Assembly (NCBI RefSeq): GCF_000512915.1
Contig: NZ_CP007034.1
Span: forward strand, 2,108,001-2,172,000
Direction: 5' to 3'
Source: Barnesiella viscericola DSM 18177
GTDB taxonomy: Bacteria; Bacteroidota; Bacteroidia; Bacteroidales; Barnesiellaceae
Length of the DNA: 64,000 nucleotides
Shown: positions 1 through 64,000 of the stretch, one piece after another
How positions within the stretch are numbered: position 1 is the stretch's first letter
Layout: every line of letters starts with the position of its first letter
Program-made: the position numbers and the translations under genes
Notes under the pieces: model-generated
The model's database searches: none
Seen by the model: only the letters and a program-made list of their open reading frames with translations
What the model was told of the DNA's origin: nothing

Positions 1-1221
1 GAAATCGAGGCCCCCTTTGAACTGAAAGAGCGCTCGCATGCCGAGGTGGTGGCCGATGTACGCAAGAAGCTCTCGGTTCTCCCTGGCGTCAACATCGAGA
101 TAGGTCAACCCATCTCGCACCGCATCGACGCCATGCTCTCGGGTACGCAGGCCCGCATCGCCATTAAGCTCTTTGGCGACGACCTCAACCGCATGTTCAT
201 GCTGGGTAACCAGATCAAGAAGAATATCTCGACCATCGACGGTGTGGTCGACCTCAATGTCGAGCAGCAGATCGAGCGGCCGCAGCTGAAAATCACGCCG
301 CGTCGCGAGATGCTGGCTCGCTACGGGGTGACGATGGCCGAGTTCTCGCAGTTTATCGACGTGGCTCTGGCCGGCGAGGTGGTTTCGCAGGTCTACGAGG
401 GTAGCCGCACCTTCGATCTGACGGTCAAGGTAAAGGACGACGAACGGGCTTCGGCGGCCCGCATCGGCGACCTGATGATCGACACGCAGGAGGGCAAGGT
501 GCCGTTGAGCACGCTGGCCGAAATCAAGTCGGCCACCGGCCCCAACACCATCAACCGCGAGAATGTCAAGCGCAAGATTGTCATCTCGGCCAACGTGAGC
601 GACCGCGACCTGCGCAGCGTGGTCGACGACATTCGGGAACGCATCGACGAGACCGTCATGCTGCCCGAAGGCTACTTCATCGAGTATGGCGGACAGTTCG
701 AGAGCGAAGTCGCAGCCTCGCGCACCCTCTCGGTCGTGTCGCTCTTCTCGCTGCTGGTGGTCTTCCTGTTGCTGTACAACCAGTTCCGCAGCGCCTCGCA
801 GTCGGCCGTTATCCTGTTGAACCTCCCCTTGGCGCTGATAGGCGGAGTCTTTATCCTCCGCTTCACCACGGGCGAGATCAGTATCCCCGCCATCATCGGC
901 TTCATCTCGCTCTTCGGTATCGCCACCCGCAACGGAATGCTGCTCGTGTCGCACTACAACACCATGCTGGCCGAGGGGCACTCGCTGCACGAGACCATAT
1001 TGCATGGCTCGCTCGACCGGTTGAACCCCATCTTGATGACGGCACTCACCTCGGCGCTGGCGCTTATCCCGCTGGCTTTGGGCGGCGACCTGCCGGGCAA
1101 CGAGATACAGAGCCCCATGGCCAAGGTGATTCTGGGCGGGTTGATTACCTCGACCTTCCTCAACGCCTTTGTGGTGCCGGTCGTTTACTGGATTATGAAC
1201 CGTAAAAAAGAAAACCGATGA
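1..1221 (+). CDS. CusA/CzcA-type heavy-metal efflux RND permease, C-terminal part
   Basis: This is the last ~406 residues of an inner-membrane RND pump; the frame is open from base 1, so the gene starts upstream. The visible part holds the second periplasmic porter/docking segment (about residues 1-235 of the fragment) and the last transmembrane bundle, beginning near SLFSLLVVFLLLYNQF and followed by segments around LPLALIGGVFIL, IPAIIGFISLFGIATRNGML and the final TFLNAFVVPVVYWI. The IATRNGML and HGSLDRLNPILMTALTSAL stretches are typical of the heavy-metal (HME) subfamily that exports Cu+/Ag+ or Zn/Co/Cd using proton flow. The stop codon overlaps the start of the downstream TolC-like gene (ATGA), so the two are translationally coupled. 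The substrate ion cannot be decided from this part. A CusB-type adaptor is not seen here and presumably lies upstream. Confidence 0.93.
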   Translation, partial: EIEAPFELKERSHAEVVADVRKKLSVLPGVNIEIGQPISHRIDAMLSGTQARIAIKLFGDDLNRMFMLGNQIKKNISTIDGVVDLNVEQQIERPQLKITPRREMLARYGVTMAEFSQFIDVALAGEVVSQVYEGSRTFDLTVKVKDDERASAARIGDLMIDTQEGKVPLSTLAEIKSATGPNTINRENVKRKIVISANVSDRDLRSVVDDIRERIDETVMLPEGYFIEYGGQFESEVAASRTLSVVSLFSLLVVFLLLYNQFRSASQSAVILLNLPLALIGGVFILRFTTGEISIPAIIGFISLFGIATRNGMLLVSHYNTMLAEGHSLHETILHGSLDRLNPILMTALTSALALIPLALGGDLPGNEIQSPMAKVILGGLITSTFLNAFVVPVVYWIMNRKKENR

Positions 1222-2396
1222 GAAAGATGATTCTTCTGCTCTGCGCACTCACGCTGTCGGGTGCTGGAGCTCAAAACAATATGGCCGACATCCTTTCATG
1301 CATCGAGGCCAACAACCCCCAGCTGAAAGCCGGGGCCCAGATGGTACTGAGCCAGAAGGCCGAGGTGTCGTCGCAAAATTCGCTAGCCGACCCCACCTTC
1401 GAGTTGGAACACCTGTGGGGTGCCCAGAATGCCGGAGACCGCAAGTACGACATTACCGTGTTGCAGTCCTTCGATTTCCCGTCGCTCTATGTGCAGCGCA
1501 ACCGGGTGGGTAACCTCAAACGCTCGCTCTACGACGGGCAGCAGACCTTGTTGCGGCAGCAGGTATTGTTGCAGGCCAAGGAGTTGTGCCTGCGCATCGT
1601 CTACCTGAACCGCTGCATCGAGTTGAGCGACAAGCGGCTGGCTGCGGCCGACGAACTGGCCCGGCTCTACCGGGGCAAACTCGAATCGGGCGATGCCGCC
1701 ATTCTCGACGTGAACAAAATCGAAATCGAACAGCTCAATGTCACCACCGCCAACACGCGGCTGCGCAACGAACTCGCCACCTGTCTGGCTCAGTTGCGGG
1801 CCTTGAACGGCGGCGAGGCGCTTGACGTGGAGCTCTCGGCTCTGATCTATCCCGAGGCAGTGTTGCCCGCCTCGTTCGACGAGTTGAAAACCCAGGCCTT
1901 GCAGGCCGACCCCGAGTTGCAGTTGCTGCGGCAGGAGAGCCTTATCGCCGACAAGTCGGTGGCTCTCAACCGTTCGGGCTGGTTGCCCAAGTTTGAATTG
2001 GGCTACCGCCATGCCTACGAGTTGGGCGAGCGGTTCAACGGCTTTGCGGTAGGAGTCTCCATACCCCTGTTTGCCAACCGCAAGAAGGTCAAGATGGCCA
2101 AGGCTCAGGCGCTGGCCGGGACCTTTGCCGTGAACAATCGCGAACAGCAGGCACTGGCCGAGTTGCAGAGCGCCTATGACGAGGCGGTGACCTTGAAACA
2201 GAATCACGCCCGCTACGACCTGTTGACCCGGCAGAACAATCTGGGATTGTTGCAGAAGGCCTTGGCCACCGGGAAAATCTCGATGGTCGAGTATCTTGTC
2301 GATGCCACGCAACTCTACGAAGCCTTCGACAACCGGCTCTCGCTCGAGTATGAATACCAGCTGCGACTGGCCCGCCTCTATAAATTTGAATTGTAA
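1218..2396 (+). CDS. TolC family outer-membrane efflux channel (CusC/CzcC-like)
   Basis: A 392-residue protein with a short signal peptide (residues 1-18, ending ...LTLSGAGA) and two repeats of long amphipathic helices typical of TolC-family channels. Examples are the LCLRIVYLNRCIELSDKRLAAADELARLYRGKLESGD stretch in the first half and the equivalent ending in LATGKISMVEYL near the C terminus. The LESGDAAILDVNKIE and ATGKISMVEYL motifs are the recurring family signature. It overlaps the RND permease gene by four bases and very probably forms the outer-membrane exit duct of that pump. It is followed by a strong terminator, so it is the last gene of the efflux operon. Confidence 0.9.
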   Translation: MRKMILLLCALTLSGAGAQNNMADILSCIEANNPQLKAGAQMVLSQKAEVSSQNSLADPTFELEHLWGAQNAGDRKYDITVLQSFDFPSLYVQRNRVGNLKRSLYDGQQTLLRQQVLLQAKELCLRIVYLNRCIELSDKRLAAADELARLYRGKLESGDAAILDVNKIEIEQLNVTTANTRLRNELATCLAQLRALNGGEALDVELSALIYPEAVLPASFDELKTQALQADPELQLLRQESLIADKSVALNRSGWLPKFELGYRHAYELGERFNGFAVGVSIPLFANRKKVKMAKAQALAGTFAVNNREQQALAELQSAYDEAVTLKQNHARYDLLTRQNNLGLLQKALATGKISMVEYLVDATQLYEAFDNRLSLEYEYQLRLARLYKFEL

Positions 2397-2437
2397 TAGC
2401 GGCAGGCTGTGTGCCGTTAAGACAGTTTGTTATATCT

Positions 2438-2468
2438 CCCCCATGCCCTTGTGGCATGGGGGATTTTT
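2438..2468 (+). terminator. Rho-independent terminator of the efflux operon
   Basis: A perfect 10-bp stem (CCCCCATGCC / GGCATGGGGG) with a 5-nt loop is followed by ATTTTT, 42 bases after the TolC-like stop codon. Confidence 0.9.
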
Positions 2469-2703
2469 GTTTCGTAGTAGACGAGCGCCGACCTTCGCTT
2501 TTTCATCATTCTTGGAGGTAAAGTCGGGGAGGAACTTTTGAAAAAATGCCCGTATACGTGAATGCCGATAAGGCGTAACCTCTTTTTGTGATTATAATAT
2601 GCTGGTTAATAGATAAATATATTCTTATTGGTCGTGGGGCTTTCAAGAGATTGAGCGATGATTCCTGGCGTGTGAATGTTAAAAAACTTTATATATGAAA
2701 ATA

Positions 2704-2749
2704 TTTTCCATTGGAAAATTGTTTTTATGGAAAATAGGTCGCATCTTTG
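2704..2749 (+). promoter_or_regulatory. Promoter with overlapping palindromic operator for the redox genes
   Basis: The -7 element is CATCTTTG (2742-2749, 7 of 8 to TAnnTTTG) and a possible -33 ATTG lies at 2719-2722, 19 bases upstream. A perfect palindrome TTTTCCA-T-TGGAAAA occupies 2704-2718, directly against the -33 box. Further half-sites occur at about 2728-2734 (TGGAAAA) and 2773-2779 (TTTCCAT), flanking the start region. This arrangement suggests a dimeric repressor or activator; the nearby MarR protein is a candidate (inference). The rest of the 2469-2818 gap shows no gene. Confidence 0.5.
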
Positions 2750-2818
2750 CCATGTAATTTCTAACGGAATATATTTCCATAGAATAATAAATAAGCATAA
2801 AACTTAAATAGAGACAAG

Positions 2819-3022
2819 ATGAAAAAGTGGTTGAAACGATATGGGCTCTCGGTGTTGGGTGCAGTCTTGGGAGCCGTAGGCGGATACCTGTATTGGCGTT
2901 ATGTAGGCTGTGCCAGCGGCACCTGTCCCATAACCGCATCGCCCTGGACCAGTACGGTGTGGGGTGCCGCGATAGGCGGATTGTTTATGAGTTCATTTAA
3001 AAAAGAGAAAAGCTATGAATAA
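2819..3022 (+). CDS. DUF6132 family small membrane protein
   Basis: A 67-residue protein with two hydrophobic glycine-rich segments (LSVLGAVLGAVGGYLYW, residues 10-26, and TVWGAAIGGLFMSSF, about 46-60). Between them lies a short cysteine-bearing turn, CASGTCPIT, a C-x4-C arrangement. This layout matches the DUF6132 family of Bacteroidota, whose function is unknown. The cysteine pair facing the membrane surface suggests thiol/redox work or metal binding (inference). The gene overlaps the next one, a thioredoxin lipoprotein, by eight bases, which implies coupled translation and a shared task. Confidence 0.8.
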   Translation: MKKWLKRYGLSVLGAVLGAVGGYLYWRYVGCASGTCPITASPWTSTVWGAAIGGLFMSSFKKEKSYE

Positions 3023-3491
3023 ACGACTGATGATTTGGGCGGTGAGCCTGGTTTCGCTCCTGTTTGCCGCCTGTGAGACAAAAGCGAAAACAAACGATAA
3101 TCAAAGTAAAAACGACAATAAGATGAAAACAATTGAATTGACCAAAGCCGACTTCCTGACCAAAGTGATGGATTACGAAGCCAATCCCCAAGAGTGGAAA
3201 TACCTGGGCGACAAGCCTGCCATTATCGATTTCTATGCCTCGTGGTGCGGTCCCTGCAAGATGGTGGCCCCCATACTCGAAGAGTTGGCCGAGGAGTATG
3301 ACGGACAAATCTATATCTACAAGGTAAACACCGAGAAGGAGCAGGAGTTGGCCGCCATGTTCGGGATACGCAGCATTCCCTCGATACTCTTTATCCCCAT
3401 GGGCGAGCAGCCGCAGATGGCCATGGGAGCCATGCCCAAGAGCTCGTTCAAGGAGGCTATCGACAAGGTGCTGTTGAAAAAAGAGAAATAA
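3015..3491 (+). CDS. Thioredoxin-fold lipoprotein
   Basis: A 158-residue envelope protein. Residues 1-20 form a lipoprotein signal (LVSLLFAAC, lipidated Cys20), then a lysine/asparagine-rich linker leads to a classical thioredoxin domain from about residue 40. The active site is WCGPCKM, with a following KVNTEKEQELAAMFGIRSIPSILFI that contains the conserved cis-proline (SIPSI). It should act as a thiol-disulfide oxidoreductase on the outer face of a membrane. The upstream DUF6132 gene with a CxxxxC motif overlaps it, so the two may form an electron-transfer pair (inference). A terminator hairpin follows at 3541-3580. Confidence 0.92.
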   Translation: MNKRLMIWAVSLVSLLFAACETKAKTNDNQSKNDNKMKTIELTKADFLTKVMDYEANPQEWKYLGDKPAIIDFYASWCGPCKMVAPILEELAEEYDGQIYIYKVNTEKEQELAAMFGIRSIPSILFIPMGEQPQMAMGAMPKSSFKEAIDKVLLKKEK

Positions 3492-3540
3492 GTAGCGCCA
3501 CTCCTTTGAGCGGGGGCTGCAAAGGAGTGGACCATTTGCG

Positions 3541-3580
3541 TCTCCCACGATCGCTCCCGATCGAGGTCGTGGGAGATTTT
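3541..3580 (+). terminator. Terminator after the thioredoxin gene
   Basis: A 10-bp stem TCTCCCACGA / TCGTGGGAGA closes a 16-nt loop and is followed by TTTTCC. Confidence 0.75.
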
Positions 3581-3659
3581 CCTCCGCAATCCGTGTTAAG
3601 CCCGACCGGAACCGGGGAGCGACATGCCCCCGATTCGATAAAAAGATTCCCCGGTACAG

Positions 3660-3689
3660 TTGGGCTTTACCGAAAATAGTGTAGATTTG
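3660..3689 (+). promoter_or_regulatory. Bacteroidota promoter of the ferredoxin/MarR pair
   Basis: TTG at 3660-3662 and TAGATTTG at 3682-3689 are spaced by 19 nt, an exact match to the phylum consensus. The expected start of transcription is near 3696, leaving a leader of about 75 nt. Confidence 0.75.
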
Positions 3690-3771
3690 TAAGATAAACC
3701 CAAGCTGTATCCGCACCCTATCGACAGGGGGTGCGGATACGCGATGAAAAAGAGAGAGAAAGGATAATAAG

Positions 3772-3957
3772 ATGCCCCTTGTAGTCGATAAGAACCGTTG
3801 TCCGCAGAACCACCGTTGCCCCCTCATTGCCCTCTGTCCCCGGCAGGCCATCAGCCAGGTCGGGTTTGGCTTGCCTCAAATCGATGCCGAGAAGTGCATA
3901 GGCTGTGGCAAATGTGTGCGTTCCTGTTTCAAGCAAGCGGTATGTGAAGTGGAGTAA
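3772..3957 (+). CDS. 4Fe-4S ferredoxin-like protein
   Basis: A 61-residue protein with two cysteine clusters. The second, CIGCGKCVRSC, is the standard CxxCxxCxxxC 4Fe-4S ligand set. The first, CPQNHRCPLIALCP, is an irregular set (C-x5-C-x5-C followed by Pro) resembling the variant cluster of small Bacteroidota ferredoxins. It is expected to carry electrons in the cytosol; partners are not encoded next to it. A MarR regulator starts five bases downstream, suggesting joint expression. The start is the first ATG after a purine-rich AAAGGATAATAAG. Confidence 0.87.
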   Translation: MPLVVDKNRCPQNHRCPLIALCPRQAISQVGFGLPQIDAEKCIGCGKCVRSCFKQAVCEVE

Positions 3958-3962
3958 GCCCT

Positions 3963-4310
3963 ATGGAATCATTCTGTAAAATACGCGATGTGTACCGGGC
4001 CATCACCGAGTTTGAAGCCCAGTTTGAGAAACGTTACGGCCTCGGGCTCAACGAGGGTTCGCTGTTGTGTGCCCTGCACGAGGTGGGGCGCCTCTCGTCG
4101 GGCGACATAGCCAAACAGTTGAATCTCTCCCAGTCCAATGCCTCGAAGGTCATTCGGGCTGCCGAGAACAAAGGGCTGATACAACGCAGCCTGGGCGATG
4201 ACGACAAGCGGCAGATGTACTTCTCGCTCACCCCCGAGGGAGAGCGTTGCCTCACGCAACTGCACTGTTGCGATATCGAGGTACCTGCCGTGTTGAAACA
4301 GCTGTTATGA
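3963..4310 (+). CDS. MarR family winged-helix transcriptional regulator
   Basis: A 115-residue protein. The helix-turn-helix is at about residues 45-65 (SSGDIAKQLNLSQSNASKVI), followed by the wing with the family signature DDDKRQMYFSLTPEGERCL. It is shorter than typical MarR proteins (140-150 residues), with a reduced C-terminal dimerisation helix. A pair of cysteines sits near the C terminus (LHCCDIE), which might sense oxidation or metal (inference). It is co-transcribed with the ferredoxin-like gene and lies 1 kb from the palindrome in front of DUF6132/thioredoxin, a plausible target. The terminator at 4350-4386 closes the unit. Confidence 0.88.
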   Translation: MESFCKIRDVYRAITEFEAQFEKRYGLGLNEGSLLCALHEVGRLSSGDIAKQLNLSQSNASKVIRAAENKGLIQRSLGDDDKRQMYFSLTPEGERCLTQLHCCDIEVPAVLKQLL

Positions 4311-4349
4311 TGTTTTGATAACCGGGCAAAAACCGGTTGGAAAAGTATT

Positions 4350-4386
4350 ATCCCAAATCCGATGATAATCGGGTTTGGGATTTTTT
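4350..4386 (+). terminator. Terminator after the MarR gene
   Basis: A 14-bp stem (ATCCCAAATCCGAT / ATCGGGTTTGGGAT, one G-U pair) with a 4-nt loop is followed by a run of T. Confidence 0.9.
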
Positions 4387-4517
4387 CATGACGAGGTGTA
4401 GACGGGCCGGCACCGAGGGGGGCGATGTGACCGGTCGAGGAATACGTTTGTTTCTCAATCCAAAAGAATGTTATCGCCATTTAAAATGCCTGTAACAGAA
4501 ATGTTATAGAACCCCGA

Positions 4518-4525
4518 TACCTTTG
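4518..4525 (+). promoter_or_regulatory. Promoter -7 element of the TonB receptor gene
   Basis: TACCTTTG matches TAnnTTTG and lies 29 bases before the start codon; no clear -33 TTTG is seen. Confidence 0.55.
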
Positions 4526-4554
4526 ACCCGTCAATTAATTATATCTCAGACTCT

Positions 4555-7368
4555 ATGAAAAAAACATTATTGCTTATTTTCATTTTAAGCCAAGTGGTTG
4601 CAGCACAGGCAGCCGGATTGATTTCGGGAACGGTAAAAGAGGGGACCGAACAGCGCACGCTGCCGGGTGCCGTATTGCGGCTGGACAAGTTTAACCGCTA
4701 TACGGTTTCGGACAAGAACGGTTACTTTGAGTTTTTGAATGTGCCCGACGGAGACTATCGGGTCGAAGTGACCTATTTGGGATACGTGACGGCCTATCAA
4801 GAGGTGACGGTCAAGGAGGGTGTCAATTCGGTCATGGACTTTTTCCTGCAAGAGGATTCCAAGGTGCTCAACGAGGTAGTGGTCATGGGCGACCAGGCTC
4901 GCGGTCAGGCCAAGGCATTCAACCAGCAGAAGACCAATCGCAATGTGACCAATGTGATTTCGGCCGACCAGGTGGGACGTTTCCCCGACTCCAACATCGG
5001 CGATGCCTTGAAACGGGTCCCGGGTATCACCATGCAGAACGACCAGGGCGAGGCGCGCAACATCATTGTGCGGGGACTGGCCTCGGAGTTGAATTCGGTG
5101 ACCTTGAACGGCAACCGCATTCCCTCGGCCGAGGGCGATAACCGCAAGGTGCAGATGGACCTGATTCCCTCCGACATGATTCAGACCATTCGGGTGAACA
5201 AGACCTTGACGCCCGATATGGACGGCGACGCCATCGGCGGTTCGGTCGACCTGGTGACGCGTGCCGCATCGGGTGGTCAGCGCATCTCGCTCACGGCACT
5301 GGGCGGGTTCAACCCCATACGCAACGGGGCCACGGGTTCGGGTTCGTTTGTCTACTCCAACCGTTTCGCCGGCGACCGGGTGGGGGTCGTGCTCAGTGCT
5401 TCGTACATGAACAAGACCTACGGCTCGGACAACATCGAGGGGGTATGGGGCAAAGACGATGCCGACAACATCTTCCTCGAAGAGATGGACATTCGCAAAT
5501 ACGACGTGCAGCGTATCCGTCGCAGCATATCGCTCAATACCGACTGGAAAATCGATGCCAACAATACGATTGCAGCCGACCTCATGTACAACTGGCGCGA
5601 CGACCGGGAGAACCGCTTCCGCACCCAGTTCAAGGATGTCGAACCGGTTTACGACGAAACGACCGGGGCGATTGCCGGGTACACGGGTACCATATCGCGC
5701 GAGACCAAGGGTGGTATAGACAACTGCCGTAACAAGAATGCCCGCCTCGAAGACCAGCGGGTACAGTCCTATGCCCTCACGGGTACGCACCTGCTGTCGC
5801 CCAAGTTCGACCTGGACTGGAACCTCAGCTATGCCAAGGCACAGGAAGACCGGCCTCACGAGCGCTATATCGAGTATGTGCAGGAAGGAATTTCGATGAC
5901 CCAGGACCTCGCCGATCCGCGCAAGCCTTTCATCTCGGCACCGGGGCAGAGCGAGAGCGCTTTTCTCTTCGACAAGCTCACCGAGCAGCACGACTATACC
6001 GACGAGGACGAGTATTCGGCCAAAATCAATGCCCGGGTACCGCTCTCGGCCATCGCTTCGCAGAAGGGCCGTCTGCACTTTGGGTTGAAGGCTCGCATCA
6101 AGAGCAAGGAGCGCAACAACAATTTCTATGAATACACTCCCGTCGACGGGCTGCCCTCGCTGGCCGAGATGGACAAGGCCACTTACACCCAACCGCTCAC
6201 CCAGGGCGACCGCTATATACCGGGTTCGTTCGTGTCGAAACAGTGGCTGGGCAATGTCGACCTCAACAACCCGGCGCTCTTTGAGAAAGAGGCCGACCCT
6301 TCGGAATATCTGGTCAACAACTACCAGGCCAAGGAGCAGATTTATGCCGGTTACCTGCGTTGGGACCAGGATATTACTCCCGACCTCACCTTTATCGTGG
6401 GGGCCCGTATCGAACACACCCGGGTCGACTACGAGGGTAACTATGTGCTCGACGAGGATTATGACAATGCCGACCTGCGTCAGGTCAGGAACAGCTATAC
6501 TAACGTATTGCCCAATGTGACTGTTTGCTACACTCCGTTGAAAAATATGGTGCTCAGAGGGGTATTCTCGACAGCGTTGGCCCGTCCCAATTACTACGCG
6601 CTGATCCCCTTTGCCGATGTGAAATCGGAGGACCGCGAAATCTCGGCCGGAAATTCCGACTTGAAAGCCACCTACTCCTACAACGCCGACCTCATTGGCG
6701 AATATTACTTCCAGTCGGTGGGTATCGTTTCGGCCGGGCTTTTCTACAAGAATCTCGACAACTTCATCTATAACTACCTCGATGCCAACTACACGACCGA
6801 CAAGTTTGCCGCCGATTTCCCCGGCCTGCCCAATCCCATTCCCGCCGGTGAGCAGTGGCAGTTCCTGCGTCCGTTGAACGGTGACGAGGTGCATCTGTTC
6901 GGTGTCGAGCTCGCCTTCCAGCGCAAACTCGATTTCCTGCCCACGAGCTTCCTGCGCAATTTCAGCGTGATGCTCAACTATACCTATACCCACTCGATTA
7001 CCCAGGGTATCTACAACGAGGACGGCGAGGAGCGCACCGATGTCAGCTTCCCCGGCACCGCACCGCACATGTTCAACGCCTCGCTGGCCTGGGAGAACAA
7101 TCGTTTCTCGGCGCGTGTTTCTTTAAACTACACGGGCGGATATCTCGACGAGGTGGCCAGCGATGCCTTTGAAGACCGCTACTACGACAGCCAGCTCTTC
7201 CTCGACGCCAACGCTTCGTATCGCATTGCCGACGGATTGCGCATCTTTGCCGAGGCCAACAACCTCACCAACCAGCCGTTGCGCTACTATCAGGGCTCCA
7301 AGCAATACATGGCGCAGCTCGAATATTACAAGTCGACCTTCGACCTGGGTATCAAATGGGAGTTCTAA
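4555..7368 (+). CDS. TonB-dependent outer-membrane receptor with carboxypeptidase-regulatory-like domain
   Basis: A 937-residue receptor that should import a ligand across the outer membrane using TonB/ExbBD energy. Residues 1-20 are a signal peptide. Residues ~22-105 form a CarboxypepD_reg-like fold (ISGTVKEGTEQRTLPGAVL...). The plug domain follows (~120-240) with FPDSNIGDALKRVPGI and RGLASELNSVTLNG, then MDGDAIGGSVDLVT. The remainder is a 22-stranded barrel ending in the usual aromatic residue (KWEF). The plug pattern resembles the TonB-Xanth-Caul subgroup rather than SusC, and no SusD gene is present. The next gene, 38 bases downstream, is a secreted metallophosphoesterase, so the ligand may be a phosphorylated compound (inference). 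Confidence 0.93.
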   Translation: MKKTLLLIFILSQVVAAQAAGLISGTVKEGTEQRTLPGAVLRLDKFNRYTVSDKNGYFEFLNVPDGDYRVEVTYLGYVTAYQEVTVKEGVNSVMDFFLQEDSKVLNEVVVMGDQARGQAKAFNQQKTNRNVTNVISADQVGRFPDSNIGDALKRVPGITMQNDQGEARNIIVRGLASELNSVTLNGNRIPSAEGDNRKVQMDLIPSDMIQTIRVNKTLTPDMDGDAIGGSVDLVTRAASGGQRISLTALGGFNPIRNGATGSGSFVYSNRFAGDRVGVVLSASYMNKTYGSDNIEGVWGKDDADNIFLEEMDIRKYDVQRIRRSISLNTDWKIDANNTIAADLMYNWRDDRENRFRTQFKDVEPVYDETTGAIAGYTGTISRETKGGIDNCRNKNARLEDQRVQSYALTGTHLLSPKFDLDWNLSYAKAQEDRPHERYIEYVQEGISMTQDLADPRKPFISAPGQSESAFLFDKLTEQHDYTDEDEYSAKINARVPLSAIASQKGRLHFGLKARIKSKERNNNFYEYTPVDGLPSLAEMDKATYTQPLTQGDRYIPGSFVSKQWLGNVDLNNPALFEKEADPSEYLVNNYQAKEQIYAGYLRWDQDITPDLTFIVGARIEHTRVDYEGNYVLDEDYDNADLRQVRNSYTNVLPNVTVCYTPLKNMVLRGVFSTALARPNYYALIPFADVKSEDREISAGNSDLKATYSYNADLIGEYYFQSVGIVSAGLFYKNLDNFIYNYLDANYTTDKFAADFPGLPNPIPAGEQWQFLRPLNGDEVHLFGVELAFQRKLDFLPTSFLRNFSVMLNYTYTHSITQGIYNEDGEERTDVSFPGTAPHMFNASLAWENNRFSARVSLNYTGGYLDEVASDAFEDRYYDSQLFLDANASYRIADGLRIFAEANNLTNQPLRYYQGSKQYMAQLEYYKSTFDLGIKWEF

Positions 7369-7406
7369 TCAGACGAATGAATTTATAAACCTAAAAAGAT
7401 AGACAG

Positions 7407-8369
7407 ATGAAAACCGTTCAATTCTTTTCGGCTTTATTGTTGATGGGGGCCATCGTGAGTGTCTCCTCTTGCAAGCCGACGACCGACTCGACCAGCTCGC
7501 TTCCCGCCGAGGTCGAAGACAACTTTAACTTTATCGTGGCCAACGACCTGGGTCGCAACGGCTACTACGACCAGAAGATTATTGCCGAGCAGATGGGCGA
7601 AACGGCCGGTGAGATTGGCATCGAGTTTGTGGCCGCCGCCGGCGACATACACCACTTCGAGGGGGTAGCCAGTGTGAACGACCCGTTGTGGAATACCAAC
7701 TACGAGTATATCTATTCGCACCCCGAACTGATGCTCGACTGGTATCCCGTGTTGGGTAACCACGAATACCGGGGCAACACCCAGGCCGTGCTCGACTACT
7801 CGGGTGTGAGTCGTCGCTGGTGCATGCCCGCCCGGTATTACGACAAGAGCTTCGAGGTGGGCGACAGCTCGTCGCTCAAAGTCGTGTTCATCGACACGGC
7901 TCCGCTCATCGACAAGTACCACAAAGAGTCCGAAGAGTCGTACCGCGATGTAGCCGCACAAGATATGGAGGCTCAGTTGCACTGGATCGACTCGGTGTTG
8001 AATGCCTCGCACGAAACCTGGAAGATTGTGATAGGCCACCACCCCGTCTATGCCCAGACCCCGAAAGACGAAATCGAACGCGAGAACCTGCAACAACGGC
8101 TCGACCCGCTGTTGCGGAAATATGGTGTCGATATGTACATAGCCGGTCACATTCACAATTTCCAGCACATCAGGGTACCGGGAAGCGATGTTGACTACGT
8201 GGTCAACTCGTCGGCCTCGTTGAGCCGCAAGGTCAGCGAAATCGAGGGGACGCAGTATTGCAGCCCCGAGCCGGGATTTTCGGTGGTATCGGTATCCGAC
8301 AAGGATTTGAATCTCTATATGCTCGACAAGACCGGTCACGTGCTCCATACCGTCACGCGCACCAGATAA
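7407..8369 (+). CDS. Secreted metallophosphoesterase (purple acid phosphatase-like lipoprotein)
   Basis: A 320-residue calcineurin-like phosphoesterase. The N terminus is a lipoprotein signal with a putative lipobox ending at Cys22 (VSVSSC). The dinuclear metal motifs appear in order: VANDLGRNGYY, AAGDIHH, GNHEY, GHHPVY and GHIHNFQH, closest to the tartrate-resistant acid phosphatase (ACP5) style of the family. It probably hydrolyses phosphate monoesters at the cell surface or in the periplasm. It follows the TonB receptor by 38 bases with no terminator between them, so the two are likely one operon: phosphoester cleavage plus uptake. Confidence 0.88.
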   Translation: MKTVQFFSALLLMGAIVSVSSCKPTTDSTSSLPAEVEDNFNFIVANDLGRNGYYDQKIIAEQMGETAGEIGIEFVAAAGDIHHFEGVASVNDPLWNTNYEYIYSHPELMLDWYPVLGNHEYRGNTQAVLDYSGVSRRWCMPARYYDKSFEVGDSSSLKVVFIDTAPLIDKYHKESEESYRDVAAQDMEAQLHWIDSVLNASHETWKIVIGHHPVYAQTPKDEIERENLQQRLDPLLRKYGVDMYIAGHIHNFQHIRVPGSDVDYVVNSSASLSRKVSEIEGTQYCSPEPGFSVVSVSDKDLNLYMLDKTGHVLHTVTRTR

Positions 8370-8392
8370 ACGACTCCTTTTTCTCTTTCTTT

Positions 8393-8447
8393 CGAGGGCT
8401 TTTCCCGCAGGGTTTCGACCGGGCGAGGAATAAGGCCCTCGTTTTTT
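8393..8447 (+). terminator. Probable terminator between convergent genes
   Basis: CGAGGGC (8393-8399) pairs with GCCCTCG (8435-8441) and is followed by TTTTTTG. The loop is long (about 35 nt) but has internal GC-rich pairing potential. Confidence 0.5.
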
Positions 8448-8464
8448 GTTTGTGGGCTGGGCGG

Positions 8465-9022
8465 TCAGACCGCAGGCTCTGCGGTGTCGGGTTGGCGGAA
8501 GATGGAGAAATTCACACTTCCGTAGCTGCGGTGCTGGTCAAAGAGCGGGTGCGACGAGAAGTCGTTGTTCTTGGAATGTTCGAGCACGAAGATACCCCCC
8601 GGTTTCAGCAGGTTGCACGACAGTACCTCGTGCGGCAGCGTCGCCAGCTTGGGCAGGTCGTAGGGAGGGTCGGCAAAGATGAGGTCGAACTGTTGGCGGC
8701 AGTTTTGCAGAAACTTGAAGACATCGCCCTTGATGGGGGTGAGGTTGTGGTCGCCCAACAGTTGTTGCACCTTGCGTATAAAGTTGTACTGCGTCGGGTA
8801 AATCTCGACACACACCACCCGGGCACACTCGCGGGAGAGCAGCTCGAAGCTGATGGCCCCCGTACCGGCAAAGAGGTCGAGCGCCTCGATACCCTCGAAG
8901 TCGATGAGGTTTTCCAGCACGTTGAAAAGATTCTCCCGGGCAAAGTCGGTCGTAGGCCGGGCCTTGATATGGGTGGGGACATCGAACCGCCGACGCCCGT
9001 ATTTACCGCTGATGATTCGCAT
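8465..9022 (-). CDS. rsmD: 16S rRNA (guanine(966)-N(2))-methyltransferase RsmD
   Basis: A 185-residue SAM-dependent methyltransferase that modifies G966 of 16S rRNA during 30S assembly. It begins with the family signature MRIISGKYGRRRF and RPTTDFARENLFNVL. The SAM-binding motif is LDLFAGTGAISFE, and the catalytic motif IV is ADPPYDLP, as expected for N2-guanine methylation. Length is normal. In many Bacteroidales rsmD follows DUF3822; here an AraC-type gene on the other strand lies between them. Transcription starts from the 83-bp promoter repeat directly upstream, whose intact TATCTTTG lies 28 bases before the ATG. Confidence 0.95.
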   Translation of the reverse strand: MRIISGKYGRRRFDVPTHIKARPTTDFARENLFNVLENLIDFEGIEALDLFAGTGAISFELLSRECARVVCVEIYPTQYNFIRKVQQLLGDHNLTPIKGDVFKFLQNCRQQFDLIFADPPYDLPKLATLPHEVLSCNLLKPGGIFVLEHSKNNDFSSHPLFDQHRSYGSVNFSIFRQPDTAEPAV

Positions 9023-9049
9023 AAGAATTTACTCGTTTCAATTTAATGG

Positions 9050-9286
9050 CAAAGATAGTGAAAGGCGAGAGCCGAGGCAAACGAAAACGGAGTTTTCAAG
9101 TTTGACAGGGCCGAGCCGCCTCCTTTCTTCTGAAAAGATAGTGAAAGGCGAGAGCCGAGGCAAACGAAAACGGAGTTTTCAAGATTGACAGGGCCGAGCC
9201 GCCTCCTTTCTTCTGGAAAGATAGTGAAAGGCGAGAGCCGAGGCAAACGAAAACGGAGATTTCAAGTTTGACAGGGCCGAGCCGCC
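9050..9286 (-). repeat. Three tandem copies of an 83-bp promoter-bearing repeat
   Basis: Copies begin at 9051, 9134 and 9217 (period exactly 83; the last is cut short at about 9286). Read on the minus strand, each contains TTTG, a 20-nt spacer and TATCTTTN, a Bacteroidota promoter. Only the copy next to rsmD keeps the final G (TATCTTTG, 9050-9057; TTTG at 9078-9081). The other two end in T and C. The same unit recurs upstream of the CBS gene at 62.1 kb and, diverged, upstream of the SGNH gene at 14.5 kb. Apparent reading frames inside these repeats are artefacts. Confidence 0.9.
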
Positions 9287-9306
9287 GTGTTATATTCCGG
9301 GAGGAA

Positions 9307-9339
9307 TTTGGAAGAGATGATTTTTTATACTTATATTTG
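9307..9339 (+). promoter_or_regulatory. Promoter of the membrane AraC-type regulator
   Basis: TTTG (9307-9310) and TATATTTG (9332-9339) are spaced by 21 nt, an excellent match to the phylum consensus, 50 bases before the start codon. Confidence 0.8.
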
Positions 9340-9389
9340 CGTAGGCATTAAAGATTAGCATATAGATTTCTGCAAACAAGATTAGGGGA

Positions 9390-10463
9390 ATGATTCTGAA
9401 TACGTTGTTTATCGAAAGCCTGTCCAATTTTGCGCACGGCATATCGTCGGCGTTTTTCATCTATTTTGGTCTCAATCTGGTTTTCTTCCGCAATTCCAAC
9501 CGCCCGTTGCAGGTGTTGGGCTATCTGTTCTGCCTGTGGGCCGTGCAAAATGTCAAGGACCTTTTTCTGTATGTCGATTCCGTCAGCGAGTCGACCTATT
9601 ATTCCTCCCTGTTGCTGTCGTTCGACATGTGGGCGGTCCCCTTCTGTGCCCTCTTCCTGTTGGAGATTCTCTATCCCGGTTTTTTCAGTCTGAAGCGGGT
9701 GGTGCAGTTCGAGTCTCCGTTGTGCCTGTTCACGCTGGTCTATGCCCTTACGGGACGGTCGTTCTTTTATAAAATGAGCATAGTCTATACGGCTCTGTTC
9801 TGTCTGGTTGTGGTGTTGTTTATCGTGTCGAAGGTGAGGCAATATAACCGTTACATGCGGGAGAACTACTCCTATACCGAGAGGGTGAATGTGCGCTGGC
9901 TCATGAACAGCATGATTATCTTGGCCCTTTGTCTCCTTCTCTGGCTCTATACCTGTACCAATATCAGCCATTTGGGCGATCTTGTCTATTACGTGACCTC
10001 GACCCTCTTGTGGGCGGTAGTGCTCTATTTCAGTTTGAGGCAGGAGTGGATTGCAGAGGTGGAGGAGAGTGATACCGAGGTGGAGCAAGTCCCCTTGGAG
10101 ATGGAGCCTTCTCGCAATGGCGCCTCGCCGATGGGCCAGAAACTTGAAGCCTATATCCGGGAACGGGAACTCTTTCTCAATCCCAAACTTTCGTTGCCCG
10201 ACTTGGCTACCGAGATGGGGACCAACCGCAGTTACCTCTCCAACTGTTTGAACAACGAGTTAGGGGTAACCTTCTATGACTATATCAACGGGTTCCGGAT
10301 CGAAAAGGCAAAGGGCATTCTCGAAGACCCTGCTTTCGACGGCTGTATCGAAGAGGTGGCTCTGCTCAGCGGATTCAATTCGGTCTCCACATTCCGCCGC
10401 TCGTTCCAGAAGCGATACGGTTGCAGCCCCTCGCAATATCGCAAGGGCGAAGTAGGGAAATAG
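9390..10463 (+). CDS. Membrane-anchored AraC family transcriptional regulator
   Basis: A 357-residue regulator. The first ~215 residues contain about seven hydrophobic segments (for example near ISSAFFIYFGLNLVFF, VLGYLFCLWAVQ, WAVPFCALFLLEILY, SIVYTALFCLVVVLFIV, IILALCLLLWLY and YYVTSTLLWAVVLYFSL). A short acidic linker (EVEESDTEVEQ) leads to a C-terminal double helix-turn-helix of the AraC/XylS type (LSLPDLATEMGTNRSYLSNCLN ... GFNSVSTFRRSFQKRYGCSPSQYR). Such proteins are common in Bacteroidota and are thought to sense an envelope signal and bind DNA while still in the membrane. No target gene is obvious: both neighbours are on the other strand. It sits between DUF3822 and rsmD, which are usually adjacent. 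Confidence 0.88.
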   Translation: MILNTLFIESLSNFAHGISSAFFIYFGLNLVFFRNSNRPLQVLGYLFCLWAVQNVKDLFLYVDSVSESTYYSSLLLSFDMWAVPFCALFLLEILYPGFFSLKRVVQFESPLCLFTLVYALTGRSFFYKMSIVYTALFCLVVVLFIVSKVRQYNRYMRENYSYTERVNVRWLMNSMIILALCLLLWLYTCTNISHLGDLVYYVTSTLLWAVVLYFSLRQEWIAEVEESDTEVEQVPLEMEPSRNGASPMGQKLEAYIRERELFLNPKLSLPDLATEMGTNRSYLSNCLNNELGVTFYDYINGFRIEKAKGILEDPAFDGCIEEVALLSGFNSVSTFRRSFQKRYGCSPSQYRKGEVGK

Positions 10464-10542
10464 AGCGGGGTGCTCTTTGTCGGGGTTTTTCTCGGCTTTC
10501 CGTTAGAAGATGTTTTTTTATCCCTCTTTCTCTCTCCGTTGG

Positions 10543-11352
10543 TTACAGATAGGCCGTGATGAGCCGCAGCGGCAGGGGCAGACTCTCGTCGCCGGTAGGA
10601 GGCGTGGAAGGGAATTTGGTGAGAGTAATGAAGGCCAGATGCTTGCGCAGCAGCGGAATGATGTGTTGGCGCAGTTCCCGATGGTCGCCCGAGAGCGACA
10701 GCTCGTCGTCGGTAGCGTTGAATCCCAGTTGTTTCCACACGTTCAGAATGTAGTATATCCCGTCGTTCACGTGGTGAATGGCAAAGCTGTTGGCCAGCAG
10801 GAACCCCTGTTGGTTGAAGGCGAAGAGGTCGATCGACCCGCTGCCCCAGTGCACGTAGAGTTTGGCGTTGTAGGCCAGGCGGCTCTTCCGGTAGAAATAT
10901 TCGCACATCGGGGCCAGCCGGTGCAGTACAACGGGACGGTCGAAGGTGCGGCGAACGAACGAGAGTCGCTCGGTATCCACGTCGAAGAGTATCTGCGCTC
11001 CCGTGTGGGGCAACTCGGCCGAAACAGCTGTGCCGTCGCTGTCGGGGAAACAGAAGTTGAAGTAGCGCGGATTGTCCTCGGCCGAGGCAAAGGCGTTGGG
11101 GATAAAGGTATAGCGGGTGGAGTCGGCAATGAAGAAGACCTTCTCGAAAGCCCGGGTCAAGATGGGCTGGGAGAAGACCGCCTCTTCGAGCGACGCCTGC
11201 GTGGGCCGTATGGGCAGCCGGTCGGCTACAATCGTGCCCCGCTGCTCGGTGTGCTGCAACAAGATATGCAGATACGAACCGTCGGCATACATCGTCAAGA
11301 TGTATTTGTGACTCTCTTTCATCAACTGGTTCAGTGCCGGTATCGGTTCCAT
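10543..11352 (-). CDS. DUF3822 family protein
   Basis: A 269-residue protein of the Bacteroidota-specific DUF3822 family, which has a fold believed to be related to actin-like ATPases; no function is established. Visible features are HKYILTMYADGSYLHILLQ near the N terminus and the stretch YVHWGSGSIDLFAFNQQGFLLANSF in the middle, which resembles the second-lobe strand pattern. The C terminus is LPLRLITAYL. In related genomes it precedes rsmD, suggesting a link to ribosome maturation or DNA processing (inference from synteny only). A TACATTTG promoter element lies at 11453-11460, about 100 bases upstream. Confidence 0.82.
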   Translation of the reverse strand: MEPIPALNQLMKESHKYILTMYADGSYLHILLQHTEQRGTIVADRLPIRPTQASLEEAVFSQPILTRAFEKVFFIADSTRYTFIPNAFASAEDNPRYFNFCFPDSDGTAVSAELPHTGAQILFDVDTERLSFVRRTFDRPVVLHRLAPMCEYFYRKSRLAYNAKLYVHWGSGSIDLFAFNQQGFLLANSFAIHHVNDGIYYILNVWKQLGFNATDDELSLSGDHRELRQHIIPLLRKHLAFITLTKFPSTPPTGDESLPLPLRLITAYL

Positions 11353-11452
11353 GGTTTCCGTTTCGTTTTTGGGTCATGTCCCGCCCCGCGATGGGTGTGC
11401 GGCAGCGCCTGCCAACCTGTGGGGAGGGGGATTTTTCGCAATTTAAACTGTA

Positions 11453-11489
11453 CAAATGTAAGAAAAGAAAACGGGAAACACTATTTTTG
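11453..11489. promoter_or_regulatory. Divergent promoter elements for DUF3822 and the helicase
   Basis: TACATTTG reads leftward at 11453-11460 (towards DUF3822) and TATTTTTG reads rightward at 11482-11489 (towards the helicase). Clear -33 boxes are not seen. The rightward start of transcription would be near 11496, so the leader of the helicase mRNA is very short. Confidence 0.6.
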
Positions 11490-11512
11490 TCATACACTTT
11501 ATCGCTTTGCCC

Positions 11513-12937
11513 ATGATTACCGACCTGCTTGTCCAACAGATAGAGAGCTGTTTGCCCTACGAACCCAACCGTCAGCAGCGTGAACTGCTAGAACGGTTGG
11601 CCGCCTTCGTGCTCGACGAGCGCGACGACACCCTCTTCCTGTTGCGGGGCTATGCCGGTACGGGAAAGACCTCGCTGGTGGGAGCCCTGGTCAAGGCGCT
11701 CACCCAGTTGCAGAGCAAAGTGGTGCTGCTGGCACCCACGGGTCGGGCCGCCAAGGTCTTTGCCCGCTATGCCGGTCACCCCGCCTATACGATACACCGC
11801 CGCATCTATCGGCAGAAGAGCTATTCGCCCGACATGGAGGGCTTTCTCGTGGGCGAGAATCTGGCCAAACACACCCTCTTTATCGTCGATGAGGCCTCGA
11901 TGATTGCCAACGCTTCGGGCGACGGAGCCGTCTACGGCACCGGCCGGTTGCTCGACGACCTGGTGGAGTATGTCTACTCGGGCGAACATTGCCGGCTTAT
12001 CCTGCTGGGCGATACGGCCCAGCTGCCGCCGGTAGGGCAGGAGCGGAGTCCGGCACTCGATGCCGGGGTGTTGCAGGGGTATGGCCTCGCCGTGCAGGAG
12101 TATGAACTGCGCGAGGTGGCCCGGCAGGCCGCCGAGTCGGGAATCCTCACCAACGCCACCCGTTTGCGCGAAGAGATGGAGCAGGTACCCCTGCCGATGC
12201 CTCGCCTGCGGGTGCAGGGTTATCCCGACGTCGAAGCCCTCAGCGGGGAGTATCTGGTCGAGCGCATCTCCGACTCCTACGACCGGGTGGGGCTCGACGA
12301 GACCATCGTGATTACCCGCTCCAACAAGCGGGCCAATATCTTCAACCAGGGCATTCGCAACCAGATTCTCTATCGCGAGGAGGAGCTCACCGCGGGCGAC
12401 CTGTTGCTGGTGGCCAAGAACAACTACTTTTGGAGCAAGGAGTACAAGGAGATCGATTTCATTGCCAACGGCGACGTGGCCCGGGTGGTGCGGGTGATGA
12501 AACGTACCGAGATGTATGGCTTCCGCTTTGCCGACGTGTTGCTCCATTTCCCCGATTTGGAGGTCGAGATGGAGGCCAAGATTCTGCTCGACACGCTGTC
12601 GAGCGACTCCCCGGCGCTCACCCGGGAGCAACAGGAGTCGCTCCTGGCACAGGTCATGGCCGACTACTACGACATCACCACACGGCGCGAGAAGTTCAAG
12701 CGGTTAAAGAGCGACCCGTGGTTCAACGCCCTGCAAGTGAAATATGCCTACGGGGTCACCTGCCACAAGGCGCAGGGTGGCCAGTGGAAGCACGTCTATA
12801 TCGATATGGGATACATTCAACAGGGGGCGGCTCTCTCGCTCGACTTTTACCGCTGGCTCTATACCGCGTTCACCCGGGCCACCGAAAAGATATGGCTGGT
12901 CAACGTGAGCGGCGAATTTCTGGAACAACCTTTATAG
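11513..12937 (+). CDS. RecD-like superfamily 1 DNA helicase / AAA ATPase
   Basis: A 474-residue ATP-dependent 5'-3' helicase-like protein. Motif I (Walker A) is RGYAGTGKTSLV near residue 45, motif Ia LLAPTGRAAKVF, motif II (Walker B) LFIVDEASM, motif III ILLGDTAQLPPVG, and the C-terminal motifs include VTCHKAQGGQWKHVYID (motif V) and YTAFTRATEKIWLV (motif VI). This is the RecD/Dda arrangement without the long N-terminal domain of RecD2. A role in recombination or replication-fork repair is likely. I chose the ATG at 11513 over an in-frame TTG at 11507. Its end overlaps the end of the cardiolipin synthase gene by six bases (convergent). Confidence 0.9.
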   Translation: MITDLLVQQIESCLPYEPNRQQRELLERLAAFVLDERDDTLFLLRGYAGTGKTSLVGALVKALTQLQSKVVLLAPTGRAAKVFARYAGHPAYTIHRRIYRQKSYSPDMEGFLVGENLAKHTLFIVDEASMIANASGDGAVYGTGRLLDDLVEYVYSGEHCRLILLGDTAQLPPVGQERSPALDAGVLQGYGLAVQEYELREVARQAAESGILTNATRLREEMEQVPLPMPRLRVQGYPDVEALSGEYLVERISDSYDRVGLDETIVITRSNKRANIFNQGIRNQILYREEELTAGDLLLVAKNNYFWSKEYKEIDFIANGDVARVVRVMKRTEMYGFRFADVLLHFPDLEVEMEAKILLDTLSSDSPALTREQQESLLAQVMADYYDITTRREKFKRLKSDPWFNALQVKYAYGVTCHKAQGGQWKHVYIDMGYIQQGAALSLDFYRWLYTAFTRATEKIWLVNVSGEFLEQPL

Positions 12938-14374
12938 TATGGGGCTCATCAGCCGCATGAGCGACTCGATGACCCGTTGCAGCAACGGGCGGTGCCGCCA
13001 GTAGTGCAGAATGATGCGGCGGCAGTGCTGTTGGTCTTCGATAAAGATGCGCTTCATCTCGCTGTTCACCTCGCGGTCGTAGATAAAGGCGTTGGCCTCG
13101 AAGTTGTGCTCGAAGCTGCGGAAGTCGAAATTGGTCGAGCCCACCGAACTCAGTTCGTCGTCGATGATGATGGTCTTGGCGTGGAGCAGTCCCGGCTGGT
13201 AGAAGTAGACCTTCACCCCGGCTTTCAGCATCTCGGCAATGTAGGAGAATGAGGCGTAGCGCAGAATCTGCGAGTCGGAGCGCTCGGGTATCATCACCCG
13301 CACGTCGACTTTGGCAAGGGCGGCTGTCTGCAACGCCTTGGACAGGCTGTCGGTGGGCAGGAAATAGGGCGTCTGTATGTAGACCGATTTCTTGGCGTTG
13401 GTGATGGCTTTCAGGAAGAGCATGGCGATGTTCGACCATTCGCCTATGGGTCCGCCGGGGGCAAGCTGTATGCCGCTGTTCCCCCGGTCTTCCAGGAGCG
13501 GGAAAAATTGCGGGGCAGACAGGACCTCCTTGCACTCGAAGCTCCAATCGACGGCGAAGAGCAGTTGAAGTCCCTGCACCGCAGGCCCCTCGATGCGCAG
13601 ATGGGTGTCGCGCCATGTGCCCCATTTGAGCCCCTCGACGTAGCGGTCGGCAATGTTCATGCCACCGATGTACCCGATGCGTCCGTCGATAACCGTAATC
13701 TTGCGGTGGTTGCGGTAGTTGATGCGGCTGGCCAGCTGCGGGAAGGAGATTTCGAGGAAGGGGCGCACGGCGATTCCGGCCTCCTGCATCTCCTTGAAAA
13801 ACCTTTTCTTGACCGACCAGCACCCCACGTCGTCATAGAGTACCCGTATCTGTACCCCGCGGGCCGCACATCGCAACAGCACCTCCTTCACCCGGGCTCC
13901 CAGGTGGTCGTCTTCAAAGATGTAGTATTGTATGTGAATGTATTCGCGGGCATTCTCCAAGTCTTGCAGATATTGGTCGAACTTCTCCCGGCCGGTGGTG
14001 AAAATCTTTATCCGGTTGCCCGAGTAGTAGGGCATGCTGCACAGGCTGTGGCACAACTTGATCTCCTGTTTGCTCTCTTCGCTCAGCGACAGGGTGTCGA
14101 TATTGACAATCGAGTGGTAGTCGCGCTTGCGCAACTTGCGTTTGATGCGTCGCGACACCATGTGTTTGGCTTTGAAATTCTGCCCGAAGAAAATGTAGAA
14201 AACCAGTCCCACCACAGGCAGAAAGAGCAAAACGATTACCCACGCCAAGCTCTTTACCGGGTTGCGATTGTCGGTGATGACAATCACAATCGCACCCAGT
14301 ATGGTGATGGCATATATCGTATAGACAGCGATATAGACCCAATCGGTCAGGGGCATGAGGGCAAGTACAGGCAT
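12932..14374 (-). CDS. cls: Cardiolipin synthase (phospholipase D family)
   Basis: A 480-residue membrane enzyme that joins two phosphatidylglycerols into cardiolipin. Two N-terminal transmembrane helices (WVYIAVYTIYAITILGAIVIVI and SLAWVIVLLFLPVVGLVFYIFFG) are followed by two phospholipase D domains with HKD motifs HRKITVIDGRIGYIGGMN and HAKTIIIDDELSSVGSTN. Length and layout match ClsA. The frame is open further upstream to a TTG at 14413, but the ATG at 14374 (MPVLALMPLTDW) begins a normal ClsA N terminus, so I prefer it. The gene converges on the helicase gene and the stops overlap. No promoter of the phylum type is clear. Confidence 0.92.
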   Translation of the reverse strand: MPVLALMPLTDWVYIAVYTIYAITILGAIVIVITDNRNPVKSLAWVIVLLFLPVVGLVFYIFFGQNFKAKHMVSRRIKRKLRKRDYHSIVNIDTLSLSEESKQEIKLCHSLCSMPYYSGNRIKIFTTGREKFDQYLQDLENAREYIHIQYYIFEDDHLGARVKEVLLRCAARGVQIRVLYDDVGCWSVKKRFFKEMQEAGIAVRPFLEISFPQLASRINYRNHRKITVIDGRIGYIGGMNIADRYVEGLKWGTWRDTHLRIEGPAVQGLQLLFAVDWSFECKEVLSAPQFFPLLEDRGNSGIQLAPGGPIGEWSNIAMLFLKAITNAKKSVYIQTPYFLPTDSLSKALQTAALAKVDVRVMIPERSDSQILRYASFSYIAEMLKAGVKVYFYQPGLLHAKTIIIDDELSSVGSTNFDFRSFEHNFEANAFIYDREVNSEMKRIFIEDQQHCRRIILHYWRHRPLLQRVIESLMRLMSPIL

Positions 14375-14451
14375 TACAAAAGCTAAATTATAAAAATAAT
14401 CCCAAAAAAGCAAATCGGAGGCTTGCTACTGTCTTTTCACACAAACATGAA

Positions 14452-14573
14452 AACTACGTTTCCGTTTGTCTCTACCCTCGACTTTCTCTATTTTTTTTTA
14501 CAGAAGATAAGATGCGTCTCAGCAGAAAAATCAAGCAAGCTTGTTTTTCTACCTTCGACTTTCACTATCTTTG
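14452..14573 (+). repeat. Two diverged copies of the promoter-bearing repeat
   Basis: Copy A (about 14452-14496) has TTTG at 14465-14468, 20 nt, then a degraded TATTTTTT. Copy B ends in an intact TATCTTTG at 14566-14573 preceded by CGACTTTCAC, closely resembling the 9.1-kb and 62.1-kb repeats (GCCTTTCAC-TATCTTTG). The period here is 77. The intact element places the start of transcription near 14580, just before the GTG codon chosen for the SGNH gene. Confidence 0.7.
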
Positions 14574-14592
14574 CAACCTCATTGGAAATAAA

Positions 14593-16083
14593 GTGAAGAA
14601 AAAAAGATCGGGGGGCTCTTCCCCGAAACATAAAAGCGGCCACGTGGTGGCCCTGTTGGTATTGGCTGTGGTCTTTCTGTTCCTCCTCACGCAGTTGCCT
14701 GTGTTGGAGTGGGGCGGATTTTCGACCAAGCCGGTCGATTTGTTTTCAGATATTCGCGTCGACGAGCAGTCGCTCGACCTGCCTGGCGATGCCGTGTGGC
14801 AGGATACCGAGAGCGATTCGCTCTTCTTTTCACACGAGGAGGCAACCGATTCGATAACGGTCTCGACCGACTCGGTGACGGGTGACACTCTCACGCCACC
14901 CCGACCCGCGGTTTCGGCTCCGGTTCGGCTCGACACGACGATGGTCGGTGGTCCTCCCCGTCGAGACGGCGATGTGGTGCTGTTTGAGGATTTCTCTCCC
15001 GGGGAGGAGGGCCTCTCTCATCTGCTTGCCGCCATGGAGCAACGCCTCACGCTGGGACGTCCCGTTCGTATCGCTTTTCTGGGCGACTCGTTCATCGAAG
15101 CTGATATTTTCACCCAAGATGTGCGCAGCCGGTTGCAATCGCAGTATGGCGGTTGCGGTGTGGGCTATGTGTCGATGCACTCCGATTTTCCCGGCTTCCG
15201 CCGGTCGGTTGTCCAGTCGGGTAGCGGCTGGGAGGTGCACAGTGTGCTCAAACCCCGGGAGGCCGATTGGAGCCTCATGACTCTGCAACAACAATATTTC
15301 GTGCCGCTCGAAGGGGCTGCGGCCCAGTATCGGGGTACGACCCGCATCGAACGGGCCGACAGCTGGACCCTCTCGCGTTTCCTTTTTGTGGCTCGCAACG
15401 ACTGTTCGGTCAGCCTCAAAGTGGGCGATGGCGAGTGGCAGACCTTTACCGTGACTGGTTCGCCCGAAATCCAGTCGCTCGAAGTGGCGGGCAAGACCAA
15501 CCGCTTCCAGGTGAGGACCGGGGCGATAGCCGGCTTCACCGCCATCGGGGTATGGCTCGACGATATGCAGGGCATCGCCATCGACAACATCTCGACCCGC
15601 GGCTATTCGGGCCTTTCGCTGGTGTCGCTGCCCGCAGCCCGCTGTGCCCAGATGCAGGCCATTGTGCCCTACGATGCCATCGTGCTCCAATACGGGCTCA
15701 ATGTCATGTCGCCCGAGATTCTCCACTACGAGGCCTATGCCCGCAAGATGGTGGCGGTCGTCAACCACTTGAAGGCCTGCTATCCGAATACCGATATTAT
15801 TCTGATGGGGGTGGGCGACCGCAGCCGCAAGATGAACGGCTCGTTTGTCACCATGCCGGCGGTATTGGCTCTCTCGCATGCTCAGCGGTTGGCCGCCAAG
15901 AATGCGGGCGTGGTCTTTTGGGATACCTTTGCCGCCATGGGTGGGGAGAATGGTATGGTCGACTATGTGGCTAAGAAACAGGCCAACAAGGACTATACGC
16001 ACATCAATCATAAAGGAGGCCGACGGCTGGCCGGCGAATTTGTCAAATCCCTGGAATATTGCTTAAACCGTCACGGCGAATGA
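14593..16083 (+). CDS. Membrane-anchored SGNH/GDSL hydrolase-family protein (first of O-acetylation module)
   Basis: About 496 residues from the GTG at 14593. A positively charged N terminus is followed by one transmembrane helix (VVALLVLAVVFLFLLTQL), a Ser/Thr/Asp-rich stalk (~40-120) and an SGNH domain. The nucleophile motif is FLGDSFIEAD (Ser ~166), with LQYGLNVM as the block III Asn region and DYTHINHKGG (Asp ~467, His ~470) as the Asp/His pair. An in-frame ATG exists at 14512, but it lies upstream of the promoter's expected transcription start, so it cannot be used. The next two genes are another SGNH protein (ATGA overlap) and an MBOAT acyltransferase, the arrangement of AlgI/AlgJ/AlgX or PatA/PatB systems. 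It probably transfers or removes acetyl groups on an envelope polymer. Confidence 0.8.
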   Translation: MKKKRSGGSSPKHKSGHVVALLVLAVVFLFLLTQLPVLEWGGFSTKPVDLFSDIRVDEQSLDLPGDAVWQDTESDSLFFSHEEATDSITVSTDSVTGDTLTPPRPAVSAPVRLDTTMVGGPPRRDGDVVLFEDFSPGEEGLSHLLAAMEQRLTLGRPVRIAFLGDSFIEADIFTQDVRSRLQSQYGGCGVGYVSMHSDFPGFRRSVVQSGSGWEVHSVLKPREADWSLMTLQQQYFVPLEGAAAQYRGTTRIERADSWTLSRFLFVARNDCSVSLKVGDGEWQTFTVTGSPEIQSLEVAGKTNRFQVRTGAIAGFTAIGVWLDDMQGIAIDNISTRGYSGLSLVSLPAARCAQMQAIVPYDAIVLQYGLNVMSPEILHYEAYARKMVAVVNHLKACYPNTDIILMGVGDRSRKMNGSFVTMPAVLALSHAQRLAAKNAGVVFWDTFAAMGGENGMVDYVAKKQANKDYTHINHKGGRRLAGEFVKSLEYCLNRHGE

Positions 16084-17351
16084 AATTACGTGGATTCATA
16101 GTATTGTTTCTTTGCGGCGTTGCCTGTGTGCCGGGTCTCCTTCACGCGCAGCTGACGGGCGATACCGTGTCGGTGCCTGCCTTCCTGAACAAGGAGAAGA
16201 ACGTGATTGAATTCAATGGGGCCGACTGGTCGCCGCTCTTTGCCGAGATGGATTCGCTGCAAAGTAGTACAGACTCGGTTCCCCGCATCGTCTCGATGGT
16301 CCACATTGGCGACTCGCACGTGCAGGCCGGCTTCCTCACCGAGGCTGTCAGGCTGCCGCTGCAACGCCGCTTCGGCGATGCCGGTCGGGGATTGGTGGTG
16401 CCGTTGAAACTGGCCCGGACCAACGAGCCGCACGACTACTCGGTGGTGGCCGACGGTGCCTGGAACTTTGCCCGTTGTGTGGGCCGCAAGTACAATGCTT
16501 ATACCCCGGGAATCGGTGGAATAGCCATCGTACCCCGCAGCAACCGCATCGACCTCACCTTTTCGACACTCAGCAAGACCGACGATTGCGAGGGGTTCCG
16601 CAAGGTGCGACTTTTCCACGAGCCTACCGATTCGTTCCCGGCCATCATTTCCGAACCCTATCGGGTCACGGGCGAGGCACGAAACGCGTTTCTCACCTGC
16701 TATTCGTGGAATGACCCGGTGTGCAGCATTCACTTCTCGGGTCAGATTGCTCCCGGCGAGGAGCGGCTGGCCATCTACGGAGCCAGTCTCGAAACGGGCG
16801 AGAGCGGAATCCTTTACCATACCATCGGCAACAACGGAGCCTTTTACAGAACCTATGCCGCCATACCCCGTTTTGCCGAGCAGGTGGCGGCTTTGACTCC
16901 CCGGCTCATCATCGTTTCGCTCGGCACGAACGAATCGTTTTCAACGGCATTGACGCGTGATGAACTCTATAAACAGATTGATGCCGTGGTGGCTCCCCTG
17001 CGGGCGAGTTGTCCGCAGGCTGTCGTCCTGCTCACGACTTCGGCCGAGTGTGCCCGTCGCCGCACCCGCTGGGTGAAGAGGCGCCGCCGGGTCTACTATT
17101 CGCCCAACTCGCGGGTGGACTTGGTGCGGGAGACCATAAAGGCCTATGCGGCCGATCATCGGTTGGCCTGTTGGGACTGGTACGAGGTGGCCGGTGGAAA
17201 AGGCTCGTCGACGGCATGGCGCAAGGCGGGGCTCATGGCCTACGACCGCACGCACTGTACCGAGACCGGTTATCGCATACAGGGCGAAATGTTGTATCGC
17301 GCACTTATGAACATGTATCAAGATTATGTGGATAATGGAGTGGCTCAATAA
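16080..17351 (+). CDS. Secreted SGNH/GDSL hydrolase-family protein (second of O-acetylation module)
   Basis: A 423-residue protein with a cleavable signal peptide (residues 1-23, ...CVPGLLHAQ). The SGNH motifs are HIGDSHVQAGF (Ser ~79), VSLGTNESFS (Asn) and DRTHCTETGY (Asp ~389, His ~392), a complete catalytic set. Its ATG overlaps the TGA of the previous gene, and its end overlaps the MBOAT gene by 26 bases, so the three are translationally linked. By analogy with known systems it is expected to act in the periplasm on a glycan, either as the final acetyltransferase or as an esterase. The substrate (peptidoglycan, capsule or lipopolysaccharide) cannot be told from sequence. Confidence 0.83.
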   Translation: MKLRGFIVLFLCGVACVPGLLHAQLTGDTVSVPAFLNKEKNVIEFNGADWSPLFAEMDSLQSSTDSVPRIVSMVHIGDSHVQAGFLTEAVRLPLQRRFGDAGRGLVVPLKLARTNEPHDYSVVADGAWNFARCVGRKYNAYTPGIGGIAIVPRSNRIDLTFSTLSKTDDCEGFRKVRLFHEPTDSFPAIISEPYRVTGEARNAFLTCYSWNDPVCSIHFSGQIAPGEERLAIYGASLETGESGILYHTIGNNGAFYRTYAAIPRFAEQVAALTPRLIIVSLGTNESFSTALTRDELYKQIDAVVAPLRASCPQAVVLLTTSAECARRRTRWVKRRRRVYYSPNSRVDLVRETIKAYAADHRLACWDWYEVAGGKGSSTAWRKAGLMAYDRTHCTETGYRIQGEMLYRALMNMYQDYVDNGVAQ

Positions 17352-18858
17352 TCGGGCGGCCGATGTGGTCGCCTTTTGGCAAAGTATCGACTGGGCAAAG
17401 GTAGCGTCGCTGTTTGTCTATGACGGGCAGAATCCCCTCATGTTCAACACCGGCCTGTTCCTCTTCCTTTTCGTCGGGTTTATGTGGATATACCGCCTGC
17501 TGGCGCATCGCGAGGCATTGCGCATCGGGTTTGTCATACTCTTCTCGCTCTATTTCTATTACAAGTCGAGCGGACTCTGTTTCCTGCTGCTGGTGCTGGT
17601 AGCTCTCTCGGACTATTCGCTGGGACGGCTGCTGGGCCGACTGTCGCGCAACGGGTTGCGGCGGCTCTGTGTGCTGGCGAGTATGGTGGTGAACCTGGGC
17701 ATGCTCTGCTATTTCAAGTACACCAACCTCCTGTTGGGGACAATCGCCGACCTGTCGCACCAGCCCTTCGAGCCGCTCGACATCGTGTTGCCCATCGGCA
17801 TCTCGTTCTTCACCTTCCGCTCGTTGAGCTACATCATCGACCTCTATCGCCGGCAGATGCTCCCTGTGGGCAGTTTCCGCGATTACCTCTTTTACCTCTC
17901 GTTCTTCCCGCCGTTGGCCGCCGGTCCCGTGGTGCGGGCCCGCGATTTTGTGCCGCAGATACATCGACCGCTCTACATCACTCCCGCCTTGTTGGGCGAG
18001 GGGCTTTTCCTGATTCTGTGCGGGTTGATCAAGAAGGTGGTTATCTCCGACTACATTAGCGTCAACTTTGTCGACCGCATCTTCGACAACCCCATGCTTT
18101 ACACCGGGTTTGAAAACCTGATGGGCGTCTACGGCTATACGTTGCAAATCTATTGCGACTTCTCGGGCTACTCCGATATGGCCATCGGTATCGCCCTGCT
18201 CATGGGCTATCGTTTCAAAATCAATTTCGACTCGCCCTACAAGTCGGGCTCCATCACCGAGTTCTGGCGGCGGTGGCACATCTCGCTGTCGAGCTGGTTG
18301 CGCGACTACCTCTACATCTCGATGGGGGGTAATCGCCGGGGCACCGTGCGCACCTATCTGAATCTCTTCATTACCATGGTGCTGGGCGGGTTGTGGCACG
18401 GCGCCTCGTGGCTCTTTGTCATCTGGGGCGCCTGGCACGGACTCATGCTCATCATTCACAAGCTCTACCGACGCATCTTCCCCGTGGCCAAGGACTACAA
18501 GGCCGGTATCTTCCGTCACTTCCTCAATGTGCTGCTCACCTTCCATGTGGTCGCCGCCGGGTGGATATTCTTCCGCGCCCCCTCGCTTGATGTAGCCTGG
18601 CAGATACTGACCCAGATATTCACCAATTTCTGTCCCGAGGCCATACCCGCCTTCGTTTCGGGATATGCCGTTATCTTTGTCGCCCTCGTGGCCGGTTATC
18701 TGCTCCACTTTGCACCGCACCGTTGGTCGCAGTGGCTGCAACGCGAGCTCTCGTGGTCGCCGCTGGTCATCAAGGCCGCTATCGTGGCCCTGGTACTCTT
18801 CTTTGTGTTGCAGGTGCGTTCGAGCGAGCTGGTGCCCTTCATCTACTCCCAGTTCTGA
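17326..18858 (+). CDS. AlgI-type MBOAT O-acyltransferase
   Basis: A 510-residue polytopic membrane protein of the membrane-bound O-acyltransferase family (AlgI/PatA/DltB). Family signatures are PIGISFFTFRSLSYIID, PLAAGPVVRARDF, DFSGYSDMAIGIALLMGY, EFWRRWHISLSSWLRDYLYI and the catalytic-histidine motif LGGLWHGASW (His ~358), with WGAWHG following. It is expected to pass acetyl groups from cytoplasmic acetyl-CoA across the inner membrane to the SGNH partners encoded just upstream. The start overlaps the second SGNH gene by 26 bases; an alternative ATG lies at 17335. No terminator follows before the convergent dinB. Confidence 0.92.
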   Translation: MWIMEWLNNRAADVVAFWQSIDWAKVASLFVYDGQNPLMFNTGLFLFLFVGFMWIYRLLAHREALRIGFVILFSLYFYYKSSGLCFLLLVLVALSDYSLGRLLGRLSRNGLRRLCVLASMVVNLGMLCYFKYTNLLLGTIADLSHQPFEPLDIVLPIGISFFTFRSLSYIIDLYRRQMLPVGSFRDYLFYLSFFPPLAAGPVVRARDFVPQIHRPLYITPALLGEGLFLILCGLIKKVVISDYISVNFVDRIFDNPMLYTGFENLMGVYGYTLQIYCDFSGYSDMAIGIALLMGYRFKINFDSPYKSGSITEFWRRWHISLSSWLRDYLYISMGGNRRGTVRTYLNLFITMVLGGLWHGASWLFVIWGAWHGLMLIIHKLYRRIFPVAKDYKAGIFRHFLNVLLTFHVVAAGWIFFRAPSLDVAWQILTQIFTNFCPEAIPAFVSGYAVIFVALVAGYLLHFAPHRWSQWLQRELSWSPLVIKAAIVALVLFFVLQVRSSELVPFIYSQF

Positions 18859-18879
18859 TTCCCCGAGAGGGCGAGTTGC

Positions 18880-19947
18880 TCAAATGAGGTCGTCGAAGGG
18901 GAGACGCAGTTGAAGCCCGTCGCAGTCCGCTTCGAGCGAATTGCCCACCCCTGCACCAATCAGACGAATCTTGCGCCCGCCGAAGTCGCAGGCGGTCAAC
19001 AGCTCCTGGGCTACCCGGTAGAGTGTCGACAGGGAGTCGACGGGCTTGGGTAGTGTTTTGGAGCGGGTAATCTGTTTGAAATTGTCGAATTTAAGTTTCA
19101 GCACCACCGTTTTTCCCTGGAAGCGATGGCGTTGCAGCCGGGACCACACCTCGTCGCACACTTCGGCCAGGTCGGTCGCCAGGCGGGAACGGTCGTCGGT
19201 ATCCTCGACAAACGTCGTCTCGGCGCTGATCGACTTGCGTATGCGGTTGGGCACCACCTCGCGGTCGTCGATGCCGCGGGCGTAGCCGTAGTAGAGACCG
19301 CCCGCCTTGCCGAACTGCCGCATGAGCGAGGCCCGGTCCCATTGCCGCAGGTCGGCCCCGGTGAGGATACCCAGGGCGTGCATCTTCTGGGCCGTCACCT
19401 CGCCGATACCGAAAAACCGTTCGACAGGGAGCGAGGCGACAAAGGCCTCGATTTGAGCCGGGGCGATGGTGAAAAGACCGTTGGGCTTGCGATAGTCCGA
19501 GGCAATCTTGGCCAGCATCTTGTTGACCGACACCCCGGCCGAGGCCGTGAGCTGCGTCTCGGCCAAAATGCGGCGTTTGATTTCGCGGGCCACCAGCGTG
19601 GCCGACCGCTCGTGCGACACGTCGAGAAAAGCCTCGTCGAGCGACAGCGGTTCGATGAGGTCGGTATAGTCGGCAAAGATTTGGCGTATCTGCATCGACA
19701 CCGCCTTGTACACCTCGTGCCGCGGTTCCACGAAGATGAGCTGGGGGCAGAGCCGTCGCGCCTGGGCCGACGAAAGAGCCGAGTGTACCCCGTAGGGGCG
19801 CGCCTCGTAGCTGGCCGTAGCCACCACCCCACGTGGGCCGCTGTGTCCCACGGCAATCGGCTTGCCCCGGTAGGCCGGGTTGTCGCGCTGCTCCACCGAA
19901 GCGTAGAAGGCGTCCATGTCGATATGTATGATTTTGCGTTGCGGCAT
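18880..19947 (-). CDS. dinB: DNA polymerase IV (Y-family translesion polymerase)
   Basis: A 355-residue Y-family polymerase starting MPQRKIIHIDMDAFYASVEQ. The palm motif has the catalytic aspartates in IDMDAFYASVEQ and SLDEAFLD, the fingers carry ASYEARPYGV, and the thumb helix-hairpin-helix region is VERFFGIGEVTAQKMHALGI. The little-finger domain follows and the protein ends in LRLPFDDLI, which resembles a clamp-binding tail (QLRLPF). It copies past damaged bases. The frame is open upstream to 20097, but the ATG at 19947 gives the family's normal N terminus. A TATCTTTG element at 19979-19986 lies 32 bases upstream. Confidence 0.95.
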   Translation of the reverse strand: MPQRKIIHIDMDAFYASVEQRDNPAYRGKPIAVGHSGPRGVVATASYEARPYGVHSALSSAQARRLCPQLIFVEPRHEVYKAVSMQIRQIFADYTDLIEPLSLDEAFLDVSHERSATLVAREIKRRILAETQLTASAGVSVNKMLAKIASDYRKPNGLFTIAPAQIEAFVASLPVERFFGIGEVTAQKMHALGILTGADLRQWDRASLMRQFGKAGGLYYGYARGIDDREVVPNRIRKSISAETTFVEDTDDRSRLATDLAEVCDEVWSRLQRHRFQGKTVVLKLKFDNFKQITRSKTLPKPVDSLSTLYRVAQELLTACDFGGRKIRLIGAGVGNSLEADCDGLQLRLPFDDLI

Positions 19948-19978
19948 ACTCGATAGCTCCCTCGTTTGTTTATCCAAA

Positions 19979-19986
19979 CAAAGATA
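19979..19986 (-). promoter_or_regulatory. Promoter -7 element of dinB
   Basis: Minus-strand TATCTTTG; no -33 TTTG at the expected distance. Confidence 0.55.
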
Positions 19987-20122
19987 ACGATAAAAACCAT
20001 TCGGTGGAGTTGTTCCGGTCATCAAGGAGTGTCGTGCGAAGGGAGAGCTGTTCAGAATAGTTATATTAAATAAAATTAAAATATGTGATAAAAACAAGAA
20101 AATTGGAAATATTCACCCCGTT

Positions 20123-20155
20123 TTTGCCGCTTTTACAGGGAAATATCTATATTTG
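20123..20155 (+). promoter_or_regulatory. Promoter of the coiled-coil/zapA operon
   Basis: TTTG (20123-20126), a 21-nt spacer and TATATTTG (20148-20155) match the consensus fully. Transcription would begin near 20162, so an in-frame ATG at 20085 is excluded and the ATG at 20175 is used. Confidence 0.8.
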
Positions 20156-20174
20156 TATAGAATTTGGTGAGATA

Positions 20175-20471
20175 ATGGCCGGGAATCCGAAAGATATAAT
20201 GGAATCGCTTAGCGCTAAGTTTCGTGCTATTAGCGATTTATGTAAAACTTTCGAGAACGAAAACGGCGCTCTCAAAGACCGTTTGGCGCAGCGCGAGCAA
20301 GAGATGCAGGCGTTGCAGAAAAGGTATGACGAGTTGGAGAAACGATACAGAAATCTGAAACTCTCGAAATCCATTACCGAACAAGAGGGGTCGAGTGCCG
20401 CCGAAACAAAAGCCAGATTTGCCAGATTGGTGCGGGAAATCGATAAATGCATCTCACTCTTGAATGAATAG
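20175..20471 (+). CDS. Small coiled-coil protein upstream of zapA
   Basis: A 98-residue hydrophilic protein. Residues ~25-68 are a continuous heptad-rich helix (CKTFENENGALKDRLAQREQ and onward), followed by a second helix ending DKCISLLNE. I recognise no named domain; the size, coiled coil and position in front of zapA recall ZapB-like partners that bridge the divisome (inference from context only). It is separated from zapA by five bases and shares a promoter. The start at 20175 is fixed by the promoter position. Confidence 0.75.
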   Translation: MAGNPKDIMESLSAKFRAISDLCKTFENENGALKDRLAQREQEMQALQKRYDELEKRYRNLKLSKSITEQEGSSAAETKARFARLVREIDKCISLLNE

Positions 20472-20476
20472 ATGCT

Positions 20477-20791
20477 ATGAACGATGATAAATTAAAGATA
20501 ACTCTGAGAATTGCCGACCTGAAACACCCGTTGGCCTTGCGGGTCGATTACGGAGCGGACGAAAAATATTGGAGAGACGCCGCCGACTTGTTCAACAAAC
20601 GTTGGGCTTTTTACCGGGACAAGTATAGAGACGGACTGATGGACTCGGAATCGGTGATGGCGATGGTAGCGGTAGAGATTGCCCGATTGTACTGCGAGAT
20701 GGTGCAAGACCGCAAAACGCTGTTGGCCGACTTGAAGAAACTCGAAGTCGAGGCGGAGAATATACTGAACGAACATACCGTGAAAGAATAG
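20477..20791 (+). CDS. zapA: Cell division protein ZapA
   Basis: A 104-residue ZapA-family protein that stabilises FtsZ filaments at mid-cell. The N-terminal globular part has KITLRIADLKHPLALRVDYGADEKYWRDAADLFNKRW, matching the family pattern of a conserved E/D-x-x-x-R-x-A-A-x-x-(I/L)-N. A C-terminal helix forms the dimer/tetramer coiled coil (MAMVAVEIARLYCEMVQDRKTLLADLKKLEVEAENIL). Length is normal. It sits between a coiled-coil gene and rny, a gene order seen in Bacteroidota. Confidence 0.9.
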   Translation: MNDDKLKITLRIADLKHPLALRVDYGADEKYWRDAADLFNKRWAFYRDKYRDGLMDSESVMAMVAVEIARLYCEMVQDRKTLLADLKKLEVEAENILNEHTVKE

Positions 20792-20820
20792 CGGTATCGA
20801 AAAAAAGAGATAGTTCCTGC

Positions 20821-20868
20821 ACTGCGGCAGCCCCAAGCATGGGCGGCTGGTAGTGCTTTTTTTATAAT
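20821..20868 (+). terminator. Hairpin with T-run between zapA and rny
   Basis: GCACT..CAGCCCC / GGGCGGCTG..AGTGC form an interrupted stem directly before CTTTTTTTA. It is probably a terminator or partial attenuator; no separate promoter for rny is visible downstream. Confidence 0.6.
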
Positions 20869-20883
20869 TATAATTTAGAAACG

Positions 20884-22425
20884 ATGAATTACATACTATT
20901 AATCTCTGCAATCGTTGGCGGCCTGGTGGTAGGCGGTCTCGTTGTATTTCTGGTGAATCGCTACCTGCTGGCGGCTCGCTCCAAGACCATTCTCGAAGAG
21001 GCCGAAAAAGAGGCCGAGGTCATCAAAAAGAACAAACTGCTCGAAGTCAAGGAGAAGTTTATCCACATGAAGGCCGAGATGGAGAAACAGGCCAATGCCC
21101 GCAACTCCAAGTTGCAATCGGCCGAGGCTAAACTCAAACAGCGCGAAATGCAACTCTCCCAGCAACAACAGGAACTGCAACGGAAGAAGAGCGAGACCGA
21201 GGCCGTGCGGGCCAATCTCGACAGCCAGCTCGAACTGGTAGAGAAGAAGAAACAGGAGCTGGAAAAACTCCATAAATCGGAAGTCGAGCGGTTGGAACAC
21301 CTCTCGGGTCTCTCGGCCGAGGAGGCCAAGGAGCGGCTCGTCGAGTCGCTGAAAGAGGAGGCCAAGACGCAAGCCGCCTCGTATATCAACGACATCATGG
21401 ACGATGCCAAGATGACCGCCAACAAAGAGGCCAAGCGCATTGTCATACAAAGTATCCAACGGGTGGCTACCGAGACCGCCATCGAAAACTCGGTTACGGT
21501 ATTCCACATCGAATCGGACGAAATCAAGGGCCGCATCATCGGTCGCGAAGGCCGCAACATTCGGGCCCTCGAAGCCGCTACCGGCGTAGAGATTATCGTT
21601 GACGATACCCCCGAAGCCATCGTGCTCTCGGCCTTCGACCCCGTGCGCCGCGAAATTGCCCGTCTGGCCCTGCACCAGCTGGTAACCGACGGCCGTATCC
21701 ACCCCGCCCGCATCGAGGAGGTGGTAGCCAAGGTGCGCAAACAGATCGAGGAGGAGATTGTCGAGACCGGTAAACGCACCGCCATTGACCTGGGTATCCA
21801 CGGTCTGCACCCCGAACTCATTCGCCTGGTAGGTAAGATGAAATACCGTTCGTCCTACGGACAGAACCTGCTGCAACACTCGCGCGAGACGGCCAACCTC
21901 TGTGCCGTCATGGCCTCGGAGCTGGGCCTGAATCCCAAGAAAGCCCGTCGCGCCGGTCTGCTGCACGATATAGGCAAGGTGCCCGACGAGGAGCCCGAAT
22001 TGCCGCACGCTCTGCTGGGTATGAAACTGGCCGAGAAATACAAGGAGAAACCCGATATCTGCAACGCCATCGGCGCTCACCACGACGAGACCGAGATGAC
22101 CAGCCTGCTGGCCCCCATCGTACAAGTGTGCGATGCCATCTCGGGAGCCCGTCCCGGAGCCCGTCGCGAAATCGTCGAGGCCTACATCAAACGGTTGAAC
22201 GACCTCGAACAGCTGGCACTCTCCTATCCCGGCGTATTGAAGACCTATGCCATACAGGCCGGTCGTGAGCTGCGCGTGATTGTGGGTGCCGACAAGATCG
22301 ACGATGCCGAAACCGAAAATCTGTCGACCGAAATCGCTAAACGCATTCAGGACGAGATGACCTATCCCGGACAGGTGAAGATTACCGTCATTCGCGAAAC
22401 ACGTGCCGTAAGTTTCGCCAAATAA
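20884..22425 (+). CDS. rny: Ribonuclease Y
   Basis: A 513-residue membrane-tethered endoribonuclease that starts mRNA decay. The N-terminal helix [22 protein letters not shown] anchors it; residues ~30-190 are a long charged coiled coil. The KH domain follows ([30 protein letters not shown]), then the HD phosphohydrolase domain with [13 protein letters not shown] and [13 protein letters not shown] as metal ligands, and a C-terminal helical domain. Length is standard (510-520). The next gene encodes a RicT-like PSP1 protein, a relative of a known RNase Y partner in Bacillus. Confidence 0.96.
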
Positions 22426-22540
22426 CGGGGAGACGCCATACCGCTCCACGTTTACCAATCGACGACGAGGCCGTAGGGCGTTACCCGAATGTGATTCGTG
22501 TACGGTCTGGGGCCTTTGTCGATATTAATGCTCAACTCAC

Positions 22541-23872
22541 ATGGACAATACAAAAGATAATCATACGACAAATCCGTCGGAAAAGCCGCAGCTCACATCA
22601 GAGACCTGCCGCCGCAGGGGGGCGAAGCTCGAAGTGTATGACTGGCTGGCCGACATTCCCGAGTCGCACGACGATACCGACCTGGTTGAGGTGCGCTTCA
22701 AGAACACCCGCAAGGGCTATTACCGCAACACCACTCATATCCGGCTTGTTCCCGGCGACCTGGTGGCTGTCGAGGCATCGCCGGGGCATGACATCGGCGA
22801 GGTGACCCTTACCGGCCGTCTGGTCCTGTTGCAGATGAAGAAGAACAATGTGAAAATCGATAACCCCGACTTGAAACGGGTCTATCGCAAGGCCAAACCC
22901 AACGACCTTGAAAAGTTTGAAGAGGCCAAGGCCAAGGAGCACGACACCATGATTCGCGCCCGCAAGATTGCCGAGGACCTGCATCTCGACATGAAGATTG
23001 GCGACGTCGAGTATCAGGGCGACGGCAACAAGGCCATCTTCTACTATATCGCCGACGAGCGGGTCGATTTCCGTCAGCTCATCAAGGTGCTGGCCGAGGT
23101 GTTCAGGGTGCGCATCGAGATGAAGCAAATCGGTGCCCGGCAGGAGGCCGGACGCATCGGCGGGCTGGGCCCCTGTGGTCGTCAGCTGTGCTGCTCGGGC
23201 TGGATGACCAATTTCGTGTCGGTAGCTACCAGTGCCGCTCGCTATCAGGACATCGCCCTCAATCCGCAGAAACTGGCCGGGCAGTGCGCCAAGTTGAAGT
23301 GCTGCCTCAACTACGAGGCCGACGCCTACGTCGAGGCCCAGAAGCGGCTCCCTTCGCGCGAAATTCCGCTCGAGACCAAGCTCAATACCTATTATCATTT
23401 CAAGACCGATATTTTCAAGCGCGAGATGTCCTACTCGACCGACAAGTCGATTGCCGCCAATGTGGTGACCGTGAGTGCCGAGCGGGTGTTTGAAGTCATT
23501 GCGCTGAACAAGAAAGGCATAAAACCCGACACCCTCGAATCGGAGGCCGGGGCCCGCGCTCCCGAGCGCCGTGAGTTTGAAGATGTGGTAGGGCAGGACA
23601 GCCTCACCCGCTTCGACAAGGCCAAGAAGAGCAAGAAGAAGGGCAACAGCGGCCGTCGTCAGCAGCAGGGTGGTGAACCCCGCAACAAGTCGGGCAACAA
23701 CAACGGAAACCGGGGGCAGAACAACAAGCCGCCCCGTAACGGTAAGAAAGGGGGAGGCGACAAGGAGGCCAATGCCCAACAGCCCCGCAAGGGTGGTGGC
23801 GAAAACCAGGCACCCAAGTCGGCTCCGAAACCGGTAGCACCGAAACCGGCGGCTCCCGAAAAGAAAGAGTAA
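22541..23872 (+). CDS. PSP1 domain protein, RicT-like
   Basis: A 443-residue protein. The PSP1 domain covers ~50-230 (DLVEVRFKNTRKGYYRN ... GGLGPCGRQLCCSGW), with the conserved cysteine set CGRQLCC and later QCAKLKCCLNYE. In the Bacillus RicA/RicF/RicT complex such cysteines hold Fe-S clusters and the complex steers RNase Y. Residues ~345-443 are a disordered tail rich in Lys, Asn, Gly, Gln and Pro (SKKKGNSGRRQQQGG and further), typical of Bacteroidota homologues. The rny gene lies 115 bases upstream on the same strand, which supports a common role in RNA processing. gldH follows after three bases. Confidence 0.88.
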   Translation: MDNTKDNHTTNPSEKPQLTSETCRRRGAKLEVYDWLADIPESHDDTDLVEVRFKNTRKGYYRNTTHIRLVPGDLVAVEASPGHDIGEVTLTGRLVLLQMKKNNVKIDNPDLKRVYRKAKPNDLEKFEEAKAKEHDTMIRARKIAEDLHLDMKIGDVEYQGDGNKAIFYYIADERVDFRQLIKVLAEVFRVRIEMKQIGARQEAGRIGGLGPCGRQLCCSGWMTNFVSVATSAARYQDIALNPQKLAGQCAKLKCCLNYEADAYVEAQKRLPSREIPLETKLNTYYHFKTDIFKREMSYSTDKSIAANVVTVSAERVFEVIALNKKGIKPDTLESEAGARAPERREFEDVVGQDSLTRFDKAKKSKKKGNSGRRQQQGGEPRNKSGNNNGNRGQNNKPPRNGKKGGGDKEANAQQPRKGGGENQAPKSAPKPVAPKPAAPEKKE

Positions 23873-23875
23873 GGT

Positions 23876-24352
23876 ATGAAGAAGACCGGCTTACTCATAG
23901 GACTGGCCGTCGTGGGGCTGGGGAGCATCTGCTCATGCCGGCAGACCGACGTCTACAACGAGTTTAATACCTTGCCCCGAAACGGCTGGTTTAAGCGCGA
24001 CGTGCAACGCTTTACCCCCGAGTCGCCCGACTCTACCGGGCGGTATGACCTCTACCTCACCCTGCGCCACAACGGCGATTATGCCTACCGCAACCTGTGG
24101 CTCTTCGTGTCGTATACCGGGGCCGACGGCGAGCAGAAGACCGACACGGTCAACTGCGAACTGGCCGACGAGTTCGGCCGTTGGTCGGGAGGCGGCTGGG
24201 GCTCCTATTACCAGCAGGAACTCTTGCTCGACGATTGTTTCCGCTTTGTGGGTAAGGAGCAGGTGGTTACCATTCAGCAGGCCATGCGCGACGACCGCAT
24301 TCGCGGCATCTCCGATGTGGGCATTCGCATCGCCCCTCACACCGAGCCCTGA
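23876..24352 (+). CDS. gldH: Gliding motility lipoprotein GldH
   Basis: A 158-residue lipoprotein with a signal ending GSICSC (lipidated cysteine ~21). The body carries the family signature of GldH: VYNEFNTLPRNGWFKRD near the N terminus, NGDYAYRNLWLFVSY, and GGWGSYYQQELLLDDCFRF. In gliding Flavobacterium GldH is needed for motility; in non-motile gut Bacteroidales it persists, always close to ricT, and its role is unclear, perhaps linked to T9SS or the cell envelope. A terminator follows at 24399-24436. Confidence 0.9.
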   Translation: MKKTGLLIGLAVVGLGSICSCRQTDVYNEFNTLPRNGWFKRDVQRFTPESPDSTGRYDLYLTLRHNGDYAYRNLWLFVSYTGADGEQKTDTVNCELADEFGRWSGGGWGSYYQQELLLDDCFRFVGKEQVVTIQQAMRDDRIRGISDVGIRIAPHTEP

Positions 24353-24398
24353 GAAAGCACCTGTCCGTGTCCATATGTGGAAGGACTGTGATATATAA

Positions 24399-24436
24399 AC
24401 GGAGCGACTATTGATACAGCCGCTCCGTCTTTTTTT
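24399..24436 (+). terminator. Terminator after gldH
   Basis: An 8-bp stem ACGGAGCG / CGCTCCGT with a 14-nt loop is followed by CTTTTTTT. Confidence 0.85.
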
Positions 24437-24540
24437 GCCAGTCTTTCCCCTTGGGGAATAAAAGGAAGGTCGCCCCTTGCTCACGCGAGAGGCGGCCCAA
24501 GATCTCAAAAATTAAAAGATGCAAATTGAGACTTTCTATA

Positions 24541-26790
24541 TTATTGATTCTCTTCCTGGAATTTCTGGTTCATCTTCAAGAGGTTGATGGTGTAGGCTAC
24601 CACGTTTTGCGACTCCTGAATCACGGTGAGGTAGACGATGCCCACCTTGATGTAGGACATCTGTTCCCGCATCTGGCGAATCTCTTCCCGTTTAAGCACA
24701 CCCAGTTGATTGATGAGTATGTTACCCTGGTTGTAGAGTGCGGGCAGTTCGTGGTTGTTGTTTTCCTCGACAACCTGTTTGCATTTTTCCAGGAAATGAA
24801 CAATCTCCTGAGCAATCATGCCAAAGCTCTCTTTCTGAGCCTGACCCAGCGGGTTGAAGTTGTTGTCGGTATGTTCGAGACACGGTTCGCAGGTCCGTTT
24901 GATGGCGTGAATGATGTCGTAGGAGAAATCGTTGCCCTGGAAGTAGTAGAGACCCTTTTCCAGACCCACCTGGTCGTTCAGGTGCGAGACCCCTATGGTG
25001 CCCAGCCGTTTCACCTGTTTGAAGTAGTGGCGTTCGGTCTCGATGTCGCCCATCGCCTTGCGCAGGGTGCGGTAGCTCTCGTGGAGGAATCCCGAGGTTA
25101 CCCGGTCGTAGAGGTCGGCACTCCAAGCCAAGACTTTGGTAAACTCTTCGCGGCTGAATTGGCGCAACAGAACGAGAGCATTTTCCTGGTCCTTGTTGGC
25201 CACCAGTTGTTGAGCCAGCGAGCTCTTTTTCTCTTTTTTCAGTTTCTTGTTATAGGTGATTTGACTGTGGATAAGCATGTAGGCAGCCAATACACTCATC
25301 AGGATAATGGCAATGGTTCCGCCGAAATAGACAATCATCGTGACGATGAAGCAGAAGAGGAAGGCGGCGCCGGCGGTGATGAACCACCCGCCGATTACCG
25401 AGATGACACCGGTGATGCGGTAGACGGCGCTGTCGCGACCCCAGGCCCGGTCGGCCAGTGAACTACCCATGGCTACCATGAAGGTTACATAGGTGGTTGA
25501 GAGGGGCAGTTTGAGCGAGGTACCCAGGGCGATGAGCAGGCTGGCCAATACCAGATTGACCGAGGCACGCACCAGGTCGAAGGCGGCACCGTGTTCGAGT
25601 ATCACGTCGTCCTTGTCGAACCGGCTGTTGAGCCACGTGCGGGCCTTGGGCGGTATGTTGTTGATGATGAGCGACGAGGCGTTGGTGGTCATGCGCACCA
25701 GTTTGCGGGCGATAGGCGAGGTACCGAAATTCTCTTCGCCTGTCTCCTGCCGCGACAGGTCGACCGAGGTCTTGATCACGTTCTGGGCTTTCTTCGAGGT
25801 GAACAGGGCAATCACCATGATGATGCCCGACCCGATGAGGAATACCGAAGGCGTCCGGGCCGATTCGAGCAGCGAGGTGGTGAGGAACTGGTCGGGAGCC
25901 AGCCCGTTGGCATTGGCCACATAGTCGGTGTAGGCCGAGAACCCGGCCAGAGGTACACCGATGAAGTTCACCAGGTCGTTACCGGCAAAGGCCAGGGCCA
26001 GAGCGAAGGTTCCCAGCAGCACCACCACTTTCAGCACATTCACGCGGCACCACATCAGAATCTGCATCAATACGGTGGTCACCACGAAGCAGCAGCCCAT
26101 GAGCAACTGGGTGTTCTCGTGAATCCAGGCCCGGGCTTCGGGGGTCATCATGGTCGATGCCTTCAAGCCGTTGATAAGAATAAAGTAGATGATGGTGGTG
26201 GAAGCGAAACCGCCGAACAGCGCTCCGAAATATTTCAGTTGCCGGCGATAGTTGAATTTGAAAATCAACCGGGCAATATACTGTACGACAACGCCGAAAA
26301 AGAAGGCGATGGCTACCGATACGAAGATGGCGATAATCACCTGCAACGCCTTGTCGGTGTTGATGAGATCGCCCATCTGCAAGGCACCGTTGCTGTTGAT
26401 GGTCTTGACGATGGCCAGGGCGAAGGTACCGCCCAGCAACTCGAATACCATCGACACCGTGGTCGAGGTGGGGAGCCCCATCGTGTTGAAGACGTCGAGC
26501 AGCACCACATCGGTGAGCATCACCGCCAGCAGGATACACATGATTTCATTGAGGTAGAAGAACTGGGGCTGGTATATACCGTGTCGCGCAATATCCATCA
26601 TGCCGTTCGACATGGAGGCCCCCACAAAAATACCTATTGCCGCGATGGCCATGATCACTTTGAAGGAGGCGGCTTTGGCGCCGATAGCCGAGTTGAGGAA
26701 GTTCACGGCATCGTTGCTTACTCCCACCGACAGGTCAAAGACGGCAATCAGGAAAAGAAAGATAACGATAATCAGATAGAATGTTTCCAT
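24541..26790 (-). CDS. PiT-family inorganic phosphate transporter with PhoU-like C-terminal domain
   Basis: A 749-residue inner-membrane transporter. The first ~540 residues have about eleven helices with the inverted-repeat signatures GVSNDAVNFLNSAIGAKAASF (near residue 25) and, in the second half, LSTTYVTFMVAMGSSLADRAW. These are the Pi-binding regions of the PHO4/PiT family, which take up phosphate with H+ or Na+. The last ~200 residues are a soluble helical domain resembling PhoU, a fusion form found in Bacteroidota. The ATG at 26790 (METFYLIIVIF) is preferred to an upstream frame extension to 26838 that has no homologous pattern. Confidence 0.92.
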   Translation of the reverse strand: METFYLIIVIFLFLIAVFDLSVGVSNDAVNFLNSAIGAKAASFKVIMAIAAIGIFVGASMSNGMMDIARHGIYQPQFFYLNEIMCILLAVMLTDVVLLDVFNTMGLPTSTTVSMVFELLGGTFALAIVKTINSNGALQMGDLINTDKALQVIIAIFVSVAIAFFFGVVVQYIARLIFKFNYRRQLKYFGALFGGFASTTIIYFILINGLKASTMMTPEARAWIHENTQLLMGCCFVVTTVLMQILMWCRVNVLKVVVLLGTFALALAFAGNDLVNFIGVPLAGFSAYTDYVANANGLAPDQFLTTSLLESARTPSVFLIGSGIIMVIALFTSKKAQNVIKTSVDLSRQETGEENFGTSPIARKLVRMTTNASSLIINNIPPKARTWLNSRFDKDDVILEHGAAFDLVRASVNLVLASLLIALGTSLKLPLSTTYVTFMVAMGSSLADRAWGRDSAVYRITGVISVIGGWFITAGAAFLFCFIVTMIVYFGGTIAIILMSVLAAYMLIHSQITYNKKLKKEKKSSLAQQLVANKDQENALVLLRQFSREEFTKVLAWSADLYDRVTSGFLHESYRTLRKAMGDIETERHYFKQVKRLGTIGVSHLNDQVGLEKGLYYFQGNDFSYDIIHAIKRTCEPCLEHTDNNFNPLGQAQKESFGMIAQEIVHFLEKCKQVVEENNNHELPALYNQGNILINQLGVLKREEIRQMREQMSYIKVGIVYLTVIQESQNVVAYTINLLKMNQKFQEENQ

Positions 26791-26970
26791 AATCTCTAAT
26801 TTGCATGTTTTTTCACAACGCAAAGGAACGACTTTCATGTTACAGAATCGTTACAAACATATATCTATCTTATTTCTTTTCGCCGTCGTTTCGCCGTCGT
26901 TTTGCCCTTGGCTTCGGCGGTACAGCGGGCCGGGGGAGCCTGTTAGCGGGCTTGGTCGCGGTTGCCCTGT

Positions 26971-27012
26971 GAAAATGCAAAGGAGGCAACCCCGATGCCG
27001 GGGCTGCCTCCT
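26971..27012 (-). terminator. Terminator after the branching enzyme gene
   Basis: AGGAGGCA..CCCCG / CGGGG..TGCCTCCT form a strong stem. Read leftward it is followed by TTTGCATTTT. Confidence 0.65.
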
Positions 27013-27038
27013 GGTATGATTGTGCGATAGCCGACCGA

Positions 27039-29189
27039 TTACTTGCCGCTCTCCTTTTTGGCTCGGGGAGCGCGGGTGGCCGGTTTCGTGGCGGCCTTTT
27101 TCCCGGCGGCTGGTTTAGAGTCGGTTTTCTTCCCGGGAGCCTTTTCAACTTTTTCCGATGGTTCCGAGATACCTATCTCCTCGGGTTTCTTCCGGCGGAG
27201 TATCTGTGCCGTGCGGGCCGGCAGGTAGAGGAGCAGCCACTCCTTGTGCTCGTTTTCGAAGAGCGGGTCGCGTCGGGTAAAGTGGGGGACACTCTTGTCG
27301 ACGAGTCCATAGCCGCCGAACTCGGGGTCGTCGCTGCTCATGAGGGTCGAGTATTCGCCGGCCGGGGCCAGAATGCCGTAGCCGTTGAACGACTTGCAGG
27401 GGTGGAAGTTGAAGACGAAGAGCAGGTCGTCGCGCATGAAGGCGAGCACCTGGTCGCCGTCGTTCTCGCACAGCTTGACGATAGGGGTCTGCTCGAACTT
27501 TTTCTTTTGACTCACCAGGTGAATCATGGCTTGGTCGAAGGCACCGAGGTATTGGTATTTCAGGTCGTCGCGGTCCACGAGGTCCCACTGGCGGCGGGCA
27601 TACTTGTAGGACCAGCCGTTACCCTGGCGGGGAAAGTCGATCCATTCGGGGTGACCGAACTCGTTGCCCATGAAGTTGAGATAGCCGCCGTTGATGGTCG
27701 AGAGGGTGACGAGCCGTATCATCTTGTGCAGAGCCATGCCGCGGTCTACGACAAAGTTGGTATCGTTCTTGCTCATGTGCCAGTACATCACGTCGTCGAT
27801 GAGGCGGAAGATGATGGTCTTGTCGCCCACCAGTGCCTGGTCGTGACTCTCGGCATAGTTGATGGTCTTCTCGTCGGCCCGCCGGTTGGTCAGTTCCCAG
27901 AAGATGGCCGTCGGTTTCCAGTCCTCGTCCTTCTTCTCCTTGATGGTCTTGATCCAGAAGTCGGGGATACCCATGGCCATGCGGTAGTCGAAGCCGATGC
28001 CTCCGTCCTTGAACTTGGACGCCAGACCCGGCATGCCGCTCATCTCTTCGGCGATGGTGATGGCGTGGGGATTGACTTGGTGGATAAGCTCGTTGGCCAG
28101 GGTGAGGTAGACGATGGCGTTGTCGTCCTGCCCGCCGTTGTAGTAGTCGTCGTAGGAGCAGAAGGCCTGTCCCAACCCGTGGTTGTAGTAGAGCATCGAG
28201 GTGACGCCGTCGAACCGGAATCCGTCGAAATGGAACTCGTCGAGCCAGTACTTGCAGTTGGAGAGCAGGAAGTGAATCACGGCGTTCTTGCCGTAGTCGA
28301 AGCAGAGCGAGTCCCAGGCCGGGTGTTCCCGGCGGTTGTCGCCATAGAAATATTGGTCGTAGGAGCCGTCGAATCGTCCCAACCCTTCTACTTCGTTTTT
28401 GACAGCGTGTGAGTGGACAATGTCCATGATGACGGCAATGCCCCGCTGGTGAGCCTCGTCGATGAGCGCTTTCAGGTCGTCGGGGGTGCCGAACCGCGAC
28501 GAGGGAGCGAAGAAGCTCGACACGTGGTACCCGAAGGAGCCGTAGTAGGGGTGCTCCTGTATGGCCATGATCTGTATGGCGTTGTAGCCGTCGACCGCGA
28601 TGCGTGGCAGAATCTTTTCGCGAAATTCGTTGTAGGTGCCCACCTTCTCCTCCTGCTGGGCCATGCCGATGTGGCATTCATAGATGAGCAGAGGTGAGGT
28701 CTTGGGTTTGAACCGGGTTTTGGTGAATGTAAAGGGCTTCTCGGGATCCCAGATCTGAGCCGAGAAGATGTAGGTCTCGGGGTCTTGTACCACGCGGGTA
28801 GCCCAGGCCGGGATACGCTCGCCCTCCCCGCCGTTCCAGTGGACCGACAGCTTGTAAAGATCGAGGTGGTGCAGCGTTTTGAGGGGGAGTTTGATTTCCC
28901 ACACGCCACCACCGATGGCCAACAGTTTGTATTGGGGTAACTCTTTCCAATCCGAGAAGGTACCGATCAGATAAATGGCGTTAGCATTGGGCGCCCATTC
29001 CCGGAATACCCAGTGGCGCTTTTCCTTGTGGAGACCGAAGTAGAGGTATCCGTCGGCAAATTCCGATAGGTTCCCGCTGCCGTTGGTCAGTTCGGCTATC
29101 TTTTCCACGGCACGGTTATGCCGACCTTCGATAGCTCGTTTGTAAGGAGCCAGCCAAGGGTCGTTTTTGATTAGTTTCAGCGTTTTCAT
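27039..29189 (-). CDS. glgB: 1,4-alpha-glucan branching enzyme with lysine-rich tail
   Basis: A 716-residue GH13 enzyme that adds alpha-1,6 branches to glycogen. An N-terminal CBM48 module (~50-150, YLIGTFSDWKELPQ) precedes the TIM barrel. Catalytic motifs are FDGFRFDGVTSM (nucleophile Asp), ITIAEEMSGMPG (acid/base Glu) and AESHDQALVGDK (third Asp). The sequence pattern is of the eukaryote-like GH13_8 group that Bacteroidota use. Oddly, the last ~45 residues are a Lys/Ala/Pro-rich, low-complexity basic tail (EKAPGKKTDSKPAAGKKAAT and onward) absent from most branching enzymes. A TACTTTTG element at 29337-29344 suggests a leader of about 140 nt. Confidence 0.94.
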   Translation of the reverse strand: MKTLKLIKNDPWLAPYKRAIEGRHNRAVEKIAELTNGSGNLSEFADGYLYFGLHKEKRHWVFREWAPNANAIYLIGTFSDWKELPQYKLLAIGGGVWEIKLPLKTLHHLDLYKLSVHWNGGEGERIPAWATRVVQDPETYIFSAQIWDPEKPFTFTKTRFKPKTSPLLIYECHIGMAQQEEKVGTYNEFREKILPRIAVDGYNAIQIMAIQEHPYYGSFGYHVSSFFAPSSRFGTPDDLKALIDEAHQRGIAVIMDIVHSHAVKNEVEGLGRFDGSYDQYFYGDNRREHPAWDSLCFDYGKNAVIHFLLSNCKYWLDEFHFDGFRFDGVTSMLYYNHGLGQAFCSYDDYYNGGQDDNAIVYLTLANELIHQVNPHAITIAEEMSGMPGLASKFKDGGIGFDYRMAMGIPDFWIKTIKEKKDEDWKPTAIFWELTNRRADEKTINYAESHDQALVGDKTIIFRLIDDVMYWHMSKNDTNFVVDRGMALHKMIRLVTLSTINGGYLNFMGNEFGHPEWIDFPRQGNGWSYKYARRQWDLVDRDDLKYQYLGAFDQAMIHLVSQKKKFEQTPIVKLCENDGDQVLAFMRDDLLFVFNFHPCKSFNGYGILAPAGEYSTLMSSDDPEFGGYGLVDKSVPHFTRRDPLFENEHKEWLLLYLPARTAQILRRKKPEEIGISEPSEKVEKAPGKKTDSKPAAGKKAATKPATRAPRAKKESGK

Positions 29190-29336
29190 AAGGCTGTTTT
29201 TAGGGAGAACGACATGACCGCAGGTAATGAGATCCCGTGCTCTTTCCTGCCGGTTGAAACATGGTGAGTAATCCCCACGGTGGCGGAGCCGTTTTTACTC
29301 CGATGCCGGGGCCGATTTCCGTCATATTCCTACATG

Positions 29337-29344
29337 CAAAAGTA
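29337..29344 (-). promoter_or_regulatory. Promoter -7 element of glgB
   Basis: Minus-strand TACTTTTG, 148 bases before the start codon. The 29190-29699 gap otherwise holds only this element and the protease promoter; no gene is seen. Confidence 0.5.
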
Positions 29345-29533
29345 ATAAAAAAACCGATATATGAAACTTTAAGCCTCGAAACATTACAGGGGAGGATAAA
29401 AAAGTTTTGATGTTTTGCCGATGCTTTATTCGGTGTGGCGATATTTTATTTCAGTCCCTTTTTGAGGGCGATGGTAAAAAGGCTGGTTGGGTTTGAATTT
29501 GTTGTTTTTTGTATTAACTTTTTATAGAATTTT

Positions 29534-29563
29534 TTTGAAAATCGGAAGAATTTGCGATATTTG
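29534..29563 (+). promoter_or_regulatory. Promoter of the C10 protease gene
   Basis: TTTG (29534-29537) and GATATTTG (29556-29563, 7 of 8 to TAnnTTTG) are spaced by 18 nt. The leader would be about 130 nt. Confidence 0.6.
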
Positions 29564-29699
29564 CACAATATAAGTTATGTGATTGAGCCTTTGGAAATAT
29601 AAGGATAGAACTTTGCCGACTTGTTGCCTGGAGGACTATTTGTCGATAAGAGAGTGAATATAGAGTTAAATAAAAATTGCTAACGCAGATAATAATTGT

Positions 29700-32210
29700 A
29701 TGAAAAAGAGATTCCTACTACTTTCTTTCTGTGTTTTCTTGGTGATGGGCCTGTGCGCCAAGCCCCGTTCATTACAGGAGGCACAACAGATCGCCAATAG
29801 CTTTTCGGGTAATACCGGCAAGACGACCGATCTTAAAAAAGGTGTGAAATCTACCACGCAACTTGCGTTTGTCCAGGAGGGGGCTTCGCAGCCGCTCTAT
29901 TATGTGTTCAATAAGGGAACGGGATTTGTTATCGTATCGGCCGACGATCGGGCAACCGAAATTTTGGGCTATTCCGATGCGGGTTCGTTTGATGTCAACA
30001 ATCTGCCCGATAACTTTCGGTTCTTATTGGAATCGTATGCGACTGAATTAGAGGACCTCTCTGCCGTACCTGAGACAGATGCCGTTCCGATGATACCAGT
30101 CAAGGCTTCTGCCCAAACGGGAAATACTTCGGTAGCACCCTTGCTGGGTAATATCCTGTGGGATCAGGGCGATCCGTATAATAACTTCTGTCCCACATTG
30201 CAAAATGGGAACAAAGCGGCTGTGGGGTGTGTTGCCACGGCCATGTCTCAGATTATGGGATACTATCAGTGGCCTCTTAAAGGTACTGGTACGATACCCG
30301 GTTATACGACGCGTACCAATGGGTTTGTGATCGACGATGTGAACATCGACAATACCTATTATGATTGGGACCACATGACTCCCTTTTATAACTCAGAGAG
30401 TACAGCCGAAGAGCGAGAGGCCGTAGCTCTTCTTGCCTATCATTGCGGTATCTCGGTAAATATGGATTATGATTCTTCGAGTGGAGCTTATAGTTTTGAT
30501 GTCCCTAAGGCTTTAACTACTTATTTCGGATATAACGAGAATATGGAAATCTATAGCCGCTCTTATTATACCAAGGCCGAATGGGATTCGATTATCCGGA
30601 ATGAGTTGGACGAAAGTCGCCCTGTATATTACAGTGGTCAAAGTACTGGGGGCGGTCACGCTTTTGTTTGCGACGGTTACGACACGAACGGTTTGTTCCA
30701 TATCAACTGGGGTTGGAGCGGTTTGTCGAATGGCTATTTTCTGCTTTCCGATCTGACTCCGTCGGCACAGGGTACCGGAGGTTCCAATAGTGGCTACAAC
30801 AGTAGTCAGTCTATAATCGTGGGGATACAACCGCAAACCATGCCCGAGAGAGAGGAGTACCAGATTTATTTGGCCTCGACTATGGAGGTCTCCGACACAG
30901 AGATAGGTCGTAATGATTCTTTTGATGTGGATTTTCAAACTCTCTGGAACAATGGAGCCCGAACATTTACCGGGTTTGTGGGAGTTGTTTTGTGTGATGA
31001 GTCGGACAAGATTGCTTGTGTCCTTGATTCCATAACGGCGACATTCAATACCCTGGGAGGTTGGGGCTCGGGACGCTTTACCATTGATGTCCCTGAAACG
31101 GTTGCCGATGGCTCTTACCGGCTCTGTTTTGCCTATCGGGCAGAGGGAAAGAGCGATTATCATGTAATACGGACCCCTGTGGGCAAACCCAACTATGTAC
31201 GTACGAGAATAGAGGGTGATAAGATCTACTTTTCGGGTGCCGAAGATCAACAACCGGCGTTGAGACTTGACGCTTTGGAAGTGGTTGGTAACTTATATTA
31301 TGATCGGAATGGACGATTCAGATATACGGTGACCAATGACGGCGGTGAATATGTATCGGTTTTAGTATTGTATATGATTTCTGCAACGAGTGAGAATGTG
31401 TATACATTGGGTAGTATTAATCCTGTCGTAATTGCCCAGGGTGAGACTCAGACGTTTGAAGTGTTGGAGCCTGTTGTCCTTCCCGAGGGAGAATACTACG
31501 TGTATCTCTGTTACGATCCCTATAATTCGTATGAAACTCTTCAAAATGTCAGTCTCTTGGGTGAGGGTATCCCGGTGACGGTCTTGCCTACTCCGGAAAC
31601 AAATGAGGTTAATCTGAGATTGAACACGCCTCTCTCTTTTGCCGATAATAGTCATGTAGATGGGTCGGATATAAATATGACGGTAAGCATCACCAACCAG
31701 GGAGATTATTTTTCCCATATTGTTACTGCCTATGTTTTCCCCGAAAGAGGTGGAGAATCGTTGGGCTATGTCGGGTACCAAACGTTTACTATTGACGCCG
31801 GTGAAACACGAGATTTGACCCTCAGTGGCGCTTTGACCTTAGACGAAGGCTCTTATATGCTGGCATTGTTTTATTATGATGAAAACGAACGTAGTTGGTT
31901 ACAATTCCAGCCGTATGAATATAGCCAGCTGCTTTTCACATTGTCGGGAGTACCTACCGCCATCGATGCCGCCGAAATGGAGAAGATGACCGTCTATCCC
32001 AATCCGGCTCACGATATGATGTATGTGCGCGCTTCGGGCGAGATAACTGACATTGAGGTGTATGATTTGTCGGGCCGTCGGCTTTTGCAGATGCAACCCG
32101 AGACCGAGGGTGAAGTGCAAGTGCCCGTGGCCGGTTTGCAGGCCGGTACGTATATGTTGATGGTACGTACTGAACAAGAGGTGAAAACAACCCAATTTAT
32201 CAAGAAATAA
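29700..32210 (+). CDS. Secreted C10 (streptopain/SpeB-like) cysteine protease with T9SS C-terminal domain
   Basis: An 836-residue secreted protease. Residues 1-20 are a signal peptide. A Spi-type propeptide covers ~21-145 and includes LYYVFNKGTGFVIVSADDRA. The papain-fold catalytic domain has the nucleophile in AVGCVATAMSQIMGYYQWP (Cys177) and the histidine in GGGHAFVCDGYD (His320), followed by INWGWSG. About 370 residues of beta-rich repeats follow, ending in a type A sorting domain (VYPNPAHDMMYV ... GTYMLMV) typical of T9SS cargo. The family includes SpeB, PrtT and Bacteroides fragilis Bfp proteases. Codon use is more AT-rich than that of neighbouring genes. A small lipoprotein gene follows after six bases. 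Confidence 0.93.
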   Translation: MKKRFLLLSFCVFLVMGLCAKPRSLQEAQQIANSFSGNTGKTTDLKKGVKSTTQLAFVQEGASQPLYYVFNKGTGFVIVSADDRATEILGYSDAGSFDVNNLPDNFRFLLESYATELEDLSAVPETDAVPMIPVKASAQTGNTSVAPLLGNILWDQGDPYNNFCPTLQNGNKAAVGCVATAMSQIMGYYQWPLKGTGTIPGYTTRTNGFVIDDVNIDNTYYDWDHMTPFYNSESTAEEREAVALLAYHCGISVNMDYDSSSGAYSFDVPKALTTYFGYNENMEIYSRSYYTKAEWDSIIRNELDESRPVYYSGQSTGGGHAFVCDGYDTNGLFHINWGWSGLSNGYFLLSDLTPSAQGTGGSNSGYNSSQSIIVGIQPQTMPEREEYQIYLASTMEVSDTEIGRNDSFDVDFQTLWNNGARTFTGFVGVVLCDESDKIACVLDSITATFNTLGGWGSGRFTIDVPETVADGSYRLCFAYRAEGKSDYHVIRTPVGKPNYVRTRIEGDKIYFSGAEDQQPALRLDALEVVGNLYYDRNGRFRYTVTNDGGEYVSVLVLYMISATSENVYTLGSINPVVIAQGETQTFEVLEPVVLPEGEYYVYLCYDPYNSYETLQNVSLLGEGIPVTVLPTPETNEVNLRLNTPLSFADNSHVDGSDINMTVSITNQGDYFSHIVTAYVFPERGGESLGYVGYQTFTIDAGETRDLTLSGALTLDEGSYMLALFYYDENERSWLQFQPYEYSQLLFTLSGVPTAIDAAEMEKMTVYPNPAHDMMYVRASGEITDIEVYDLSGRRLLQMQPETEGEVQVPVAGLQAGTYMLMVRTEQEVKTTQFIKK

Positions 32211-32216
32211 AACGGT

Positions 32217-32780
32217 ATGCGACTCTCTATATCCCTCTGTCTTGCGATGTTGATAGCTTGTATAGGGTGCAAAAGTTCCAGCCCGACGGCACAAGTCTCG
32301 ACGATTGTCGTGCCCAAGCAGGTACTCAACGGGTCGACCCCTGCGCAGGCGATGGCTTCGGCGGTCGTCTATAAAACGACGCGCGATTTCAGCGACTGTG
32401 TGCCGGTGACGATGGATGCCAAGCACGAGCATATCGTCTCTTATCCGGCTCCTTCCGACCTCTATTACAAGGGCCAGTTGGCCAAACCGGTTGCTTTGGC
32501 CGAGGGCTATTGGCTCGACAATCGGGGCATTAGCGAGCATGTGGCTTTTCTGGATTACACCTACGAGGAGTACAGCCAGTTGAGCGAAGCTCCCGGGTTG
32601 GAAGTCTTGGAGAGCAAGATTCTGGAACGCTATCCGCTCACCGAGATGTATGTGTGTGGCAAGCGCAACAGTTACACCCACGAAGTGGAAGAGCTGAATC
32701 GGCTCATAAAGGAGGGTTTTGTCGGATGTCGCAAGGTTTCACTTCCTATACCGTTGAAAGTAACCCTCCAATTGAAATAG
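32217..32780 (+). CDS. Small lipoprotein co-transcribed with the C10 protease
   Basis: A 187-residue protein with a lipoprotein signal (LIACIGC, Cys ~18) and a mature region of mixed alpha/beta character. I do not recognise a family. Visible features are SDCVPVTMDAKHEHIVSYPA, GYWLDNRGISEHVAFLDYTY and VEELNRLIKEGFVGCRKVSL, with three further cysteines. It starts six bases after the protease stop and shares its terminator, so the two form an operon. C10 proteases are often encoded with inhibitors or processing partners; that role here is inference only. The terminator is at 32810-32851. Confidence 0.75.
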   Translation: MRLSISLCLAMLIACIGCKSSSPTAQVSTIVVPKQVLNGSTPAQAMASAVVYKTTRDFSDCVPVTMDAKHEHIVSYPAPSDLYYKGQLAKPVALAEGYWLDNRGISEHVAFLDYTYEEYSQLSEAPGLEVLESKILERYPLTEMYVCGKRNSYTHEVEELNRLIKEGFVGCRKVSLPIPLKVTLQLK

Positions 32781-32809
32781 TCTCCGTTGGAGTTTATACA
32801 AGATTTGTC

Positions 32810-32851
32810 AGGAGGATAGGGCTTTGGTCCCTATCCTCCTGTCGTGTTTTT
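32810..32851 (+). terminator. Terminator after the protease operon
   Basis: A perfect 12-bp stem (AGGAGGATAGGG / CCCTATCCTCCT), 7-nt loop, then GTCGTGTTTTT. Confidence 0.85.
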
Positions 32852-32880
32852 GGGGATATCCGGCGGTTATTGACTTTCTC

Positions 32881-34305
32881 TCAAATGTGTTCAACAGGCA
32901 GTGCAAGCAGGTTGTCGGGGGTATATCCGCTGCGAATGCGCCACTCCTGTGGGTAGAGGTTGTTGGCCCGGTTGCCCAGGTTCTTGACCCACCCGAGGGG
33001 GAAGCCGTGGTAGGCGATGAGGAGGTAGCCGCGTGGCAGGTTGCCGGGCAGTACGATACTCTCGCGGCGCAGGTAGGCGAGAGCCGTGGGCAGGTCGGCC
33101 TCGAAGCGGGGAGCCCGGTCTAGGTCGAGGGCGGTCGAGAGGGCGAGTGCCGGGTGGGGAATGTAGTCGCGACCTTTGGCTGTGGCCAGGGTAATGCCGG
33201 CGTGCAGTAGGGTGAGGTGTTGGGCGAGCAGCCGGTAGTCGGCCTGGTATTCGCGGGGAATGGCAAGGAGGGTATCATTGTGAACCGTAAAATCAAACCG
33301 GTCGGGAGCAGCCAGCCGGTCGCGCCACTCGTCGGGCACGGCAGGGGTGCCCGTCTTTCCCTTTTTCGCCTTGTTGCGTTTGCCCTGTGTATCGTCGAGC
33401 AACCGGTTCCGTCCGGACTCGTCGGCATCGCCGGGTTTTTGCAGAACCGCCAGGAAGAGCCCTTCGCCTCGGGTCAGGTGAGGCATGAAGCGGTAGGCCG
33501 TCACGCCAGGCATGAGTGCGGGAGCTATTCCCCAGGTCGGGTCTGTGTCGACGGCGAGCGGGGTGGCTCCCAGTCGGTTCATCAGGTAGAGTACCATCTC
33601 TTCGTTCTCCTCGGTATTGTAGGTGCAGGTACTGTAAATGAGCAGTCCGCCCGGGCGCAAGGCTTGCCACACGTCGTCGAGAATCTGGCGCTGGCGGTCG
33701 GCACAGCGGGCCACACCGGCGGGCGACCACTCGGCAATGGCGGCGGAGTCTTTGCGGAACATGCCCTCGCCCGAGCAGGGCACATCGGTGGCAATGACGT
33801 CGAAATAGGATTCGAGGCGGGCAAAGTCGGCCGCCTCGTTGCGGGTGACAATCGAGTAGGGCGAGCCCCATTTCACGATATTTTCGGCCAGGATATAGGC
33901 CCGGTTGGGGATTACCTCGTTGCTTACCACCAGACTGCCGGCCGGCAGCGAGGCGATGGCGTCGGTCGACTTGCCGCCGGGAGCGGCGCAGAGGTCGAGG
34001 TAACGCACCGGGGCCTTTATGTACTGGGCGATGACCCGGCCGAGAAACATCGAAGAGGCCTCCTGCACGTAGTAGGCCCCGGCGTGGAAACAGGGGTCGA
34101 AGGTGAAGGCGGGGCGTTCGGGCAGGTAATAGCCCTGTGCCGACCAGGGAACCGCCTCACCCAACACCTCTGTCGGGTGGCTCTTGCCCGGATTGAGGCG
34201 TAGGCTCACGGGCGATTCGGAGTCGAGAGCGGCGGCAAACGAGTCGTAGTCGGCACCGAGCAGTCGGCGGGTGCGTTCGATAAACGGGGCGGGCAGTTCT
34301 ATCAT
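32881..34305 (-). CDS. NOL1/NOP2/Sun-family rRNA (cytosine-C5) methyltransferase, RsmF-like
   Basis: A 474-residue methyltransferase of the RsmB/RsmF family. SAM binding is at YLDLCAAPGGKSTDAIASLP. The two catalytic cysteines are in DVPCSGEGMFRKD (motif IV) and IYSTCTYNTEENE (motif VI). The C-terminal third, with YLLIAYHGFPLGWVKNLGNRANNLYPQEWRI, matches the RsmF PUA-like tail seen in Bacteroidota and Firmicutes. It probably modifies 16S rRNA. I start at the ATG of MIELPAPFIERTRRLLG; the open frame extends upstream to 34497 through the promoter region and is not coding. A TATCTTTG element lies at 34392-34399. Confidence 0.9.
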   Translation of the reverse strand: MIELPAPFIERTRRLLGADYDSFAAALDSESPVSLRLNPGKSHPTEVLGEAVPWSAQGYYLPERPAFTFDPCFHAGAYYVQEASSMFLGRVIAQYIKAPVRYLDLCAAPGGKSTDAIASLPAGSLVVSNEVIPNRAYILAENIVKWGSPYSIVTRNEAADFARLESYFDVIATDVPCSGEGMFRKDSAAIAEWSPAGVARCADRQRQILDDVWQALRPGGLLIYSTCTYNTEENEEMVLYLMNRLGATPLAVDTDPTWGIAPALMPGVTAYRFMPHLTRGEGLFLAVLQKPGDADESGRNRLLDDTQGKRNKAKKGKTGTPAVPDEWRDRLAAPDRFDFTVHNDTLLAIPREYQADYRLLAQHLTLLHAGITLATAKGRDYIPHPALALSTALDLDRAPRFEADLPTALAYLRRESIVLPGNLPRGYLLIAYHGFPLGWVKNLGNRANNLYPQEWRIRSGYTPDNLLALPVEHI

Positions 34306-34377
34306 ATTCGGGATTCTGAGAAGTCGGTTTACTGGGAACCAAAGCTCTTTGCAAAAAGACGAGTTTTGCTCGAGATG

Positions 34378-34409
34378 TTTGCTGAGATGCACAAAGATAG
34401 GTATTTTTG
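34378..34409. promoter_or_regulatory. Overlapping divergent promoters of two methyltransferase genes
   Basis: Rightward: TTTG (34378-34381), 20 nt, TATTTTTG (34402-34409). Leftward: TATCTTTG at 34392-34399. The two -7 boxes are separated by two bases, so polymerase cannot occupy both at once. Confidence 0.7.
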
Positions 34410-34444
34410 CCAAGAGTTTCGGAATAGTCAAAAGAAAAGTCGTT

Positions 34445-35152
34445 ATGCTCAAACCTGCCTTATACCTCATACCCGTGCCTCTGGGCGATACGCCCATCGA
34501 CCAGGTGCTGCCTGCCTACAACCGCGAGGTGATTGCCGGGATACGCCATTTTGTGGTCGAGAATGTGCGCTCGGCCCGTCGTTTCCTCAAAAAGTCGAAT
34601 CCCGACATTTGTATCGACGACCTCACCTTTTACGAGTTGAACCGCCACACCCCGGCTACCGAGGTGAGCAGTTACCTCAATCCGTTGCGGCAGGGGTGCC
34701 CCGTGGGGGTAATCTCCGAGGCCGGTTGCCCGGCCGTGGCCGACCCGGGTGCCGACGTGGCGGCGATTGCCCAGCGCGAGCATCTGCCGGTCGTCCCGTT
34801 GGTGGGTCCCTCGTCGATACTGATGTCGCTCATGGCTTCGGGGTTCAACGGGCAGAGTTTCGCCTTTCAGGGCTACCTCCCCATCGAGGCGGGTGAACGC
34901 ACCCGGCGCATCAAGCAGCTCGAACAACGGGTCTACGCCGAGGACCAGACGCAGATCTTCATCGAGACGCCCTACCGCAACCACAAGATGATCGAGGACC
35001 TCGTGCGCACCTGTCGGCCAGGTACCCGCCTGTGTGTGGCGGCCAACATCACCTGTCCCGACGAGCGCATTCGCACGCTGTCGTTGGGCGAGTGGGCCAA
35101 AGTCTCCTACAACTACCAGAAGACCCCGGCCATCTTCCTGCTCTACAAGTAG
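34445..35152 (+). CDS. RsmI-like SAM-dependent methyltransferase (tetrapyrrole methylase fold)
   Basis: A 235-residue protein starting MLKPALYLIPVPLGDTPIDQVLP. It has the tetrapyrrole-methylase fold used by RsmI, the enzyme that 2'-O-methylates C1402 of 16S rRNA. Fold signatures are GVISEAGCPAVADPGADV and PLVGPSSILMSLMASGFNGQSFAFQGYLP, and IFIETPYRNHKMIEDL. It differs from canonical RsmI in being shorter and in lacking the C-terminal KD domain; Bacteroidota often carry it beside a true RsmI. The ATG at 34445 is fixed by the promoter; an open frame from 34271 overlaps the divergent gene. Confidence 0.85.
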   Translation: MLKPALYLIPVPLGDTPIDQVLPAYNREVIAGIRHFVVENVRSARRFLKKSNPDICIDDLTFYELNRHTPATEVSSYLNPLRQGCPVGVISEAGCPAVADPGADVAAIAQREHLPVVPLVGPSSILMSLMASGFNGQSFAFQGYLPIEAGERTRRIKQLEQRVYAEDQTQIFIETPYRNHKMIEDLVRTCRPGTRLCVAANITCPDERIRTLSLGEWAKVSYNYQKTPAIFLLYK

Positions 35153-35252
35153 AGGTAAAGCGATAGCCCTCATCGGTGTTATCTGTGCAACGTAAAGACG
35201 GCGGCCTTATATATCTTGTGGACGATAATTTTCTATTGTGCGGCTAAAAAGT

Positions 35253-35260
35253 TATCTTTG
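35253..35260 (+). promoter_or_regulatory. Promoter -7 element of the WalJ-like gene
   Basis: TATCTTTG, 25 bases before the ATG; this excludes the in-frame start at 35216. Confidence 0.6.
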
Positions 35261-35284
35261 TACCCCGAGGAGGAGAAAAATTCT

Positions 35285-36106
35285 ATGAGCTTGCAATTTC
35301 TGAGCTTGGCCAGCGGAAGCAGCGGCAACTGTTACTATTTGGGAAATGAAGAATATGGCATACTGATCGACGCCGGCAAGGGCGTGCGCACCATTAAAAA
35401 AGTGTTGAGGGAGTATGGCATTCCCTTTGAAAAGATTATAGCACTGTGTATCACTCACGACCATGCCGACCACATCAAGGCGGCCGGGACACTGGGCGAA
35501 AAATATGGAATCCCCATCTATACCACCGAGACCATCAAGAACGGCATGAACCTTAACTACTGCATGGTGGATAAGATTTACAGTGCCCACCGGCCCATCA
35601 TCAAGGAGGTGCCTTTCCAGATCAGAGACTTCACGATTACCGCTTTCGAGGTGCCCCACGACGGGCGCGACAATGTAGGCTTCTTCATCACCTACGGCAA
35701 CCTGCATTTTGCCTTTGCCACCGATTTGGGAACCATCACTCCTACGGCCGACAAATACCTGCGGCAGGCCAACTACCTGGTTATTGAGTCGAATTACGAC
35801 GAGGCCATGCTGCTGCACGGCACCTATCCGCCTCACCTCAAACGGCGTATTCTCGCCGACAACGGTCACATGAACAATGCCCACACGGCCGAGTATCTGG
35901 CCAAAATCTATACGCCGGCGCTGCACGGTATCTTCCTGTGTCATCTCAGCGGCGACAACAACCACCCCGAGCTGGCCTACAAGACTATCGAGAATCGGCT
36001 CTACGAAGAGGGTATCCGTGTAGGGAAAGATGTGGAACTGGTAGCACTCACCCGCAACCACCCTTCGGCGCTCTATACCTTCGAGGAGCCCGAGTCGCAG
36101 GAGTAA
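35285..36106 (+). CDS. MBL-fold metallohydrolase (WalJ/YycJ-like)
   Basis: A 273-residue metallo-beta-lactamase-fold hydrolase beginning MSLQFLSLASGSSGNCYYLG, the signature of the YycJ/WalJ group. The metal motif is THDHADH, with AFEVPHDGRDNVGF (His), FATDLGTIT (Asp) and IFLCHLSGDNNHPE (His) as the remaining ligands, followed by the GHMNNAHTAEYL region. WalJ has been linked to DNA repair/replication coordination; members may be 5'-3' exonucleases. The gene is monocistronic with its own promoter. Confidence 0.9.
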   Translation: MSLQFLSLASGSSGNCYYLGNEEYGILIDAGKGVRTIKKVLREYGIPFEKIIALCITHDHADHIKAAGTLGEKYGIPIYTTETIKNGMNLNYCMVDKIYSAHRPIIKEVPFQIRDFTITAFEVPHDGRDNVGFFITYGNLHFAFATDLGTITPTADKYLRQANYLVIESNYDEAMLLHGTYPPHLKRRILADNGHMNNAHTAEYLAKIYTPALHGIFLCHLSGDNNHPELAYKTIENRLYEEGIRVGKDVELVALTRNHPSALYTFEEPESQE

Positions 36107-36307
36107 TTCTCCCCGTGGGCAGTGGAGACCTTTCCCCGGTGTCGTACGCAGGAGGAGAGGAGTCCTGTGAACTGACCCGACAGGTCGGCATTCCGACGGG
36201 TGGTCGAATAGGAAGCTAAGTAGCGTTCCGTGAAGGCCTTCGACCGCATGAAATACGCCGTTTTTTTACGAAAATTGATATTTCGAGAAATTTTTTTTGA
36301 AGAATCG

Positions 36308-36338
36308 TTGGCGCATTTCCTGAAAAGCATTACCTTTG
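36308..36338 (+). promoter_or_regulatory. Promoter of tRNA-Lys
   Basis: TTG (36308-36310), 20 nt, TACCTTTG (36331-36338); the tRNA begins 20 bases downstream. Confidence 0.8.
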
Positions 36339-36357
36339 CACCCGTTCCTAAGAGAAT

Positions 36358-36430
36358 GACTCCGTAGCTCAGTTGGTAGAGCAAATGACTCTTAATCATT
36401 GGGTCGAGGGTTCGAGCCCCTCCGGGGTCA
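36358..36430 (+). tRNA. tRNA-Lys (anticodon CTT)
   Basis: A 73-nt cloverleaf. The acceptor stem GACTCCG pairs with CGGGGTC (one G-U). The D arm is AGCTCAGTTGGTAGAGC, the anticodon stem AATGA/TCATT holds loop CTCTTAA with anticodon CTT, and the T arm GAGGGTTCGAGCCCCTC is perfect. The CCA end is not encoded (the next bases are CAT). Confidence 0.97.
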
Positions 36431-36440
36431 CATAAACGGA

Positions 36441-36467
36441 GCCTGCAACATTTGCAGGCGTTTTTTT
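36441..36467 (+). terminator. Terminator after tRNA-Lys
   Basis: An 8-bp stem GCCTGCAA / TTGCAGGC with a 3-nt loop, then G and seven T. It separates the tRNA from the following protein gene. Confidence 0.9.
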
Positions 36468-36552
36468 ATTAAGGGATTTGTGATAGTCATCGAATTTTGA
36501 ACAGTTTTTATTTTCTGTTTCTGGGGAGGGAATAATATTTAATTTTTTATAT

Positions 36553-37401
36553 ATGAAACATAATTTACTTTTCGCAGTCGTAATGATGACTGCTATCCCG
36601 TTTTTTGTAGCTGCCGATAACGGTATTCTTTCGTCGAGCCTAAATTTGGGTGGCGATGATTTATCTATTGCTGCCTATTGTCAAAATGGCGATGACTATT
36701 TAGTGGAGGAGGTTTATTCTGCTGGCTCTAATGAACCTAATGTCTATAATATCTATGATTCTTCGTTGCAAAAGGTTTATACCATTACCGATTATGTCAA
36801 GAATGTCTCTTTCCTCAATAGTACCAATCATGCATATAAGGGTGAAGATGAAAAATTTCTCTTTTCTCAAACGTTGCTTAACGATGACGCGGAGTTTGAG
36901 TATATGGTAGCGAAAGAAAGAGAGGTCGATATGGGAAACTACTCTTATTGGGAGACTTATGGATTCAAGATTATGCAGACGAATGGGAATTGTCTGGCTG
37001 ATATTACTTTCCCCGAAGCTTCCAGTCTTGAAACTTGTCAATTTATTCAGTTGAAGGATAAAATGTATTTTTCTGTGGAAGCAAACTCTCTTTTATTCTA
37101 TGAGGTAAATCGAGAGGGAAGTAGTAATGTGTTGAACCTGGTTGCCGAGACCAAAAATGTGACAGGGTATCCCAACCCGGTACAGCGAGGCGAGGTATAT
37201 ACCGTTGACGGCGGAAAGCGCAGCCTGAAAAATGCCGTAGTCAATGTAGTCCGCCTTGACGGCTCTTTGGTTCAATCGTTCTCGATCGGCAATAACGACA
37301 AGGCTGAGATAGAAACCTCGCAGATGAACAGTGGGGTATATGTCTATACGGCTGTCCGGGGGAATAAGGTGGTTGCCTCGGGTCGGTTTGTCGTAGAGTA
37401 G
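36553..37401 (+). CDS. Secreted protein with T9SS-like C-terminal domain, paralogue 1
   Basis: A 282-residue protein with a signal peptide (residues 1-21, ...FFVAADNG). Its N-terminal two thirds match no family I know and read as a beta-rich domain with repeated acidic YxxxDDYL-type strands (QNGDDYLVEEVYSAGSN). The last ~75 residues, from GYPNPVQRGEVYTV to SGVYVYTAVRGNKVVASGRF, fit a type A T9SS sorting domain. A second copy lies 1.27 kb downstream. The two are moderately similar in the N-terminal part but almost identical in DNA from 37101 through the terminator. Codon use is AT-rich. Expected location: cell surface or outside. Function unknown. Confidence 0.8.
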   Translation: MKHNLLFAVVMMTAIPFFVAADNGILSSSLNLGGDDLSIAAYCQNGDDYLVEEVYSAGSNEPNVYNIYDSSLQKVYTITDYVKNVSFLNSTNHAYKGEDEKFLFSQTLLNDDAEFEYMVAKEREVDMGNYSYWETYGFKIMQTNGNCLADITFPEASSLETCQFIQLKDKMYFSVEANSLLFYEVNREGSSNVLNLVAETKNVTGYPNPVQRGEVYTVDGGKRSLKNAVVNVVRLDGSLVQSFSIGNNDKAEIETSQMNSGVYVYTAVRGNKVVASGRFVVE

Positions 37402-37508
37402 TTCAATGAAATGAAATCGCTCCAACTGTTCGACGTTGGAGCCGATGTCGTAAGATATGAATTTTTGGGAACAGGTAGTTGCCGTCAAAGGTAGCTGCCT
37501 GTTTTTTT
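37101..37508 (+). repeat. 3' block shared by the two T9SS-like paralogues, copy 1
   Basis: The stretch from 37101 to about 37452 matches 38370-38721 with only about four substitutions. It covers the sorting domain and 3' untranslated region; beyond it small indels appear before the shared terminator. The upstream halves of the same genes are far more diverged. Confidence 0.9.
37470..37508 (+). terminator. Terminator of paralogue 1
   Basis: AACAGGTAGTTGCC / GGTAGCTGCCTGTT (with G-U pairs) followed by a T-run. Confidence 0.8.
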
Positions 37509-37527
37509 CATTATAGGCACAAGTTTT

Positions 37528-37558
37528 TTTGTTGATTCCTCTAAAATACCTATTTTTG
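37528..37558 (+). promoter_or_regulatory. Promoter with long leader upstream of paralogue 2
   Basis: TTTG (37528-37531), 19 nt, TATTTTTG (37551-37558). The next gene starts at 37816, so the leader would be about 250 nt. No gene is seen in it. Confidence 0.6.
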
Positions 37559-37815
37559 TAGGACATGAGGGGGCTTACTTCTCATAAAAAAAGGGATAAT
37601 AAATGAAGGTGTTATTTTAGAAAATTTATCGTTTTGAGAAGATTCGAGTTGAAAGATATCTCTGAGGATATACGGGGGACAAAGTTCTTGTAATCAATCA
37701 TAAACTGTATATATCGGGTAATCAGTAGACGGATAACTTGATCGATAGATAGTATGAAATACAGTCTCCACGCCTTTTATGGAAAAGTTAATGTTGTTTT
37801 TAGGGGATTGAAAAC

Positions 37816-38670
37816 ATGAAATTGAATATGATGAAACGTCATTTGTTTTTTGCCGTATTAACGGCTGCTTTTACCACATTCTCGGCTATGTCTGATAACG
37901 GTATCTTAACGTCGATTCCATTCAGTGGAGATGATTTGTCTCCAGTAGCTTATTGCCAAGAGGGTGAGGATTATTTAGTCGAGAGTTTTTATTCTTCTAA
38001 TTCAGATGTTTATAATATCTATAACTCCTCGTGGCAGAAGGTACACACTGTTACCGACTTTGTGCATGGTCTAGCTCTTATTGGTAGTGCCAATCAGTCG
38101 TATCAAGGTGAAGATGATTTTTTATTCTCCCAAACGTTGCTTAATGATGATGCGGAATTTGAGTATATGGTAGAGAAAACAATGATGGTCGATGAGGGAG
38201 GGTATTCTTATGAGCAGATTTATGGAATTAAAATTATGCAGACGAATGGGAATTGCCTGGCCGATATTACATTCTCCACTGTGGGTGAGATTTTGGAGGC
38301 GCCGCGGTTCATTTTGTTGAAAGATAAACTGTACCTCTTTTTCACATATGACTCTATTGCATACCTGTATGAGGTAAATCGAGAGGGAAGTAGTAATGTG
38401 TTGAAACTGGTTGCCGAGACCAAAAATGTGACAGGGTATCCCAACCCGGTACAGCGAGGCGAGGTATATACCGTTGACGGCGGAAAGCGCAGCCTGAAAA
38501 ATGCCGTAGTCAATGTAGTCCGCCTTGACGGCTCTTTGGTTCAATCGTTCTCGACCGGCAATAACGACAAGGCTGAGATAGAGACCTCGCAGATGAACAG
38601 TGGGGTATATGTCTATACGGCTGTCCGGGGGAATAAGGTGGTTGCCTCGGGTCGGTTTGTCGTAGAGTAG
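37816..38670 (+). CDS. Secreted protein with T9SS-like C-terminal domain, paralogue 2
   Basis: A 284-residue paralogue of the gene at 36553. The signal peptide covers residues 1-25. The N-terminal region shows the same pattern (DNGILTSIPFSGDDLSPVAY, EGEDYLVESFYS, FLFSQTLLNDDAEFEYMV, IMQTNGNCLADITF) with many substitutions and small gaps relative to paralogue 1. From residue ~186 onward the two proteins differ at only a couple of positions. It has its own promoter (37528-37558) and terminator (38740-38776). Expected to be secreted by T9SS; function unknown. Confidence 0.8.
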   Translation: MKLNMMKRHLFFAVLTAAFTTFSAMSDNGILTSIPFSGDDLSPVAYCQEGEDYLVESFYSSNSDVYNIYNSSWQKVHTVTDFVHGLALIGSANQSYQGEDDFLFSQTLLNDDAEFEYMVEKTMMVDEGGYSYEQIYGIKIMQTNGNCLADITFSTVGEILEAPRFILLKDKLYLFFTYDSIAYLYEVNREGSSNVLKLVAETKNVTGYPNPVQRGEVYTVDGGKRSLKNAVVNVVRLDGSLVQSFSTGNNDKAEIETSQMNSGVYVYTAVRGNKVVASGRFVVE

Positions 38671-38776
38671 TTCGATGAAATGAAATCGCTCCAACTGTTC
38701 GACGTTGGAGCCGATGTCGTAAAAATATGAATTTTGGGGAACAGGCAGTTACCGTCAAAGGTAGCTGCCTGTTTTT
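38370..38776 (+). repeat. 3' block shared by the two T9SS-like paralogues, copy 2
   Basis: Partner of the block at 37101-37508, offset by 1269 bases; see that entry. Confidence 0.9.
38740..38776 (+). terminator. Terminator of paralogue 2
   Basis: AACAGGCAGTTACC / GGTAGCTGCCTGTT followed by TTTT. Confidence 0.8.
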
Positions 38777-38938
38777 TGTGGAAGGAAATAGGAACGTGTT
38801 TAGTTTTGTGTGTGAAAGGGTTGTCCTCGGCTTGACCGCCTTGGGTGTAGAGGGTTTAGCTTTGGGGTAAGAAAACAAAAAACACCTGCAAGCCAATTGC
38901 TTACAAGTGCAGACTTATATGTTGTTTTTGGTGAGTGG

Positions 38939-39013
38939 TGGGCGTTGACGGATTCGAACCGCCGACCCTCTGCTTGTAAGGCAGATGCTCTAAACCAGCT
39001 GAGCTAAACGCCC
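38939..39013 (-). tRNA. tRNA-Val (anticodon TAC), copy 1
   Basis: A 75-nt cloverleaf on the minus strand. The acceptor GGGCGTT/AACGCCC, D arm, anticodon stem TCTGC/GCAGA with loop CTTACAA, and T arm GGCGG-TTCGAAT-CCGTC are all perfect. CCA is encoded just beyond the discriminator A (38936-38938). Confidence 0.97.
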
Positions 39014-39077
39014 CTGTTCGTTTGCCGTCTTTCGACAGCGGCAGGGATTTTTCTGAAATCTGTTCGGCCTTGGTTGG

Positions 39078-39152
39078 TGGGCGTTGACGGATTCGAACCG
39101 CCGACCCTCTGCTTGTAAGGCAGATGCTCTAAACCAGCTGAGCTAAACGCCC
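39078..39152 (-). tRNA. tRNA-Val (anticodon TAC), copy 2
   Basis: Identical in sequence to copy 1, with CCA encoded. The spacer between copies 1 and 2 closely resembles that between copies 2 and 3, so the unit was tandemly duplicated (periods 139 and 135). Confidence 0.97.
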
Positions 39153-39212
39153 CTGTTCGTTTGCCGTCTTTCGACAGCGGCAGGGATTTTCCCGAAATTC
39201 ATTCGGCTTTGG

Positions 39213-39287
39213 TGGGCGTTGACGGATTCGAACCGCCGACCCTCTGCTTGTAAGGCAGATGCTCTAAACCAGCTGAGCTAAACGCCC
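39213..39287 (-). tRNA. tRNA-Val (anticodon TAC), copy 3
   Basis: Identical to copies 1 and 2, CCA encoded. It is nearest the promoter and so is transcribed first. Confidence 0.97.
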
Positions 39288-39310
39288 GAATTGCTTTCGG
39301 AAAAGCGATG

Positions 39311-39340
39311 CAAAGGTAACACATTTTTTTAATTTCCAAA
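39311..39340 (-). promoter_or_regulatory. Promoter of the tRNA-Val cluster
   Basis: Minus-strand TTTG (39337-39340), 18 nt, TACCTTTG (39311-39318), 24 bases before the first tRNA. Confidence 0.75.
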
Positions 39341-39381
39341 ACAAAAAAGAAAATTATTCGAGAAAATTACACAGGAAATCG

Positions 39382-39389
39382 TATTTTTG
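39382..39389 (+). promoter_or_regulatory. Promoter -7 element of purB
   Basis: TATTTTTG, 28 bases before the chosen ATG; it excludes the in-frame start at 39387. Confidence 0.55.
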
Positions 39390-39416
39390 TGCTCTGTTTC
39401 ATTCAAATCACAATCT

Positions 39417-40760
39417 ATGGAATTATCATCACTCACGGCTATATCGCCTATCGATGGCCGCTACCGCAGCAAGGTGGAAAATTTGTCGCTTTATTTTTCG
39501 GAGTGGGCTCTTATCCGGTATCGGGTACGGGTCGAGATAGAGTACTTTATTGCCTTGTGCGAGTTGCCCTTGCCTCAGCTCACGGGGGTAAACCACGACC
39601 TTTTTCCCGAGTTGCGAGCTATTTATCAAAACTTTACCGAGGCCGATGCCGCTCGGGTGAAGTCGATTGAGTCGGTTACCAACCACGACGTGAAGGCTGT
39701 CGAGTATTTCATCAAGGAGAAATTCGACGCACTGCACCTCGAAGCCTACAAGGAGTTTATCCACTTCGGGCTCACGTCGCAGGACATTAACAACACCTCG
39801 GTGCCCCTGTTGATTAAAGAGGCGTTGCACGACTGCTACATGCCGGTGCTCAACGAGATGCTGTCGCTGATTAACCATTATGCCGAGGAGTGGAAAGATA
39901 TTCCCATGCTGGCCAAGACGCACGGCCAACCGGCATCGCCCACCCGCCTGGGAAAAGAGATACGGGTATTCGGCTATCGTCTCGAGAAACAAATCGAGCT
40001 GCTCAAGGCCGTGCCGATGAGCGGTAAATTCGGTGGTGCCACGGGTAACTTCAATGCCCACCACTTTGCCTACCCCGACATTGACTGGCCCGCCTTCGGG
40101 AACCGTTTCCTGAAAGAGCGTCTCGGTATCGAGCGGGAGGCGTGGACGACCCAAATCTCCAACTACGACAACCTGGCCGCGCTGTTCGACGCGCTGCGCC
40201 GCATCAATACGATTGTCATCGACCTCGACCGGGACTTCTGGCAATACATCTCGATGGAGTATTTCAAGCAGAAGATCAAAGAGGGCGAGGTAGGTTCGTC
40301 GGCCATGCCTCATAAGGTGAACCCCATCGACTACGAGAACTCCGAGGGTAATCTGGGTCTTGCCAATGCCATCTTCGAGCACCTGGCCAAGAAGTTGCCC
40401 ATCTCGCGTCTGCAACGCGACCTCACCGACTCGACCGTGCTGCGTAACGTGGGTGTGCCTTTGGCGCATACGCTCATTGCCTTCCACAGCACCATCAAGG
40501 GGTTGAACAAACTGTTGCTCAACGAGAAGGCTATCTATCACGATCTCGACCAGATGTGGAACGTGGTGGCCGAGGGTATCCAGACAATACTGCGTCGTGA
40601 GGGCTATCCGCACCCCTACGAGACGTTGAAGGCACTCACCCGCACCAACTCGGTAGTTAATGCCGAGTCGATACGCGAGTTTATCGATACGCTCAACGTG
40701 TCCGATTCGGTCAAGGAGGAGCTGCGCCGCATCACCCCTCACACCTATACCGGTTTCTAA
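39417..40760 (+). CDS. purB: Adenylosuccinate lyase
   Basis: A 447-residue fumarase/aspartase-superfamily enzyme. It splits SAICAR to AICAR and adenylosuccinate to AMP in purine synthesis. N-terminal signature: MELSSLTAISPIDGRYRSKV, as in the long (E. coli-like) PurB group. Active-site regions are TSQDINNTSVPLLIKEA, MLAKTHGQPASPTRLGKEI (catalytic His) and the flexible loop GSSAMPHKVNPIDYENSEGNL with the catalytic Ser. Length is normal. The terminator is at 40851-40892. Confidence 0.97.
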   Translation: MELSSLTAISPIDGRYRSKVENLSLYFSEWALIRYRVRVEIEYFIALCELPLPQLTGVNHDLFPELRAIYQNFTEADAARVKSIESVTNHDVKAVEYFIKEKFDALHLEAYKEFIHFGLTSQDINNTSVPLLIKEALHDCYMPVLNEMLSLINHYAEEWKDIPMLAKTHGQPASPTRLGKEIRVFGYRLEKQIELLKAVPMSGKFGGATGNFNAHHFAYPDIDWPAFGNRFLKERLGIEREAWTTQISNYDNLAALFDALRRINTIVIDLDRDFWQYISMEYFKQKIKEGEVGSSAMPHKVNPIDYENSEGNLGLANAIFEHLAKKLPISRLQRDLTDSTVLRNVGVPLAHTLIAFHSTIKGLNKLLLNEKAIYHDLDQMWNVVAEGIQTILRREGYPHPYETLKALTRTNSVVNAESIREFIDTLNVSDSVKEELRRITPHTYTGF

Positions 40761-40850
40761 GAAAGTCCGTTGCTCGACCGATGGCCGTTGTTGCATGATT
40801 ATGCGACCTTGTTGTGCTATCGGGTTGGAACGTGGCTCCCTGTGATATGT

Positions 40851-40892
40851 CGATTCTCCGGTCTGTTCAACGGGCTGGAGAATCGTTTTTTT
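40851..40892 (+). terminator. Terminator after purB
   Basis: A 9-bp stem CGATTCTCC / GGAGAATCG with a 17-nt loop, then seven T. Confidence 0.85.
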
Positions 40893-41182
40893 GGGGGGTA
40901 TGAGAGGCGGCTGGGCAGATTAGCATACACCCTGGTATATAGATTTCTGAGCCGTTGGATTACGATTTTTCGGCTCTTGAAACAACTGCATTTACATGCT
41001 TTTCGAACAAAGAAAACAGACTTTTGTTTTTTTTAAGAAGAAAATGATAACTTATTTGATAGTGAAAGAGATGAAATGGAAAATCCTTTGTATCTTTGTC
41101 GCCGAAAAGGTAAAAAACAATCGATATTAAATAGATAATTTTAGTTAGGCCGAGAGGCTTGTTTTTAATTACAAAAATTCCT
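40893..41182. other. Intergenic region before the pseudouridine synthase gene
   Basis: The only feature is TATCTTTG at 41091-41098, a likely -7 box giving a leader of about 75 nt; no -33 box is seen. A frame of 88 codons at 40770-41036 crosses the purB terminator and has no recognisable pattern. Confidence 0.5.
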
Positions 41183-42436
41183 ATGGAAAGCGAAAAAAGA
41201 GCTAAGCGCCCTCGTATCGGGGTATCGAACCGTGAAGGCATGACCGAGCGATATGAGAAAGTAGAGTACAAAAGAGGCGGAGGAGAGGAGGGACGCCCCT
41301 CGTATGGTGCCAACACCGACAGACCTCATTACTCTCGCAGCAACTATGGTGAAGGAGGTAACCGCTCCTATGCCAACGAACGTCCCAACAATTATGGAAA
41401 CCGCCAGGGTGGCTACAACCAGAACCGTCAGGGCGGATATGGCAACAACCGCAGGAACAACTACAACAATGGTCCGCGGTACAATCAGGATTACAATCGA
41501 AACAACGAAGGTGGCGAGGGATACCAACAACGTCCTTACGGCGAGAACGATCGTCCCTACTATCCGAAACAGAATCGTCAGGGCGGCTACAACCAGAACC
41601 GTCAGGGCGGATATGGCAACAACCGGTATAACCAGAACCGGCCGCAGCAACGCCGCAACAAGAACTACAACAGCCGTCCGCAACGCATCGAGTATGAGTT
41701 GCCCGAGGTTGATCCTAACGAACCGATTCGTTTGAACAAGTACATGGCCAATGCCGGTATCTGTTCGCGTCGCGAGGCCGACGAATTTATCCAGGCCGGC
41801 GAGGTTCAGGTAAACGGCGTGACGGTGACCGAACTGGGTACGAAGATTACCCGCAACGACACGGTGACCTTCCGCGGCAAGGTGGTGACGCTCGAACGTA
41901 AAATCTACGTGCTGCTCAACAAGCCGAAAGATTGTGTGACCACGTCGGACGATCCGCAAGGCCGCCTCACCGTGATGGACATCGTGCGCAACGCCTGCAC
42001 CGAGCGCATCTATCCCGTAGGCCGTCTCGACCGCAACACCACGGGTGTGCTGCTGCTCACCAACGACGGCGACCTCGCCTCGAAGCTCACGCACCCCAAG
42101 TTCATCAAGAAGAAAATCTATCACGTGTGGCTCGACCGCGACGTGAACGAGGAGGATATGCAACGCATTGCCGACGGTATCGAATTGGAGGACGGACCCA
42201 TACAGCCCGACGCCGTGAGCTATGCCAATGAAACCGACAAGAACCAGGTGGGCATCGAGATTCACTCGGGCCGTAACCGCATCGTGCGTCGTATTTTCGA
42301 GGCTCTGGGTTACCGGGTAGTCAAGCTCGACCGCGTCTATTTTGCCGGTCTCACCAAGAAGAACCTGCAACGCGGCCGCTGGCGTTACCTCACCCAACAA
42401 GAGGTGAACATGCTGCAAATGGGTTCGTTTGAGTAG
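41183..42436 (+). CDS. RluB/RsuA-family pseudouridine synthase with disordered N-terminal extension
   Basis: A 417-residue enzyme expected to convert uridine to pseudouridine in rRNA. Residues ~1-175 are a low-complexity Asn/Gly/Arg/Tyr/Gln-rich extension, common in Bacteroidota homologues, with a duplicated RQGGYNQNRQGGYGNNR unit. The S4 domain follows (IRLNKYMANAGICSRREADEF), then the catalytic domain with GRLDRNTTGVLLLTNDGDLA (catalytic Asp) and SGRNRIVRRIFEALGY. The extension may bind RNA. The ATG at 41183 (MESEKRAKRPR) is preferred to an upstream TTG. Confidence 0.92.
   Translation: MESEKRAKRPRIGVSNREGMTERYEKVEYKRGGGEEGRPSYGANTDRPHYSRSNYGEGGNRSYANERPNNYGNRQGGYNQNRQGGYGNNRRNNYNNGPRYNQDYNRNNEGGEGYQQRPYGENDRPYYPKQNRQGGYNQNRQGGYGNNRYNQNRPQQRRNKNYNSRPQRIEYELPEVDPNEPIRLNKYMANAGICSRREADEFIQAGEVQVNGVTVTELGTKITRNDTVTFRGKVVTLERKIYVLLNKPKDCVTTSDDPQGRLTVMDIVRNACTERIYPVGRLDRNTTGVLLLTNDGDLASKLTHPKFIKKKIYHVWLDRDVNEEDMQRIADGIELEDGPIQPDAVSYANETDKNQVGIEIHSGRNRIVRRIFEALGYRVVKLDRVYFAGLTKKNLQRGRWRYLTQQEVNMLQMGSFE
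41402..41451 (+). repeat. Intragenic direct repeat, unit 1
   Basis: A 50-bp unit nearly identical to 41576-41625, inside the low-complexity part of the pseudouridine synthase gene. Confidence 0.85.
41576..41625 (+). repeat. Intragenic direct repeat, unit 2
   Basis: Second unit; differs from unit 1 at about three positions. Confidence 0.85.
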
Positions 42437-42519
42437 AATAAAAATAGTCAAATAGCCACATGCCCCGCTCGGGAAATCCGTTCGGGGCGGCGGTGCTTAA
42501 ACCAATAGATTGAAAGAGT

Positions 42520-43917
42520 ATGGAAACAATGAAAAGGACCAAGGTCGTCGATGCCTTCGATGCATCTCTTTACGGAACAAGGATAAACGTGAAAGGCTGG
42601 GTGCGCACGCGCCGGGGCAATAAGCACATCAACTTCATTGCGCTGAACGACGGTTCTACGATTAAAAACATACAGGTTGTAGTCGACCTCTCGAAATTTA
42701 CCGAGGCCGAGATGAAGCCTATCACGACCGGAGCCTGCATCAGCGTCATAGGTACGCTGGTCGAGTCGCAGGGCAAGGGACAGCAGGCCGAGATTCAGGC
42801 CGAGAGCATCGAGCTCTACGGCGGTGCCGACCCCGACGTATATCCCTTGCAGAAGAAGGGACACACGCTCGAATTCCTGCGTGAAATCGCCCACCTGCGT
42901 CCCCGCACCAATACGTTCGGTGCCGTATTCCGTATCCGCCATCACCTGGCATACGCCATTCACAAATATTTCAACGACCGCGGTTTCTTCTACCTGAACA
43001 CGCCGCTCATCACGGCCAGCGACTGCGAGGGTGCCGGTGCCATGTTCCAGGTTACGACGCTCGACCTCAACAACGTGCCTCGTACCGACGACGGTGCCGT
43101 CGATTACAGCGCCGATTTCTTCGGTAAACCCACCAGCCTCACCGTGTCGGGACAGCTCGAAGGTGAGCTCGGAGCCATGTCGTTGGGTGCTATCTACACG
43201 TTCGGTCCCACCTTCCGGGCCGAGAACTCCAATACGCCCCGTCACCTGGCCGAGTTCTGGATGGTAGAGCCCGAGGTTGCCTTCAACGAAATCGAGGAGA
43301 ACATGGATTTGGCCGAGGACTTCCTCAAATACCTCATTCGCTATGCCCTCGACCACTGCCAGGACGACCTCGAATTCCTCAGCCAGATGTACGATTCAGA
43401 ACTGATTGAGCGGTTGAAGTTTGTGGTCGAGAACGATTTCGTACGCCTGCCCTACACCGAGGGTGTGAAGATTCTCGAAGAGTCGGGCCACAAGTTTGAA
43501 TATCCCGTTTACTGGGGAGCCGACTTGCAGAGCGAACACGAGCGTTTCCTCGTGGAGGAGCACTTCAAGAAACCGGTTATCCTCACCGACTATCCCAAGG
43601 AGATCAAGGCCTTCTACATGAAGCTCAACGACGACGGCAAGACGGTGCGCGCCATGGACGTGCTCTTCCCCCGCATCGGCGAGATTATCGGTGGGTCGCA
43701 GCGTGAAGAGAGCTATGAGAAGCTGCTTTCGCGCATCGAAGAGCTGCATATCCCCATGAAAGATATGTGGTGGTATCTCGATACCCGTCGGTTCGGTACG
43801 GCACCCCACTCGGGCTTCGGCCTCGGGTTCGAGCGTCTGGTATTGTTCGTTACCGGTATGACCAACATTCGCGATGTGATTCCCTTCCCCCGTACACCGA
43901 AGAACGCCGAGTTCTAA
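42520..43917 (+). CDS. asnS: Asparagine-tRNA ligase
   Basis: A 465-residue class IIb aminoacyl-tRNA synthetase. The N-terminal OB fold binds the anticodon ([25 protein letters not shown]). The catalytic domain has motif 1 ([20 protein letters not shown]), motif 2 ([26 protein letters not shown]) and motif 3 ([16 protein letters not shown]). The ERLV and SNTPRHL patterns and the absence of a GAD domain fit AsnS rather than AspS. It follows the pseudouridine synthase by 83 bases with no clear promoter between. A GC-rich hairpin lies downstream. Confidence 0.97.
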
Positions 43918-43961
43918 TTGAGGGGCGGCCGGGGTCATTCCGCCAAAGACATAAAAGGAGC

Positions 43962-43995
43962 AGCGCCGCTGCGGGTCATTTCCCGCAGCGGCGCT
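43962..43995 (+). terminator. Strong hairpin after asnS
   Basis: A perfect 14-bp stem AGCGCCGCTGCGGG / CCCGCAGCGGCGCT with a 6-nt loop. It lacks a T-run, so it may stabilise the 3' end rather than terminate by itself. Confidence 0.55.
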
Positions 43996-44094
43996 GCCGC
44001 TTTAATGATTGAGGGAGGGGAGCTTCTCCGCCATGGGAGGATTGCATATTTGAAAAATGGAAGAGGAATAGACTCCCCTCTCCCCCCTCCTATG

Positions 44095-44985
44095 TTAGAA
44101 ATAGAAGGTCATGTAAAGCGAGCCTCCCAGGCTTTCGGTACCGAAATAGATGCCGTTGCTGCCCGGTGCGTACAGGTCGGTACGCGTCTCTACTTTACCG
44201 AGGGTGGCGTTGTAACCTTCGCTTTCTACATAAGTCTGTGTACCGAAGATGTAATAAAGGCTGAGATTGACTTCGGCACCCAGTGCTATTTTGGGAGCTA
44301 CAAACCATTCAACGCCGGCACTACCCGTCAAGCCCAGATAGAAATCGCTACCGGCACCGTTTTGTTTCAGTGCACGATATCCGGTGGGGAGAGTAGGCAT
44401 GTTGGCAAATGAGTGGGACGTAGGCGATTGGTTGATTTCGGTAAGGGCGTTACCCCAGGAGTAGGTCTCTTTGGAGTTTTGGAAGGCGAAGAGCAGTCCG
44501 GCTCCGAATACTCCCTGTATCCGGCGGGACCCCTTGCGGTATTCGGCTCCCAGCAACATGCTCATGCCGTTGCGGTCATAACGGGCTCCGTCGACCACTT
44601 TGGCTTCGCTGAACGGGTTTTCGGCCAGAGCCTTGTCGTCGATTGAATAGGCTTTGTTGTTGGCCGACGAAATCATCAAACCCACGTTGGCACGCACGGC
44701 CCATTCGTCGGTGAGCATGTATTTACCCATAATCGAGACCGTAGGCATAAGTCCTTGGCCGCCGAACTTGCCGCTGGTGAAAGGCGTGCCACCCACGTGG
44801 CTCAGTTCGTTGCTTCCATTGGTCCCGTTAAAGGCATTGCCTATGTATTTCAAAATGGGGACTACATCGATACCCAGGGCCCAGTCTCCCTCTTCGGGTA
44901 AGTATTGTTTCTGTTCTTTATCTTCGGCCCACAGCATGGCTGGGAACAGGCAGGCCGACAAGATGATGGCTATGATCTTTTTCAT
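44095..44985 (-). CDS. Outer-membrane beta-barrel protein
   Basis: A 296-residue protein with a signal peptide (residues 1-20, ...FPAMLWAED). It has alternating amphipathic strands of an 8-12-stranded barrel (GDWALGIDVVPILKYIGNAF, MPTVSIMGKYMLTDEWAVRANVG, GMSMLLGAEYRKG, YLGLTGSAGVEWFVAPKIALGAEVN) and ends in the terminal aromatic YMTFYF. It is a member of the broad OmpW/PF13568-like barrel set of Bacteroidota with no assigned substrate. It lies 16 bases after the lipoprotein gene at 45002 and is co-transcribed with it. Confidence 0.82.
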   Translation of the reverse strand: MKKIIAIILSACLFPAMLWAEDKEQKQYLPEEGDWALGIDVVPILKYIGNAFNGTNGSNELSHVGGTPFTSGKFGGQGLMPTVSIMGKYMLTDEWAVRANVGLMISSANNKAYSIDDKALAENPFSEAKVVDGARYDRNGMSMLLGAEYRKGSRRIQGVFGAGLLFAFQNSKETYSWGNALTEINQSPTSHSFANMPTLPTGYRALKQNGAGSDFYLGLTGSAGVEWFVAPKIALGAEVNLSLYYIFGTQTYVESEGYNATLGKVETRTDLYAPGSNGIYFGTESLGGSLYMTFYF

Positions 44986-45001
44986 AAGAGTGCGGTATTA
45001 T

Positions 45002-46039
45002 TTATTCAAACGAACGGGTACCCCATACGGTAATATTTCTCCACATCGAGTCTTCTCCATATCCGTTATCTTTATTTTCGTTAAAGCTCATAACGGCATA
45101 TACGATGTTCTCGATCTCTTCAAACTCGGGGAACGTATAGTTTGAATAAAATCCGGGATAATTGTAGGAATTCAATTGAGCATAGACACCTTCGAGGCTC
45201 TCTTCGTCTCCGTTGGCATCGAAATGTCTGAAACTGGTTTCATAGAAACTTACAGGCTCGATTTCGAGATATTTGAGTGTTTCGCCCTTTGCCTTAACCG
45301 GAATGTTTATCGTGAAGTTGCCGCTCTCGTCGGTTGTGGCACCGAATAAGCGGACCATGTCGCCTGTTCCTCCGTTGGGTAATGTTTCTGTATAGTTGTA
45401 GGTGACGGTAATGCGAACATTAATGCCAGCCTTGGCTCCCCAATAGCGTTGCGTATTGCTTTGGTAGAGACGGCTGATACCGATTTTGCCTTTCAGGGTC
45501 TCCATTTCGCCAAAGCTCTCGACAAAAGTGCGGGGTGAGTAGCTGTACATTTGGTCTTTTACCAGAATTTCACCCGGTGAAACCGTCGCTTGAATACCGT
45601 TAATGTTGTATACCACCTCTTCGGTTTCCATGACGGGAGCATTATTTTCCCAGTCGACTACGAGGGTGCGGGTACCCATGAAGGAGGCCGGGCTGATGAT
45701 AATGTTGGTATTGTCTACGGCCGGAATTTCGATGCTGTATTTTCCTTCGGCATCAGTCGTAGTTTCGTAGGTGGTGTATCCTTGGGCCGATCCATTGGGG
45801 TCCAAGGAAGCATTGCTAACCTTGATGCTGACCTTGACGCCGGCGGCCGGACTCAGTAATTCGGAGAACTGGTTGTTGCTGAAAGCCTGTCCCTGGTTGT
45901 AGCTGAGGCTACCCACAATAGTTGCTTTTCCTTGAATGTCTCCGATTGAAAGTTCGGATTGTTCTTTTGAACAGCCTACCAACGTGGCTACGGCCAACAA
46001 GCCGATGGTCCACGATGAAATCTTACATAAGTGTTTCAT
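45002..46039 (-). CDS. Lipoprotein with two carboxypeptidase-regulatory-like domains
   Basis: A 345-residue lipoprotein (signal ending TLVGC, Cys ~23). Two beta-sandwich modules are visible. The first, ~35-150, has GYTTYETTTDAEGKYSIEIPA. The second, ~180-280, has MVRLFGATTDESGNFTINIPV. Both carry the T-T-D-x-x-G-x-(Y/F)-x-I-x-I-P pattern of CarboxypepD_reg-like domains. Its family role is unknown; the fold often mediates binding at the cell surface. It is transcribed from the promoter at 46180-46211 together with the barrel protein, suggesting a surface complex. Confidence 0.75.
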   Translation of the reverse strand: MKHLCKISSWTIGLLAVATLVGCSKEQSELSIGDIQGKATIVGSLSYNQGQAFSNNQFSELLSPAAGVKVSIKVSNASLDPNGSAQGYTTYETTTDAEGKYSIEIPAVDNTNIIISPASFMGTRTLVVDWENNAPVMETEEVVYNINGIQATVSPGEILVKDQMYSYSPRTFVESFGEMETLKGKIGISRLYQSNTQRYWGAKAGINVRITVTYNYTETLPNGGTGDMVRLFGATTDESGNFTINIPVKAKGETLKYLEIEPVSFYETSFRHFDANGDEESLEGVYAQLNSYNYPGFYSNYTFPEFEEIENIVYAVMSFNENKDNGYGEDSMWRNITVWGTRSFE

Positions 46040-46179
46040 AATAAAAGTGTTAATGATTGTTGTGGAATTTTTATGTGTTTTTATTGGCTATCTAATGGTA
46101 TCTTGGTTTTTACGGTTTTATATAAGACCCGATGCTAAAAAAAGTCCTCCTTCTTGTAGAATTTTAATATAAATATATG

Positions 46180-46211
46180 CAAGTATAAATAAAAAAGTAT
46201 AATTAACCAAA
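46180..46211 (-). promoter_or_regulatory. Promoter of the lipoprotein/barrel operon
   Basis: Minus-strand TTTG (46208-46211), 20 nt, TATACTTG (46180-46187, 7 of 8). The leader is about 135 nt. From 46212 to 46396 I see no gene or signal. Confidence 0.65.
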
Positions 46212-46396
46212 TTGAAAGAAGTTAAATTTATAATCAATGATGGACTGAATGTTATAACCTGTTGGAATCCTTTGGTTTATGAAAGTAGCTTTTTGGGAAA
46301 AAAGAGATGTGAGGTGGAGAGGCAACAGATGGAGGGGGATAATCGAGTGGCTATCGGCTCCTTGATGAAGTCGATAATAAAAAGTATCTGAGTGTA

Positions 46397-47029
46397 TTAC
46401 AGTAATTTATTGCCGTTCCAACGCAGGGTAATCGATTTGCGCAGGTAAGGTTCTATTTTTTTGAAGGTCTCGGGGTCGAGATACTTTTCCCACGAGGGGC
46501 GGGCACAGAGAGAGCCGTCGGGCTCAAAGGTATATTCCACGAGATAGATGCCTGTCGTTTGCAGGATTTCTTTTTTCTGTGTGTTGGTCAACGAGTCGGG
46601 AAAGGCGAAGAAATCGGCGGTCGACAAGGCCCGCATATGTTTCGAGGCAGGGAGTTCCCGCCAGGAGCTGTCGAAGAATCGTATGCGGCTGTCTGCGGCC
46701 GGACCATAGACCGTATTGACCAGTGCGATGAGGGTGTCGCCTCGGTCGGTCGGGTAGAGGTGCAGGGCCATTTGGCTTTGTTGCGACAGGTCGACTGTGA
46801 GGCTGTTGTCTTGCAGGAGGGTCATTGCGGTCGTGCCTCCCAGTTTGTTATCCACCTGAGCCTTCTGCCCGGCATGAAAGAGGTCGATGAGGTCCTTCCG
46901 ACGATTCACCTCGATAGAGGGGACGAGCGAGTCGGGCATGGCGACAAAGAACTGGGCGGCCGGTTCGGCAGCTTGCGACAGCCCGGCCGAAGCCAGGAAG
47001 AAGATGGATAACAGATTCCGCAGTTTCAT
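46397..47029 (-). CDS. DUF3256 family exported protein
   Basis: A 210-residue protein with a signal peptide (residues 1-20, ...LSQAAEPA). The body matches the Bacteroidota DUF3256 pattern: FFVAMPDSLVPSIEVNRRKDLIDLF, then MTLLQDNSLTVDLSQQSQMALHLYP and the C-terminal FKKIEPYLRKSITLRWNG. Function is unknown; it is probably periplasmic. The ATG at 47029 follows the promoter at 47045-47076, which excludes an upstream frame extension to 47047. Confidence 0.85.
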   Translation of the reverse strand: MKLRNLLSIFFLASAGLSQAAEPAAQFFVAMPDSLVPSIEVNRRKDLIDLFHAGQKAQVDNKLGGTTAMTLLQDNSLTVDLSQQSQMALHLYPTDRGDTLIALVNTVYGPAADSRIRFFDSSWRELPASKHMRALSTADFFAFPDSLTNTQKKEILQTTGIYLVEYTFEPDGSLCARPSWEKYLDPETFKKIEPYLRKSITLRWNGNKLL

Positions 47030-47044
47030 AACAATCGTTTGATA

Positions 47045-47076
47045 CAAAAGTAATCATTTGCCGCGGTAAGCCCAAA
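47045..47076 (-). promoter_or_regulatory. Promoter of the DUF3256 gene
   Basis: Minus-strand TTTG (47073-47076), 20 nt, TACTTTTG (47045-47052), an exact consensus match 16 bases before the ATG. Confidence 0.75.
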
Positions 47077-47100
47077 AAACAGGCAAAAATATTGCCTGCC

Positions 47101-48003
47101 CTATCGGGTGCCGAGGTAGAGGAAGAACATACCCAGCAGCACGAGCACCAGGTCGAACGACTTGCTGCGGATATTCTTCTCCTTGAACAGGAGGGCACCG
47201 GCGATGAAACTCACCACGACGCTGCTGCGGCGCACCATCGAGACAATCGAAATCATCGAGTCGGGGTAGCTGAGGGCGTAGAAGTAGACAAAGTCGGCAC
47301 AGGCCAGAAAGAGCGAGATGAAGAATATCGAGGGCCTCCACACAAACGAGGTGGTGTGCTTGCGCTGCGGGTACCACAGAAGTAGCAGCACGACGGCCAT
47401 CATGGCCATCTGGTAGTAGGAGTACCACACCTGCACCGTCATGCGGTCGAAGCCGTGCGACATGAGGTATTTGTCGTAGAGTCCGCTGGCCGCTCCCGTG
47501 ATGGTGGCCAGCACGATAAAGAGAATCCACAGGTTGTGGCGGAAGTTGATGCCCTCTTTCCGCCCCGAGAAGGAGAGCATGATGAACGAGACGATGGCCA
47601 GCAGCACACCCACCCACTGGTAGAGGTTAAGCCGTTCGCCGAAGATGAGCAGTGCCCCGATGAGGGTGAGTATTGGTTGCGAAGCCTTGATGGGGCCGGC
47701 GATGGTGATGGGCAGATGCTTGGTGGCGAAGTAGGCGCAGGTCCACGAGGTGAGCACCAGCGCTGCCTTGCCGATGATGTAGAGGTGTTCGCGCAGGGTC
47801 GAGGGGGGCACGTAGAAGAGGGAGTCGCGCATCAGGTCGGGGAATCCGTAGGAGAGTATGATGAGCGGTAGGAAGAGCAGGCTGCAAAAACAGGTGTTGA
47901 GAAACAACACGGGAATCACGGCGTTGCCGTTGAGCGACTGTTTTTTACACACCTCGTAGCAGCCCAGCAGAAAGGCCGATAGAAAAGCAAGCGATAACCA
48001 CAT
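47101..48003 (-). CDS. DMT/EamA family membrane transporter
   Basis: A 300-residue inner-membrane protein with ten hydrophobic helices in two EamA halves. The first half is marked by TKHLPITIAGPIKASQPILTLIGALLIFGERL and the second by YALSYPDSMISIVSMVRRSSVVVSFIAGALLFKEKN, the usual helix-4/5 repeat with a glutamate after the hydrophobic turn. These transporters move small metabolites or drugs; the substrate cannot be predicted. It is divergent from lgt. TACCTTTG at 48113-48120 is the probable -7 box. Confidence 0.88.
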   Translation of the reverse strand: MWLSLAFLSAFLLGCYEVCKKQSLNGNAVIPVLFLNTCFCSLLFLPLIILSYGFPDLMRDSLFYVPPSTLREHLYIIGKAALVLTSWTCAYFATKHLPITIAGPIKASQPILTLIGALLIFGERLNLYQWVGVLLAIVSFIMLSFSGRKEGINFRHNLWILFIVLATITGAASGLYDKYLMSHGFDRMTVQVWYSYYQMAMMAVVLLLLWYPQRKHTTSFVWRPSIFFISLFLACADFVYFYALSYPDSMISIVSMVRRSSVVVSFIAGALLFKEKNIRSKSFDLVLVLLGMFFLYLGTR

Positions 48004-48112
48004 CTTTTTTTACCTGTTTGAAACCATTGAAATATTCCCCGCTGTCTGCCGGCTGTTCCCGGCACGACGATGGGGACGCCTCTCTCGCTGTGAAACTGGG
48101 CGATTGGCTGTG

Positions 48113-48172
48113 CAAAGGTAGCGATTCTTTTGGCTGCATCATCTATGTAAACGCAGATTTGTGTTATCTTTG
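48113..48172. promoter_or_regulatory. Divergent promoter elements of the DMT transporter and lgt
   Basis: TACCTTTG reads leftward at 48113-48120 and TATCTTTG reads rightward at 48165-48172. The rightward start would be near 48179, which excludes a GTG start for lgt at 48181. Confidence 0.6.
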
Positions 48173-48210
48173 CATCGGCTGTGACACGGCCCACGACAGA
48201 GAATCGAATT

Positions 48211-49074
48211 ATGGAACTGCTTTACATTCATTGGAATCCCGACCCGGTGCTCTTTTCGGTAGCGGGCATCGCTATACGCTGGTACAGTATCTTCTGGCTC
48301 ATTGCCATTTGGGCCGACAGTCAGGTGGTCTATAAGCTGTATAAGTTGAAAGGGCTTCCGATGGATACGTTTCAGACCCTCTTCCTGTACAGCTTCCTGG
48401 GCATCTTTATCGGGGCACGGTTGGGGCATTGCCTCTTCTACGAACCGGGGTATTACCTGAGTCACCCGCTTGAAATCGTTCTGCCTATACACGAATTGCC
48501 CGGTGGTGGGTGGCGCTTCACCGGCTATGCGGGGCTGGCCAGTCACGGGGGGACGCTGGGACTGATTATTGCCCTGGCGCTGTTCTGCCGAAAGACCAGG
48601 ATTCACTACCTCGATATTCTCGACATGATGGGAATCGCCGCTCCCGTAGCGGCCGGGTTTATCCGCTTGGCCAACCTGATGAACTCCGAAATCATAGGTA
48701 TGCCCGCCGATGTGCCCTGGGCTTTTGTCTTCGAACGGGTGGATATGTTGCCGCGTCACCCGGCACAACTCTATGAGGCGTTGGCCTATTTCCTCTTCTT
48801 CGGGGTGATGGTGGCGATTGTGTGGCTCCGTCGCGGCCGTTGCGGGCGGGGCTTCTATTTCGGGCTCTGCATCACGCTCATCTTTCTCTTCCGTTTCTTT
48901 ATCGAGTTCCTCAAAGAGCGTCAGGTCGATTTCGAGAATGCCATGCCCATCGACATGGGGCAGGTGTTGAGTATCCCGTTTGTGGTGCTGGGCCTCTATT
49001 TCGTGATTACGCGGTGGAACAATACCGTTGTCGACAGACTGCCGAAAACGGGGCAGGGAAAATCCCGAAAGTAA
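48211..49074 (+). CDS. lgt: Prolipoprotein diacylglyceryl transferase
   Basis: A 287-residue inner-membrane enzyme that moves diacylglycerol from phosphatidylglycerol to the lipobox cysteine of prolipoproteins. Seven helices are visible. Key motifs are GIFIGARLGHCLFYEP (the YL-x-R-x-GH-like catalytic region), GGGWRFTGYAGLASHGGTLG (with the HGG loop), and AAGFIRLANLMNSEIIG (the Lgt signature G-R-x-x-N-x-x-N-x-E-x-x-G). The many lipoproteins in this window depend on it. The ATG at 48211 gives the family's normal start MELLYIHWNPDPVLF. Confidence 0.95.
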   Translation: MELLYIHWNPDPVLFSVAGIAIRWYSIFWLIAIWADSQVVYKLYKLKGLPMDTFQTLFLYSFLGIFIGARLGHCLFYEPGYYLSHPLEIVLPIHELPGGGWRFTGYAGLASHGGTLGLIIALALFCRKTRIHYLDILDMMGIAAPVAAGFIRLANLMNSEIIGMPADVPWAFVFERVDMLPRHPAQLYEALAYFLFFGVMVAIVWLRRGRCGRGFYFGLCITLIFLFRFFIEFLKERQVDFENAMPIDMGQVLSIPFVVLGLYFVITRWNNTVVDRLPKTGQGKSRK

Positions 49075-49078
49075 TAGC

Positions 49079-49519
49079 TTAAATTTCTTTCTTTAAATAA
49101 ATCATATCGACAATTTGTCTCTCTCCCTCGAAGATAGGTTGTGGATAGTGTCTGGTAAAGAATCCGGGTATCCGGTGTGAATAGCGGAATCCGCATCGTT
49201 CGTAAAAAGGTATCGTGAGGGGCGAATCGCCTGTCCCGACTTGCAAAGTTGCTCCGGCAGGACAATGGCTTTCCACATATTCGATAAGTTTGCGGGCATA
49301 GCCTCGACGCTGGAAGGAGGGATAGGTGGCCAGATTTTTGATTTCGTAGAGGTCTTCTCCTTCTCGGGTGACGACGCAGATACTCTTCAATCCCTCGTCG
49401 TACAAGGCAAACATTTCGCCCCGGTCGAGGTAGCGCTCTATCATCTTTTCACATTCGTCGGCCAACAGCAACAGGTCGAGAAAGTCTTTCTTCTCATGTG
49501 TTATGTGTTTGATCTCCAT
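49079..49519 (-). CDS. GNAT family N-acetyltransferase
   Basis: A 146-residue acetyltransferase. The acetyl-CoA-binding motif A is IKNLATYPSFQRRGYARKLIEYV (Q/R-x-x-G-x-A), and the C-terminal PFYERCGFRYSHRIPGFF is the usual beta6/beta7 region. The substrate is unknown. It lies 12 bases after truA on the same strand, so it is probably co-transcribed with it. Confidence 0.87.
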   Translation of the reverse strand: MEIKHITHEKKDFLDLLLLADECEKMIERYLDRGEMFALYDEGLKSICVVTREGEDLYEIKNLATYPSFQRRGYARKLIEYVESHCPAGATLQVGTGDSPLTIPFYERCGFRYSHRIPGFFTRHYPQPIFEGERQIVDMIYLKKEI

Positions 49520-49531
49520 AGATAGACTCTC

Positions 49532-50287
49532 TTATCGGGGCAGGAACAGGTTGTCGGGGTAGGTGATGTCGTGGAGGAACAGGGCTTTGCCCGGCACCGA
49601 GGTACCGGCGGCGCAGCGGTCTTTCTGCTCGATGATGCGGCAGAAGCCTTCGACCGAGAGCTTGCCGCGACCCACGTCGAGCAGGGTGCCCACGATGGCC
49701 CGCACCATGTTGCGCAGGAAGCGGTCGGCCGTGATGGTGAATACCTGTTGCTCCCCCTCGAGCTCCCAGCGGGCGAAGGTCACCCGGCAGTTGTTGGTCT
49801 TCACGTCGGTGTGCAGCTTGCTGAAACTGGTGAAATCGGTGTATCGGTACAGCTGCTCGGCCGCCTCGTTCATGCGGTCGAAATCGAGCGTGCCCCGGTA
49901 GCGACAGGCAAAGGTTTCGAGGAAGGGCGACTTGTGGTCGATGAGGTAATATTTGTAGGTGCGGCTGAGGGCATCGAACCGGCTGTGGGCCTCGTCGGTG
50001 ACGGAGCGTATGTCGTACACGGCAATATCGGGGGGGAGTATCCGGTTCAGACGGTCGGCCGTCTCGGCGGGATTGTCGAGCGGGGCCGGGGTGTCGAAGT
50101 GTGCCACCATGAGCCGGGCATTCACGCCGGCATCGGTGCGGCCCGCCCCGGTGACAGGTGTCTCGCGGCGCAACAAAGTAGCCAATGCCTTTTCAAGCTC
50201 GGCCTGCACGGTGATGCCGTTGGGCTGTATCTGCCAGCCGTGGTAGCGGGCACCGTTGAACGAGAGGTAGATGAAATAGCGAGACAT
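49532..50287 (-). CDS. truA: tRNA pseudouridine synthase A
   Basis: A 251-residue TruA that makes pseudouridine at positions 38-40 of tRNA anticodon arms. The start [20 protein letters not shown] and the catalytic motif [19 protein letters not shown] (nucleophile Asp) are diagnostic, as are [12 protein letters not shown] and [21 protein letters not shown]. Length is standard. Confidence 0.96.
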
Positions 50288-50305
50288 GATGGCTTTGAAA
50301 ATAGA

Positions 50306-50393
50306 GATGGATTATCGGGCGGGTTTCGAGTCGGGCGGCAGGACGGGGGCGATTCCCCTTGCACTGTGGCCCTTCCCCGGCCGATAATCCATC
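50306..50393. repeat. Long inverted repeat between speA and truA
   Basis: GATGGATTATCGG (50306-50318) and CCGATAATCCATC (50381-50393) are a perfect 13-bp inverted repeat, 62 bases apart. In the speA-to-truA transcript it would close a large stem-loop. There is no T-run. Confidence 0.7.
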
Positions 50394-50402
50394 GGGTTGC
50401 GT

Positions 50403-52301
50403 TTAGTCGTTTTCGAGATAGGTGTATCCGTAGAGGCCCGAGCGGTAGTTCGAGAGGAACTCGCGCCCCTCTTCGGGGGTGATGACTCCCGCCTTCATCG
50501 ACGAGGTAACCCACGTCTCCACGCTGCGCACCAGTTTCTTGGGCGAGAACTGCACGTAGTCGAGCACCTCGGCCACCGTTTCGCCGTCGATTACCTGGTC
50601 TATTTCGTAGCGGTCCTTATACACACTCACGTGCACGGCGTTGGTATCGCCGAAGAGGTTGTGCATGTCGCCCAGAATCTCCTGATAGGCCCCCACCAGG
50701 AAGACACCTATATAATAAGGTTCCTTGTTGTTGAGGGCATGTACGGCCAAGTGCGAGTTGGATCCGTGGGGCGAGATGAAGTTGTTGATCTTGCCGTCGG
50801 AGTCGCAGGTGATGTCCTGTATCGTAGCCGTGCGGTCGGGCCGTTCGTCGAGCCGGCTGATGGGCATGATGGGGAACAGCTGGTCGATCGACCACGAGTC
50901 GGGCAGCGACTGGAAGAGTGAGAAGTTGCAGAAATATTTGTCGGGCAACAGCTTTGAGATTTTACGCAACTCTTCGGGGGCATGCTTCATGTCCGAAGCA
51001 ATTTCGTTCACCTCGCGGGCCACCGACCAGAAGAGCTGTTCGATTTGAGCCCGGGTGCGCAGGTCGAGCAGTCCCAGACCGAAGAGGTCGAGTGCCTCCT
51101 CGCGAATCTGCAAGGCATCGTGCCACGATTCGAGCAGGCGGGGCTGGTTCATGTTGTCCCATATCTTGTAGAGCTCGTCGACCAGTTCGTGCGGGTTTTC
51201 GCCCAACTCCTCCTTCTCGTCCCAGATTGGGAGCGAGGTAGTTTCGAGCACCTCGAATACCAGTACCGAGTGGTGTGCGGTGAGCGAGCGTCCCGACTCG
51301 GTGATGATGTTGGGCTGGGGCAGGTCGTTCTTCACGCAGGCATCGACCAGTGCCGATACCGAGTCGTTTACATACTCCTGTATCGAGTAGTTCATGCTGC
51401 TCTCGCTCGACGATGAGCGGGTGCCGTCGTAGTCGACACCCAGACCTCCGCCAATGTCGACAAACTCGACGTGGAATCCCATGTTTTGCAGTTGCACATA
51501 GAATTGCGAAGCCTCTTTGAGAGCGTTCTTGATGCGGCGTATCTTGGTAATCTGGCTGCCGATGTGGAAATGAATCAGTTTGAGGCAGTCGGTCATCTTG
51601 GTCCGTTCCAGGAAATCGAGCGCATCGAGCAGTTCACTCGAATTCAGGCCGAACTTGCTGCCGTCGCCACCGCTCTCTTCCCACTTGCCGCTACCCGAGC
51701 TGGCCAGTTTGATGCGGATACCGATGTTGGGGCGAATCTTCAACCGTTTCGAGATGTCGGCAATCAGTTTCAGCTCGTTCAGTTTCTCGACCACGAGGAA
51801 GATGCGGCGCCCCATCTTCTGGGCCAGCAGGGCCAGTTCGATGTAGTTCTCGTCCTTGTAGCCGTTGCAGATGATGAGCGAGTTCTTGTCGGTATTGATG
51901 GCCAGCACCGCATGCAGTTCGGGTTTGGAGCCCGCTTCAAGGCCGATATTGAATTTTTTGCCATGGCTCACGATCTCCTCGACCACCGGTCTCATCTGGT
52001 TCACCTTGATGGGATAGATGATAAAGTTCTGAGCCGTGTAGCCATATTCGTCGGCTGCCTGTTTGAAACATTTCGAGATTTTCTCGATGCGGTTGTCGAG
52101 AATGTCGGGAAAACGCAGCAGCACGGGAGCCGTCACATCGCGCACTTGCAATTCGTCCATCAACTCTTTGAGATCGACCGAGGCATATCCCTCTCGCGGG
52201 GTTACAGCCACATGACCCTTCTCGTTGATTGAAAAATATTTCAGGCCCCAACCGTTGATGTTATACAGTTCGGCGGAGTCCTCGATACGCCATTTTCTCA
52301 T
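50403..52301 (-). CDS. speA: Biosynthetic arginine decarboxylase
   Basis: A 632-residue PLP enzyme that turns arginine into agmatine for polyamine synthesis. It is the large SpeA type: start WRIEDSAELYNINGWGLKYF, PLP lysine in IIYPIKVNQMR (Lys99), glycine-rich loop VDIGGGLGVDYDGT, and the C-terminal active-site DAC motif in VSALVDACVKN and SALVD plus FSLFQSLPDSWSIDQLFPIMP. Length is normal. A TATTTTTG element at 52354-52361 is the probable promoter, giving a leader of about 45 nt. Confidence 0.96.
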   Translation of the reverse strand: MRKWRIEDSAELYNINGWGLKYFSINEKGHVAVTPREGYASVDLKELMDELQVRDVTAPVLLRFPDILDNRIEKISKCFKQAADEYGYTAQNFIIYPIKVNQMRPVVEEIVSHGKKFNIGLEAGSKPELHAVLAINTDKNSLIICNGYKDENYIELALLAQKMGRRIFLVVEKLNELKLIADISKRLKIRPNIGIRIKLASSGSGKWEESGGDGSKFGLNSSELLDALDFLERTKMTDCLKLIHFHIGSQITKIRRIKNALKEASQFYVQLQNMGFHVEFVDIGGGLGVDYDGTRSSSSESSMNYSIQEYVNDSVSALVDACVKNDLPQPNIITESGRSLTAHHSVLVFEVLETTSLPIWDEKEELGENPHELVDELYKIWDNMNQPRLLESWHDALQIREEALDLFGLGLLDLRTRAQIEQLFWSVAREVNEIASDMKHAPEELRKISKLLPDKYFCNFSLFQSLPDSWSIDQLFPIMPISRLDERPDRTATIQDITCDSDGKINNFISPHGSNSHLAVHALNNKEPYYIGVFLVGAYQEILGDMHNLFGDTNAVHVSVYKDRYEIDQVIDGETVAEVLDYVQFSPKKLVRSVETWVTSSMKAGVITPEEGREFLSNYRSGLYGYTYLEND

Positions 52302-52619
52302 TTCTTATAAACAAAATTGAATTTGTGGGTATATGCATAAAATATACAGCGAACAAAAATACGGATAATAATTGAATAGAGAAAACAGAAAGGGGCGTAA
52401 AATGTGCCCGTAGCCGTCTAATCACCTTGCGACTGCATAATACTTGCCGGTTTGGATAAATATGCACAGCTGCGGTCGTGGTCCCCGGCAGTCGGTCGGT
52501 TATGTAAAATTAGTAAAAAAGTGAAGCGTGTATATGTTTTTTAAGGCTGTAAATAAAACGAGTCGGCAAAAATGTTTATCTTTGCGGTAGAATTTTACTA
52601 ACCTATAATTTATATTAAG
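52302..52619. other. Divergent intergenic region of speA and fba
   Basis: It contains two -7 elements facing away from each other: TATTTTTG (minus, 52354-52361) for speA and TATCTTTG (plus, 52577-52584) for fba. Neither has a clear -33 TTTG. Nothing else is seen between them. Confidence 0.55.
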
Positions 52620-53618
52620 ATGGTAAGCTACAAAGAATTAGGATTGGTAAACACCAGAGAGATGTTTGCCAAGGCTATCAAAGGCGGATATGCTATCCCT
52701 GCTTTCAACTTCAACAACATGGAACAGTTGCAGGCAATTATCCAAGCAGCCGTAGAAACGAAATCGCCTGTGATTCTGCAAGTATCGAAAGGCGCTCGTA
52801 ACTATGCCAACCAAACGTTGCTCCGTTATATGGCACAAGGCGCCGTAGAATATGCCAAAGAGTTGGGTTGCGAACATCCTCAAATCGTGTTGCACCTCGA
52901 CCACGGCGATTCGTTCGAATTGTGCAAATCGTGTATCGATACGGGTTTCTCTTCGGTGATGATCGACGGTTCTCACCTGCCTTATGAGGAGAACGTAGCC
53001 CTCACGAAAAAAGTGGTTGACTATGCACACCAGTTCGACGTAACGGTTGAAGGTGAACTTGGTGTTCTCGCTGGTGTTGAGGACGAGGTTTCGGCCGAGC
53101 ATCACACCTATACCAACCCCGAAGAGGTAATCGACTTCGCTCACCGCACGGGTTGCGATTCGTTGGCTATCTCGATCGGTACTTCGCACGGTGCCTACAA
53201 GTTCAAACCCGAACAATGCCACGTAGATCCCGCTACGGGTCGTTTGGTTCCTCCTCCCTTGGCATTCGACGTATTGGACGCCGTTATGGAGAAACTCCCG
53301 GGCTTCCCCATCGTACTGCACGGCTCTTCGTCGGTTCCCCAAGAAGAGGTCGACAAGATCAACAAATATGGAGGCAAACTCGAAGCTGCTATCGGTATCC
53401 CCGAAGAGGAGCTGCGTAAAGCTGCCAAATCGGCCGTTTGCAAAATCAACATCGACTCCGACAGCCGTCTGGCCATGACCGCTGCTATTCGCGAGGTATT
53501 CGCTACGAAACCCGCCGAGTTCGATCCTCGTAAATATCTGGGTCCGGCTCGTGACAACATGAAGAAACTCTACATTCACAAGATTGAGAATGTATTGGGT
53601 AGCGCCGGCAAACTCTAA
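52620..53618 (+). CDS. fba: Class II fructose-1,6-bisphosphate aldolase
   Basis: A 332-residue zinc-dependent aldolase of glycolysis and gluconeogenesis. Signatures: FNFNNMEQLQAIIQAA near the N terminus, VLHLDHGDSFELCKSCIDTGFSSVMIDGSH (zinc His and catalytic Asp), VEGELGVLAGVEDEV, SIGTSHGAYKF (zinc His) and VLHGSSSVP (zinc His), then KINIDSDSRLAMTAAIREV. It belongs to the long Fba group found in many anaerobes. Codons are strongly biased, as expected for high expression. It ends at a strong terminator. Confidence 0.96.
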   Translation: MVSYKELGLVNTREMFAKAIKGGYAIPAFNFNNMEQLQAIIQAAVETKSPVILQVSKGARNYANQTLLRYMAQGAVEYAKELGCEHPQIVLHLDHGDSFELCKSCIDTGFSSVMIDGSHLPYEENVALTKKVVDYAHQFDVTVEGELGVLAGVEDEVSAEHHTYTNPEEVIDFAHRTGCDSLAISIGTSHGAYKFKPEQCHVDPATGRLVPPPLAFDVLDAVMEKLPGFPIVLHGSSSVPQEEVDKINKYGGKLEAAIGIPEEELRKAAKSAVCKINIDSDSRLAMTAAIREVFATKPAEFDPRKYLGPARDNMKKLYIHKIENVLGSAGKL

Positions 53619-53645
53619 TCGATAGATTGAACAGCTAAATAAAGG

Positions 53646-53684
53646 CCGCCGACTCCCTTCAAGGGGAGTCGGCGGTTTTCTTTT
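53646..53684 (+). terminator. Terminator after fba
   Basis: A perfect 12-bp stem CCGCCGACTCCC / GGGAGTCGGCGG with a 6-nt loop, then TTTTCTTTT. Confidence 0.93.
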
Positions 53685-53793
53685 ATCTTAACGATAGGTA
53701 TTGGTCAGACAGCGATACATAGAGGCGGCTCCTGTCGAAGACGACGGCGCGAACAATTGGCTACTGCATGGCTTGTATAGTAGTGAGGGGAAT

Positions 53794-53955
53794 AAAAAAA
53801 GAAAGTTCTGCCGGAATCTCGATATCATAAAAAAAGGGGACTGATAGTATAACGATTCACATCGTTGTTATTTCCGGCAGAACTTGTATGATAAAAATTT
53901 CAATCTTATTTTCGTCTTTCCTTTTGTTGAAAGGGGCTCTCACTGTTTTGAACCT
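53794..53955 (-). ncRNA. Candidate small non-coding RNA
   Basis: A free-standing transcript of ~160 nt is predicted on the minus strand. Its promoter (53960-53990) is an exact consensus. The 3' end is a perfect 14-bp stem, AAGTTCTGCCGGAA (53872-53885) with TTCCGGCAGAACTT (53803-53816), followed by TCTTTTTTTATT. Inside the apical part lies a second hairpin, AACGAT-GTGA-ATCGTT, and near the 5' end CCTTT-CAACA-AAAGG. A competing 7-bp pairing (TATCATA 53886-53892 with TATGATA 53823-53829) could disturb the terminator. No reading frame fits inside it. I cannot assign it to a known RNA family. Confidence 0.62.
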
Positions 53956-53959
53956 GGGG

Positions 53960-53990
53960 CAAAGGTAGTGTTTTCAAATGACAAAACAAA
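53960..53990 (-). promoter_or_regulatory. Promoter of the candidate small RNA
   Basis: Minus-strand TTTG (53987-53990), 19 nt, TACCTTTG (53960-53967). No gene lies to the left within 300 bases on this strand except the small RNA. Confidence 0.75.
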
Positions 53991-54183
53991 ATTATATTTC
54001 GTATTCTCTGTTTGAATAAACGCTTTTTGTCGGTGCTGCATCGGCTTTGCATCGGGCTTTTGGGCGAAATGGGCAAGTCCTATCTAAATAATTGTCACCT
54101 TCTTATCGCTGAATTGAGGATCCGAATTTGCCGAAAGTGCCTATCCATAGGCGTTAATAAGAAAATACAAGTGTTTTGGAATT
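53991..54183. other. Intergenic region between the small RNA and the dehydrogenase operon
   Basis: I see no gene here. A rightward frame of 72 codons from a TTG at 54012 runs into the 3' end of the convergent dehydrogenase gene and is not supported. Confidence 0.5.
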
Positions 54184-55053
54184 TTATATTTTTTCTTCAC
54201 TTGCAGGCTGCTTGGCGAGGGCTTCGGTGATCTTTTTCCCAGTCTCTTCGTATAGCCACAGGGCTCTTGGAACGTGAATGGCCCGGGCCGAAATGGGGAC
54301 ATGTTTTTCCTTTTTGAAGATTTCGCCGGTCACTCCGTAGACCTCGGGTGAGGTGGCGGCAAAGATGGCTCCGACGGCTCCCTCCTGAGGTGTACTGATA
54401 AAGGGGCGGAAAAAACGGTTGGCCAAGGGGTCGACCCACGAGTGCATGGTAATCATGTTGGTGTTGACTACCCCGGGGTCGGCAGCATTGACCCAAATGC
54501 CCCGAGGTCGCAATTCCTGGGCCAGCCGGGCGGTGTAGAGGGTAAGGGCCAGTTTCGATTTGCTGTAAGTCTCGAACCGTTTATAGTGGCGAGGCGATTC
54601 CTTAAAAAAGTCCTCGTCAATGTCTCCGATATACCGGGTGAGCGAGGTGGTGGTGACGATGCGGCTGCCCGGGTGCATGAGAGGAAGCAACAGTCGGGTG
54701 AGCAGTACGGTACCTATGTAGTTGACGCCGATGGTCGACTCAAACCCGTCGGCGGTTTGGCTGTAATGCTGATTCATGACTCCGGCATTGTTAATAAGCG
54801 TTTGTATCGATATGGACTCTTGCGAGAGGTGGTTGGCAAAAGCGATGATAGAGGCAAACGATGCCAGGTCGAGCGGCAACAGGGTGATGTCGGTATTGCC
54901 TGTCTTTTCGATAAGTTGTTGCTGCACGGGTTGCGATTTGGCCAGGTTGCGGCAGGCCATGATGATGGAAAGCCCTTGTTTGGCCAGCGCCTCGGTGATG
55001 GCCTGGCCTATGCTGCCGTTGGCTCCGGTAATGATATAATACTCCTTATTCAT
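54184..55053 (-). CDS. Short-chain dehydrogenase/reductase, last gene of the steroid-type operon
   Basis: A 289-residue NAD(P)-dependent dehydrogenase. The Rossmann motif is TGANGSIG (9-16), the structural motif NNAG (88-91), and the catalytic pair Tyr163/Lys167 lies in TYSKSKLAL. The sequence style (INNAGVMNQHYSQTADGFES, NYIGTVLLTRLLLPLM) resembles retinol-dehydrogenase/WW-oxidoreductase-like SDRs, which act on hydrophobic alcohols and ketones. The gene overlaps the previous SDR by eight bases. Together with the OYE and 5-alpha-reductase genes upstream it suggests action on sterol or bile acid hydroxyl/keto groups (inference). Which of the two SDRs acts at C3 cannot be decided from sequence. 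Confidence 0.85.
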   Translation of the reverse strand: MNKEYYIITGANGSIGQAITEALAKQGLSIIMACRNLAKSQPVQQQLIEKTGNTDITLLPLDLASFASIIAFANHLSQESISIQTLINNAGVMNQHYSQTADGFESTIGVNYIGTVLLTRLLLPLMHPGSRIVTTTSLTRYIGDIDEDFFKESPRHYKRFETYSKSKLALTLYTARLAQELRPRGIWVNAADPGVVNTNMITMHSWVDPLANRFFRPFISTPQEGAVGAIFAATSPEVYGVTGEIFKKEKHVPISARAIHVPRALWLYEETGKKITEALAKQPASEEKI

Positions 55054-55843
55054 TGAGCATGCGGTGTTTGACTATGAGACGAACCCGGGCAGGCATAACC
55101 GACGCCAGCGGTATGAGCAGTCGATTGAACAGTCCGGGGATAAGTTGTTTCTTTCCGTGAAAGAGAGCGTTGAGCGCTTTGCGCACAAGGCGTTCGGGTG
55201 TCATGAGTATGCCCAGCTTTACCCCCAATTTCAGCAGGCGGGGCGGAAGCCCGTAGAGGCCGGTAGCTACTCCGCCGGGACACACGACGGTGGCATGGAC
55301 ACCATAGTCGCTCAACTCGTAGGCCAGTGCCCGTGTGAACACCCGTATGTAGGCTTTTGTCGCGGTGTAGAGCGCTATGCCGGGATAGGGGGTCCAGCAG
55401 GAGAGCGACGACATGTTGAGCAGGTAGCCGTGGTGTCGTTGGCACATGTCGTTGGCAAAGAGGCGTGAGAGTCGGGTTACTGTGCCCATGTGCAGTTGAA
55501 TCATGGTCTCGATTTTGGCCGGGTCGGTGCGTACCACTTCACGGAAGGAGAAGATGCCGGCGTTGTTGATGAGTATATCGATGACCAGCCCTTTTTCCCG
55601 GCAATATTGATAAAGCTCGTCGGCCGCTTCGGGTCGGGCCAGGTCCATGCACAGGGTTTCGACCGGTACTCGATAGTCGGTAGCTATGCGGGTCGATTCG
55701 CGGTCGAGGTCGTCGCGGTCGATGCTCACCATCACAAGGGCTGCCCCCCAGGCTGCCAGTTGTCGGGCAAATTCGAGCCCGATACCCGAGCTGGCCCCGG
55801 TAACGAGAGCTGTGCATGGCGATAGGTCTCTATTGCGGGTCAT
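55046..55843 (-). CDS. Short-chain dehydrogenase/reductase, candidate hydroxysteroid dehydrogenase
   Basis: A 265-residue SDR. TGASSGIG (15-22) binds the cofactor, NNAG lies at 93-96, a serine in NMSSLS (~145-148) and Tyr159/Lys163 in YTATKAY complete the active site. After beta2 the sequence is SIDRDDL; the acidic start of that loop favours NAD(H), though this is weak evidence. The pattern is closest to the DltE/HSD17B12-like group, several of which act on steroids or long acyl substrates. It overlaps both neighbours (14 and 8 bases), so the operon is tightly coupled. It is a candidate 3-beta-hydroxysteroid dehydrogenase by context. Confidence 0.87.
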   Translation of the reverse strand: MTRNRDLSPCTALVTGASSGIGLEFARQLAAWGAALVMVSIDRDDLDRESTRIATDYRVPVETLCMDLARPEAADELYQYCREKGLVIDILINNAGIFSFREVVRTDPAKIETMIQLHMGTVTRLSRLFANDMCQRHHGYLLNMSSLSCWTPYPGIALYTATKAYIRVFTRALAYELSDYGVHATVVCPGGVATGLYGLPPRLLKLGVKLGILMTPERLVRKALNALFHGKKQLIPGLFNRLLIPLASVMPARVRLIVKHRMLNE

Positions 55844-57080
55844 GGCGGTGAATCTTTTCTATCTCCTTGACGATGCACGGGGGCAGTTGTCCTTCGAGGT
55901 GTTTGTGGCAGGCCATTTCGATGGAGTACATGCGGGCTATGCAGTAGTTGGTGTGGTCGCAGCCGCAGCGCACCTCGTCCTCGTTTTTCATGCGGTTCAC
56001 GAAGTCGGGTTCGTTGATGAGGGCCCGTCCCATCTGCACGAACTCGAAGCCGTGGTTGAGTACCTTGTCGATGGTGGGCCGGGAGACCAGACCGCCCACG
56101 TAGATGAGGGGCAGTTTGAGGGCTTCGCGGAATTTGAGTGCATCGTCGAGGAAATAGGCCTCGCGGAACGGCACGGTGGGTATCATGAACCGGCCGGCCA
56201 GTTTCACACCGTATTTGAGCCACCAGGTCTTCATGTAGTAGGTGAGGGTGGTGATGGGCATCTCGCCCCGCATCACATACATGGGGGCTTTGCTCACGAA
56301 GCCACCGCTCAGCACCAGGGCGTGGGCTCCCAGTTGTTCGAGTTCGCGGGCAATGACGATACCCTCGTCGATTTCGATACCCCCCTTGAAGCCGTCGCGC
56401 ATGTTGGTTTTGACGATGACGGCCATGTCGTTGCCGGCCGCCTTCATCACCTGTTCCATGCACATGCGCATGAACCGCATGCGGTTGTCGAGCGAGCCTC
56501 CGTATTCGTCATGGCGGTGGTTGGTATAAGGCGAGAGGAACTGGCTGATGAGGTAACCGTGTCCGGCGTGAATCTCGACGGCGTCGAATCCTGCATCGCG
56601 AGCGTTGTTGACCGCGTCGCCAAAGGACCGGGCCATCGCCTCGATTTCGTCCTTGTGCATACCCCGCACAAAGGTGGGCGAATAGAGGTTGAATCCGGTC
56701 GAGGCCGAGATGGGAATCTGGCCTGCCGTGCTGCGGTGCGACATGTTGCCGCAGTGGCCCAACTGAATGGAGGCCTTGGCCCCTTCGGCATGAATGGCGT
56801 CGGTGATGCGTCGCAGCGGTTTCACGATTTCGGGGCGCATCCACAACTGATGTTTGAAGGAGAGCCCGTTGCGGGTCACCGAGGCATAGGCCAGCGTAGT
56901 CATGCCTATACCGCCGGCAGCCACACTGCGGTGGTAGTCATACAGCTTTTGGGTAGGTGCGTTGTGGTCGCACATACCCTCGAAGGCGGCCGACCTGATG
57001 GTGCGGTTGCGCAGGGTGACGGGGCCTATCGAGGCCGGCGTGAAGAGTATGGACGGTTGTGAAGATGAGTCGGTATTCAT
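55830..57080 (-). CDS. Old Yellow Enzyme family NADH:flavin oxidoreductase (5-beta-reductase-like)
   Basis: A 416-residue FMN-dependent TIM-barrel enoate reductase. Signatures: FTPASIGPVTLRNRTIRSA at the N terminus, ASIQLGHCGNMSH, VEIHAGHGYLISQFLSPYTN (the His/His substrate-binding pair, ~171-178), DEYGGSLDNRMRF and LIYVGGLVSRPT. A cysteine-rich tail (Cys372, 374, 380, 391, 402) resembles the 4Fe-4S region of BaiCD/enoate reductases. However, the FAD/NAD(P)H domain of those ~640-residue enzymes is missing, so electrons must come from a separate donor or directly from NAD(P)H. In the context of a 5-alpha-reductase-like gene it is a candidate delta4-3-ketosteroid reductase. Confidence 0.9.
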   Translation of the reverse strand: MNTDSSSQPSILFTPASIGPVTLRNRTIRSAAFEGMCDHNAPTQKLYDYHRSVAAGGIGMTTLAYASVTRNGLSFKHQLWMRPEIVKPLRRITDAIHAEGAKASIQLGHCGNMSHRSTAGQIPISASTGFNLYSPTFVRGMHKDEIEAMARSFGDAVNNARDAGFDAVEIHAGHGYLISQFLSPYTNHRHDEYGGSLDNRMRFMRMCMEQVMKAAGNDMAVIVKTNMRDGFKGGIEIDEGIVIARELEQLGAHALVLSGGFVSKAPMYVMRGEMPITTLTYYMKTWWLKYGVKLAGRFMIPTVPFREAYFLDDALKFREALKLPLIYVGGLVSRPTIDKVLNHGFEFVQMGRALINEPDFVNRMKNEDEVRCGCDHTNYCIARMYSIEMACHKHLEGQLPPCIVKEIEKIHRHDPQ

Positions 57081-57084
57081 GATT

Positions 57085-57858
57085 TCAATAGATGAAAGGA
57101 ATTATCTTTTTGCGTTTCTCTCGTGTGAACTCCTCGCCGAACTCCTGGGTGTAGCGCTTGTAGAGTGAGGCCGAGCGGGGAGCCAGGTTGGCAAATGTCC
57201 ACCAGGCAAAGACGGCACCCGACCACGACCAGGTGAAGATGGCGAATCCTACCCATTCGAGAAATTCGCCGAAGTAGTTGGCCGACGAAACCCAGCGGAA
57301 CATGCCGCCCCGCGGGATATAGTGACGCCGGTCGCCCGGCTTGCGTAGGTGACGTATGATGGAGTCGGACTGGATATTGATGTACATGCCGGCCACGAAG
57401 GCAATCACCCCGATGATGAACTGGGGCGAGGTGAACCAGGCCGGGGTATAGTAGTCGAGCGGCGAAATGTAGAAAATCCACCCTCCCTGCATGAAGGCGT
57501 TAAGCAGGTTGAACACGACACCCATGCTCACGATGCTGAGGGGCATGCGGCTGTTCCCCTTGATGAGGAAGGGGAAGATGAACGAGCGTTGGAAGTAGTG
57601 CACCTCGAACAGCACCAGAAAGGCGATGCGCACCGGGTCGTAGCGATATTCGTCGGGGGAGAGCAGCCACAGCACGAGCATGGCAATGAATACCGGGGCC
57701 TCCATCACCACCCACCCGATGCGGTTGGGCAGCGAGACTCCCCACTTGCGGTCGAAAAGCATGCCGTAACCCGCACTCACGAAATGGAGGGCAATAAACA
57801 CGATCAAGGCCGTGACGGCCATTACGATTAAGAAAATATTGAATGTGGCGGTTTCCAT
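57085..57858 (-). CDS. Steroid 5-alpha-reductase family membrane protein
   Basis: A 257-residue polytopic membrane protein of the 3-oxo-5-alpha-steroid 4-dehydrogenase (SRD5A) family, with about seven helices. Family residues are visible: Trp-x-x-Met-Glu-x-Pro (Glu ~53) and FEVHYFQRSFIFP (Tyr ~88), equivalent to the catalytic Glu57 and Tyr91 of human SRD5A2. The C-terminal NADPH-binding signature is RGGMFRWVSSANYFGEFLEW, with GDRRHYIPRGG before it. It should reduce the delta4 double bond of 3-keto steroids or bile acids to the 5-alpha form. I start at the ATG at 57858; a TTG lies 15 bases upstream. It is the first gene of the operon behind the promoter at 57896-57927. Confidence 0.88.
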   Translation of the reverse strand: METATFNIFLIVMAVTALIVFIALHFVSAGYGMLFDRKWGVSLPNRIGWVVMEAPVFIAMLVLWLLSPDEYRYDPVRIAFLVLFEVHYFQRSFIFPFLIKGNSRMPLSIVSMGVVFNLLNAFMQGGWIFYISPLDYYTPAWFTSPQFIIGVIAFVAGMYINIQSDSIIRHLRKPGDRRHYIPRGGMFRWVSSANYFGEFLEWVGFAIFTWSWSGAVFAWWTFANLAPRSASLYKRYTQEFGEEFTREKRKKIIPFIY

Positions 57859-57895
57859 GGTCTGCCAAAACAAAAAATAGATAGAATTGTTATTC

Positions 57896-57927
57896 CAAAG
57901 ATAGAGAAAAGCGAGATTAGAAACAAA
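57896..57927 (-). promoter_or_regulatory. Promoter of the steroid-type operon
   Basis: Minus-strand TTTG (57924-57927), 20 nt, TATCTTTG (57896-57903), an exact consensus match 38 bases before the ATG. Confidence 0.82.
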
Positions 57928-58197
57928 CCTGAATCTGGATTTTACAGTTTGTTCATGCCAAGTCGCCTCTGTTTTTACAAAGATATATAATTTTGATAAG
58001 ATAAATTTCTATTTAAATACTTTTCTTAAACGTCTCGTATTTTTACAGAAAGAAACATTTTGCCGGCTTATTATAAAGCGGAGTAAATACCTTGAAGGGG
58101 TGAAACAGAGCGGATAAATATTTAAAAATAGATAATTAGCTCGAATAAAATCGATGGAGCGTTTAATTTTGCAGCATTTGAAATTGGATAAAACGAT
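57928..58197. other. Intergenic region before the PCMD gene
   Basis: It is AT-rich. TAATTTTG at 58164-58171 is the likely -7 element of the PCMD gene, 27 bases before its ATG; no -33 box is clear. No gene is seen. Confidence 0.5.
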
Positions 58198-59169
58198 ATG
58201 AAAAAGATGCAGAGAACTACATTGATGGCAGTTTTGTGCGGAGTATTGGCCGTGGAGAATGCCTGTGCTCAGCATGTAGAGCCGCTGGCCTTTGCCGACT
58301 TTGAACATTGGGTGACTCGCGAAATCAAGGAGTCGGCCCTCCTGGGAGGCAAGACCAAGACCGTCTATGCCATTGCGCCTACTCGCCATATCCAGGGGAA
58401 CAAGGCCTATAAGAATATGGGAGGCTCGCCGTGGGCTTCGTCGAACGTGATGGCCAACGTGATGGGAGTAGTGAAGGCCAGCAACACCGTCCGTCCCGAG
58501 AAGCGCGAAGGGGGTGGCACCTGCGCCTGCATGGAGACGGTTATCGAGGATTGCTGCGTGTTGGGCATGATGAATCTGCATGTGCTGGTGAGCGGCAGTA
58601 TCTTCCTGGGCGAGGTGAACGAACCCATTCGCTCGACCAACAGCCCTTACAGCAAGATGGAGATGGGAATCCCCTTCACCAAACGTCCTACCCGCTTGAT
58701 TTTCGATTATAAATACAAGGCTTCGCCCGACAATTTTCGCACCCAGTCGACCGGGTTCAGTGCCCGCAAGCAGTTGCCCGGCCGCGACAACGGCGAGGTC
58801 TATATTCTGTTGCAACATCGTTGGGAAGATGCCGACGGCAACGTCTACGCCCATCGGGTGGGCACTGGCCGGGAACGTTACGGCAAGAGTACTGCCGGGT
58901 GGGTGAACGGTCACAGCATACCCATTCACTATGGCGATATTACCGACAAACCGTTCTACAAGTCCTACATGGGGCTTATTCCCGAGGAGAACTCCTACTA
59001 CTGCCGCAACAGCAAGGGCAAGATGGTGCCTGTGGTCGAGGTGGGTTGGGGCAAACCCGATGAGCCGGTCACCCACATGCTGGTGATGGCTTCGGCTACC
59101 TGCGGTACCGCTTATGTGGGCGGGTTGGGCAGTACCCTCTGGATTGACAACATCGCGTTGGGGTATTGA
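58198..59169 (+). CDS. PCMD domain-containing exported protein
   Basis: A 323-residue protein with a signal peptide (residues 1-24, ...VENACAQHV). The body matches the putative carbohydrate metabolism domain (PCMD) common in Bacteroidota: LAFADFEHWVTREIKES and, in the middle, FTKRPTRLIFDYKYKASPD, then TAYVGGLGSTLWIDNIAL at the end, a typical jelly-roll closing strand. Several members are surface lectin-like proteins. The region with CACMETVIEDCC is cysteine-rich, which is unusual for an exported protein. It is divergent from the steroid-type operon, so the two may share control (inference). Confidence 0.8.
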   Translation: MKKMQRTTLMAVLCGVLAVENACAQHVEPLAFADFEHWVTREIKESALLGGKTKTVYAIAPTRHIQGNKAYKNMGGSPWASSNVMANVMGVVKASNTVRPEKREGGGTCACMETVIEDCCVLGMMNLHVLVSGSIFLGEVNEPIRSTNSPYSKMEMGIPFTKRPTRLIFDYKYKASPDNFRTQSTGFSARKQLPGRDNGEVYILLQHRWEDADGNVYAHRVGTGRERYGKSTAGWVNGHSIPIHYGDITDKPFYKSYMGLIPEENSYYCRNSKGKMVPVVEVGWGKPDEPVTHMLVMASATCGTAYVGGLGSTLWIDNIALGY

Positions 59170-59198
59170 TCTTGATAACCGTGTATTGACGATAAGAA

Positions 59199-59230
59199 AA
59201 GGGGCCTGAACGGTAAGTTCGGGCCCCTTG
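59199..59230. terminator. Bidirectional terminator between PCMD and tonB genes
   Basis: AAGGGGCC-TGAAC / GTTC-GGGCCCCTT form a strong stem. Leftward it is followed by TTTTCTTA, rightward by GCTTATT, so it serves best for the minus-strand tonB operon. Confidence 0.75.
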
Positions 59231-59250
59231 CTTATTGGGTGGTTTAGTCG

Positions 59251-60000
59251 TTAGTTCTGTTTGAAGATATAGACGATAACCCCCGTCTGGTTCGACGAGC
59301 GGTTGCTGCGCTCGAAGCGTGAGCGGCGGGCAGCCGCTTCGGCCGAGGCCCGCAACTTGGGGTTGGAGAAGGCGGTTCCTTCGCTCCCTTTGACGGTGGC
59401 GATGGCGCTGATGACCTGCCCCTGGGGGTTGACCGTAATCGATATGGCAATGGTGCCGGCGTCGTTGCTGTTGTCGTATTGGGGATAGGGCAGAGAGCCC
59501 ACCAGTCCGCGGCCTCCGAGGTTGTAGCCGCCATATCCGCCCACACCGGTGAGTTCGCCGGTCGACGAGTTGCCGAAGGGGTTGCCCTGTGTACCGCTCC
59601 CCGTTTCGCTGTCGCCTCGGCTACCGTCGTTCAACACCCCTTTGCCAAAGGCATTCTTCACCTGGTTGGCAATGCGGTTGTCCTGCTTGTTCTCCTGGAC
59701 AGCTTTCTTTTTGTTCTCCTCCTCTTTCTTCTCGATCTGGATACTCTCCTCGTCGGTTTGGGTCATCAGTTCGTCGTCGTTGGTGCGAGGCTGTTCGGCC
59801 TGGGGCTCCTCGGGTTGAGGCGCGTTCGACTCGAACATACCCGAAGCCTCGTCGACCAGTCCCACCTGCACCAGTACACCGCTGCCCGATCCCATGGGTT
59901 CGGGCCCCAGGAGGGTAAACCACAAGACGAGCAGCACGACCAGATGCACGGCAACGGTAGCGGCTATGGCTTGTATCTTATCTCTTTTTTGCGGTTCCAC
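59251..60000 (-). CDS. TonB-like energy transducer
   Basis: A 249-residue protein. One N-terminal helix (IAATVAVHLVVLLVLWFTLL, with the helix histidine typical of TonB) anchors it in the inner membrane. A long periplasmic spacer, acidic then Lys/Glu-rich (SIQIEKKEEENKKKAVQENK), and a glycine-rich segment follow. The C-terminal ~85 residues carry the TonB-type domain (GTIAISITVNPQGQVISAIA ... SRFERSNRSSNQTGVIVYIF). It passes proton-motive energy from ExbBD to outer-membrane receptors, such as the receptor at 4.5 kb. It starts with GTG. It is the fourth gene of the pdxJ-exbB-exbD-tonB unit. Confidence 0.85.
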   Translation of the reverse strand: MEPQKRDKIQAIAATVAVHLVVLLVLWFTLLGPEPMGSGSGVLVQVGLVDEASGMFESNAPQPEEPQAEQPRTNDDELMTQTDEESIQIEKKEEENKKKAVQENKQDNRIANQVKNAFGKGVLNDGSRGDSETGSGTQGNPFGNSSTGELTGVGGYGGYNLGGRGLVGSLPYPQYDNSNDAGTIAISITVNPQGQVISAIATVKGSEGTAFSNPKLRASAEAAARRSRFERSNRSSNQTGVIVYIFKQN

Positions 60001-60036
60001 GGGGAGGCGTTTGATGGGTTACGGATTCGGGTGAGG

Positions 60037-60453
60037 TTACGGGTTGCGCACCGGCTTGGTGGCCAGCACCATTTTCAGATGGTTGTCGTTGGCGACGTTG
60101 AGTACCTTGACAATCTCGCGGTAGGGCACCGTCTCGTCGGCATAGAGGGCTACATAGCGCTCGGTGTCGTGCTGGGGTGTCTCGGCCAGCTGTTGTACCA
60201 GTTGGTCGTAGGTGACCGCTTGCGGTGCCTCGTTGCCGAAGGAGATGTAGTAGTCCATGTTTTCGTCGATAAGCACCCGGGTGAGGGGTTTGGCCGCCGC
60301 CTGCTGGTTGCTCTGAGGCAGGTTCACCTTGATGGAGTTGGGAAAGACGATTGTCGAGGTAATCATGAAGAAGATAAGCAACAGAAAGATGACATCGGTC
60401 ATCGATGCCATGCTGAATGTGGCCTCTATCTTGTGTCTTCGTTTCAGTGCCAT
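60037..60453 (-). CDS. exbD: ExbD-type biopolymer transport protein
   Basis: A 138-residue protein with one N-terminal helix bearing the essential aspartate (ATFSMASMTDVIFLLLIFFMITSTIV) and a periplasmic C-terminal domain (VNLPQSNQQAAAKPLTRVLIDEN). This is the ExbD/TolR pattern. Together with the ExbB-like protein it forms the proton channel that powers TonB. It lies 19 bases after exbB. Confidence 0.93.
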   Translation of the reverse strand: MALKRRHKIEATFSMASMTDVIFLLLIFFMITSTIVFPNSIKVNLPQSNQQAAAKPLTRVLIDENMDYYISFGNEAPQAVTYDQLVQQLAETPQHDTERYVALYADETVPYREIVKVLNVANDNHLKMVLATKPVRNP

Positions 60454-60472
60454 AGTCTTGTCTCCCCCTCGG

Positions 60473-61174
60473 TTATTCGGCCGGCTCGTTGAGCAGGTCC
60501 ATAAATTCCATTGTCTTCGATTCGAGCTGGTTCATCACGCCGTCGACGCGCGACACGAGGTAGTTGTAGGCAAACAGGGCGATGATACCCACGATAAGTC
60601 CGGCTACGGTGGTTACCAGAGCTTCGTAGATACCGCCCGAGAGGGTCGAGATGTCGGCGTTGTTGCCGGCCGAAGCCATGTTGTAGAAGGCCCGCACCAT
60701 ACCGGTCACGGTCCCGAGGAATCCGATCATGGGGGCACCGGCAGCCGTGGTGGCGAGCCAGGGGAAGCCCTTTTCGAGTTTGGCAATCTCGATGTTGCCC
60801 ACGTTCTCGATGGCCACCAGCACGTCGTTCATGGGACGGCCCAGCCGCGAGATACCCTTGGCGATGAGCCGGGCATAGGGGGTGTTGGTTTTTTTGCAGA
60901 GCTTCAAGGCGCTGTCGATGTTTCCCTCGTGGATATAGTCCTTGATGCGTTCCATGAAGGAGTTGTCTTCGCGGGCGGCACGGCGAATCACTTGCAGCCG
61001 CTCGACAAAGATATAGATGGAGAGCAGCGAGAGGAGCAACAGAGGTATCATGATGATTCCTCCCTTGCAGGCCAGGTCCCAGAGGTTCAGGTCGCTGGCG
61101 GTCTCGACCGGGGTAAGCACGGGCGGTGTGGCCAGTGTGTCGGTAGTTTGCAGGAGCAAAGTAAGCAGGTTCAT
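60473..61174 (-). CDS. exbB: ExbB/TolQ-type proton channel protein
   Basis: A 233-residue inner-membrane protein of the MotA/TolQ/ExbB family. Three helices are visible: GGIIMIPLLLLSLLSIYIFVERL, then GFPWLATTAAGAPMIGFLGTVTGMVRAF, and LVTTVAGLIVGIIALFAYNYLV. The TAAGAPMIGFLGTVTGM stretch is the family signature. It pairs with exbD just downstream to energise TonB. Confidence 0.94.
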   Translation of the reverse strand: MNLLTLLLQTTDTLATPPVLTPVETASDLNLWDLACKGGIIMIPLLLLSLLSIYIFVERLQVIRRAAREDNSFMERIKDYIHEGNIDSALKLCKKTNTPYARLIAKGISRLGRPMNDVLVAIENVGNIEIAKLEKGFPWLATTAAGAPMIGFLGTVTGMVRAFYNMASAGNNADISTLSGGIYEALVTTVAGLIVGIIALFAYNYLVSRVDGVMNQLESKTMEFMDLLNEPAE

Positions 61175-61193
61175 GATATAGCTTTTAACAGGT

Positions 61194-61907
61194 TTATTTC
61201 AGACAGTCTTTGTATCGTTTGATAGTCTCTTTCAATCCCAGGTAGAGGGCATCGCAGATGAGGCAGTGGCCTATCGATACCTCGCTCAGGAAGGGAATGC
61301 TTTCGTGGAGGAACCTTAGGTTTTCGAGGTTGAGGTCGTGGCCGGCATTCACGCCCAGTCCCAGGCTGCGGGCATGCTCGGCCGCCTGTACGAAGGGGGC
61401 AACGGCTGCCTCGCGGTCTTGTGCATAGCGCACGGCATAGGGCTCGGTGTAGAGCTCGATGCGGTCGGTGCCGGTCTTGGCAGCATAGTCGATCATTTCG
61501 AGGTTGGGCTCGACGAAAATCGAGGTGCGTATGTTGGCGGCTTTGCAGCGGTCGATAATCTTGGAGAGGAAATCGAAGTTGGTTTTGGTGTCCCAACCGG
61601 AGTTCGAGGTAATCACATCGTGAGCATCGGGGACCAGTGTCACCTGGGTAGGCTTCACTTTGAGTATCAGGTCGAGGAATTTCTCCGAGGGGTATCCCTC
61701 GATGTTGAACTCGGTGCTTACGGCCGGTCTCAGTTCGTAGACGTCGGCATAGCGAATGTGACGCTCGTCGGGACGCGGGTGCACGGTGATACCTTCGGCT
61801 CCGAACGATTCGCAGTCGAGCGTGACTTTCAATACATTGGGCACATTCCCCCCGCGTGCGTTGCGCAGGGTGGCTATCTTGTTGACATTAACACTTAACT
61901 TGGTCAT
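61194..61907 (-). CDS. pdxJ: Pyridoxine 5'-phosphate synthase
   Basis: A 237-residue TIM-barrel enzyme that makes pyridoxine 5'-phosphate from 3-amino-2-oxopropyl phosphate and deoxyxylulose 5-phosphate (DXP-dependent vitamin B6 pathway). Signatures: [17 protein letters not shown] at the start, [37 protein letters not shown]-like [42 protein letters not shown] and [14 protein letters not shown]. It precedes exbB by 19 bases; this order is common in Bacteroidales although the functions are unrelated. Confidence 0.96.
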
Positions 61908-62040
61908 TTCTCTTTTACCCTAATCTTGTTTCGGTGTGACTCTGGGTCGGCACGGTTTGTTTCGTTTTCATGAAAGGTAGCCGATTGCGGCGTTCACCGA
62001 AAAATAGCTATCTTTTATATGCGATAGGATTCAGTTCGGT
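61908..62040. other. Intergenic region between pdxJ and the promoter repeat
   Basis: No gene is seen. A minus-strand TACCTTTC at 61972-61979 is one base off a -7 element and may serve pdxJ. Confidence 0.35.
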
Positions 62041-62183
62041 ATAGCCAAACTTGAAAACTGTGTTTTCGTTTGCCTCTACTCTCACCTTTCACTATCTTTG
62101 TAGAAGATAGGAGTCGGCTCGGCCTTGTCAAACTTGAAAACACCGTTTTCGTTTGCCACGGCTCTCGCCTTTCACTATCTTTG
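62041..62183 (+). repeat. Two tandem copies of the promoter-bearing repeat upstream of the CBS gene
   Basis: The copies end in intact TATCTTTG at 62093-62100 and 62176-62183 (period 83, as at 9.1 kb). Each has TTTG 20 nt upstream (62069-62072 and 62152-62155). The second copy is nearly identical to the 9.1-kb unit read on the minus strand (TTGAAAAC..CCGTTTTCG core). Both can act as promoters for the CBS/nadK pair. Confidence 0.88.
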
Positions 62184-62233
62184 TATTATCTTTCGTGCAA
62201 AAATAATACGATTTACAGAAATATGTGCAATAA

Positions 62234-62890
62234 ATGAAAGCAAAAGATATGATATTGCCCGAAATACCTTACTTGTCGGCCGAGATGACGGTGGGGCAGG
62301 CCCGTGCGGTGTTGGATCGTTCGGGTCGGTCGAGTCTGCCGGTGGTCGATGCGGGGGAGTATGTGGGCATTCTTCACCGTCGGGAACTGGCTGGCGAATC
62401 CGATGGGGATACGGTCGGACGGGAGAATCTGAGGCAGCCTGCCGTGCGGGAGGAGACTCACCTGCTCGACGTGGTGAACCAGTTTGCCCAATATACCGAC
62501 GACGTGCTTCCCGTGGTCGACCGGAACCGCCGTTACGTGGGGGCTATCCCCATTCATGCGGTGATGGTGGCCGTGGCCCGGTTGTGTCAGACCTCGTCGT
62601 CGGGGGCCATCATCGAGCTGGAAATTCCTCGGGCCGACTACTCGGCAACCGAACTTACCCGGCTGGTGGAGGATAACGGTTGCCGGGTGATGAATCTGAT
62701 GATACGCCCCGACGAGAAGTCGGGCCTGTGGCGGGCTTGCCTGCGTATCGACCGTGAGGACGCCACGCCGGTGTTGCGCTCGTTGGAGCGGTTTGACTAT
62801 CGGGTGCTGAGCTGTTACCAGCTGCACAGTGTGATGGACGACCGCATCGAGCAGCGTATCAAAGAGTTGATGTATTATTTGGAAATGTGA
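62234..62890 (+). CDS. CBS-domain protein upstream of NAD kinase
   Basis: A 218-residue cytosolic protein with a pair of CBS domains (~5-125). The first has MTVGQARAVLDRSGRSSLPVVDAGEYVGILHRREL and the second HLLDVVNQFAQYTDDVLPVVDRNRRYVGAIPIHAVM. An ACT-like domain follows (~140-200; AIIELEIPRADYSATELTRLVED). Such CBS-ACT proteins usually sense an adenine nucleotide. It lies eight bases before nadK; together they may tune NADP supply (inference). The promoter repeats lie directly upstream. Confidence 0.87.
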   Translation: MKAKDMILPEIPYLSAEMTVGQARAVLDRSGRSSLPVVDAGEYVGILHRRELAGESDGDTVGRENLRQPAVREETHLLDVVNQFAQYTDDVLPVVDRNRRYVGAIPIHAVMVAVARLCQTSSSGAIIELEIPRADYSATELTRLVEDNGCRVMNLMIRPDEKSGLWRACLRIDREDATPVLRSLERFDYRVLSCYQLHSVMDDRIEQRIKELMYYLEM

Positions 62891-62898
62891 GGTGTGTG

Positions 62899-63774
62899 AT
62901 GAAAATTCTCTTGTTTGGACATAATTATCAGGGTTCTCGCTTGGCTCAGGTGCACGAGGTGTTGCAGGTTTTGTCGCGCATGAAGGCTTCGCTGGCGGCC
63001 CACCGCGAGTTTTACGAACTGCTCTCCCGCGAATGGCCCGACGTGTGCCAGAGCATCGAACCTATCGACTGTTGCAGCGATTATCCGGCCGACATGGCAT
63101 TGAGCATCGGGGGCGACGGCACGTTTTTGCGGGCCGCCGAGAAGATTGGCGACCGGGGTATCCCCGTGCTGGGGGTAAATATCGGGCGTCTGGGATTCCT
63201 AGCCGATGTCCCGGCCGAGGAGACCGAGGCGGTCATGACCGAGATTATCGAGGGGCGTTACAAAATCGAGGAGCGGTCGTTGCTGCAAGTGGAGTTCGAC
63301 GGTCGTCCGGCCGATTTTTGGCCCTATGCTCTCAACGAGGTGGCCGTGTTGAGGCAGGAGATTTCGTCGATGATTTCAATTCACACGACGGTGGGGGATA
63401 GCTTTCTCAACACCTACCAGGCCGATGGCCTTATCGTGGCTACGCCTACCGGCTCGACCGCCTATTCGATGAGTGTGGGTGGCCCCATTCTCATGCCGCA
63501 GACGGCCAACTGGGTAATCTCGCCGGTGGCTCCTCACAGCCTCACCATCAGACCGCTGGTGGTGAACGACGATACCGACATTACCCTCCGGGTCGACAGC
63601 CGCAACCACAGCTATCTGCTCAGTCTCGACGGCCGTTCGATTATGCTCGGGACCGATACGCAGGTGGTTTTGCGCAAGGCTCCTTTCCCCGTCAGAGTGG
63701 TGAAGCGGTTGGGGCACAGCTTCTCGGAGACGCTGCGGGCCAAACTGATGTGGGGGGTCGACAAGCGCGAGTAA
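62899..63774 (+). CDS. nadK: NAD kinase
   Basis: A 291-residue enzyme that phosphorylates NAD to NADP. Signatures: ALSIGGDGTFLRAAEKIGD (GGDGT, with catalytic Asp), GVNIGRLGFLAD, ALNEVAVLRQE (NE motif), TYQADGLIVATPTGSTAYSMSVGGPI and SLTIRPLVV. Length is typical. The ATG at 62899 (MKILLFGHNYQG) is preferred to the GTG at 62887. Confidence 0.96.
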   Translation: MKILLFGHNYQGSRLAQVHEVLQVLSRMKASLAAHREFYELLSREWPDVCQSIEPIDCCSDYPADMALSIGGDGTFLRAAEKIGDRGIPVLGVNIGRLGFLADVPAEETEAVMTEIIEGRYKIEERSLLQVEFDGRPADFWPYALNEVAVLRQEISSMISIHTTVGDSFLNTYQADGLIVATPTGSTAYSMSVGGPILMPQTANWVISPVAPHSLTIRPLVVNDDTDITLRVDSRNHSYLLSLDGRSIMLGTDTQVVLRKAPFPVRVVKRLGHSFSETLRAKLMWGVDKRE

Positions 63775-63803
63775 CTTCTGCCGGGTGATGGAAACCGCAT
63801 GGC

Positions 63804-63846
63804 AAACGCCCCGGGCTATCCGATAGTCGGATTGCCCGGGGCGTTT
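63804..63846. terminator. Strong hairpin between nadK and the convergent last gene
   Basis: A 13-bp stem AAACGCCCCGGGC / GCCCGGGGCGTTT with an inner 6-bp stem (ATCCGA/TCGGAT). It can act for both converging genes. Confidence 0.75.
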
Positions 63847-63869
63847 GGGTATTTAAGGGTGGAAGCTGT

Positions 63870-64000
63870 TTACAGAATCATCAGCTCTTGGCCGGGTATG
63901 GCGACGAAGGTGGCGAAGAAGAGCCCCGCCAGTGAGAGCAGCCACAGCACGGACAGGAAGATGTTGAGCGCTGTCGATTGTGATTTCCAGTGGAAAATCG
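63870..64000 (-). CDS. C-terminal end of an unidentified membrane protein
   Basis: The minus-strand frame stays open from the window edge to a TAA at 63870-63872, giving 42 residues of C terminus. It contains one transmembrane helix (TALNIFLSVLWLLSLAGLFF) followed by ATFVAIPGQELMIL. The gene continues beyond the window. I cannot identify the family. Confidence 0.55.
   Translation of the reverse strand, partial: IFHWKSQSTALNIFLSVLWLLSLAGLFFATFVAIPGQELMIL

Follow-up and report, generated by a model that had tools for sequence, protein, structure and literature searches.

Organisation of the locus

The DNA that we analysed is a 64,000-nucleotide stretch (the window) of the Barnesiella viscericola DSM 18177 genome, which is a single contig of Barnesiella type. 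It contains an operon of four minus-strand open reading frames, as an earlier note on this DNA had claimed and as checked start and stop codons confirm. The operon begins with 5AR (57085..57858), which encodes a predicted SRD5A-type membrane steroid 5-alpha-reductase of 257 aa; the start codon is ATG, and an in-frame TTG at 57873 would lengthen the protein by 5 aa. After a gap of 4 bases comes OYE (55830..57080), encoding a short flavin ene-reductase of 416 aa that is a candidate 5-beta-reductase or its reverse. The last two genes encode short-chain dehydrogenases: SDR1 (55046..55843; 265 aa), a candidate 3-hydroxysteroid dehydrogenase, and SDR2 (54184..55053; 289 aa). OYE overlaps SDR1 by 14 bases and SDR1 overlaps SDR2 by 8 bases, the same overlaps that had been noted before.

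Divergent from the operon, on the plus strand at 58198..59169, lies a gene that did not figure in the earlier note. Its product, which we call PCMD, is a probably secreted protein of 323 aa with a PF13201 domain (1e-26) and is a candidate steroid-handling partner.

The consensus promoter previously assigned to the operon was located ahead of it on the minus strand, at 57927-57896, as the Bacteroidota-type sequence TTTG-N20-TATCTTTG. The window holds 12 copies of the pattern TTTG-N18-22-TANNTTTG, compared with 0.45 expected from 100 shuffles. When aligned sequences were compared by eye, this promoter copy was visible in three of nine Barnesiella-type sequences; a second TAnnTTTG element facing the operon (57978..57985, minus strand) was present in 9/9 aligned Barnesiella sequences. 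The TAnnTTTG element that faces the PCMD gene (58164..58171, plus strand) reads TAATTTTG in the window, and all nine aligned Barnesiella-type sequences contain either this or TAACTTTG. A scan for the sigma-70 consensus found 8 promoter-like sites against 3.8 expected; it was uninformative, and the TAnnTTTG pattern was used instead. The order PCMD, 5AR, OYE, SDR1, SDR2 is identical in seven of seven loci (L002-L008). Thus, the gene set appears to be more than a chance association.

Features of the four enzymes

5AR matches the Pfam family Steroid_dh (4.2e-43; 147.4 bits against a gathering score of 22.6), and its structure-database matches include PbSRD5A (7c83, 1.3e-51) and human SRD5A2 (7bw1, 1.7e-40). 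The SRD5A-type assignment, with a catalytic Glu near residue 53 and Tyr near residue 88, holds: E53 and Y88 align with E57 and Y91 of human SRD5A2. Both are kept in 120/120 aligned homologues, together with N161, D165, R172, E198, R228 and Y236, and N194 is kept in 118 of them. We took the list of NADPH residues (N160, D164, R171, N193, E197, R227, H231 and Y235) from PMC7815742. 5AR shares with human SRD5A2 and PbSRD5A the domain family, the catalytic Glu and Tyr and seven of these eight residues, but it departs from the family at two positions. The H231 position is Leu, and is Leu or Ile in 97 of the 100 5AR proteins of the window's type. In the window, M52 takes the place of the Gln in the Q-E-Y motif (Q56 of human SRD5A2). 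Replacing this Gln with Ala or Leu was reported to inactivate human SRD5A2 (PMC7815742). As Met is common to all 120 aligned homologues, Met-for-Gln is the sign of an altered active site inside the SRD5A domain family. All nine genomes of the window's genus carry 5AR.

The only domain that Pfam found in OYE is Oxidored_FMN (1e-56). The NCBIfam matches, mycofact_OYE_2 (3e-58) and BaiCD (5e-56), are both far under their equivalog cut-offs (190.1 bits against 825 for BaiCD); the nearest curated models are those of the Fe-S BaiCD/FadH type. OYE resembles BaiCD/FadH-type Fe-S flavoenzymes and 2-naphthoyl-CoA reductase in its FMN barrel, in its His/His/Tyr active site (H171, H174 and Y176, invariant in 38 aligned sequences) and in a Cys-rich tail after the barrel. 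It differs in ending at 416 aa, compared with models of about 640 aa, with no C-terminal FAD/NAD(P)H domain found by Pfam, and in the spacing of its cysteines. The Fe-S Cys motif expected of BaiCD- and 5BR-type enzymes, C-x2-C-x3-C-x11-C, is absent from OYE, which has in its place a conserved C374-x5-C380-x10-C391 tail and an invariant C110.

The mycofact_OYE_2, bilirubin reductase and BaiCD models of NCBIfam extend into the C-terminal stretch of OYE (4e-8 to 9e-7). A PDB search with the C-terminal 146 aa returned six weak matches (best E 0.45), none of FadH type, and in a sequence-profile comparison the best solved relatives of OYE were ordinary YqjM-type enzymes. The predicted model has a pLDDT of 89, with residues 381-385 below 50, and its best Foldseek match is 6qkr. 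The protein had previously been called a short Old Yellow Enzyme. Given the nearest curated models, the Cys tail and the missing FAD/NAD(P)H domain, it is not clearly of the ordinary type. One could speculate that OYE is an Fe-S ene-reductase that has lost its NAD(P)H half and that, together with 5AR, it acts as a cis-trans isomerase of the A/B rings; this is a bolder proposal than the role for PCMD discussed below, and we are less sure of it.

SDR1 and SDR2 both match adh_short (3.6e-39 and 1.2e-31) and both contain Tyr-x3-Lys, in agreement with their earlier description as short-chain dehydrogenases. Across 83 matched ORFs, NNAG, Y159 and K163 of SDR1 are each kept in at least 95%; the same holds for S137, Y163 and K167 of SDR2 across 36 matched ORFs, some of which may be SDR1-like. 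No HSDH appeared among the best 25 curated NCBIfam models of either protein or among the best 60 PDB matches of SDR1; the sole HSD-like protein listed among the best PDB matches of SDR2 was a distant carbonyl reductase/20-beta-HSD (1n5d, 9e-11). We also considered a 3-beta or 3-alpha assignment for the two proteins; the best NCBIfam and PDB rows contained no informative match.

Gene linkage and published clusters

In 88 of the 92 loci with enough sequence, OYE comes directly after 5AR and lies on the same strand. Of the 35 sampled Bacteroidales genomes that carry a window-type 5AR, 34 have OYE somewhere. Any type of 5AR occurs in 63/295 sampled Bacteroidales genomes. Distant 5AR genes (36-44%), present in 28 genomes, show no tight pairing with OYE. 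As 12 of these 28 genomes carry an OYE homologue elsewhere (about 9 kb away in three of them), the association of OYE with 5AR does not seem to be confined to the window's 5AR type. In other Bacteroidales, the distant 5AR adjoins an extended SDR in 13 of 20 loci; the one that was scanned is nearest to the HpnA (hopanoid), SdmB (sterol demethylation) and 3Beta_HSD models.

In Parabacteroides merdae, and also in other Bacteroidota, 5AR has been described as clustered with a predicted 3-beta-HSDH and a BaiCD/BaiH-like flavin oxidoreductase; disruption of the P. merdae 5AR abolished alloLCA products, and several strains reportedly convert 5-beta 3-oxoLCA or isoLCA to isoalloLCA (reviewed in PMC10382948). 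An indirect pathway has been proposed (PMC9645264). IsoalloLCA reportedly inhibits Gram-positive pathogens (PMC10382948) and acts on host T cells (PMC13008668). Additionally, 5-alpha-reductase was reported in nearly all Bacteroidetes isolates from chicken caecum, in a collection that contains two Barnesiella viscericola (PMC6069880).

The window has the P. merdae-type arrangement, with 5AR, a BaiCD-like OYE and an SDR contiguous on one strand. The 5AR-5BR-3-beta-HSDH cluster of P. merdae and Odoribacteraceae likewise combines an SRD5A homologue, a BaiCD/BaiH-like NADH:flavin oxidoreductase and a predicted 3-HSDH (PMC10382948, PMC12789469). We compared the two by gene content and published descriptions; the window differs in having two SDRs and in the divergent PCMD gene, which goes unmentioned in the descriptions of the P. 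merdae cluster cited here. The resemblance to a reported Bacteroidales cluster suggested earlier is thus upheld, with the same kind of gene set as in PMC10382948 and the catalytic Glu and Tyr kept. By gene content, the operon belongs to the published Bacteroidales 5AR, putative 5BR and 3-beta-HSDH kind.

A model for steroid A-ring conversion

We propose that the operon is a steroid A-ring reduction/isomerisation module, a prediction to which we give a probability of about 0.72; from sequence, A-ring reduction by its products is likely. The catalytic steps below, the direction in which OYE works, and what PCMD does and where, are inferred from the observed genes, residues, conservation and linkage. 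5AR, in the membrane and with NADPH, would reduce the 4,5 double bond of a 3-oxo-delta4 steroid from the alpha face, giving a 5-alpha, flat ‘allo’ 3-oxo steroid. OYE, with FMN, would act on the beta face of the same bond, either as a 5-beta-reductase or in reverse. In reverse, it would convert 5-beta 3-oxo steroids, such as 3-oxo-LCA, into the delta4 enone, and thus OYE and 5AR together could convert bent 5-beta steroids into flat 5-alpha steroids. SDR1 and SDR2 may act on the 3-oxo group, by reduction or oxidation, and perhaps at a second position too. PCMD, as a probably secreted protein, would likely be an accessory whose contact with the steroid takes place beyond the cytoplasm.

This model is supported by the SRD5A homology and residues of 5AR, the BaiCD/FadH-type models nearest to OYE, the pairing of OYE with 5AR, the P. 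merdae genetics, a PF02275 gene (bile salt hydrolase/acylase family) in the same genome, and the linkage of PCMD to 5AR and to sulfotransferase clusters. We count against it the Met for the Q-E-Y Gln, the Leu for H231, an OYE with no electron-input domain and with YqjM-type solved relatives, SDRs with no HSDH among their best curated models, rumen-type loci, distant 5AR genes with no tight OYE pairing, and the small number of genomes in which PCMD lies beside 5AR.

The rumen-type loci bear on the substrates. The rumen, reticulum and abomasum lie upstream of the entry of bile, and bile is not expected there. At least six of 80 related loci are titled rumen (L077), reticulum (L044) or abomasum (L028, L052, L053, L074), which argues against bile acids as the sole substrate, although these are MAGs and carry-over is possible. 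Thus, of the earlier proposal that this organism reduces 3-oxo-delta4 steroids or bile acids, A-ring reduction is likely from homology, but a restriction to bile acids is not supported. The substrates probably include gut bile acids and need not be limited to them. The same loci favour a further step that we consider rather unlikely, namely that in nature the operon serves to convert sterols from the diet or triterpenoid-like 3-oxo enones from plants or fungi, bile acids being incidental. This is opposed by the loss of alloLCA products on disruption of the P. merdae 5AR (PMC10382948), by the PF02275 gene, and by at least 13 of the 80 titles, most of which give no gut site, that name caecum, colon, rectum or faeces. 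It is similarly doubtful that 5AR and OYE both run forward on the same delta4 enone, making a 5-alpha/5-beta mixture as an electron sink with no cis-trans isomerisation. Both families are ene-reductases, and the use of a steroid to accept electrons under the anaerobic conditions of the gut has been discussed for cholesterol (PMC13079761), but the reported conversion of 5-beta 3-oxoLCA or isoLCA to isoalloLCA needs the reverse direction (PMC10382948). We think it very improbable that the substrate is one of the bacterium's own non-steroid isoprenoids, such as a membrane lipid or quinone precursor. The extended SDR beside distant 5AR genes, with its hopanoid and sterol models, would fit such a role, but the window 5AR has a BaiCD-like neighbour instead, and a 5AR found in 63/295 genomes is patchy for a membrane-lipid function.

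Within the proposed A-ring module, the place of PCMD has to be weighed separately. PCMD lies near 5AR in five of 33 lineages and is the only non-core family above two, the count of the next best. In other Bacteroidales, a PCMD relative is directly downstream (within 200 bp) of a PF13469 sulfotransferase in 12 of 24 genomes. These clusters also hold CysN-, CysD-, APS-kinase- and transporter-like genes and by gene content resemble the cholesterol sulfonation cluster of Bacteroides, Bt_0411-0416 (PMC9417993). The sulfotransferase has no match in the nine genomes of the window's genus. We tentatively propose, at somewhat less than even odds, that PCMD is a dedicated steroid-handling factor at the cell envelope that binds, solubilises or delivers bile acids or sterols, is common to the otherwise separate Bacteroidales modules for A-ring reduction and sulfonation, and has been misnamed as carbohydrate-related. 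That PCMD is instead an unrelated neighbour retained by chance is a serious possibility, if also short of an even chance. Pfam names PF13201 a ‘putative carbohydrate metabolism’ domain, the PCMD model is nearest to uncharacterised ‘putative glycoside hydrolases’, and our literature search found no paper on the function of the family. Moreover, 28 of the sampled genomes have both genes, but the two are direct neighbours in just four of these, all Barnesiella; in 22, many of them draft assemblies, no contig carries them within 15 kb of each other. Against chance stand the lineage count, the sulfotransferase neighbours and a tree in which 5AR linkage forces at least three label changes, perhaps a single gain followed by two losses. 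An artefact of one clade was also considered; the lineage count and the tree do not support it, though most sampled genomes are without the linkage.

If our model is right, Barnesiella would be another genus able to make flat (allo) steroids and bile acids. The Met-for-Gln active site of 5AR offers an easy way to find out which features of the SRD5A mechanism cannot be dispensed with. Gene sets of this kind are already known in related bacteria; the added element is an adjoining, probably secreted PCMD, found near sulfation-like genes elsewhere. If right, this link would be more useful than another allo-steroid genus, and it would give the PCMD family a role that can be tested, in the way Bacteroidota deal with steroids of low solubility.

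Organization of the operon and related clusters

An earlier note described four minus-strand genes behind one consensus promoter, and their coordinates, overlaps and promoter all held on re-checking. The genes encode an SRD5A-type membrane reductase (5AR, 57085-57858), an Old Yellow Enzyme-type flavin ene-reductase (OYE, 55830-57080) and two short-chain dehydrogenases (SDR1, 55046-55843; SDR2, 54184-55053), in a genome that forms a single contig of 3,076,856 bases. The region is bordered by a fructose-bisphosphate aldolase gene (52620-53618) on one side and, on the other, by a divergent gene (58198-59169, plus strand) for a PF13201-domain protein, PCMD. The order PCMD, 5AR, OYE, SDR1, SDR2 is preserved in 7/7 related loci (L002-L008); the aldolase is also present in six, and was not detected within the 12.6 kb of L007. 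Among the best 80 of 216 5AR relatives, the closest named ones belong to Barnesiella sp. An22, Candidatus Barnesiella excrementavium and Barnesiella sp. An55 (95-96% identity), and PMC6069880 gives An22 and An55 as Barnesiella viscericola isolates from chicken caecum. On the basis of these relatives we assign the organism to Barnesiella. A family-level search, which covered one genus, found 5AR in 9/9 genomes of that genus, the organism's own counted. Elsewhere in the window, near-identical full promoters (TTTGCC...CCTTTCACTATCTTTG) lie at 9050-9081 (minus), 62069-62100 (plus) and 62152-62183 (plus). As the last two are spaced 83 bases apart, this near-identity suggests a duplicated promoter region.

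Parabacteroides merdae, O. laneus and B. dorei convert 3-oxo-delta4-LCA to isoalloLCA, and disruption of the P. merdae 5AR stopped the formation of alloLCA derivatives; 5AR was clustered with a predicted 3-beta-HSDH and a BaiCD/BaiH-like NADH:flavin oxidoreductase, hypothesised to be a 5-beta-reductase (PMC10382948). Because of these published clusters, we count the window's operon with a kind that is already known. Alistipes is among the 5AR carriers (PMC12789469), and the 5-alpha enzyme is stated to be encoded by all Bacteroidetes of one study except two Odoribacter and P. distasonis (PMC6069880). None of the literature matches listed for Barnesiella with pathway terms co-mentioned it with isoalloLCA; by title, those that paired it with 5-alpha-reductase were food and curcumin reviews.

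The proposal that this organism reduces 3-oxo-delta4 steroids or bile acids stands in part. Bile acids suit a gut organism whose genome has one PF02275 match (6.9e-68), although this family is also matched in 4/14 control genomes. However, among the titles of related loci (best 80 of 216), 6/80 name rumen, reticulum or abomasum and 13/80 name caecum, colon, rectum or faeces. The former titles indicate that other steroids are probably used as well.

The two reductases

5AR is a Steroid_dh domain protein (Pfam) that matches PbSRD5A (7c83, 1.3e-51) and human SRD5A2 (7bw1, 1.7e-40) over almost its entire length. We aligned 120 Bacteroidota homologues, 100 of the window's type (at least 48% identical to its 5AR) and 20 of a distant type. 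Glu53 and Tyr88 (human E57 and Y91), claimed from the start as catalytic, are conserved in 120/120, as are N161, D165, R172, E198, R228 and Y236; N194 is present in 118/120. The homologues depart from human SRD5A2 and PbSRD5A at two positions. Met replaces the Gln of the Q-E-Y motif in 120/120, and the H231 position is Leu in the window and Leu or Ile in 97/100 proteins of its type, compared with His in 14/20 of the distant type. A Q56A/L change inactivates human SRD5A2 (PMC7815742). Thus, judged by its residues, 5AR is an SRD5A-family member in which the residue next to the catalytic Glu is changed, rather than a textbook copy.

The earlier description of a 'short Old Yellow Enzyme' holds for length, as the protein stops after the barrel and a Pfam search found no FAD/NAD(P)H domain. 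It is less apt for type: among curated models, the protein is nearest to the Fe-S flavoenzymes mycofact_OYE_2 (3e-58) and BaiCD (5e-56), with the short NamA type behind (1e-43). For these two Fe-S models the equivalog cut-offs are 793 and 825 bits, and OYE scores 190-198. BaiCD and NamA are each matched by 38/38 members of our OYE alignment. C110 is present in 90/90 homologues, and C374, C380 and C391 each in 89/90 (one gap). FadH and BaiCD space their cysteines as C-x2-C-x3-C-x11-C, a spacing from which OYE departs. OYE may hold an Fe-S cluster supplied by an external electron donor. Its predicted model (pLDDT 89) is closest in Foldseek to 2-naphthoyl-CoA reductase (6qkr; E 2.4e-28, TM 0.77, query length). 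This Fe-S reading is weakened, however, because an ordinary short OYE (9iuv) is a close second (9.6e-28, TM 0.74) and because a sequence-profile search ranks YqjM (1.3e-46) above FadH (1ps9, 1.7e-39).

Gene order, residues, conservation and linkage are directly observed for this operon. In established SRD5A chemistry, NADPH hydride is delivered to C5 on the alpha face while Glu and Tyr hold the C3 carbonyl (PMC7815742, PMC7591894). 5AR would transfer hydride in this way, OYE would work from the beta face, either one way or both ways, and the SDRs would target the 3-oxo group.

Pairing of 5AR with OYE

For the window's type we analysed 100 loci, the best 80 of 216 relatives and 20 from further genomes. 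OYE lies directly downstream of 5AR on the same strand in 88 of the 92 with at least 1.6 kb downstream. Where 4.5 kb was available (86 loci), 22 have both SDRs, 54 SDR1 alone, 4 SDR2 alone, 2 OYE without either SDR, and 4 lack OYE. In 295 evenly sampled Bacteroidales genomes, 5AR was detected in 63 (E 1e-20; 35 of the window's type, 28 distant) and OYE in 50 (E 1e-60), namely 34/35 genomes with the window's type, 12/28 with the distant type and 4 without 5AR at E 1e-20. OYE was not found in 20 fetched distant-type loci (7.8-14 kb each), yet in three of these genomes (G083, G186, G277) a homologue (40-41%) lies about 9 kb from the distant 5AR, beyond the fetched stretch, hinting at a larger cluster. 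Tight pairing is therefore a mark of the window's type, with a looser association extending further. Beyond Bacteroidales 5AR is rare (3 genomes and the organism's own among 296 sampled across the phylum).

The distant type (36-44% identity; L111-L130, 20 Bacteroidales genomes) adjoins an extended SDR in 13/20 loci. One such SDR was scanned, and its nearest models were HpnA, SdmB and 3Beta_HSD; this is a different 5AR pairing, with a possible link to sterols or hopanoids. Two genomes (G009, G127) each carry two 5AR copies (55-59% identity), and the copy fetched from each (L104, L105) has no adjacent OYE. In L019, a 484-aa gene (6087-7538) that weakly matches MGH1-like and 6-hairpin glycosidase domains lies between OYE and SDR1; the same family occurs in L021.

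PCMD beside 5AR and sulfotransferase genes

PCMD matches PF13201 (1e-26), and its N-terminal helix stops right before Gln25, which is invariant in 16 sequences; the protein would act outside the cytoplasm. Its predicted model is middling (best pLDDT 81, five models spanning 81 to 49). All five structure matches at E <=0.001 are uncharacterised 'putative glycoside hydrolases' and weaker ones are carbohydrate-binding modules, so PCMD may have a sugar-related role. This genome has three more PF13201 matches, in large ORFs close to one another (G000:C1:710276-717226) and a long way from the operon.

PCMD relatives occur within 6 kb of 5AR in 23/100 loci (best 80 of 216 plus 20) and 5/33 lineages (5AR clustered at 80%). 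They are divergent upstream in 9 loci (L002-L008, L015, L050), same-strand upstream in 3 (L013, L025, L071) and same-strand downstream in 11 of a single lineage. With the four core genes removed, no other family within 6.5 kb of 5AR extends beyond 2 lineages. PCMD relatives are present in 46/295 Bacteroidales genomes: 28/35 with the window's 5AR type, 0/28 with the distant type only, and 18 others (co-occurrence with the window's type, Fisher odds ratio 54, p 9e-21, taking genomes as independent despite shared ancestry). PCMD adjoins 5AR in only 4 of the 28 genomes with both, all Barnesiella, and lies within 13 kb in 2 more.

Away from 5AR, a sulfotransferase (PF13469) is a recurrent neighbour in 5/20 fetched loci, most of which add CysN-, CysD-, APS-kinase- and transporter-like genes. 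A search with this sulfotransferase matched 54/295 Bacteroidales genomes, and in 24 of them the identity was at least 59%. Half of those 24 (12 genomes, spanning 5 families) carry PCMD on the same strand, 15-190 bp downstream of the sulfotransferase; no genome with matches below 59% has this arrangement. The Bt_0411-0416 cluster of B. thetaiotaomicron resembles these loci of other Bacteroidales in gene layout. BT_0416 makes cholesterol sulfate, and BT_0417 does not occur in the text of that source (PMC9417993). Among open-licence papers, a search for the PCMD domain, PF13201 or BT_0417 gave none that was relevant judging by its title. The sulfotransferase had no match in 9/9 genomes of the window's genus. 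In G114, one (G114:C5:58976-60064) lies about 6 kb from a 5AR-OYE operon (L095, 5AR 6436-7200), placing the modules close together.

On a tree of 45 PCMD proteins, 5AR linkage has three label changes (three forced by starred branches) and sulfotransferase linkage three (two forced), where a change may be a loss. From its linkage to both genes and these label changes, we read PCMD as a protein that may serve steroid metabolism in both the 5AR and the sulfotransferase settings.
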